Positions 1 through 34,032 of a DNA stretch of 34,032 nucleotides are shown piece after piece (within the stretch, counting starts at the first letter, position 1; each line of letters begins with the position of its first letter). The DNA comes from Ruminococcus sp. Its GTDB lineage: Bacteria; Bacillota; Clostridia; Oscillospirales; Ruminococcaceae. The position numbers and the translations under genes are program-made. The notes under the pieces are model-generated. The model ran no database searches and was not told the origin of the DNA. It saw nothing but the letters and a program-made list of their open reading frames with translations. The stretch is taken from NCBI GenBank assembly GCA_015066715.1, contig SVNU01000012.1:1-34032 (forward strand), in the 5' to 3' direction.

Positions 1-126
1 CGGTGGGCTGTTTTTCAAGAGGGGACGCTTTGCAAGAAAAAGCGTCCCCTTACTATCTGCCTTCGTAATATAAATCTGCCGATTTAATCGGCACGAAAAT
101 CAATATTTAGGTTTTTCTACAGTCTG
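1..126 (+). mobile_element. Partial copy (3' part) of an interspersed TIR-bounded MITE-like element, cut by the window start
   Basis: Aligns without gaps to 7584-7709 (about 12 mismatches in 126 by eye). Contains the GGGGACGCTTT/AAAGCGTCCCC hairpin and TGCCGATTTAATCGGCA palindrome. Ends TTTTTCTACAGTCTG exactly at the base of the hairpin at 127. Confidence 0.8.
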
Positions 127-154
127 AGAGCAGCATTTTAACTAATGCTGCTCT
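127..154 (+). terminator. Terminator-like hairpin abutting repeat copy 1
   Basis: AGAGCAGCATT (127-137), loop ttaact, AATGCTGCTCT (144-154), followed by TCTAATTTTT. Confidence 0.6.
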
Positions 155-194
155 TCTAATTTTTAGGATATTTTTTCTAATTTGACAAATCGTG

Positions 195-223
195 TTTACT
201 TTTTTAAGAAAATATGTTATAAT
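195..223 (+). promoter_or_regulatory. Sigma-A-like promoter for the LRR-dockerin gene
   Basis: TTTACT (195-200), 17-bp spacer, TATAAT (218-223) with extended TG (TGTTATAAT). Confidence 0.6.
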
Positions 224-289
224 GTATATAATTACACAAAAGTAATATTTTTCTTATATGAAAGAATAAAAAAATTTCAGGAGGATATT

Positions 290-1978
290 ATGAAAAAGAA
301 AATATCAGCAATTCTAACATCTTTGGCGCTGACAACAGCATGTATGTCAGCAAGCTTTATAGTTCCGCAGCAATATGAAGTTTTAGCAGCAGAAATTTCT
401 GATGTTGCCGGTGATGAATCAATTGGTACATACAATGAGCTTACATATAAGATTTGTTCAGATGATGAAGGTCAATATATTGAAATCACCAATTGTGACG
501 AAACAGCTACAGAAGTTATTATACCGGAAGAAATTAATGGATTGCCTGTTACTGCAATAGAATATTCTGCTTTTAGTTCATGTACTGAACTTATAAATGT
601 GAAATTACCGGATGCTTTAAAAAAAATCGCCGGAACAGCTTTTTTGGATTGTGAAAAAATCACAGAAATTATAATTCCGGAAAATGTTGAACACATTGAA
701 GCTTTTGCTTTTTCAGATTGCAGTAATTTAGAAAAAGTATATGTAACGAGTAAAAATGTCGAATTTGGAGATATAGTTTTTACAAATGGTGTAAACGTAC
801 CAACTTTGGATAATCCAAATGGTGGATATATTTTTATCGGTACTATTTATGGGTATGAGAATTCAACTGCACAAGAATATGCCGAAAATAATGATATAGC
901 ATTTGAAATTCTTGACGAAGAACCGGCTGTTACAACAGCAACAACTACAGCTACAGAAACTTCAACTACTACATTAACTACAACAATTTCTGATACATCA
1001 ACAACAGATGCATCATCACTGACAACTGTTTCTGCAACCACTTCCCTTTCCGTAACTTCAACTTCTGTTTCAACTGGCATTAAAGATATTCTTGTTTTTG
1101 AAAAAGTTGATGAAGACAATGACGATGAATATGATTATGTCGAGATAATTTATTGCAACGGTGAAGTTCCTGTTATCAATATTCCTTCAAAAGTTGATGA
1201 TTTACCAGTTAAAAGCATAGATAATGCTGCTTTCAAAGGCAATCAAACTCTTGAAAAAATACTTATCCCTAACAATATTGAAAACATTGAAAGCTACGCT
1301 TTCAAAGATTGTACCAATCTTTCAAATATAACAATAATCAATCCGAAATGTGACATCTGCGATTCACCGGATACCATTCCTGAAGATGCTGTAATTTATG
1401 CTTATGAAAATTCAACTGCTCAGGAATATGCATTAAAATATGAAAGAGAATTTGTTTCATTAGGAGAAATGCCTGCTTTTACAACTCCGGTAACCACAAC
1501 AGTTACAACAAATACAACAACAACAACTACTACTACTACAACCACATCAACAACACAAACTTCTACCGAAGCAACAACAACAGCAACAACCACTACTAAA
1601 ATTACTACTGCCACAACTCAGACTTCTACAACAACTTCATTAACTGCTGTTACCACCACAACTTCTCAGTCAACTACAACTACTACTTCTACTACCCTTA
1701 CAACAATTACAACTGTAGCGACAACTACAACGACATCTGTTGTAACAATGTCTGTATATGTTGGTGATGCCAATCGTGACGGTAAAGTAAATGTAAGTGA
1801 CGCTGCATTTATTGCCAGAGCACTTGCAACAAAAAATCAGGATATTTTACCATACTATGCAGATGTTAATGAAGACAATAAAGTAAATGTAAGTGATGCG
1901 GCAACTATTGCAAGAAGGCTTGCAAGAAAGGATGGCAAGCACTGGACAACGATTATAATTGTTGTGACAAAAAATTAG
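290..1978 (+). CDS. Secreted leucine-rich-repeat (LRR_5/BspA-like) protein with Thr-rich linkers and C-terminal type I dockerin
   Basis: The ATG at 290 follows AGGAGG; the signal peptide is MKKKISAILTSLALTTACMSASFIVPQQYEVLAA. There are two LRR_5-type blocks, each ending in Y(G/A)YENSTAQEYA, poly-Thr linkers, and two dockerin Ca-binding repeats DANRDGKVNVSD and DVNEDNKVNVSD. The listed ORF start at 182 lies upstream of the -10 and is unlikely. Confidence 0.9.
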   Translation: MKKKISAILTSLALTTACMSASFIVPQQYEVLAAEISDVAGDESIGTYNELTYKICSDDEGQYIEITNCDETATEVIIPEEINGLPVTAIEYSAFSSCTELINVKLPDALKKIAGTAFLDCEKITEIIIPENVEHIEAFAFSDCSNLEKVYVTSKNVEFGDIVFTNGVNVPTLDNPNGGYIFIGTIYGYENSTAQEYAENNDIAFEILDEEPAVTTATTTATETSTTTLTTTISDTSTTDASSLTTVSATTSLSVTSTSVSTGIKDILVFEKVDEDNDDEYDYVEIIYCNGEVPVINIPSKVDDLPVKSIDNAAFKGNQTLEKILIPNNIENIESYAFKDCTNLSNITIINPKCDICDSPDTIPEDAVIYAYENSTAQEYALKYEREFVSLGEMPAFTTPVTTTVTTNTTTTTTTTTTTSTTQTSTEATTTATTTTKITTATTQTSTTTSLTAVTTTTSQSTTTTTSTTLTTITTVATTTTTSVVTMSVYVGDANRDGKVNVSDAAFIARALATKNQDILPYYADVNEDNKVNVSDAATIARRLARKDGKHWTTIIIVVTKN

Positions 1979-1991
1979 TCTGAATAAATTT

Positions 1992-2026
1992 ATGCACCAT
2001 AAAAGGTTAAGACTTTTATGGTGCAT
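1992..2026 (+). terminator. Intrinsic terminator after the LRR-dockerin gene
   Basis: 14-bp perfect stem ATGCACCATAAAAG / CTTTTATGGTGCAT, 7-nt loop, then ATTATTTTTCT. Confidence 0.85.
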
Positions 2027-2043
2027 ATTATTTTTCTGTAGAC

Positions 2044-2072
2044 TTGACAAATATGTTAATATATGATAAAAT
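2044..2072 (+). promoter_or_regulatory. Sigma-A-like promoter for the phosphorelay operon
   Basis: TTGACA (2044-2049), 17-bp spacer, TAAAAT (2067-2072). Confidence 0.55.
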
Positions 2073-2226
2073 AATTAAAAGTGACAAATTAAGTGATGCT
2101 TTTACAGTTATATTTATCAAAATTGCCTTACAACTATTACATTGTTTTATTCGGATAAGATTATATAGCATGTTAAAATAATTTGAAGAATAATATATGG
2201 TTAAATACATAGAATGGAGAATTATT

Positions 2227-5139
2227 ATGGTTAATAATACTAATAATGGTACTACTAATAATGATAAATATTTTTCTCTTAATGATAAAATTATGAACCT
2301 ATTTATGAATGAAGCCTTTTATAGCTTAGGTTGTGTGAATTTATCTGCAAATGAGTACAGAACTGTATATAATAATGATAACATTCCTGAAAATGTGTTT
2401 AAAACATATGATGAATTTATTTTAAATTCTTCTAAATGTATTACTGATGAAAACCAGTCTAAAGAATATCTAAAGGTATTTAACCGTGAACATCTTTTGA
2501 ATATATTTAAAAGAGGCTCTGGTCAACAGCTTCTAAAATATAAAGTTTTGTTAAATGATGGTTCATTATACTGGTTTGAAACAAAAATTGTTTTTTTAGA
2601 GGAAAGCAATAACGAAATTTTTGCGGTATACATATCCAAAAATATCAATGCTGAAATGTCACAGATTAATCATATGGGTTTGCTCATGAAAAAGGAGCGC
2701 ATTTATAAGACTGCGATTAACGCCAATGCATCCGGATATTTTGAAGTAAACCTTACCAAAGATATTATCATTGGTAAAATTCTGGATTACAGATTTTCAA
2801 AATCAAGTCCGACAGAAATTATGCCGGACTTAGGATATCCTGTTTGCTATTCCAAGTTCATGAAGTGGTCTCTTGATAACATTTTTAAGTCAAATATTCA
2901 AAGCTTTATTCTGAATACAGATAAGGAATATTTGATTTCCAAATTTCACTCAGGTGCCAGAACACATGAAGTCCGTTTCTGGACTTACGATAGAAAAGGT
3001 CAGATTCACTATCATAAACAGACATATTTTATGTCAAAGGATGAATTGACCGGTGATATTATTGCAGTATGTATATTAAAGGATGACAGTGAAAGTCAGC
3101 GTAAGGAAGATGAGTTAAAGCGTAATAATGAAATTATTTCAGTACTTTCTGATGAGTATACAACTATTTTTTATGTTGACGTTGAAAATAATATCGTAAT
3201 ACCATACAGAATTACTCCAGAGTTCAAAAATCTTTTCAGAATACATAATCTTGATAATAAAAATTATTCTGAAATTATGGAATGCTACATAAATAACATT
3301 GTTGTAGAGGATGACAGGGAAAATGTCAGAAAATCTGTATCGGTTGATAATATAAGACATAAGCTGTATCACAGAAAAAACTTCTGTTTTATATATCGTT
3401 CCAAAAGTATTGGTATTTCAAGATTTTTTGAAATGAAAATTGCCAAAATCGGACAAGGCTCTTCTTTTCAGACTTTTGTTGTCGGATTTTCAAATAAGGA
3501 CGATCATTTCAGAAAAGAAAAAGAGCGTCAGAGTCGTATAACTCAGAATAATGAAATCATTAATGTGCTTGCAAGTGAATATGAATTTGTTTTTTATGTT
3601 GATCTTGATACTGATACTTTTACGCCGTATAATTTATCCGGTGTTAATGGACAGATTATTGCAAAGTACATGAGGTCAGCAAAAAAATATTCTGAAATAA
3701 AAAAGATATATGTAGACAACTGGATTGTTGATGAAGATAAGGAAAGAATGTTTAATGAATCGGATATACCGAATATCAGAAAACAACTTCTTAATAAAAA
3801 GACATATACAGCGGAATTTCTTGGATATAATAAAAATCATGATATTCACTATTATGAAATGAAAGTTATCAGGGTTGATGACAAAAGTGTACCAAGCTTT
3901 GCAGTTGTTGGTGTTGCTGATAAAAACGATGAAATACGTCGGCAAAATGAATACAATGAACAGCTTGAAGTTGCAAGAAAAAAAGCTGAAGATGCAAATA
4001 AAGCCAAAAGTACATTTCTGTTTAATATGTCACATGATATCCGTACGCCGATGAATGCCATATTAGGATTTACATCCATGGCGAAAAAGTATATTGATGA
4101 TTTTGATAAAATAAGCGAATGTCTGGATAAGGTTGAAATTTCGGGTAATCATCTTCTTTCGCTTATAAATGATGTCCTTGATATGGCACGAATTGAAAGT
4201 AATAAGATAATTATTGAGGAAACGCCAAATAATATACGTTCAGATATACAGCAAATCATTCAGATTATGCAGCAGAATGCTTCAGAAAAAGATATAGAAT
4301 TGTCTCTTGACATTAAAAATCTTACTGATGAGGACATATATGTTGATGCTTTAAGACTTAACCGTATTATTATGAATATTATGAGTAATTCACTCAAGTA
4401 CACCAAGCCAGGTGGAAGCATAATGGTTACAGTTGAGCAGTTTCCTTCTGACAAACCCGGATATGGAAAATATGACCTTGTTTTCAGTGATACCGGAATC
4501 GGTATGAGCAAGGAATTTCTTGAAACAATTTTTGATTCATTTACCCGTGAAAAGACTTCCACAATAAGCGGTATACAAGGTACAGGTCTTGGTATGGCTA
4601 TTACCAAAAGCTTCGTTGAGCTTATGGGTGGAACCATTGATATTGACAGTGCTCTTGGTATAGGTACAACCGTTACATGTCACATGTATTTTAGAATTCA
4701 GGTTAAGCCGACCGAAGATGATGATATTGATTTTAATAATAATGATATTGATTTTAGCAAGGTTCGTGTCTTACTTGTTGAAGATAATGAATTGAATCTG
4801 GAAATTGCAAAAGATATTTTAGAAGAACTTGGCGTTACTGTTGAAGATGCAAATGATGGTTCTGTTGCTGTTGATATGGTAAATATTAAACCTGCCGGAT
4901 ATTATGACCTTATATTTATGGATATTCAGATGCCATATATGGATGGATATAAGGCAACAAGGGCTATAAGAAGTATAAAGGATAATAATGTTTCAAATGT
5001 TCCTATTGTTGCGATGACAGCCAATGCTTTTGAGGAAGACAAGAAAAAAGCCTTTGAATCAGGGATGAACGGTCATCTTGCTAAGCCTTTGAATATTCAT
5101 GAGCTTATTAATACACTATGCAAGTTTTGTATAAAATAA
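2227..5139 (+). CDS. Cytosolic PAS-rich hybrid sensor histidine kinase (HisKA-HATPase_c-REC)
   Basis: Start chosen at ATG 2227, preceded by AATGGAGAATTATT. H-box FLFNMSHDIRTPMNAILGF; N/G boxes NRIIMNIMSNSLKYT, DTGIGM, GTGLGMAI; REC VLLVEDNELN...LIFMDIQMPYMDG...AKPLN. At least two related PAS-like modules (EII[SN]VL[SA][SD]EY...FYVD). No obvious TM helix. Confidence 0.93.
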   Translation: MVNNTNNGTTNNDKYFSLNDKIMNLFMNEAFYSLGCVNLSANEYRTVYNNDNIPENVFKTYDEFILNSSKCITDENQSKEYLKVFNREHLLNIFKRGSGQQLLKYKVLLNDGSLYWFETKIVFLEESNNEIFAVYISKNINAEMSQINHMGLLMKKERIYKTAINANASGYFEVNLTKDIIIGKILDYRFSKSSPTEIMPDLGYPVCYSKFMKWSLDNIFKSNIQSFILNTDKEYLISKFHSGARTHEVRFWTYDRKGQIHYHKQTYFMSKDELTGDIIAVCILKDDSESQRKEDELKRNNEIISVLSDEYTTIFYVDVENNIVIPYRITPEFKNLFRIHNLDNKNYSEIMECYINNIVVEDDRENVRKSVSVDNIRHKLYHRKNFCFIYRSKSIGISRFFEMKIAKIGQGSSFQTFVVGFSNKDDHFRKEKERQSRITQNNEIINVLASEYEFVFYVDLDTDTFTPYNLSGVNGQIIAKYMRSAKKYSEIKKIYVDNWIVDEDKERMFNESDIPNIRKQLLNKKTYTAEFLGYNKNHDIHYYEMKVIRVDDKSVPSFAVVGVADKNDEIRRQNEYNEQLEVARKKAEDANKAKSTFLFNMSHDIRTPMNAILGFTSMAKKYIDDFDKISECLDKVEISGNHLLSLINDVLDMARIESNKIIIEETPNNIRSDIQQIIQIMQQNASEKDIELSLDIKNLTDEDIYVDALRLNRIIMNIMSNSLKYTKPGGSIMVTVEQFPSDKPGYGKYDLVFSDTGIGMSKEFLETIFDSFTREKTSTISGIQGTGLGMAITKSFVELMGGTIDIDSALGIGTTVTCHMYFRIQVKPTEDDDIDFNNNDIDFSKVRVLLVEDNELNLEIAKDILEELGVTVEDANDGSVAVDMVNIKPAGYYDLIFMDIQMPYMDGYKATRAIRSIKDNNVSNVPIVAMTANAFEEDKKKAFESGMNGHLAKPLNIHELINTLCKFCIK

Positions 5140-5220
5140 AATATACATATAAAAATTATAACGTTTACAATTCATGTAAAAATAAATAACGAGCTGCTAT
5201 GCAGCGGAATGGAGATTATT

Positions 5221-5574
5221 ATGTTTAATCCTAACGAATTAATTGCACTTGGTATAAATCTTGATGAAGCACTTGAAAGATTTATGGGAAAACAGTCTAT
5301 TTATGACAAAATGCTTAAAAAACTTCCAAAAGCAATTGAGCAGTATCAGGTGCTTGAATGTTTTCTTGAAGGAGACTATGAAAAGGCTGTTGCAAATGCG
5401 CATACACTCAAGGGCGCAACAGGAAATCTTTCGGTTACTCCCCTTTTTACCGCTTATACAGAGATTGTTGATAATCTGAGAGCCAACAATCCACAGGCTG
5501 CACAGGCAATTCTCGAAGAAATTCTTCCTGTTCAGGAAAAAATTGTTGCATACATTGAAGAAAATGCTGATTAA
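5221..5574 (+). CDS. Stand-alone histidine phosphotransfer (Hpt) protein
   Basis: Hpt motif ANAHTLKGATGNL. ATG at 5221 follows GGAGATTATT; the ORF ATG at 5209 overlaps the ribosome-binding site. Confidence 0.88.
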   Translation: MFNPNELIALGINLDEALERFMGKQSIYDKMLKKLPKAIEQYQVLECFLEGDYEKAVANAHTLKGATGNLSVTPLFTAYTEIVDNLRANNPQAAQAILEEILPVQEKIVAYIEENAD

Positions 5575-5617
5575 TTTCTGAAGGATTCAATAAAAATATA
5601 TTAAGGAGAAAGTTTTT

Positions 5618-6697
5618 ATGGCTGGAAATTTAAAAAAACTTATGATTGTCGATGACTCAGAAATCGATCGTGAAATACTTGAAGAAATACTTAAAGATGA
5701 TTTTGCAGTTGTAAAAGCTGCAAGCGGTTTTGCCGCAATGGAAATGCTTGTAAATAAAGCCGAAACAATTGACGGACTTCTTCTTGACGTTTCAATGCCT
5801 GTAATGGATGGCTTTATGGTTTTGCAGATGATGGAAGAAAATGATATTACTGATATTCCTGTATTTATGATAACAGCTGAGGGTACTAAGGATAACATTA
5901 TCAAAGCTGCACGTTATAATGTCAAAAACTTTATTGTAAAGCCATTTGATGCAAAGGAAGTTCTTCAACGTTTACGTACATTCTTTAATATTGCTGCTGC
6001 ACCTATAACACCTAATTCACAGACTTCTGACGAGTATCATCAGGATGCTTATTCTGATATGCAGACTTATATCAGAACGCTCCAGAAGGTGTATATTGCC
6101 TATCTGAAGAATAACAATATGGATTATTCCCATTATGAGCGTGTAACAAACATTGTAAAAATTCTTATGAGTCAATATGTTATCAATGAAAAGCTTCGTG
6201 ATATAAATAATGATAATATTGATGTTATCAGTAAAGCATCATTTTTCATTGATATTGGTTATATGGCAATTCCTGACAAGATTCTTAGCTCTACAAGTCG
6301 TACTCAGGAAGAAACATCAATGTATCGAAAGCATACAGAGCTCGGCGGAAAGCTTATTACGATGAACCGTGCACCGTCATGCCGTTATTTTGTAAGGGTA
6401 TGCTCTGATATGTGTATTCACCATCATGAGCGTTATAACGGTACTGGATATCCTCACAGTCTTAAATATCAGGAAAATTCCGATATTACTCAGATTGTCA
6501 GAATTGCAGATCTCTTTGACAAAATTTTCTTTTCATACGGTTCTCACGGCGACGAACAGTTTGATATGGCAATGACCGAAATTGCATCCGACGAAGGCTC
6601 ATGTAAACCTACTCTTGTAAATTTATGCAAGAATTGTAAATCAAAAATCATGATTTATTACAAAAAGCTTGCCATAACATCGAAAATAAAAATGTAG
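5618..6697 (+). CDS. Response regulator with C-terminal degenerate HD-GYP-type domain
   Basis: REC: LMIVDDSEIDRE...LLLDVSMPVMDG...FIVKPFD. HD-GYP-like: HTELGGKLI, HHERYNGTGYP, RIADLFDKI. The HDIGK motif is replaced by IDIGY. Confidence 0.88.
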   Translation: MAGNLKKLMIVDDSEIDREILEEILKDDFAVVKAASGFAAMEMLVNKAETIDGLLLDVSMPVMDGFMVLQMMEENDITDIPVFMITAEGTKDNIIKAARYNVKNFIVKPFDAKEVLQRLRTFFNIAAAPITPNSQTSDEYHQDAYSDMQTYIRTLQKVYIAYLKNNNMDYSHYERVTNIVKILMSQYVINEKLRDINNDNIDVISKASFFIDIGYMAIPDKILSSTSRTQEETSMYRKHTELGGKLITMNRAPSCRYFVRVCSDMCIHHHERYNGTGYPHSLKYQENSDITQIVRIADLFDKIFFSYGSHGDEQFDMAMTEIASDEGSCKPTLVNLCKNCKSKIMIYYKKLAITSKIKM

Positions 6698-6703
6698 GAA
6701 AAT

Positions 6704-7366
6704 ATGAATAACAAATTTGAAAGGTTACTGTCTATAGCTATAGATAATATATCCTATGACGATACTGTTTTTATTCGCTCATGCTTAACTGACAGTGGTT
6801 ATGAAATACGCAGTACAGCCGCTTCTATGATACTTAACTCACCATATTCAGATGAAAACGATATAGAGCTTTTATATAAAATGTGTGATGATGAAGAAGC
6901 ACTGGTCAGGATTGAAGTGTATGATGCACTCTCCTGTTGTTCAGAAAAATATGTTGCCGACAAGATCAAGTCGGCAATAATATCTGAGGATAATTGTGTA
7001 TCACGAAACTATGCGATAATTTGCTGGACAGATGTTACAGCAAAAATTACGCAGGATTATGCACAGGAAATTGAATTCATAAAATCAATTCAGAAAAGCA
7101 AGCTGATTTGCACTGATCATTGCAGATTAAGCTGTTATTATGCACTTTACAGATTTGGCGAAGCCGGAAGCCTTGAAAGTATGCTTGATTTTTTGAACAG
7201 TAATGATTATCATATTCAATGTGCAGTTGTAAATTTTCTTAGCTGTTCTGTCAAATCACAAGATATTCCAACTGTAAATAGTGAGTTGGAAAGAGTTTTG
7301 AAAACAAGTCCTGTCAGAGCAGTAGCTGAGACTATTAAGAATTTTCTCAATAAATATTGCATATAA
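6704..7366 (+). CDS. HEAT-repeat-like protein in the phosphorelay operon
   Basis: Repeated alpha-helical pattern (SCLTDSGYEIRSTAASMIL..., CDDEEALVRIEVYDALS..., LNSNDYHIQCAVVNFLS...). Starts 7 nt after the RR stop. Confidence 0.65.
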   Translation: MNNKFERLLSIAIDNISYDDTVFIRSCLTDSGYEIRSTAASMILNSPYSDENDIELLYKMCDDEEALVRIEVYDALSCCSEKYVADKIKSAIISEDNCVSRNYAIICWTDVTAKITQDYAQEIEFIKSIQKSKLICTDHCRLSCYYALYRFGEAGSLESMLDFLNSNDYHIQCAVVNFLSCSVKSQDIPTVNSELERVLKTSPVRAVAETIKNFLNKYCI

Positions 7367-7367
7367 A

Positions 7368-7393
7368 AAACCGTCAGTTTTATCTGACGGTTT
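7368..7393. terminator. Bidirectional terminator hairpin, left copy of a 26-bp direct repeat
   Basis: AAACCGTCAG-TTTTAT-CTGACGGTTT; identical to 7710-7735; immediately followed by CAG of the element. Confidence 0.85.
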
Positions 7394-7709
7394 CAGTTTG
7401 TCGAAAAAGTCGTTTTTGAAATTTCAAACTAAAAGTTTTTTGGTCCAGCAATTTTTTCAAAAATGCTGGCGGAATCTACTTTGCATGCCTTCAGCACTCG
7501 GCAGAGCCTTTGGTCGCTCACCGCAGTGAGCGAAAATTCCATGTCGAAGGCGCATTTACGAGGGGTGAATTGACAAAACAGCCCAGTGGGCTGTTTTTCA
7601 AGAGGGGACGCTTTGCAAGAAAAAGCGTCCCCTTACTATCTTTCCTCGTTATTTAAATCTGCCGATTTAATCGGCACAATAATCATAAATGAGGTTTTTC
7701 TACAGTCTG
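7394..7709 (+). mobile_element. Complete 316-bp non-coding TIR-bounded element (MITE-like), inserted between two copies of a terminator hairpin
   Basis: Ends CAGTTTGTCGAAAAA and (reverse complement) CAGACTGTAGAAAAA, 12/15 identical. Flanked by 26-bp perfect direct repeats. 3' part recurs at 1-126 and, inverted, at 33886-34032. Confidence 0.82.
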
Positions 7710-7735
7710 AAACCGTCAGTTTTATCTGACGGTTT
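7710..7735. terminator. Bidirectional terminator hairpin, right copy of the 26-bp direct repeat (serves hisE on the - strand)
   Basis: AAACCGTCAGTTTTATCTGACGGTTT followed by TTG; 18 bp beyond the hisE stop. Confidence 0.85.
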
Positions 7736-7753
7736 TTGTTATGATTAAATAAA

Positions 7754-8092
7754 TCATGTATTCTTATCAACCTGATGGAAAGTCTTGAGATTACCGATTT
7801 TTTCATTTCTTTCATCAAGTACCTTTTCAATTTCAGACCAGTCAAGTCCCTGATTTGCACAAAGAACCATGATATGATAAAGAAGGTCATTGATTTCGTT
7901 CTTTAATTCGTCATTGTCATTGTTTTTTGCGGCAATAACAGTTTCTGTTGCTTCTTCACCGATTTTCTTGCAGATTTTATCTACACCCTTTTCAAAAAGG
8001 TAGCAAGTGTAGGAATTTTCCTGTGCTGTACCGTTTTCAAAGGCTGCCTTTCTTTGCTTTATAACTTCAAAAATTTCTTCATAAACTGACAT
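7754..8092 (-). CDS. hisE: Phosphoribosyl-ATP pyrophosphatase
   Basis: MSVYEEIFEVIKQRK...KIGEEATETVIAAKN...NEINDLLYHIMVL. Start trimmed from the ORF to MSVYEE. Confidence 0.93.
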   Translation of the reverse strand: MSVYEEIFEVIKQRKAAFENGTAQENSYTCYLFEKGVDKICKKIGEEATETVIAAKNNDNDELKNEINDLLYHIMVLCANQGLDWSEIEKVLDERNEKIGNLKTFHQVDKNT

Positions 8093-8093
8093 T

Positions 8094-8447
8094 TTATTCG
8101 TCCTCCTCATTATACATTTCATTAAAGAAACAGCTGTACTTTCCTGTATGACAGGCAACACCTGTCTGTTTTACATTTACAAGCAGTGTGTCATTATCGC
8201 AATCACCATAAATGCTTAATACTTTCTGCAAGTGTCCCGAAGTAGCACCCTTGTTCCAGTATTCCTGTCTTGAACGACTCCAGAACCATGTATATCCTGT
8301 TTCAAGTGTCTTTTTCAGACTTTCCTTATTCATATAGGCAAGCATCAAAACCGTCTTTGTATCCACCTCATAGCAGATGGCAGGGATAAGCTCACCTTTT
8401 TCAAAAAATTTGTCAAGGTCGTTTAAATCGACTTTTATTTTTGACAT
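8094..8447 (-). CDS. hisI: Phosphoribosyl-AMP cyclohydrolase
   Basis: [40 protein letters not shown]...DCDNDTLLV...[14 protein letters not shown] start preceded by AGAAGGTG. Confidence 0.95.
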
Positions 8448-8481
8448 TTTTTCACCTTCTCTTATCATTATATTCTAAGGA

Positions 8482-8994
8482 TTACTTACATGCGTAAAAC
8501 CAATTATCCATAATCTTTTCTACGTAAATATTACTCTCATCAAATTCAGGAGAATTTACAAAATCCGGTTTTTTATTGTATGGAGAATAAATAAATGAAC
8601 ATCTTCCATTATTTATTCCAAATGAAACGAAATCATCATTTACGTATAAGTATTCTAATCCATGATGGTCTAATCTGAATACAGATTTAACATCAGAAAA
8701 TATCTGTTTTTGTTCTTGTGTCATTGAATAACAATAGTGCCCGTCGTTATTATAACAAAACAGCTTATTATTGTCAATATCAACACTAAATAGCCAGACA
8801 TCATTATCATCTGTACTTTCTTTATGATAATCCATGCATATGTTTGCCGCTGATTCAAACCTATCCTGATTTTCAGCAAGTATAGATTTATCATAAGAGA
8901 TTGGAGGTCCATATGAGATTATCAAAAAGATAGCTATGACTATAGTCAATAATGCAATAAAGGATATTATAATAAAACATTTCTTTTTCTTCAT
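8482..8994 (-). CDS. Hypothetical protein with one N-terminal TM/signal segment, inserted in the his operon
   Basis: MKKKKCFIIISFIALLTIVIAIFLIISYGPP... plus hydrophilic remainder; no family recognised. Confidence 0.7.
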   Translation of the reverse strand: MKKKKCFIIISFIALLTIVIAIFLIISYGPPISYDKSILAENQDRFESAANICMDYHKESTDDNDVWLFSVDIDNNKLFCYNNDGHYCYSMTQEQKQIFSDVKSVFRLDHHGLEYLYVNDDFVSFGINNGRCSFIYSPYNKKPDFVNSPEFDESNIYVEKIMDNWFYACK

Positions 8995-9015
8995 AAAAAT
9001 AATCCTTTATTTAAT

Positions 9016-9771
9016 TTATCTCATAATAATGCCTTTATTACGGCAGTAATCCTTAACCTCACCAACTGTCAGTTCCTTAAAATGGAAAAGTGAAGCTGCT
9101 AAGGCAGCAGTAGCACCTGTTTTTTCAAATACTTCTGCAAAATCGTTTATCTTACCTGCTCCACCGCTTGCGATAACAGGGATGTTTACAGCCTTGCACA
9201 CAGCGTCGAGCATGTCAATATCAAAACCGGCCTTTGTACCATCTGCATCAATTGAGTTAAGGCAGATTTCACCTGCACCAAGCTGTTCTATTCTTTTTAC
9301 CCATTCGATAAGGTCAAGCTTCATGTCAACACGTCCGCCGTTTATGTAAACTGTCCACTTATTGTCTGCAATTTTTTTTGCATCAATACCAACACATATA
9401 CACTGGCTTCCGAAAATGTCCGCACCATCATGGATAAGCTGTGGATTTTTTACAGCCTGTGAGTTTACTGATACCTTGTCCGCACCAGCTCGGAGTGTTT
9501 CTCTTATATCGTCAACTGTGGTAATACCACCGCCCACAGTAAGCGGTACAAATACTTTTTTTGCCGTTTCCCTTACAACGTCAAGGAACACTCCTCTGCC
9601 CTCGTATGATGCTGTAATATCATAAAATACTATTTCATCAGCACCCTGTCTGTTGTACTCCTCAGCAGATTCAACAGGGTCGCCTACATCTTTTATGCCT
9701 TCAAAATTAACACCCTTTACAACCTTGCCGTTTCTCACGTCAAGACAGGGAATAATTCTTTTTGCAAGCAT
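9016..9771 (-). CDS. hisF: Imidazole glycerol phosphate synthase subunit HisF
   Basis: [34 protein letters not shown]...[10 protein letters not shown]...VIASGGAGK. Confidence 0.97.
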
Positions 9772-9787
9772 TTTCAAACCTCCTTTT

Positions 9788-10264
9788 TTAGTTTAATTTG
9801 CACACCATTATATATTCTTCTTCGTTTTCGTCAACTATTTCAAAACCGACCTTTTTATACATTTTAACTGCATAATTAGCCTTTTGAACTGCAAGTGAAG
9901 CCTGTTTGTAATTTTCCGATTTAAGCAAATCTATCATTGATTTCATCAGAGCTGTACCAATACCCTTGTTTCTGTATTCGGGATAGATTGAAATGGCAAA
10001 TGACGGAGTTTCATCATCAATATGACCGTAATCATTCATAATACGAACCCATACAGCACCCACAATCTTTTCATCAACTTCAGCAACAAGACAAAAATCC
10101 CCTTTTTGTTTTCCGAAATCAGTTACATATACCTGTAATTCCGGCTGATTTATTATATCCCTTGGGGGTACTTCAACACCCTTAGGAATGAAAATCGCTT
10201 CATAAAGAAAATCATTCAATATGCTGTATTCAGATTCTTTTATTTTTCTGATATTATAATTCAT
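9788..10264 (-). CDS. GNAT family N-acetyltransferase
   Basis: [25 protein letters not shown]...[23 protein letters not shown]. Confidence 0.88.
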
Positions 10265-10267
10265 ACA

Positions 10268-10915
10268 CTATTCCTTTGTGCGCTCAACAGTTCTGATTGG
10301 ATGTCTGATAACAGTTTTCCATTTTTCAGGCGGTACTTTTCTTGCATCAGACATATAAATTTCATGATGCAACCTATGTTCATTCATGTCATTTACATAT
10401 CCGTTTTGCTCTAAATAAGCATCCATTAATGCAACTGTTTTCGGCTCATCATCAAATGAACCCAAATGCATAATCTGTACACACAAACCTTCTTCAATTG
10501 TCAGAAATTCTGCTGATGAACAATCAATTTTCTTCTTTTTGGTTGCTGTTTGAACTGCCCAGTCAAAATCAGCTTCTGAAACAAAATCCGGTAAACGAAT
10601 TACGGAAATCCAGTTAAAAGCAGACTTGTCGGTATAATCAATACCATCAACATTATCCTGCCACCAAAATCCCTCAAGTGGTGGGACAACATATTTAAAA
10701 AAGCCGTTTATTTTATAGTCGGTCTTATAACTCATTCGTAATGTATATGCAACAGCATACAGAATACCAATCGCCTGTTTATATGCCCCATCCTCTTCGT
10801 TCGGATCACCCTTGCCTCTGACAGCAACATAATTCATTTTTGGAATATTAACAATTTGAGGTTTGTTTTTGGGCATATAAAATTCTTTATATTCCTTTTT
10901 GAAATCAAATGCCAT
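10268..10915 (-). CDS. GyrI-like small-molecule-binding domain protein
   Basis: MNYVAVRGKGDPNEEDGAYKQAIGILYAVAY...EGLCVQIMHLGSFDDEPKTVALMDAYLEQNGY...HHEIYMSDARKVPPEKWKTVIRHPIR. Confidence 0.85.
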   Translation of the reverse strand: MAFDFKKEYKEFYMPKNKPQIVNIPKMNYVAVRGKGDPNEEDGAYKQAIGILYAVAYTLRMSYKTDYKINGFFKYVVPPLEGFWWQDNVDGIDYTDKSAFNWISVIRLPDFVSEADFDWAVQTATKKKKIDCSSAEFLTIEEGLCVQIMHLGSFDDEPKTVALMDAYLEQNGYVNDMNEHRLHHEIYMSDARKVPPEKWKTVIRHPIRTVERTKE

Positions 10916-10929
10916 AATTCCCTCTTAAA

Positions 10930-11658
10930 TTATTGATTTCCTGCACACTCAACAGCTTCTCTCAAATCAAGAGTACCCTTATAGATAGACTTTCCACAGA
11001 TTGTGCCGTAAAGACCAAGTTCCTTACAAGCTTTGATGTCTTCAATTGTATGTACGCCGCCACTTGCTATAATACAGCACTCACCGTTTGTAGCCTTTGA
11101 AAGCTCTGCAAGCTGCTGAGTATTTACACCTGAAAGTGTGCCATCCTTTGAGATGTCTGTAACGATGAAATATTTCACGCCTATTTTTATCATTTCTTTT
11201 GCAAGGTCAATATAATTTACGTCTGATGCCTCAAGCCAGCCCTCAGTTGCAACCATACCGTCCTTTGAGTCAATACCGACAGCAATTTTTTCACTGCCGA
11301 ACTTTTCCACTGCGTCCTTTACGAGCTGAGGATTTTTAAGTGCCGCAGAACCGATAATAACTCTTGAAATCCCCATTGAGAGGTATTCTTCAATAGTTTC
11401 AATGTTTCTGATGCCGCCGCCAACTTCTACTTTAAGTGAAGTTTTTTCAGCAACGTCCTTGTAAATCTTTGTGTTTACAGGTCTGCCCTCTTTTGCGCCG
11501 TCAAGGTCAACCATGTGAATCCATGTTGCACCTGCATCCTCAAAGCCTTTTGCAGTTTCCATATAGTCTGCCGCAACCTTTTCTACTGTGGAAAAATCTC
11601 CCTTGAAAAGTCTTACACAGTTTCCGTCCTTTATATCAATAGCAGGTAAAATAATCAT
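10930..11658 (-). CDS. hisA: Phosphoribosylformimino-5-aminoimidazole carboxamide ribotide isomerase
   Basis: MIILPAIDIKDGNCVRLFKGDF...VEVGGGIRNIETIE...IVTDISKDGTLSGVN...ASGGV. Confidence 0.96.
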   Translation of the reverse strand: MIILPAIDIKDGNCVRLFKGDFSTVEKVAADYMETAKGFEDAGATWIHMVDLDGAKEGRPVNTKIYKDVAEKTSLKVEVGGGIRNIETIEEYLSMGISRVIIGSAALKNPQLVKDAVEKFGSEKIAVGIDSKDGMVATEGWLEASDVNYIDLAKEMIKIGVKYFIVTDISKDGTLSGVNTQQLAELSKATNGECCIIASGGVHTIEDIKACKELGLYGTICGKSIYKGTLDLREAVECAGNQ

Positions 11659-12260
11659 TTTATAAGTCCTCCGAAGTTCTTCAGAATTTTAAGACCTGTT
11701 TCGCCACTCTTTTCAGGGTGGAACTGTGCTCCGAAGATTGTATCTCCGTTAAACACAAGAGCAGGAACTCTGCCGCCGTATTCTGAATATGCACAGATGT
11801 TTTCATCCTTACATTCAGCCTTATATGAATGAACAAAATAAACAAAGCTGTCCTTATCAAGATTTGATACAAGCGGACATTCATTTAAAATCTCAAGCTT
11901 ATTCCAGCCCATGTGCGGAATTATAAGGTCTTTTTCTTCCATTTTCTTAACACTGCCCGGAATAAGACCAAGTCCGTCACATTCTTCAAATTCATAGCCT
12001 TTTTCAAAAAGCAGCTGCATTCCAAGACATATTCCAAGAAACGGCTTTTTATACGCCTGCTCCTTGATAGTATCTATAAGACCACTTTTTTCAAGCATCT
12101 TCATTGCCGCAGGATATGCACCTACACCCGGAAGAATTATAGCATCAGCATTCTCTATGTCCTCTTTTTTACCTGTGAGAACAGAATCAAAACCGAGGTA
12201 GTCGAGAGCATTTTTAACGCTGAAAATATTTCCTGCACCGTAATCTATTACTGCAATCAT
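11655..12260 (-). CDS. hisH: Imidazole glycerol phosphate synthase subunit HisH
   Basis: MIAVIDYGAGNIFSVKNAL...FLGICLGMQLLF...FGAQFHPEKSG. Start trimmed to MIAVIDYG. Confidence 0.95.
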   Translation of the reverse strand: MIAVIDYGAGNIFSVKNALDYLGFDSVLTGKKEDIENADAIILPGVGAYPAAMKMLEKSGLIDTIKEQAYKKPFLGICLGMQLLFEKGYEFEECDGLGLIPGSVKKMEEKDLIIPHMGWNKLEILNECPLVSNLDKDSFVYFVHSYKAECKDENICAYSEYGGRVPALVFNGDTIFGAQFHPEKSGETGLKILKNFGGLIK

Positions 12261-12261
12261 C

Positions 12262-12843
12262 TTATAATGTTCCTTTCGTAGAAAGTGTTTCACCGTTTTC
12301 AAGCGGCTTTACTGCCATTTTAAGTGCGTGTGCAACAGCCTTGAACAAGGCTTCACATTTATGGTGGTCGTTTGTGCCATAAACCATATTCAGATGAAGT
12401 GTTATTCCTGCATTGAATGCAAACGCTCTGAAAAATTCCTCTGTAAGACATGCGTCATACTGTCCTATCATCTGATTTGTAAATTCGCCGTTAAACACCA
12501 AAAAAGGTCTGTTGCTTATATCAAGTGAACAGAATGACAACGCCTCATCCATAGGAATATACGCTGAACCATATCTTGCAATACCTGATTTGTCACCAAG
12601 TGCCTTAGAGAGTGCCTGTCCCAGAACAATACCTGTATCTTCAACAGAGTGGTGAGCGTCTACATACAAATCGCCTGTACACTTGATATTCATGCTTATT
12701 CCGCTATGCTTTGAAAGTGCTGTCAGCATATGGTCAAAAAAGCCTATTCCTGTATTAATATCAGAAACACCCTTATTGTCAAGTTTTACTTCTACTGTAA
12801 TCTGTGTTTCCTTTGTTTTTCTTTCAACAATACCAGTTTTCAT
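12262..12843 (-). CDS. hisB: Imidazoleglycerol-phosphate dehydratase (monofunctional)
   Basis: TGIGFFDHMLTALSKHSG...DAHHSVEDTGIVLGQAL...NDHHKCEALFKAVAHALK. Confidence 0.96.
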   Translation of the reverse strand: MKTGIVERKTKETQITVEVKLDNKGVSDINTGIGFFDHMLTALSKHSGISMNIKCTGDLYVDAHHSVEDTGIVLGQALSKALGDKSGIARYGSAYIPMDEALSFCSLDISNRPFLVFNGEFTNQMIGQYDACLTEEFFRAFAFNAGITLHLNMVYGTNDHHKCEALFKAVAHALKMAVKPLENGETLSTKGTL

Positions 12844-12855
12844 AGATAAACCTTT

Positions 12856-13920
12856 CTATTTAAGAATTTTCTCAAGCGCCTGCACAAAGCATTCCATTTC
12901 CTGCGGAGTACCGACTGTAATTCTGAGATAATCAGAAATTCTCGGCTTGTTCCAGTAACGTACAAAAATCTTATTTTCCTTGAGTTTCTCAAAAATTTCA
13001 GATGCTTTCATTGTCTTATGTTTTGCGAAAATAAAGTTACTTTTTGTATCGGTAAACTCAAAGCCAAGTCGTGAAAGTTCCTTTTTGGTATTTTCACGGG
13101 TTTCAATAATTCTGTTTACAGTATCCTCAAAATACTTCTTATCCTTTACCGCTTCTGCGCCGCAAAGCTGTGTTATCGGATTCATTGTATATGAGTTTAT
13201 TGAGAATTTTACATCATTCATAAACTTTATAAGCTTTTCGTTTCCCACAGCAAAACCAATTCTCATTCCAGCCATAGAGCGTGACTTTGAAAAGGTCTGG
13301 ATTACAAGCAGGTTATCATATTTATCCACAAGCTCAAGACAGCTTTTACCCCCAAAGTCGATATACGCTTCATCTATCATTACTATGGAATCCGGATTTG
13401 ACTTTATAATATCCTCTATCATTTCAATACTTTCAAGAACACCTGTCGGAGCATTAGGGTTCGGAAAGATAATACCGCCGTTTTCGCACTTATAATCATC
13501 AGGGTTTATTCTGAAATTCTCATCAAGAGGTTTGCACTCATACGGAATTTTATAAACATCAGCCCATACATCATAAAACGAATATGTTATATCGGGAAAA
13601 AGTATAGGTTTGTCCGAATTAAAAAATGTCATAAAAGCAATTGAAATAACATCATCTGATCCAACTCCAACAAACACCTGTGATGGTTTTACATTGTAAG
13701 CCTCTGCAACAGCATCAACAAGTACTGTTGAATCAGGGTCAGGATAAAGCTTCATTTTATCCTCATTGAAATTATCGAGAATATTCCTAACCGCAGGACA
13801 CGGCGGATAAGGATTTTCATTTGTGTTAAGCTTTATAATATCCTCATCCTTTGGCTGTTCACCCGGTGTATAGGGTACAACCTTTCTTACATTTTTTTCC
13901 CATGAAAAAGTAGTATTCAT
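12856..13920 (-). CDS. hisC: Histidinol-phosphate aminotransferase
   Basis: KLNTNENPYPPCPAV...PNAPTG...IDEAYIDFGG...QTFSKSRSMAGMRIGFAVG. Confidence 0.96.
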   Translation of the reverse strand: MNTTFSWEKNVRKVVPYTPGEQPKDEDIIKLNTNENPYPPCPAVRNILDNFNEDKMKLYPDPDSTVLVDAVAEAYNVKPSQVFVGVGSDDVISIAFMTFFNSDKPILFPDITYSFYDVWADVYKIPYECKPLDENFRINPDDYKCENGGIIFPNPNAPTGVLESIEMIEDIIKSNPDSIVMIDEAYIDFGGKSCLELVDKYDNLLVIQTFSKSRSMAGMRIGFAVGNEKLIKFMNDVKFSINSYTMNPITQLCGAEAVKDKKYFEDTVNRIIETRENTKKELSRLGFEFTDTKSNFIFAKHKTMKASEIFEKLKENKIFVRYWNKPRISDYLRITVGTPQEMECFVQALEKILK

Positions 13921-13940
13921 ATCAAATGTCCCTTTTTAAC

Positions 13941-15227
13941 TTATTCAAATCTTACCTTAATAGCATTTGCGTGAGCTGTAAGACCTTCTCTTTCAGCAAC
14001 AAGGACAATATCATCCTTTGCTTCTCTGAGTGCTTCTTCTGTATAGTAAATATAGCTTGAACGCTTGATAAAGCTTGAAACCGAGAGCGGTGAGAAAAAT
14101 CTTGCAGTACCGCTTGTAGGAAGAACGTGATTTGGACCTGCATAGTAGTCACCAAGCGGCTCAGAAGCATAATTTCCGAGGAAAACTGAACCGGCATTAT
14201 CAAGCTTTCCGATATATTCTGTCGGATTTTTCATAAGTACTTCAAGATGTTCAGGAGCAATAGCATTTGCAAGCTCAACAGCACAGTGAGGACAGTCACA
14301 GATAATAATCATGCCGTAATCATCAAGAGAAGCTTCAATAATATCCTTTCTTGAAAGGTACTGCATCTGTCTTTCAATTTCTGCAATGGTCTTGTCAGCA
14401 ATTTCTTCGCTTGTTGTGAGAAGAATTGATGATGCAAGACGGTCATGTTCTGCCTGTGACATGAGGTCAGCTGCGATGAATTTCGGGTCTGCTGTTTCGT
14501 CAGCCATAACAAGTATTTCGCTCGGACCTGCAATCATGTCAATATCAACCTGTCCGTACAGAAGTTTTTTAGCTGTAGCCACATAAATGTTACCGGGACC
14601 TACAATCTTGTCAACCTTAGGAATTGATTCAGTACCATATGCAAGAGCTGCAACAGCCTGTGCACCGCCTGTAAGGAATACTCTGTCAACACCGCAGATA
14701 GCAGCTGCTACCAAAATATCCTTATTTGGTGTACCATCCTTGAGTGGAGGTGTTACCATAATAATTTCCTTAACTCCTGCAATTTTTGCAGGAACAGCAT
14801 TCATAATAACGCTTGAAGGATATGCAGCAGTGCCCCCCGGAACGTAAAGTCCGACTCTTTCAAGTCCCCTTACTCTCTGTCCAAGCATTACGCCATTGTC
14901 CTTTGACATCATAAAGCCATTTTCTCTCTGACGGTTATGAAATTCAGCAACATTTTCCATAGAGTTTAAGAGAGCATTTACAAAATCCTCATCTGCTTCA
15001 TCAAGAGCATCATTAATAACATCCTGCGGTACTTCATAATACTGCGGCAGACTGCCGTCAAATTTCAAAGTATAGTCGTTTACAGCCTTGTCGCCATTTT
15101 CCTTAACATTATCAATTATTTCATTTACAACCTGCTCTACCTTTTTATTTGTTTCGCCGCTGCGTTTTTTAAGACTCTCAAGAAATTCTATTTCATCTTT
15201 ACCGTTTGCATAAATCTTCTTTATCAT
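13941..15227 (-). CDS. hisD: Histidinol dehydrogenase
   Basis: GLYVPGGTAAYPSSVIMNAVPAKIAGV...VDMIAGPSEILVMADETADP (near match)...GPNHVLPTSGTARFFSPL. Confidence 0.96.
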   Translation of the reverse strand: MIKKIYANGKDEIEFLESLKKRSGETNKKVEQVVNEIIDNVKENGDKAVNDYTLKFDGSLPQYYEVPQDVINDALDEADEDFVNALLNSMENVAEFHNRQRENGFMMSKDNGVMLGQRVRGLERVGLYVPGGTAAYPSSVIMNAVPAKIAGVKEIIMVTPPLKDGTPNKDILVAAAICGVDRVFLTGGAQAVAALAYGTESIPKVDKIVGPGNIYVATAKKLLYGQVDIDMIAGPSEILVMADETADPKFIAADLMSQAEHDRLASSILLTTSEEIADKTIAEIERQMQYLSRKDIIEASLDDYGMIIICDCPHCAVELANAIAPEHLEVLMKNPTEYIGKLDNAGSVFLGNYASEPLGDYYAGPNHVLPTSGTARFFSPLSVSSFIKRSSYIYYTEEALREAKDDIVLVAEREGLTAHANAIKVRFE

Positions 15228-15856
15228 TTTAAATTCTCCTCTATAATATTAATAAGGTCTTCAATTTCTTTCTGACGAAGCTTCAGACTAACTGTATTTA
15301 CAATAAGTCTTGCTGAAATCGGAACAATATCCTCAATAACCTCAAGGCCGTTTTCCTTGAGTGTTGTACCTGTTTCAACGATATCCACAATACCATCCGA
15401 AAGCTCAAGCAGAGGCGCAAGTTCAACAGAGCCTTCAATCTTTACAATGTCGATATCCATACCCTTACTTTCAAAAAATGTTCTTGCAACATTTGGATAT
15501 TTTGTGGCAATTGTCTTTACTCCATAGCCTTCATAAAAATCAGTACCCTTCTTAACTGCAAGTGCAAATTTGCATTTTCCGAAGCCCAAATCAACAAGCT
15601 CAAAAAATTTTCCGCTCATTTCGATTATGGTATCTTTTCCGACAACACCCATATCACACACGCCGTGTTCTACATAGGTGATAACATCATTTGCTTTTGC
15701 AAGTACTACTTCAATGTCAGCATTTTTAACAGGCAGAATAAGCTTTCTTCCCTTATCTCTGATAGCACTGCAGTCAAATCCTGCTTTTTCAAGAAGTCCA
15801 ACAGTGTCCTTTTCAAGTCTGCCCTTTGTAAGAGCTATTCTGAGTGGTTTTGACAT
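15224..15856 (-). CDS. hisG: ATP phosphoribosyltransferase, short form (requires HisZ)
   Basis: LRIALTKGRLEKDTVGLLEKAG...CDMGVVGKDTI...GSVELAPLLELSDGIVDIVETGTTLKENGLEVIE. 210 aa without a C-terminal regulatory domain. Confidence 0.96.
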   Translation of the reverse strand: MSKPLRIALTKGRLEKDTVGLLEKAGFDCSAIRDKGRKLILPVKNADIEVVLAKANDVITYVEHGVCDMGVVGKDTIIEMSGKFFELVDLGFGKCKFALAVKKGTDFYEGYGVKTIATKYPNVARTFFESKGMDIDIVKIEGSVELAPLLELSDGIVDIVETGTTLKENGLEVIEDIVPISARLIVNTVSLKLRQKEIEDLINIIEENLK

Positions 15857-17047
15857 TTATTCTGCCTCCTTTACGTTTTCATCAGCTATAATAAGTTTTG
15901 AGATGTTTCTTTCCCTGCAGTATGCCCGTGTTTCGTCAAGTGTTTCGAATAATGACATTTCGATGATTTTACCATCTTTTCGTAAACTATCTGCAAGCTC
16001 AAGTGCTTTCATTTCATATCCGCATTCAGCAAATACAACAGCATCAACAGTCTTTGACTCAACTGCTGTATTTTTTATTTCAACATCTGTAAAAGCATCA
16101 ACATTTACAGCAAATCCGACAGCCGGTACATCATATCCAAAGTCCCTGATAAGCTTGTCATAACGACCGCCTGAAAGAACCTCATCACCATATCCTTCAA
16201 GGTATCCCTTAATTATAACGCTTGTATAATAGTCGGTTCTGTTTACCATACCAAGGTCAACAGTAAGCGTTCCGCTGCCAATAATCTTTGAGATTTTTTT
16301 ATATAAATCCTTGAGATTTGAAAGAATAGCATCAATTTTTTCATCAGAAAAGAGCTTTGAAGTCTTTTCAAAGATTTCTTCTCCGCCAAAGAGACGCGGA
16401 AGTTTTTTAAGAGCATGAGTAATTTCGTTTTTACCTATAGAATCAAGGAAATCATTAAGAGCAGGATAATTCTTGGTTTCTATATAATTTCTTATAATTT
16501 CCTTATTCTCATCATCAGTATCAAGCTTGTTCACAAGCTCTCTGAAAAGTCTAACATCACCTATCTCAAGAGAAAAGCTTTTTGAGGCGCTTGATGCAAG
16601 AACTTCAATTGCAGTGGAAATTACTTCAAGGTCAGCCATTTCAGCAGATGAACCTATAAGCTCAATACCTGTCTGCATAGTTTGTGTTCTTCTTCCCTTT
16701 AATGATGGTGCCATATTAAATACACTCTGATTATAGTAAAGGCGCATAGGAAGTGGTGTTTCTTTAAGACGTGTTGCTACAATTCTTGCAATTGGAATTG
16801 TGTTATCGGGTCTTAACGCTATAAGCCTGCCCTTTGAATCTGTAAGCTTAAAGAGCTTTTCCTGCGGAAAGTATTCGGAATTATGATTAAATACATCATA
16901 AAATTCTACTGCAGGAGTAATAAGTTCATTGTAGCCTCTTTGATTAAAAATGTTATGTATCTTTTTCTGAACTGATTGTCTTATTATACATTCATCGAAC
17001 AGAAGGTCTTTTGTACCTTCCGGAGTTATCAGGTCATATTTTTTCAT
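15857..17047 (-). CDS. hisZ: ATP phosphoribosyltransferase regulatory subunit HisZ
   Basis: HisRS-like core: LITPEGTKDLLFDEC...LRPDNTIPIARIVATRL...RRTQTMQTGIELIG...LSGGRYDKLIRDFG; adjacent to short hisG. Confidence 0.92.
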   Translation of the reverse strand: MKKYDLITPEGTKDLLFDECIIRQSVQKKIHNIFNQRGYNELITPAVEFYDVFNHNSEYFPQEKLFKLTDSKGRLIALRPDNTIPIARIVATRLKETPLPMRLYYNQSVFNMAPSLKGRRTQTMQTGIELIGSSAEMADLEVISTAIEVLASSASKSFSLEIGDVRLFRELVNKLDTDDENKEIIRNYIETKNYPALNDFLDSIGKNEITHALKKLPRLFGGEEIFEKTSKLFSDEKIDAILSNLKDLYKKISKIIGSGTLTVDLGMVNRTDYYTSVIIKGYLEGYGDEVLSGGRYDKLIRDFGYDVPAVGFAVNVDAFTDVEIKNTAVESKTVDAVVFAECGYEMKALELADSLRKDGKIIEMSLFETLDETRAYCRERNISKLIIADENVKEAE

Positions 17048-17094
17048 AAAATTCTCCTTATTGTTTATTTACTTTAGTGCGCTAACATGATAAT

Positions 17095-17123
17095 ATGATA
17101 ACAAAATATTCTGAAAAAGTCAA
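17095..17123 (-). promoter_or_regulatory. Promoter for the his operon
   Basis: On the - strand: TTGACT, 17-bp spacer, TATCAT preceded by TG. The -35 starts just after the polC stop. Confidence 0.5.
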
Positions 17124-17124
17124 G

Positions 17125-20100
17125 TTAAAACAGTGACATCTGACTTGTTTTAGGCAAACTTCCCAATGCCCCCATTGATTCCAGTGCTTCAATTGTTGTT
17201 TTTGACGCACCACTGTTAGTCTGAAGCTCTTCAACAGATATAAAATCCTTTTTCTGAGCCGCCTCATAAAGCTTTACAGCCGCATTTTCTCCAACACCAG
17301 ATATAGCATTAAAAGGTATTCGTATTTTTCCGTCTTCAATCAGATATTTTGTAGCATGAGACTTATAAATATCAACAGGAAGAAAATCATAGCCTCTTGA
17401 CATCATTTCGTTAATGATAAGTAAAAGGTCATATGTATCCTTTTCCTTTGCGCTTTTATCGTTGCCTTTCTGGCGTAATTCTTCAATTTTGTTTCGGACT
17501 GAATTCAGTCCGTTTATTACCGTCTGAATATCAAAATCTGCACCTCTTGTGGTAAAGTATGTAGAATAGAACTCAAGTGGCTTATAGAGTTTAAACCAGC
17601 CAAGCTTAATTGCAGCAATTACATAAGCTGCGGCATGTGCTTTCGGGAACATATACTTAATTTTAAGACAGCTTTCTATATACCATTCCGGAACGTTATG
17701 TTCTTTAAGCATTTGTACAATTTCCGGAGTAAAGAATTTAGGCGCTTTACCTTTTCGTGTAAACTCCATTATATTAAATGCCATTTTGGATTCAACACCC
17801 TTATATATCAGATATGTCATGATACTGTCACGAGTACCTATAACATCGGAAATTGTACATATATTCTGGTCAATAAGGTCCTTGGCATTTCCAAGCCATA
17901 CATCAGTACCATGGGAAAGTCCCGAAATCTGCAAAAAGTCACTGAATTTTGTAGGTTTAGCGTCAATAAGCATCTGAATAGTAAAACCTGTACCCATTTC
18001 AGGAATTCCAAGACTGCCGGTTTTGCAGTAAATTTCATCTTCTGTAACGCCGAGAGGTTCGCAGGAAGTACACATTTTTATTACTTCAGGGTCAGCGCCA
18101 GGCACATCCTTGATTTTCATTCCGGTTAAATCCTCAAGATGCTTGTACAGAGTCGGTACAACATGTCCAAGTTCATCAAGCTTTAAGATAGTATCGTGAA
18201 GTGAATGGAAGTCAAAATGTGTTGTTACAACTCCTGATTCTTCCGATTCGGCAGGATGCTGAATAGGAGTGAAGTCGTAAACCTCATAATCAGACGGTAC
18301 AACAACCATTCCTCCCGGATGCTGTCCTGTTGTTCTTTTAACTCCTGTACATCCAACTGAAAGTCTGTTTTCTTCTGCCGGATTTGCGGATTTACCTGTT
18401 TCATCAAGATAATGCTTGGCGTATCCAAATGCTGTTTTTGCCTGCACACCACTTATTGTACCCGCTTTAAAAACGTTCTTTGGTCCGAAGAGTTCTTCTG
18501 TATATCTGTGAGCAAAGCTCTGATACTCATTAGAAAAGTTCAGGTCGATATCAGGCGCTTTATCACCGTCAAAGCCAAGAAAGGTTTCAAACGGAATGTC
18601 GTGCCCCTCACGAATCATATCAACTCCGCATTTCGGACAGTTTTTCTGCGGCAGGTCAAATCCCGAACCAAATGAACCGTCTGTAATAAATTCACTGTAT
18701 TTACAGTCAGGGCAAACATAGTGGGGGGCAAGTGGATTAACCTCAGAAATACCTGCCATCGAGGCAACAAAGGAAGAACCTACAGAGCCTCGTGAACCAA
18801 CTAAATAACCGTTTTCTTCCGAATTCCATACAAGCTTCTGCGCAATAATGTAAAGCACTGAAAATCCATGCTTGATAATAGATGAAAGTTCTCTGTCAAG
18901 GCGCTTTTCAACAATTTCCGGAAGTGGATTACCATAAATGCTTTCTGCTCTTTCATGGGTTATTCTTATAAGATCTTCCTGCGCTCCCGGAAGGTCTGGC
19001 GTAAATGTACCTTTTGGAATAGGACGTACGGTTTTTTCAATCATATCAGCTATCAGATTTGTATTTTCCACAACAACCTCATACGCCTTTTTCTCACCAA
19101 GATACCTGAATTCTTCAAGCATTTCCTCAGTTGTACGCAGATAAAGAGGCGGCTGATTTTCAGCGTCCTTAAATCCGTTGCCTGTCATGAGAATCTTTCT
19201 GAAAATGCTGTCCTCCTTATCCATAAAATGCACATCACAGGTAGCACATACAGGAATACCCAGTTTTTCTCCAAGGGCAACAATTTTTTTATTGTAATTT
19301 TCAAGATCCTTAACCGAATCGGCAGTGCCGTTTCTTATCATAAACTCGTTGTTCATGACCGGTTGTATTTCAAGATAATCATAAAATTTCGCAAGTTCTT
19401 CAATTTCCTTTTTCGGACGCTTATCAAGAATTGCTCTGAACAACTCCCCTGCTTCACATGCACTTCCGAAAATCAGTCCTTCTCTGTGTTTAAGCAGCTG
19501 CGATTTAGGCATGAGCGGCTTTTTGTAGAAGCAGTCAATCTGACTGTAGGAAATAAGCTTATAAAGGTTTTTAAGACCAACGCTGTTTTTTACAAGTATA
19601 ATCTGGTGATAGGATTTAAGTTTTTTAACATCAATTTTATTTACCTTTGTATTTAAATCCGCAAATATTTCAACATTATTATCTCTTACAAGGCGCTCCA
19701 TAAGAGTAAGGAAAATTTTTGCTAAAATCATAGCATCATCACATGCACGGTGATGTTCAAATTTTCCCAGCTTTAAATGCTTTGCGACTGTATCCAGCTT
19801 ATGTCTCGAAAGCTCCGGAAGCATTGCACGGCACATTATAAGGCTGTCGATTGATGAGTATTCATGCGGTATGTCATGCCGTTGACATACTGCGTCAATA
19901 AAGGAATTATCAAATCTTGCATTGTGTGCCACCATAACAGGATTTTCACCACAGAATTCAAGAAACTGCTTTACAGCCTCCGCTTCCTTTGGAGCATCTG
20001 CAACCATTTGATTGGTTATACCGGTAAGCTCGGTAATATTCTCCGGAATCGGTTTTTCAGGATTTACAAATATATTAAAGCTGTCTACAACACGTAAGTT

Positions 20101-21495
20101 TTTGATTTTTACAGCACCGATTTCCGTGAGTCTTTCAGTATCAACATTCAGCCCTGTTGTTTCAACGTCATATATTATTATTTCCTCGTTAATGCTTCTT
20201 GTATCGTCTTTATTTATAATATTTACAGGATTTATATCGTTAACCACATAAGCTTCACATCCATAAATAACCTTAAAGTCATCAAGACCTGATACGGTAT
20301 TCATAGCATCAGGAAACGCCTGCGCCACACCGTGGTCAGTAATTGCAATCGCCTTATGTCCCCAGGATGCAGCACGCTTGATAAGAGTTGCAGCATCAGT
20401 AACCGCATCCATAGCAGACATAGCCGTATGCATATGAAGCTCAACACGCTTTTTAGGCGCATTGTCCGTTCTCATTTTTTTCTTTACAGTTGTGATAGCA
20501 CGTGGTCTGACAGTAATATCCCTTGAAAACTCGTCATATTCAATATCACCGTACACAAGAACTGTACTTCCCTTTTTCAGATTTTTCACAGGGAAATCAT
20601 CCTTTTGCGGGTCATAGAAAAATTTCATCAGAACAGAACCTGTATAGTCAGTAATATAATATGTGTAGATTTCCTTACCTGTTTTGGTTGTTTTAGTATC
20701 AGCCTGGTCGAATATATCTGCTAAAAGTGTAACCTTTCTGTTAAGCTGCGTACAGGCCTGTGCAATAGAAATCGGAGGTTGCCTGATATTTTTCCCCATT
20801 ATAATTTCAGCAGAATCAGGAATAATTTCAATGGCTGAATTGCTGTCAAATGTTACAGGCTCTGCAGTTTCCTGCAAAGCTGCTGCATATTCTGAACCGG
20901 AAACGGGCTGAACAGCCTGAACCGGTTGTGAATCCGGCAGGACTTCATTGGATTTTTCTGACTTTTCAAGGGAAAGACTTGCCTCGTAATCCTCCAGTTC
21001 CTTTTCGTACCTTTGGGCATCGACTGACAGTTCTCCCGTAAGCTGTGTTTTTATATCAAGATTAAATTCCTGCTTTATGAGAGCTGAAAATTCATTGCAG
21101 AAATTTGCCTTCATAAGAAGGTCATATCCACCGTTTTTAAGGGTGATTGTAATAAGTCCGTCTGCATAACTTACATCCGAACCATCAAGAAACCCATTTA
21201 CTACAGCAAGCTTTCTTTTAAGCTTAGCTATAAGTTCACTGTAATATTCAATAGTAAACATTTCCGGAGAATAGGCGCAATGGAGATTTATTCTGTTAAG
21301 ATTAAAAAATCTTTCAAGATTTTTTTCAAAAGCAATAACATCATTATATGGTATAAGCTTATTGAATTTCACATAAAAGGAAATTTGTGTAAGCTCTGCT
21401 GAATATGTAATCTTATAAATATTTCCGTTTTGCACTGTTTCCGGAACATTTAATGTGTACTCGCTTAAAAAATCTCCGAGTCTTATTTCAGTCAT
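17125..21495 (-). CDS. polC: DNA polymerase III PolC-type alpha subunit
   Basis: PHP domain KKRVELHMHTAMSAMDAVTD; embedded exonuclease YDVETTGLNVDTERLTEIGAVKI; polymerase GSRGSVGSSFVASMAGISEVNPL, DIDLNFSNEYQ, GQHPGGMVVVP. Confidence 0.97.
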   Translation of the reverse strand: MTEIRLGDFLSEYTLNVPETVQNGNIYKITYSAELTQISFYVKFNKLIPYNDVIAFEKNLERFFNLNRINLHCAYSPEMFTIEYYSELIAKLKRKLAVVNGFLDGSDVSYADGLITITLKNGGYDLLMKANFCNEFSALIKQEFNLDIKTQLTGELSVDAQRYEKELEDYEASLSLEKSEKSNEVLPDSQPVQAVQPVSGSEYAAALQETAEPVTFDSNSAIEIIPDSAEIIMGKNIRQPPISIAQACTQLNRKVTLLADIFDQADTKTTKTGKEIYTYYITDYTGSVLMKFFYDPQKDDFPVKNLKKGSTVLVYGDIEYDEFSRDITVRPRAITTVKKKMRTDNAPKKRVELHMHTAMSAMDAVTDAATLIKRAASWGHKAIAITDHGVAQAFPDAMNTVSGLDDFKVIYGCEAYVVNDINPVNIINKDDTRSINEEIIIYDVETTGLNVDTERLTEIGAVKIKNLRVVDSFNIFVNPEKPIPENITELTGITNQMVADAPKEAEAVKQFLEFCGENPVMVAHNARFDNSFIDAVCQRHDIPHEYSSIDSLIMCRAMLPELSRHKLDTVAKHLKLGKFEHHRACDDAMILAKIFLTLMERLVRDNNVEIFADLNTKVNKIDVKKLKSYHQIILVKNSVGLKNLYKLISYSQIDCFYKKPLMPKSQLLKHREGLIFGSACEAGELFRAILDKRPKKEIEELAKFYDYLEIQPVMNNEFMIRNGTADSVKDLENYNKKIVALGEKLGIPVCATCDVHFMDKEDSIFRKILMTGNGFKDAENQPPLYLRTTEEMLEEFRYLGEKKAYEVVVENTNLIADMIEKTVRPIPKGTFTPDLPGAQEDLIRITHERAESIYGNPLPEIVEKRLDRELSSIIKHGFSVLYIIAQKLVWNSEENGYLVGSRGSVGSSFVASMAGISEVNPLAPHYVCPDCKYSEFITDGSFGSGFDLPQKNCPKCGVDMIREGHDIPFETFLGFDGDKAPDIDLNFSNEYQSFAHRYTEELFGPKNVFKAGTISGVQAKTAFGYAKHYLDETGKSANPAEENRLSVGCTGVKRTTGQHPGGMVVVPSDYEVYDFTPIQHPAESEESGVVTTHFDFHSLHDTILKLDELGHVVPTLYKHLEDLTGMKIKDVPGADPEVIKMCTSCEPLGVTEDEIYCKTGSLGIPEMGTGFTIQMLIDAKPTKFSDFLQISGLSHGTDVWLGNAKDLIDQNICTISDVIGTRDSIMTYLIYKGVESKMAFNIMEFTRKGKAPKFFTPEIVQMLKEHNVPEWYIESCLKIKYMFPKAHAAAYVIAAIKLGWFKLYKPLEFYSTYFTTRGADFDIQTVINGLNSVRNKIEELRQKGNDKSAKEKDTYDLLLIINEMMSRGYDFLPVDIYKSHATKYLIEDGKIRIPFNAISGVGENAAVKLYEAAQKKDFISVEELQTNSGASKTTIEALESMGALGSLPKTSQMSLF

Positions 21496-21770
21496 TTTAC
21501 TCTCCGTTTCTGTTTAATTTTCTTTACTATAAAGTATATTTGATAGAAAAAGCATATGTTAAAAACAGGTATGCAATAAAAACCATAGTAGGTAAATGAA
21601 TAGCAGAATTCGTCCCATCCGTACAGCATGTATGTATAAGGCTCAATCATACCATAATGCAGACGTCCTGTAATTGCATGATACAACGACAAACCTATTA
21701 CAGCCAGAAGTGGTATAAATGATAATATAAACCATAGTGTTAATGGCAGTTTGTTATTTTTGTAATTCAT
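21492..21770 (-). CDS. Small membrane protein, function unknown
   Basis: 92 aa with hydrophobic segments LWFILSFIPLLAVIGLSLYHA and IPVFNICFFYQIYFIV; 4-bp overlap with polC start. Confidence 0.65.
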   Translation of the reverse strand: MNYKNNKLPLTLWFILSFIPLLAVIGLSLYHAITGRLHYGMIEPYTYMLYGWDEFCYSFTYYGFYCIPVFNICFFYQIYFIVKKIKQKRRVK

Positions 21771-21781
21771 TTTAACACTTC

Positions 21782-22021
21782 CTATTGCTCATTCGGAACA
21801 AACTCTACATCATCATAAACATCAAAAAACAAAATTCTGACTTCTGTTCCGATATTATATCCGTCAACTCCGTCTTTTGTGAACATCGAATGACGTTCTG
21901 TGATACCGTATAGAATTGCTGAGTATACAACAGTACCACCGTCATCACATTCCATTTTAATTGGAATAAGCATAATAAATAACAGTATTATTATCGATAT
22001 AACTTTAATTTTCTTTTTCAT
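21782..22021 (-). CDS. Small secreted/anchored protein, tandem paralog A
   Basis: MKKKIKVISIIILLFIMLIPIK then DGGTVVYSAILYGITERHSMFTKDGVDGYNIGTEVRILFFDVYDDV; paralogous to 22033-22272. Confidence 0.75.
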   Translation of the reverse strand: MKKKIKVISIIILLFIMLIPIKMECDDGGTVVYSAILYGITERHSMFTKDGVDGYNIGTEVRILFFDVYDDVEFVPNEQ

Positions 22022-22032
22022 AGATTAAACCT

Positions 22033-22272
22033 TTATTGCTCATCCGGAACAAACTTCACATCATCATAAACATTAAAAAACAAAATTCTGACTTCTGTTC
22101 CGATATTATATCCGTCAACTCCGTCTTTTGTGAACATCGAATGGCATTTTGTGATACCGTATAGAATTGCTGAATATTTTATTGTGCCGCCGTCTTTCAG
22201 TTCGGTTTTTATCGAAATAAGCATAATCAAAAATAAGACAATTACAGCTGTAACTGTTATTTTCTTCCTCAA
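22033..22272 (-). CDS. Small secreted/anchored protein, tandem paralog B
   Basis: Same family as 21782-22021; shares a 69-bp identical tract. Confidence 0.75.
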   Translation of the reverse strand: MRKKITVTAVIVLFLIMLISIKTELKDGGTIKYSAILYGITKCHSMFTKDGVDGYNIGTEVRILFFNVYDDVKFVPDEQ

Positions 22273-23306
22273 AGCTTTTCAATCTCCTTTAAAAGCTCGG
22301 GAACAATATCTTCTTCGGAAATTTTACGGAGAACTTCACCTTTTTTGAATAATACGGCACACTTATCCCCACCTGCAATTCCGATATCGGCTTCCCTTGC
22401 TTCACCCGGACCGTTTACAATACAGCCCATTACGGCAACCTTTATATTTTTATCAATATCCTTTACGGCTTCTTCAACCATACATGCCGCTTTTACAAGG
22501 TCAATTCGTGTTCTGCCGCAGGTCGGACAGGAAACAATCTCAACACCGCTTCCCTTTCCTACTGCTTTTAAAATATCCTTTGCGGCATAAATTTCACGAA
22601 CAGGGTCACCTGTGAGAGATACTCTTATTGTTTCGCCAATATCATCACATAAAAGCGAGCCTATGCCTGCCGCAGATTTTATAATACCCATTCTCTCAGT
22701 ACCTGCTTCGGTTACACCAAGGTGAAGCGGATAGTTACACTTCTGTGCGGCTAAACGATAGCTTTCGAGCATTGTTTTAACATTGGATGACTTGATTGAA
22801 ATTACAATATCATTAAAATCAAACTTTTCCAATAACTCTACATGGTAAAGCGCACTTTCCACCAGAGCTTCAGCTGTCGGTGTCTGATATTTTTCAAGAA
22901 TATGCTTTTCAAGTGAGCCGGAGTTTACCCCTATTCTTATAGGAATCCCCTTGTTTGCACATTTGTCAACTACCTGCTTTACCCTGTCCATATCACCGAT
23001 GTTTCCGGGGTTAATTCTGATTTTGTCAATACCCGCATCTGCTGCGGCAAGTGCCAGTCTGTAATCAAAATGAATATCTGCAACAAGAGGAATATTTACC
23101 TTTTCTTTAATTGCCGGAATAAGCTTTACAGCATCCATATCAGGAATAGCAGCTCTTACTATATCACAACCTGCTTTTTCAAGTTCAACCGACTGCTGTA
23201 CGCTTCCCTCAATATCGTCCGAACGCTTATTAAGCATCGACTGAATATATATTTTTTCACTGCCTAAAACGCAGTTTCCAACCTTAACTTTTCTTATATT
23301 TCTCAT
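22269..23306 (-). CDS. ispG: 4-hydroxy-3-methylbut-2-enyl-diphosphate synthase
   Basis: RKVKVGNCVLGSEKIYIQSMLNKRSDD...PLVADIHFDYRLAL...IRINPGNIG...SCPTCGRTRIDL...GCIVNGPGEAREADIGIAGG. Confidence 0.96.
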   Translation of the reverse strand: MRNIRKVKVGNCVLGSEKIYIQSMLNKRSDDIEGSVQQSVELEKAGCDIVRAAIPDMDAVKLIPAIKEKVNIPLVADIHFDYRLALAAADAGIDKIRINPGNIGDMDRVKQVVDKCANKGIPIRIGVNSGSLEKHILEKYQTPTAEALVESALYHVELLEKFDFNDIVISIKSSNVKTMLESYRLAAQKCNYPLHLGVTEAGTERMGIIKSAAGIGSLLCDDIGETIRVSLTGDPVREIYAAKDILKAVGKGSGVEIVSCPTCGRTRIDLVKAACMVEEAVKDIDKNIKVAVMGCIVNGPGEAREADIGIAGGDKCAVLFKKGEVLRKISEEDIVPELLKEIEKL

Positions 23307-23312
23307 AGCTTT

Positions 23313-24389
23313 CTACCTTATCAATTTTAAAATATCATTAAATGTAACAGCAACAATCAAAAGCATAACCAGCGCAAGACCTATCAGATTTACTATACCC
23401 TCATGCTCCGGTTTTATCGGCTTTCTTCTTATTGCTTCTATAATTAAAAAGAGTATCCGTCCACCATCAAGACCCGGTATCGGAAGAAGATTCATTATAC
23501 CAAGATTTACGGAAATAATTATTGTGAGACTCATAAGTGACATTGCCGATTCCTTAAATGTCTCACCAGAAGCAGCTGCATCACCGATTGCGTCAACAAC
23601 CCCTACCGGACCTGACATTTCCTCAAATCCGTATTTCCCTGTAACAAGGTCTATAAGAGAAACCCATATAAGACGTGTTGTTGATACAGTATTTTTGAAT
23701 GAGTAACCAAGCACATTAAGCGGATTTTTTTCAAGTCCTTTTATATAAAAATCAGCTTTTGAACCGTTATTTTCATCATAGAATTTTACATTGTCAAGCT
23801 TTACTTCCTCACCATCACGTTCAACGACAACGCTGTGAGTTCCGTTTTTATGGGAGTTTAACTGATAGCTAATATCAGCAGGAGTGAGAATCCACATATC
23901 ATTAAGCTCTTTTATTATATCACCTTCACGTAATCCGCTTTCATAGCTTTCAGACGAAATCAAACCATCAGAGCCTGTGTGAAAAGCTTTAATCTGTGTT
24001 GTGGGTACTGCACTTGATGTACATGTTAAAGCTACTGCCACTATAAATCCCAGAACAAGATTCATGAAAGGTCCGGCAAAAAAAACAAGAAATCGTTGCC
24101 AGACAGGTTTACTTGCAATGGAACGCTCACTGTCACTTGAGGCATAATCACCAAGCTCTTTTTTGGAAACAGCATCTGTTTCTTCGCCTTCCATAGCACA
24201 GAATCCACCTATAGGCAGAATTCTGAGTGAATATTCTGTTTCTCCGATTTGTTTGCCGATAAGCTTCGGACCCATACCAACTGCAAATTTCAAAACTCTT
24301 ATTCCGCAGAGCTTTGCGGCAATAAAGTGTCCGAACTCATGTACAAAAATGATAATTCCGAAAATAAGAATAGCAATAATATATTTCAT
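23313..24389 (-). CDS. rseP: RIP metalloprotease RseP (site-2 protease family)
   Basis: HEFGHFIAAKLCGI...PIGGFCAMEGEE...PDZ-like region...NLLPIPGLDGGRILFLIIE. MKYIIAIL start preceded by GGAGG. Confidence 0.94.
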   Translation of the reverse strand: MKYIIAILIFGIIIFVHEFGHFIAAKLCGIRVLKFAVGMGPKLIGKQIGETEYSLRILPIGGFCAMEGEETDAVSKKELGDYASSDSERSIASKPVWQRFLVFFAGPFMNLVLGFIVAVALTCTSSAVPTTQIKAFHTGSDGLISSESYESGLREGDIIKELNDMWILTPADISYQLNSHKNGTHSVVVERDGEEVKLDNVKFYDENNGSKADFYIKGLEKNPLNVLGYSFKNTVSTTRLIWVSLIDLVTGKYGFEEMSGPVGVVDAIGDAAASGETFKESAMSLMSLTIIISVNLGIMNLLPIPGLDGGRILFLIIEAIRRKPIKPEHEGIVNLIGLALVMLLIVAVTFNDILKLIR

Positions 24390-24419
24390 AATGCCTCCAG
24401 TGAAAATATTTTTCCCCAA

Positions 24420-25568
24420 TTACCTGACAAATGATTTATTGACAAAATCCCTTGCTTCCTGATCCCATTTAACAACATCATCATATGTTTTTATTTCCTG
24501 ATATTCAAATACATCAAGCGTTTTTTCCACAATTCTGCCTATATCTGTAAATTTAATTTTACCATCAAGAAACAGTCTGACTGCTTCTTCATTTGCGCCG
24601 TTTACAATACATGGATACGCACCGCCACGTTTTATAGCTTCTATACAAGCTGAAAGACATCTGAATGTTTTATAGTCAGGATTGTCAAAGGTAAGTGTTC
24701 CGTATTCTGTAAGACTCAGAGGCTTGCAGTCACACTCAACACGTTCCGGATACATAATCGCATACTGAATAGGAATCTTCATATCAGGACATCCAAGCTG
24801 TGCAATAACAGAATTATCCGCATATTCAACCGCTGAATGAATAACACTCTGCCTGTGAACAATTATTTCAATTTCTTCTGGATTTAAGTCAAACAGCCAC
24901 TTTGCTTCAATAAACTCAAGACCCTTATTCATAAGTGTAGCAGAATCAATTGTAATTTTATTACCCATGCTCCAGTTTGGATGATTAAGAGCCTGTTCTA
25001 TTGTTACATCTTCAAGTTCATTTTCGGTTTTTCCGAAGAAAGGCCCTCCGGAAGCTGTAAGAATAATCTTTTTAAGCTGTGAGCGCTTATTGCCCTGCAG
25101 GCACTGGAAAATAGCTGAATGTTCGCTGTCAACCGGATAAATATTGACATTCATTTCCCTTGCAAGCTTCATTACAAGCTCACCGCCCGCAACGAGAGTT
25201 TCCTTGTTTGCAAGTGCAACGTCCTTACCTGCGCTTATAGCACGCAGCGTCGGATAAAGTCCGACCATACCCACTACGGAATTGAGTATCATACCACTGT
25301 TTTTATCAGTGACAATTTCACAAAGCCCTGACATTCCGGTAATAACTCTTACGCCCTTTCCTACAAGTAATTCTCTTAATTTGTCCGCTAATTCTTCCTT
25401 ATAAATGCAAGCCACAAAAACATTGTTCTCAATGCACTGCTTTGCCAGAAGCTCATAATTGCTATGTGCTGCAAGTGCATATATTTTTATACCATTTTTT
25501 CTTGCAACCTCAATCGATTGTGTACCAATTGAACCGGTTGACCCCAAAATCGAAATATATCTTGTCAT
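24420..25568 (-). CDS. dxr: 1-deoxy-D-xylulose-5-phosphate reductoisomerase
   Basis: ISILGSTGSIGTQSIEVA...LANKETLVAGGELV...PVDSEHSAIFQCLQG...LTASGGPFFG...HPNWSMGNKITIDSATLMNKGLE. Confidence 0.97.
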   Translation of the reverse strand: MTRYISILGSTGSIGTQSIEVARKNGIKIYALAAHSNYELLAKQCIENNVFVACIYKEELADKLRELLVGKGVRVITGMSGLCEIVTDKNSGMILNSVVGMVGLYPTLRAISAGKDVALANKETLVAGGELVMKLAREMNVNIYPVDSEHSAIFQCLQGNKRSQLKKIILTASGGPFFGKTENELEDVTIEQALNHPNWSMGNKITIDSATLMNKGLEFIEAKWLFDLNPEEIEIIVHRQSVIHSAVEYADNSVIAQLGCPDMKIPIQYAIMYPERVECDCKPLSLTEYGTLTFDNPDYKTFRCLSACIEAIKRGGAYPCIVNGANEEAVRLFLDGKIKFTDIGRIVEKTLDVFEYQEIKTYDDVVKWDQEARDFVNKSFVR

Positions 25569-25624
25569 TTTTATTTTATGCTTCTTTATAAAGCATAATA
25601 CCCGCCTTTCTGTTTTTCATAAAA

Positions 25625-25646
25625 ACGGGGCTGTAACAAGCCCCGT
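25625..25646 (-). terminator. Intrinsic terminator between cdsA and dxr
   Basis: On the - strand: ACGGGGCT-tgttac-AGCCCCGT followed by TTTTTATG. Confidence 0.75.
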
Positions 25647-25656
25647 AAATACGCAG

Positions 25657-26502
25657 TTATTTATAAATGTTAAAAACTGTGAGAAATGCATAAAGGAATG
25701 GAGCAACAAATATAACACTGTCAAAACGGTCCATCAGACCACCGTGACCGGGCATAATATTACCATAGTCCTTTATACCGCACTGTCTTTTTAATATTGA
25801 AGCCGATAAATCACCAATTGTTCCGACTACAGCAAGAAGCATTCCGAGAATGCACACTGCAAAATAGTTAACTGATATTCCATCAAGTAAAAACTTTGCA
25901 CAGAAGAAATTTATCAGTACAAATAAAAGCCCTGTTACAAGTATTCCACCAACAAATCCCTCAATTGTTTTCTTTGGACTGATTTCAGGGCAAAGCTTGT
26001 TTTTCCCAAGAAATGTTCCTACAAAATATGCAGCAGAATCGGCAATCCATGCACCGCAAAGTCCCATAATAAGGTATATAAGACCAAGAACTCCCGTTCC
26101 TTCTTCTGCAAGCATCATCTGAAGCTCACCATAATCATAAAGCTGCACCAATGTAGTCATTGCATTTGAAATAAGTAAGGTGCATGCAATCATAACAAGT
26201 GCTTTTACTGATTTTATATGCTTGTGATACCAGATATTACCCATAAAAACAAATATTACATATACAAATGTTGCCAGAAATACATACTTTGTTCTTACTA
26301 AAAACGGCAATGCCAAAGCATAAATCATTGATGGAAAGCTTATAATGTAAATCTTAAAACATTTTACTGCATTTAAAAGTTCATAAAGCATAATCGCCGA
26401 AATTGCACCTATTGCTAAATTCAGCACAAATGTATCATGTAAAATAAGTACCACAACAGCAATAACAATTCCTACTGCCGAGGAAATAATTCTTGTAAGC
26501 AT
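25657..26502 (-). CDS. cdsA: Phosphatidate cytidylyltransferase
   Basis: Polytopic; C-terminal signature GTIGDLSASILKRQCGIKDYGNIMPGHGGLMDRFDSVIFVAPF. Confidence 0.95.
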   Translation of the reverse strand: MLTRIISSAVGIVIAVVVLILHDTFVLNLAIGAISAIMLYELLNAVKCFKIYIISFPSMIYALALPFLVRTKYVFLATFVYVIFVFMGNIWYHKHIKSVKALVMIACTLLISNAMTTLVQLYDYGELQMMLAEEGTGVLGLIYLIMGLCGAWIADSAAYFVGTFLGKNKLCPEISPKKTIEGFVGGILVTGLLFVLINFFCAKFLLDGISVNYFAVCILGMLLAVVGTIGDLSASILKRQCGIKDYGNIMPGHGGLMDRFDSVIFVAPFLYAFLTVFNIYK

Positions 26503-26504
26503 GC

Positions 26505-27251
26505 CTATACACCTCCGAATCGTCTTGAACGTTTATTGAATTCTTCAATTGCCTTATCAAGATTTTCAGGAGTAAAATCAGGCCATAGAATATCTGTAAA
26601 ATACAGTTCTGCATATGCCGACTGCCATATAAGAAAATTTGAAGTTCTCTGCTCCCCGCTTGGTCTTATCATAAGATCAACGTCAGGAACATCAAGGGTA
26701 TATAAATTAGGTGTGAACATATCTTCTGTAATATCTTCAGGGTTTATTTCACCATCTCTGACCTTCTGAGCAAGAATTTTTGCCGCATGGACAATATCAT
26801 CCCTGCCGCCGTAGTTTATTGCAAGAAGCATTGTCATTTCACGTCTGTCCTTGGTATCCTCCTCAAGGTCATTCATTTTCTTCTGAAGGTCATCATCAAA
26901 TATAGTTTTATCACCTAAAAACAGAACTCTTACATCTTCACCGATATAGTTTCTTACATCAACAATATATTCTCTGAAAAGCTCAATTATTGCGTCAACT
27001 TCATCTTTAGGACGCTTCCAGTTTTCAGTCGAGAACGCATAAAAGGAAACATTTCTGACACCAATATCCTTGCAGTATCTTGTGATTTTCTTAAATGTCT
27101 TAGCGCCTTCCCTGTGACCGAATTTTCTTGGCAGACCACGTTTTTTTGCCCATCTGCCATTACCGTCCATTATAAAAGCTATATGCTCCGGAAGAGTTAA
27201 TGCCGCTTCCGGAATATTTTCAGTATCTTTCTTTTTCCAAAATAATGCCAT
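26505..27251 (-). CDS. uppS: Isoprenyl (undecaprenyl) diphosphate synthase
   Basis: PEHIAFIMDGNGRWAKKRGLPRKFGHREGAKTF...FYAFSTENWKRPKDEV...DLMIRPSGEQRTSNFLIWQSAYAELYFTDILWPDF. Confidence 0.96.
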   Translation of the reverse strand: MALFWKKKDTENIPEAALTLPEHIAFIMDGNGRWAKKRGLPRKFGHREGAKTFKKITRYCKDIGVRNVSFYAFSTENWKRPKDEVDAIIELFREYIVDVRNYIGEDVRVLFLGDKTIFDDDLQKKMNDLEEDTKDRREMTMLLAINYGGRDDIVHAAKILAQKVRDGEINPEDITEDMFTPNLYTLDVPDVDLMIRPSGEQRTSNFLIWQSAYAELYFTDILWPDFTPENLDKAIEEFNKRSRRFGGV

Positions 27252-27266
27252 TCACTTTACCCCTGA

Positions 27267-27821
27267 TTACAGGCTCATGATTTCTTTTTCTTTATCTGAA
27301 ACCATTCCATCAATATTCTTGCAGAATTTATCTGTAAGCTTCTGGATATCGTTTTCAAGATCCTTCTGTTCGTCTTCAGTGATTTCGGAGTTTTTCTTCA
27401 TTTTTTTGAAATCGTCAATAGCGTCTCTTCTGATTGAACGGATTGCAACCTTTGTGTCTTCACCAAGCTTCTTTACTTCCTTACAAAGCTCCTTACGCTT
27501 TTCTTCTGTTGGCTGAGGGAATACGAGTCTTATTACCTTACCGTCATTTGTAGGGGTAATACCGATATCTGAAGTTATAATTGCTTTTTCGATAAGCTTG
27601 AGTGTTGAAATATCCCATGGCTGAATCATAAGAATTCTTGATTCTGCAACTGAAACGGCCGCCATCTGATTTATCGGAGTTGGCGCACCGTAGTAATCAA
27701 CCATAGCCTTGTCAAGAACAGCCGGGTTTGCTCTGCCTGCTCTTACTGATGCAAATTCGTTTTCAAGTCTTGCAACAGACTTATTCATTTTTTCTTCTGC
27801 CTTTTTAACTCTTTCGTTCAT
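27267..27821 (-). CDS. frr: Ribosome recycling factor
   Basis: AEEKMNKSVARLENEFASVRAGRANPAVLDKAMVDYYGAPTPINQMAAVSV...RSIRRDAIDDFKKMKK. Confidence 0.97.
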   Translation of the reverse strand: MNERVKKAEEKMNKSVARLENEFASVRAGRANPAVLDKAMVDYYGAPTPINQMAAVSVAESRILMIQPWDISTLKLIEKAIITSDIGITPTNDGKVIRLVFPQPTEEKRKELCKEVKKLGEDTKVAIRSIRRDAIDDFKKMKKNSEITEDEQKDLENDIQKLTDKFCKNIDGMVSDKEKEIMSL

Positions 27822-27825
27822 GATT

Positions 27826-28536
27826 TTATTTCTCCTTTATTATTGTTCCGATATTTTTGCCCATTACTGCGTCATATATGTTATCAGGTCTGCTTAAATC
27901 AAATACAAACATAGCCATATCATTGTCACGGCACATTGTTGCAGCTGTACTGTCCATAACACCAAGCTCATTGTTAAGCACATCGCTGAATGTCAGTTCA
28001 TCATACTTGACAGCATCATCATACTTGTGCGGATCTTTATTATATACACCATCAACCATAGTAGCCTTGAAGAATATATCAGCTTCAATTTCAACTGCAC
28101 GAAGTGCAGCAGCTGTATCTGTTGAGAAGAACGGATTACCTGTACCGCAGCCAAAGATTACAATTCGGCCCTTCTTCATATGATTAAGTGCCTTGTTTCT
28201 TATGTAAGGCTCTGCAACCTGCTGCATTGTGATAGCAGTCTGAACACGTACTTCCATGTCAAGGGATTCAAGTACGTCTGCAATAGCAAGAGCATTGATA
28301 GTAGTCGCAAGCATTCCCATGTGGTCAGCTCTTGTTCTGTCCATGCCACCGCTTGAGCGTCCTCTCCAGAAGTTACCGCCGCCTACAACGATACCAAGTT
28401 CAACACCTGCCTCAGCACATTTTTTTATGCTTTTACAGATATCTGTAATAATATCATAATTAAGACCAAACTTCTTTTCGCCGGCAAGCGCTTCGCCGGA
28501 AAGCTTCAATAATATTCTTTTATATTTAGGTTCCAT
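27826..28536 (-). CDS. pyrH: UMP kinase
   Basis: [15 protein letters not shown]...[41 protein letters not shown] start preceded by GAGGTG. Confidence 0.97.
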
Positions 28537-28569
28537 AGTATACACCTCATTATAAATATTTCTCTATTT

Positions 28570-28598
28570 ATTTTACACTAAAATCACGAAAATGTAAA
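28570..28598 (-). promoter_or_regulatory. Promoter for the pyrH-frr-uppS-cdsA unit
   Basis: On the - strand: TTTACA, 17-bp spacer, TAAAAT. A 23-bp inverted repeat (28587-28609) overlaps the -35. Confidence 0.55.
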
Positions 28599-28684
28599 GT
28601 ACATTTTCGCAATTTTTATAAAAATATTGAAAATTTTTCTGAAATTTGAAAATGCAAAAGTCTGAGAATAAAATATTCAATTGT

Positions 28685-29299
28685 TTATTTAAAAATAGCC
28701 AGCACTTTCCCGTCTTTACCTCTTATTAAAACATACGGCGTCATACCTGGCGCTCCAATTTTTTTACCGTCTTCAGTTATTCCGGAAGCCGGATTAGGAT
28801 TTATCATCCACACATCATATTCATCATAGTATTTAACTGTGTAATAAGGATCATCTCTATTATATTTTACATATTCTTCATAGAGTTCAATATATTCTGA
28901 TTCTATTTTTTCTATATATTCTGCTCCTTCTGTTTCAATCAGAACTTCCCTTGCCTTTATAATCGCATCTTCGTCCGAAAAAATCCTGTCATAAGTTGTT
29001 TTTGAAAGTGTTTCAGCATTATCTGTCATATATTCAGCAAGTTCTTCTATTCCTTTTTCATCAAGTATGCTGTATTGGTAAATATCCTGACAGATAAATT
29101 CAACAATTTCCTGTTCTGTATAAACTATTGGTTCTGAAAAATCCGTAATTTCCTCCTCGTTATTTTCAGTTTCTGAAATTGAAGTTTCACTTTGTGAATT
29201 ATCAGATAAAAGCGTTTCTTTTTCTTTATCTGCCATACATCCGCTAAAATTCAAAATAAACGCAGATATTACAATGATTTTTAAAAATTTCTTTTTCAT
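28685..29299 (-). CDS. Predicted lipoprotein; C-terminus resembles NTF2-fold immunity-type proteins (tentative)
   Basis: Signal plus lipobox FSGC. C-terminus YDVWMINPNP...GMTPYVLIRGKDGKVLAIFK. Confidence 0.6.
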   Translation of the reverse strand: MKKKFLKIIVISAFILNFSGCMADKEKETLLSDNSQSETSISETENNEEEITDFSEPIVYTEQEIVEFICQDIYQYSILDEKGIEELAEYMTDNAETLSKTTYDRIFSDEDAIIKAREVLIETEGAEYIEKIESEYIELYEEYVKYNRDDPYYTVKYYDEYDVWMINPNPASGITEDGKKIGAPGMTPYVLIRGKDGKVLAIFK

Positions 29300-29354
29300 A
29301 TCTATACCTCATTTTAAATAAACTTCACTTATAAAAATCATATAACGAATCAGC

Positions 29355-29630
29355 CTAAAAGCACTGTTCCAATACTTCCAAACTTCCATAATAGCTGTTA
29401 AAATGCCAGACACCTTTCCATTTTGATAATTCTGCCCATATTAAATTGCCTGTTTCATCATCTATAATTTCTGCAATATATGCACCGCCATATTTAAGCA
29501 TTCGTTTGGGAATTTCATTTTCATTAAAACTTGTTTTTGACAATTTTATTTCAGAAAGAATTTCACAATTATTTTTCTCAATCCATTTTATTTCTTGCTC
29601 AGAATAATTTACATCCAATATGAACTTCAT
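29355..29630 (-). CDS. Hypothetical small protein
   Basis: 91-aa intact ORF in an otherwise empty interval; no family recognised. Confidence 0.5.
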   Translation of the reverse strand: MKFILDVNYSEQEIKWIEKNNCEILSEIKLSKTSFNENEIPKRMLKYGGAYIAEIIDDETGNLIWAELSKWKGVWHFNSYYGSLEVLEQCF

Positions 29631-29660
29631 ACTTTACCCCTGTTTTTGGATATTAGCACC

Positions 29661-29693
29661 AAAGCCACTTCTGACAAAATCAAAAGTGGCTTT
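29661..29693 (-). terminator. Hairpin downstream of the PRPP synthetase gene
   Basis: AAAGCCACTT ... AAGTGGCTTT, 13-nt loop, weak U-tract. Confidence 0.55.
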
Positions 29694-29708
29694 ATATAAT
29701 TTATTGAA

Positions 29709-30848
29709 TTACTGCTGTGCAAGAAGTGCCTTTATCTTCTGATGCGGGTCAATAACAGTACCGATAGAAACGTCATGGTTGATTGAAGCAATAAAGTATG
29801 AAACATACTTTGAAACGTCAACTTCATGGAACCATGGTCTTTCAAGAAGCTCAGGTGAACGGTATGTAAGATTTGTACCGAATACGCCTGAAATATAGCC
29901 TTCTTCATAAGCCTTGTCAAACTTTTCAAGACCGTTTGTAAAAAGACCGTATGTACAGTACGCAAAGAATCTTCTTGCCTTTTTAGCCTTTAATGCATAA
30001 GCAATGTCAAGAACTGATTCACCTGATGAAATAATATCATCTGCAACAAAAACGTCCTTGCCTTCCATTGAGTTGCCAAGATATTCGTGAGCAACAATAG
30101 GATTGCGTCCATCAACAATTCTTGAGTAATCACGTCTTTTATAGAACATACCCATATCAACGCCGAGAACAGAAGCATAATACATATTTCTGTTGAGAGC
30201 GCCTTCATCAGGGCTTACTACCATAAATTCATCCTTGTTGATAGCAAGGTTATCGACATTGTTAACAAGTGCCTTTAACACCTGATATGACGGAATTACG
30301 TTATCAAATCCCATGAGAGGAATTGCATTGTGAACTCGTGGATCGTGTGCGTCAAAAGTAACAATGTTTGAAACGCCCATTGCCTGAAGCTCCTGAAGTG
30401 CGCATGCACAGTCAAGAGATTCACGGTAGCTTCTTCTGTGCTGACGTCCGCCGTAAAGAATAGGCATAATAACGTTAATTCTGAACGCCTTACCTGAAAT
30501 CGCCTGAATAATTCTCTTTAAATCCTGATAATGGTCATCAGGTGACATTGAATTTTCCTGACCGAACATCTTGTACTTGCAGCTGTAGTTGCCAACGTCT
30601 ACAACGATAAAGATATCCTTACCTCTTACTGTTGATTCAATAAGACCCTTACCATCGCCAGAAGAAAATCTCGGACACTGATTCTTGATAAGAAAAGTAT
30701 CAAAATCAAATCCGCCCTTCTTTGCCCAGTCAACAAGATACTTGTCAATCTGATTACCGAGCTCTTTTGCACCTTCAAGAGCAATAATTCCCAGCGGTGC
30801 TACGCTTTTTTCTGAGTTAAACAGAACTTCACTTGCTTTCATAGTCAT
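29709..30848 (-). CDS. Ribose-phosphate pyrophosphokinase, divergent long (about 379 aa) family
   Basis: LIESTVRGKDIFIVVDVG...PILYGGRQHRRSYRESLDCACALQELQAMGVSNIVTFDAHDPRV...VVSPDEGALNR...VFVADDIISSGESVLDIAYALK. Confidence 0.85.
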   Translation of the reverse strand: MTMKASEVLFNSEKSVAPLGIIALEGAKELGNQIDKYLVDWAKKGGFDFDTFLIKNQCPRFSSGDGKGLIESTVRGKDIFIVVDVGNYSCKYKMFGQENSMSPDDHYQDLKRIIQAISGKAFRINVIMPILYGGRQHRRSYRESLDCACALQELQAMGVSNIVTFDAHDPRVHNAIPLMGFDNVIPSYQVLKALVNNVDNLAINKDEFMVVSPDEGALNRNMYYASVLGVDMGMFYKRRDYSRIVDGRNPIVAHEYLGNSMEGKDVFVADDIISSGESVLDIAYALKAKKARRFFAYCTYGLFTNGLEKFDKAYEEGYISGVFGTNLTYRSPELLERPWFHEVDVSKYVSYFIASINHDVSIGTVIDPHQKIKALLAQQ

Positions 30849-30870
30849 TTTTACATTTTCCTTCCTCTAT

Positions 30871-31401
30871 TTATTTACAGAACGTGTCTATATAATGTTC
30901 AATATCATTTGCAATAATCGCCCTTGCGCTTTCAGCGTTTTCAATTTCATCAACTGCCGTTGTTTTGTTTTCAAGTTCTTTGTACACTTTGAAAAAATGA
31001 ATCATTTCATCAAAAATATGCTTTGGAAGCTCGTCAATATCCTTATATGAATTATATGTCGGGTCATCGAACGGAATTGCAATAATCTTATCATCATTTC
31101 GACCGCTGTCAATCATTCTGATAACACCTATAGGATAACATCTTACAAGTGTACTCGGATAAAGAGTTTCAGAACAAAGAAGCAGAACATCAAGTGGGTC
31201 ACCATCATCTGCGTAGGTTCTTGGTATAAGACCGTAATTTGCAGGATAGTGGGTTGAAGTGTAAAGAATTCTGTCAAGCTTTATAAAGCCTGTTTCTTTA
31301 TCAAGCTCATATTTGATTTTGCTGCCCTTTGGAATTTCTATTACGGCCACAAAATCATCCGGATTTATTCTTTTGGGACTTATATCGTGCCATATATTCA
31401 C
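30871..31401 (-). CDS. ppa: Inorganic pyrophosphatase (class I)
   Basis: [58 protein letters not shown]. Confidence 0.93.
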
Positions 31402-31653
31402 AATTTTCCCGCCTTTTCTACTTTATTTCCTTTATTAGTATATCCATTTTTACTCGATTTGTCAATGAACTTTTGTATTTTTGGAATAAATCATAAAAAA
31501 CAAGCGGAATAAAAAATATTTTTCATTCCTTTTGAGAAATTAGGAATACCTTACAAAAACAATATTTATCGTTTGTTGGATTTTTACAATATTTATTTAC
31601 AATATATTAAAATCTTTTTAATAAACAATCGTTTAAAAAGTCAATAAAAATAA

Positions 31654-31682
31654 TTGATTTATGTTTAGAAAAATGTTATAAT
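31654..31682 (+). promoter_or_regulatory. Sigma-A-like promoter for the moxR-DUF58 operon
   Basis: TTGATT (31654-31659), 17-bp spacer, TATAAT (31677-31682) with extended TG. Confidence 0.6.
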
Positions 31683-31725
31683 TGTAAATGCATTATTTCA
31701 AAAAATCTGACACAGGAGAATAAAA

Positions 31726-32703
31726 ATGAGTATTAATAATTCTGGTTTAATGCCGATGACAAATATGATAAACAATATATTAAACGAAGTAAATAAAGCT
31801 GTAATCGGCAAAGAGGATATTACATTAAAGGTTCTTATGGCAATAATAGCGGGCGGTCATATTCTTATTGATGATATTCCAGGAGTTGGTAAAACAACAA
31901 TGGCAATGACTTTTTCAAAGGCGCTAGGACTTCAGCATAATCGCATGCAGTTTACGCCTGACGTACTGCCTACGGATATTACAGGTTTTTCAGTTTTTAA
32001 TCAATCTACAGGAAAATTTGAATACAAAACTGGTGTTGCTGTATGTAATCTTTTTCTTGCGGATGAAATAAATCGTACATCAAGTAAAACGCAGTCAGCT
32101 CTTCTTGAAATCATGGAGGAAAAAAAAATTACAGCAGACGGAAAATCATATAACCTTCCTGCACCCTATATCGTTATTGCAACACAAAATCCTGTTGGCT
32201 CTGTAGGTACACAAATGCTGCCTGAATCCCAGCTTGACAGATTTATGATAAAATTGAGCATGGGTTATCCTTCACATGAGGCTGAAATTGATATTATTAA
32301 GAAAAAAAAGACTGAGAATACAAATAATACCATTCAGGTTGCTGATGCAAATAAAATTATTTCACTTCAGAATATTGTTGAAAGCATTTATGTCGATGAC
32401 AGAATTTATGATTATATGGTGCGTCTTGCAGATGCAACAAGAAAACATCCGATGATAAAGCTTGGACTCAGCCCCCGTGGAACTATAAGTCTTTGCGCAA
32501 TGTCAAAGGCGGCGGCTCTTGTTAATGGAAGGAATTACGTTATTCCTGATGATGTAAAAATGATTTTTACAGATGTTGCCGCACACAGAATTGTACCCGA
32601 AAACAAAGCCAGACTAAGCGGTATGACATCAGAAAAAGTGACGGCTGAAATTATAAGAAACGTTCCGCTTCCAAAGCTTCAAAACTTAGGTGATGCAAAA
32701 TGA
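31726..32703 (+). CDS. MoxR family AAA+ ATPase
   Basis: Walker A DDIPGVGKTTMA; Walker B LFLADEINRTSSKTQSALLEIMEE; ATQNPVGSVGTQMLPESQLDRF. Confidence 0.95.
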   Translation: MSINNSGLMPMTNMINNILNEVNKAVIGKEDITLKVLMAIIAGGHILIDDIPGVGKTTMAMTFSKALGLQHNRMQFTPDVLPTDITGFSVFNQSTGKFEYKTGVAVCNLFLADEINRTSSKTQSALLEIMEEKKITADGKSYNLPAPYIVIATQNPVGSVGTQMLPESQLDRFMIKLSMGYPSHEAEIDIIKKKKTENTNNTIQVADANKIISLQNIVESIYVDDRIYDYMVRLADATRKHPMIKLGLSPRGTISLCAMSKAAALVNGRNYVIPDDVKMIFTDVAAHRIVPENKARLSGMTSEKVTAEIIRNVPLPKLQNLGDAK

Positions 32704-33860
32704 TTTCACGCAAAATTATTTATCTTTTCTTAATAATCGTTTCTATTTTCTTCTATATTTTATTTGTAGGTAAACTCTCCTTTTATATACTGGTTTTCAT
32801 TATTGCACTTCCTCCTGTGCTGTTGTTTATTGTTTTTTTAGGAAAACTGTTTATAAAATATAGTCTGTCACCCGATTCGGATACTGCAGTAAAAAAAGAA
32901 AATATGAGTTTTAGTATAAATATTACCAACAAAACAATTTTTCCTTTTCCTACAGCAGTTGTTAAAATCGAATATAGAAACAAGCTTTCAGCGGATAATG
33001 AAATTATGTATATTTCTGTGCCGATTCATCCCTGCACCTCACAGACTCTTACCTTTAGTCTTTCATCAGAATACTGCGGAATTATAAATGCAAAAATTTC
33101 CGGCATAAGATTATATGATTATTTAAAAATATTTTCATTAAAAATCAAATATGATTCACAAGCAGAAATATGTGTTATTCCGGATGTGGACTCCTGTATA
33201 ATTTTAGATAATTTTAAGAAAACACACTCTGAAAGCAGTGAAGAATTTTCCAAAAACAAAAGCGGAAATGATTCTTCTGAAATATTTGAGCTTAAGGACT
33301 ATGTTCCCGGTGATAAAATTAATCGTATACACTGGAATTTGAGTTCAAAACAAAATCAACTGATTACTAAGCATTACAGCCTAGGTCTTGAGACTCCTGC
33401 TGCTGTCATTGCCGACATAACATTCAATAATGAAGTAACAAATCTGCCTGCTGTTGACACAGCACTTGAGGTACTTTATAAGCTTTCATTTTCTCTGATT
33501 GAAAATGAAATAAATTATGAGCTTTATATAAAAGGTTTTTCTGATACAGTTTTTATTTCAGATTATTATTTACTTAATGATTCTTATGTAAAACTTTTAA
33601 ACAAAGAAATTGATGAAAATGATAGTGAAGATTTTTTTGATAACCGTCTTTATTCAAAATCAAGAATTTTTCTTATTACAAATAAAGGATATGATAATTA
33701 TAAACTTCCTGAAATATCTGCAGCATCAGAAATGAAATGCTTCTTTACGGACAGTGTAGCAACTGATAATGTTATTAATGAAGCTGATAATATCAGTATT
33801 ATATTAATTGAACCGAAGAAATATAATAATCTGCCTGATGATATATTATTTAAAATATAA
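32700..33860 (+). CDS. DUF58 domain-containing membrane protein
   Basis: Two N-terminal TM segments; DUF58 signature FELKDYVPGDKINRIHWNLSSKQNQLITKHY. 4-bp overlap (ATGA) with moxR. Confidence 0.92.
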   Translation: MISRKIIYLFLIIVSIFFYILFVGKLSFYILVFIIALPPVLLFIVFLGKLFIKYSLSPDSDTAVKKENMSFSINITNKTIFPFPTAVVKIEYRNKLSADNEIMYISVPIHPCTSQTLTFSLSSEYCGIINAKISGIRLYDYLKIFSLKIKYDSQAEICVIPDVDSCIILDNFKKTHSESSEEFSKNKSGNDSSEIFELKDYVPGDKINRIHWNLSSKQNQLITKHYSLGLETPAAVIADITFNNEVTNLPAVDTALEVLYKLSFSLIENEINYELYIKGFSDTVFISDYYLLNDSYVKLLNKEIDENDSEDFFDNRLYSKSRIFLITNKGYDNYKLPEISAASEMKCFFTDSVATDNVINEADNISIILIEPKKYNNLPDDILFKI

Positions 33861-33863
33861 AAA

Positions 33864-33885
33864 AGAGGATGATTTTTCATCCTCT
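33864..33885 (+). terminator. Terminator-like hairpin after the DUF58 gene, abutting repeat copy 3
   Basis: AGAGGATGA-TTTT-TCATCCTCT, immediately followed by CAGCCTGTAGAAAAA. Confidence 0.7.
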
Positions 33886-34032
33886 CAGCCTGTAGAAAAA
33901 ACTCGATATTTAATTTTGTGCCGATTAAATCGGCAGATTTAGATTGCGAATGAAGATAGTAAGGGGACGCTTTTTCTTGCAAAGCGTCCCCTCTTGAAAA
34001 ACAGCCCACCGGGCTGTTTTTCAATTCACCCC
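33886..34032 (-). mobile_element. Partial copy of the MITE-like element in inverted orientation, cut by the window end
   Basis: Reverse complement aligns to 7562-7709 with a single 1-nt length difference. Same hairpins; terminal CAGCCTGTAGAAAAA adjoins the 33864-33885 hairpin. Confidence 0.8.

What the first reader, a model, noticed from the sequence alone, without database searches (positions are those of the whole stretch)
7368..7735. 316-bp MITE-like element flanked by a perfect 26-bp duplication of an entire terminator hairpin
The sequence AAACCGTCAGTTTTATCTGACGGTTT, a complete intrinsic terminator stem-loop, occurs at 7368-7393 and again at 7710-7735. Between the copies lies a 316-bp non-coding segment with imperfect terminal inverted repeats (CAGTTTGTCGAAAAA / CAGACTGTAGAAAAA, 12/15). 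The simplest reading is one bidirectional terminator between the convergent HEAT-protein and hisE genes, into which an element inserted with a 26-bp target-site duplication equal to the hairpin. The insertion leaves a working terminator on each side, so it should be transcriptionally neutral. TSDs this long are rare; IS1202-like elements (about 24-29 bp) are the precedent I know of. A TSD that coincides exactly with a terminator hairpin is, to my knowledge, not a standard described feature.
Basis: partly seen in the sequence, partly recalled or inferred. Interest (0 to 1): 0.82.

Follow-up and report, generated by a model that had tools for sequence, protein, structure and literature searches.

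The report
MITE that duplicates its target terminator
A short jumping-DNA element, present in about 50 copies in this gut bacterium, lands exactly on the hairpin that ends a gene's transcript and copies the whole hairpin to its other side; its larger transposase-carrying relatives in many bacteria do the same, apparently by recognising the hairpin's shape rather than its sequence.

Summary
The 316-bp segment 7394-7709 is one of about 50 copies of a non-autonomous element in this genome. All 50 right ends abut a hairpin (49 of 50 at a score reached by 2.5% of control positions). Of 24 copies readable at both ends, 20 are flanked by direct repeats of a whole hairpin (19-30 bp), each copy with a different hairpin. 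So the target-site duplication (TSD) is the target hairpin. The mobilising family is IS1182, not IS1202: IS1182-family elements with the same ends (CAGNCTGTCGAAAAAG) carry hairpin TSDs of 20-39 bp in other Clostridia, and relatives do so in Bacilli, Fusobacteria and Gammaproteobacteria. Two strict empty sites (Listeria plasmids, Streptococcus prophages; 700 of 700 bp identical) show one hairpin before insertion and two after, with nothing lost. Duplications are dyad-symmetric about the hairpin, ending 1-3 A:T pairs outside its G:C stem. Best mechanism: a DDE transposase recognising an extruded hairpin or cruciform. Terminator targeting by IS1182 elements was already reported (ISCbo5, IS1272/TnSha1), but IS1272 deletes the hairpin. 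I found no earlier demonstration of exact whole-hairpin duplication, nor a MITE family using it. No transposase was found in this draft genome.

The parts
7368..7393 (.). Left copy of the 26-bp target hairpin (TSD), originally the terminator between the HEAT-repeat gene and hisE
   Evidence: Exact repeat of 7710-7735; 10-bp stem, z = -6.4
7394..7709 (+). 316-bp non-autonomous IS1182-type MITE
   Evidence: About 50 right ends and dozens of copies in the genome; ends match IS1182-family elements; no coding gene
7394..7408 (+). Left terminal repeat CAGTTTGTCGAAAAA
   Evidence: Same as IS1182-family left ends CAGNCTGTCGAAAAAG
7695..7709 (-). Right terminal repeat (reverse complement CAGACTGTAGAAAAA)
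   Evidence: Pattern TTTTTCTACARNCTG found 50 times in the genome, control 1
7710..7735 (.). Right copy of the target hairpin (TSD); keeps the original + strand T-tail
   Evidence: only this copy scores as a + strand terminator
7500..7636 (+). Conserved structured core of the MITE (several hairpins), found in all 11 genomes of the genus
   Evidence: 47 predicted pairs over 16 sequences, 18 with compensatory changes
6704..7366 (+). HEAT-repeat protein gene ending 1 bp before the left hairpin copy
   Evidence: ORF; PF13646 HEAT_2, E = 2.3e-6
7754..8092 (-). hisE (phosphoribosyl-ATP pyrophosphatase), convergent gene
   Evidence: ORF; homologues in 9 of the 10 other genomes of the genus
1..126 (+). 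Right part of another MITE copy, at the contig edge
   Evidence: Right end at 112-126; sequence
127..154 (.). Hairpin AGAGCAGCATTTTAACTAATGCTGCTCT directly after that copy
33864..33885 (.). Hairpin AGAGGATGATTTTTCATCCTCT at the right end of a third copy
33886..34032 (-). Right part of a third MITE copy, at the other contig edge
   Evidence: Right end at 33886-33900; sequence

Best explanation
The segment is a MITE mobilised in trans by an IS1182-family DDE transposase that selects its target by DNA shape. SHOWN (by comparison of sequences): insertion turns one terminator hairpin into two identical copies, one on each side of the element, with nothing lost, and the duplicated stretch is symmetric about the hairpin's dyad and as long as the hairpin (19-39 bp). 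INFERRED: the transposase binds a hairpin or cruciform extruded from the palindrome (favoured by supercoiling), joins the element's 3' ends to the two hairpin feet, which are close in space although 19-39 bp apart along the duplex, and host gap repair unfolds and copies the single-stranded hairpin, leaving one on each side. Sequence appears to matter mainly as an A/T preference at the foot. CONSEQUENCE (inferred): insertions fall at gene ends and the outer tail of each hairpin copy survives, so they are nearly neutral and the family can reach about 50 copies.
For: Genome-wide: 50 of 50 right ends at hairpins (49 of 50 at score >=7 versus 2.5% of control); 20 of 24 two-ended MITE copies have one whole hairpin on both sides, 15 exact and 5 with one mismatch, lengths 19-30. 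Autonomous partners: 29 of 49 two-ended IS1182-family elements show direct repeats of 20-39 bp that are whole hairpins. Over both sets, 49 of 49 TSDs are centred on the best palindrome, 46 of 48 unique ones exactly dyad-symmetric, edges mostly 1-3 A:T pairs outside the outermost G:C pair. Transposase: NF033551 transpos_IS1182 above cut-off, plus PF05598, PF13751, PF01609. Same ends on a decayed IS1182 element in a sister species, G002. Strict empty sites: joined flanks carrying one hairpin match 700 of 700 bp in four Listeria plasmids and in phage Javan90, against occupied pLIS32 and Javan87. Same TSD type in Enterococcus, Cytobacillus, Peribacillus, Cetobacterium, Klebsiella and Providencia. 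Structure model pLDDT 84 with weak resemblance to DDE/RNase H-fold transposases and integrases. Duplication of a whole stem-loop from strand transfer at its 5' feet was drawn as a hypothetical pathway for IS1272 (PMC5678879).
Against: No transposase of this type was found in the window's own draft genome, so trans-mobilisation is inferred from shared ends and TSD type. Four of 24 MITE copies and 20 of 49 IS copies lack matching repeats; most carry two different hairpins, which recombination between copies or mis-joined assembly would explain, but this was not shown. One IS (L107/L209) has an 8-bp non-hairpin TSD beside a hairpin. No strict empty site was found for this particular locus, because the HEAT gene is not next to hisE in the relatives. 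The cruciform step is not observed; recognition through the terminator RNA is not excluded.
Confidence: 0.85

Rival explanations
1. Transcription-coupled targeting: the transposase is drawn to terminating RNA polymerase, an R-loop or the RNA hairpin, not to a DNA hairpin.
For: All 20 MITE target hairpins with a TSD have a T-rich tail on at least one outer side, 12 of 20 on both.
Against: Six of 28 IS target hairpins have no T-rich tail on either side, and the duplicated stretch is symmetric about the hairpin with respect to both strands, which a one-directional transcription signal would not give by itself.
Confidence: 0.12
2. The hairpins belong to the element, which carries a hairpin at each end (for example an IS-borne terminator or attenuator).
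For: Terminators upstream of ISBma2-type transposases have been read as intrinsic IS elements (PMC2965389).
Against: Each copy has a different hairpin sequence, and the strict empty sites already hold one copy.
Confidence: 0.01
3. Random insertion with a fixed long stagger (IS1202-like), followed by selection that leaves only insertions at terminators.
For: IS1202-group elements make TSDs longer than 15 bp (PMC10132070); insertions in genes would be lost.
Against: TSD lengths run from 19 to 39 bp and follow hairpin size; 46 of 48 are exactly dyad-symmetric, which selection for being near a terminator cannot give. The transposase family is IS1182.
Confidence: 0.02

Closest known systems
ISCbo5 / ISBma2-type IS1182-family elements in Clostridium (PMC3098183)
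   Same: IS1182 family; all insertion sites except one composed of inverted repeats forming hairpins at gene ends, read as transcription stop signals
   Different: The main text does not state that the whole hairpin is the TSD or that its length follows the hairpin; autonomous IS, not a MITE. Its supplementary table of direct repeats was not readable here
IS1272 and TnSha1 (IS1182 family, Staphylococcus; PMC4923244, PMC5678879)
   Same: IS1182 family; targets are terminator or other hairpins without sequence consensus
   Different: The hairpin is replaced or partly deleted and there is no TSD; here it is duplicated intact. Whole stem-loop duplication appears there only as a hypothetical pathway (Fig. 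13b)
IS1202 group (PMC10132070)
   Same: Unusually long TSD
   Different: Different transposase; no hairpin rule seen in the passages read
Group IIC introns and IS200/IS605 elements (own knowledge)
   Same: Insertion next to terminator or other hairpins
   Different: No TSD; RNA-based or HUH single-strand chemistry, not DDE
Bacterial MITEs reviewed in PMC10969869 (Chunjie, QMITE, BOX, RUP)
   Same: Short, terminal repeats, many intergenic copies, TSD
   Different: None described in the passages read as having a TSD equal to a terminator hairpin; IS1182 is not mentioned in the review

Membership tests
MITE | Short, non-coding, multicopy, with terminal inverted repeats | tested here: met
   About 283-371 bp, 50 right ends, TIR 12 of 15, no gene
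MITE | TSD on insertion | tested here: met
   20 of 24 two-ended copies
MITE | Ends shared with an autonomous element | tested here: met
   CAGNCTGTCGAAAAAG ... TTTTTCTACAGNCTG on IS1182-family elements
MITE | Autonomous partner in the same genome (usual, not strictly required) | tested here: inconclusive
   None in the draft genome, but it is 83.5% complete and broken at repeats; a decayed one in sister species G002
IS1182 family (autonomous partners) | Transposase model NF033551 above cut-off | tested here: met
   389, 408 and 464 bits against a cut-off of 270
IS1182 family (autonomous partners) | DUF772 plus DDE_Tnp_1 / DDE_Tnp_1_6 domains | tested here: met
IS1182 family (autonomous partners) | Palindromic or hairpin targets (reported for some members) | tested here: met
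IS1272-type hairpin replacement | Target hairpin lost, no TSD | tested here: not met
   Hairpin kept and duplicated; empty sites with 700 of 700 bp
IS1202 family | IS1202-type transposase | tested here: not met
   Partners match the IS1182 model above cut-off; no model named IS1202 among the hits
Group IIC intron / IS200-IS605 | Insertion at a hairpin without TSD | tested here: not met
   Hairpin duplicated in both empty-site cases

The most novel reading that the evidence does not exclude
A large, widespread group of DDE transposases (IS1182 type) reads target structure instead of sequence. It recognises an extruded DNA hairpin or cruciform and performs strand transfer at its two feet, so the TSD has no fixed length and is the palindrome itself. 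Non-autonomous elements exploit this to spread through a genome's terminators.
Probability: 0.65. Interest if true: 0.78.

Novelty: new variant of a known kind. Interest (0 to 1): 0.64.

Why it matters
DDE transposases normally have a nearly fixed stagger, so TSD length is treated as a family trait. Here it is set by the target's hairpin (19-39 bp), which makes shape-directed targeting directly testable and offers a natural safe harbour (gene ends) for insertion. It also explains how about 50 copies can be carried, and it warns that hairpins flanking such elements, read elsewhere as IS-borne terminators or attenuators, may be duplicated host terminators. Genomes with these elements could serve as maps of sites where DNA hairpins form in vivo.

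Tried and rejected
IS1202 family as the source: rejected on transposase family and variable TSD length. Autonomous IS in the own genome: not found with PF13751, PF01609 or an eight-transposase profile; the assembly breaks inside these repeats. Strict empty site for this locus in the genus through hisE: HEAT is not conserved next to hisE; G001, G003 and G007 have hisE followed by a single, different hairpin with no insert. Rfam: only weak matches far below the gathering scores. Solved structures by sequence: nothing. Phage records with the MITE itself: none. ISEfa7 in Enterococcus and some other plasmid copies gave no clean TSD. Two reviews that may describe IS1182 direct repeats are not in the library.

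Full report
CHECK OF THE OBSERVATION. The hairpin folds with a 10-bp stem, z = -6.4. The insert has no plausible gene. It lies between a HEAT-repeat gene (PF13646) and the convergent hisE.

COPIES IN THE GENOME. The window is a whole contig (C81) of a 2.66-Mb, 192-contig draft. The insert has dozens of copies there, the best full-length ones 86-93% identical, and the right-end pattern TTTTTCTACARNCTG occurs 50 times against 1 for the reversed control. I read the surroundings of all 50 right ends. Each is followed at once by a hairpin: 49 of 50 reach score 7 and all reach 6, against 2.5% and 6.3% of 20,041 control positions. Where both ends lie within a contig with flanks (24 copies), 20 have the same hairpin on both sides, 15 exactly and 5 with one mismatch, 19 to 30 bp long, each locus with its own hairpin sequence. 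Three copies (L039, L050, L062) have two different or diverged hairpins and one (L068) has none on the left.

WHO MOVES IT. The ends led to a decayed IS1182-type transposase (PF13751, PF05598) in a sister species, G002, bounded by CAGTCTGTCGAAAAAG and TTTTTCTACAGGCTT and sitting at hairpins. A family-wide search gave IS1182-family elements of about 1.5 kb with the same type of ends and exact whole-hairpin repeats of 25, 29, 31 and 39 bp. A scan of named genomes gave 80 loci, mostly in Clostridia. Of 49 with both ends and flanks, 29 have direct repeats of 20-39 bp that are whole hairpins; most of the other 20 have a hairpin on both sides but two different ones. The transposases pass NCBI's IS1182 model well above its cut-off. 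None was found in the window's own genome, which is 83.5% complete and broken at these repeats, so the source of transposase is inferred.

GEOMETRY. Over 49 insertions (20 MITE, 29 IS) every TSD is centred on the best palindrome of the reconstructed site (median palindrome score 32.5; random windows 13.0, 95th percentile 21), and 46 of 48 unique ones are exactly dyad-symmetric. The edge usually falls 1-3 A:T pairs outside the outermost G:C pair; the first base of the TSD is A in 39 of 49 and the last is T in 44 of 49. TSD length correlates with palindrome length (r = 0.51 over all; 0.83 among the 39 sites whose G:C-closed stem ends within 4 nt of the edge, a subset chosen by that closeness and therefore biased upward).

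EMPTY SITES. Outside Clostridia the same TSD type occurs in a Listeria plasmid, Streptococcus phages, Peribacillus, Cetobacterium, Enterococcus, Cytobacillus, Klebsiella and Providencia; a distant Bradyrhizobium relative shows only 7 bp. For pLIS32 and phage Javan87 I joined the flanks leaving one hairpin. The joined sequence matches 700 of 700 bases, 100%, in four Listeria plasmids and in phage Javan90. One hairpin becomes two and nothing is lost. For the window's own locus there is no strict empty site; three genus relatives have hisE followed by a single, different hairpin and no insert.

MECHANISM. A fixed stagger cannot give TSDs of 19-39 bp that follow the hairpin. The simplest account is recognition of an extruded hairpin or cruciform, with the transposon's 3' ends joined to the two 5' feet and gap repair copying the hairpin. 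This is the pathway drawn, but not chosen, for IS1272 (PMC5678879). The predicted transposase structure (pLDDT 84) is only weakly similar to solved DDE/RNase H-fold enzymes, and no solved structure is related by sequence. Transcription-coupled targeting is the main rival; six of 28 IS target hairpins lack a T-rich tail on both sides.

EFFECT ON TRANSCRIPTION. The insertion is not simply 'a terminator on each side'. The inner flank of each hairpin copy is the element's CAG end, so the T-tract survives only on the outer sides (mean 5.2 and 5.8 T in 8 nt against 3.9 and 2.0, MITEs). The copy with an intact tail lies beyond the element for each converging transcript. In this window the scan recognises 7709-7736 and an internal hairpin at 7602-7634.

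KNOWN AND NEW. IS1182-family elements at terminator hairpins were reported in 2011 (ISCbo5, PMC3098183) and for IS1272/TnSha1 in 2016-2017, where the hairpin is lost and no TSD is made (PMC4923244; PMC5678879). A review cited there notes that some IS1182 members target palindromes, but it was not held. From memory, ISfinder lists direct repeats of up to about 60 bp for IS1182; this was not checked. What I did not find in print is the measured rule (whole-hairpin, dyad-symmetric, variable-length TSD with strict empty sites) or a MITE family using it. I therefore rate it a new variant of a known kind.

Noticed in passing
window 7500-7636 and loci L080-L097: The MITE interior is a multi-hairpin core with matches in all 11 genomes of the genus although ends and flanks diverge; 18 of 47 predicted pairs show compensatory changes over 16 sequences, and Rfam has no match near a gathering score. 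It may be a structured RNA or a selected DNA cargo.
   Followed up: partly
window 1-126 and 33886-34032: The contig begins and ends inside two further copies of the same MITE, each next to a hairpin; many of the 192 contigs break in this repeat.
   Followed up: partly
L060 (G000:C127:2883-3203): A second, much smaller element of about 80 bp with similar ends (TAGTTTGTCGAAAAAG ... TTTTTCTATAGTC) and its own inner hairpin sits next to a 316-type copy, sharing the hairpin AGGCGGTCATTGACCGCCT between them.
   Followed up: no
L137, L140, L145, L153, L158, L177, L208 and others: Many IS1182-family copies carry two different hairpins at their two ends; recombination between copies, deletion between neighbouring copies or mis-joined assembly are possible.
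   Followed up: no
L107 and L209: An IS1182-family copy with an 8-bp non-hairpin TSD (TAGCTCAA) beside a hairpin, which may show the default stagger when no hairpin is used.
   Followed up: no
PMC2965389: Terminators found upstream of ISBma2-type transposases were read as intrinsic IS attenuators; the present result suggests they may be duplicated target terminators.
   Followed up: no
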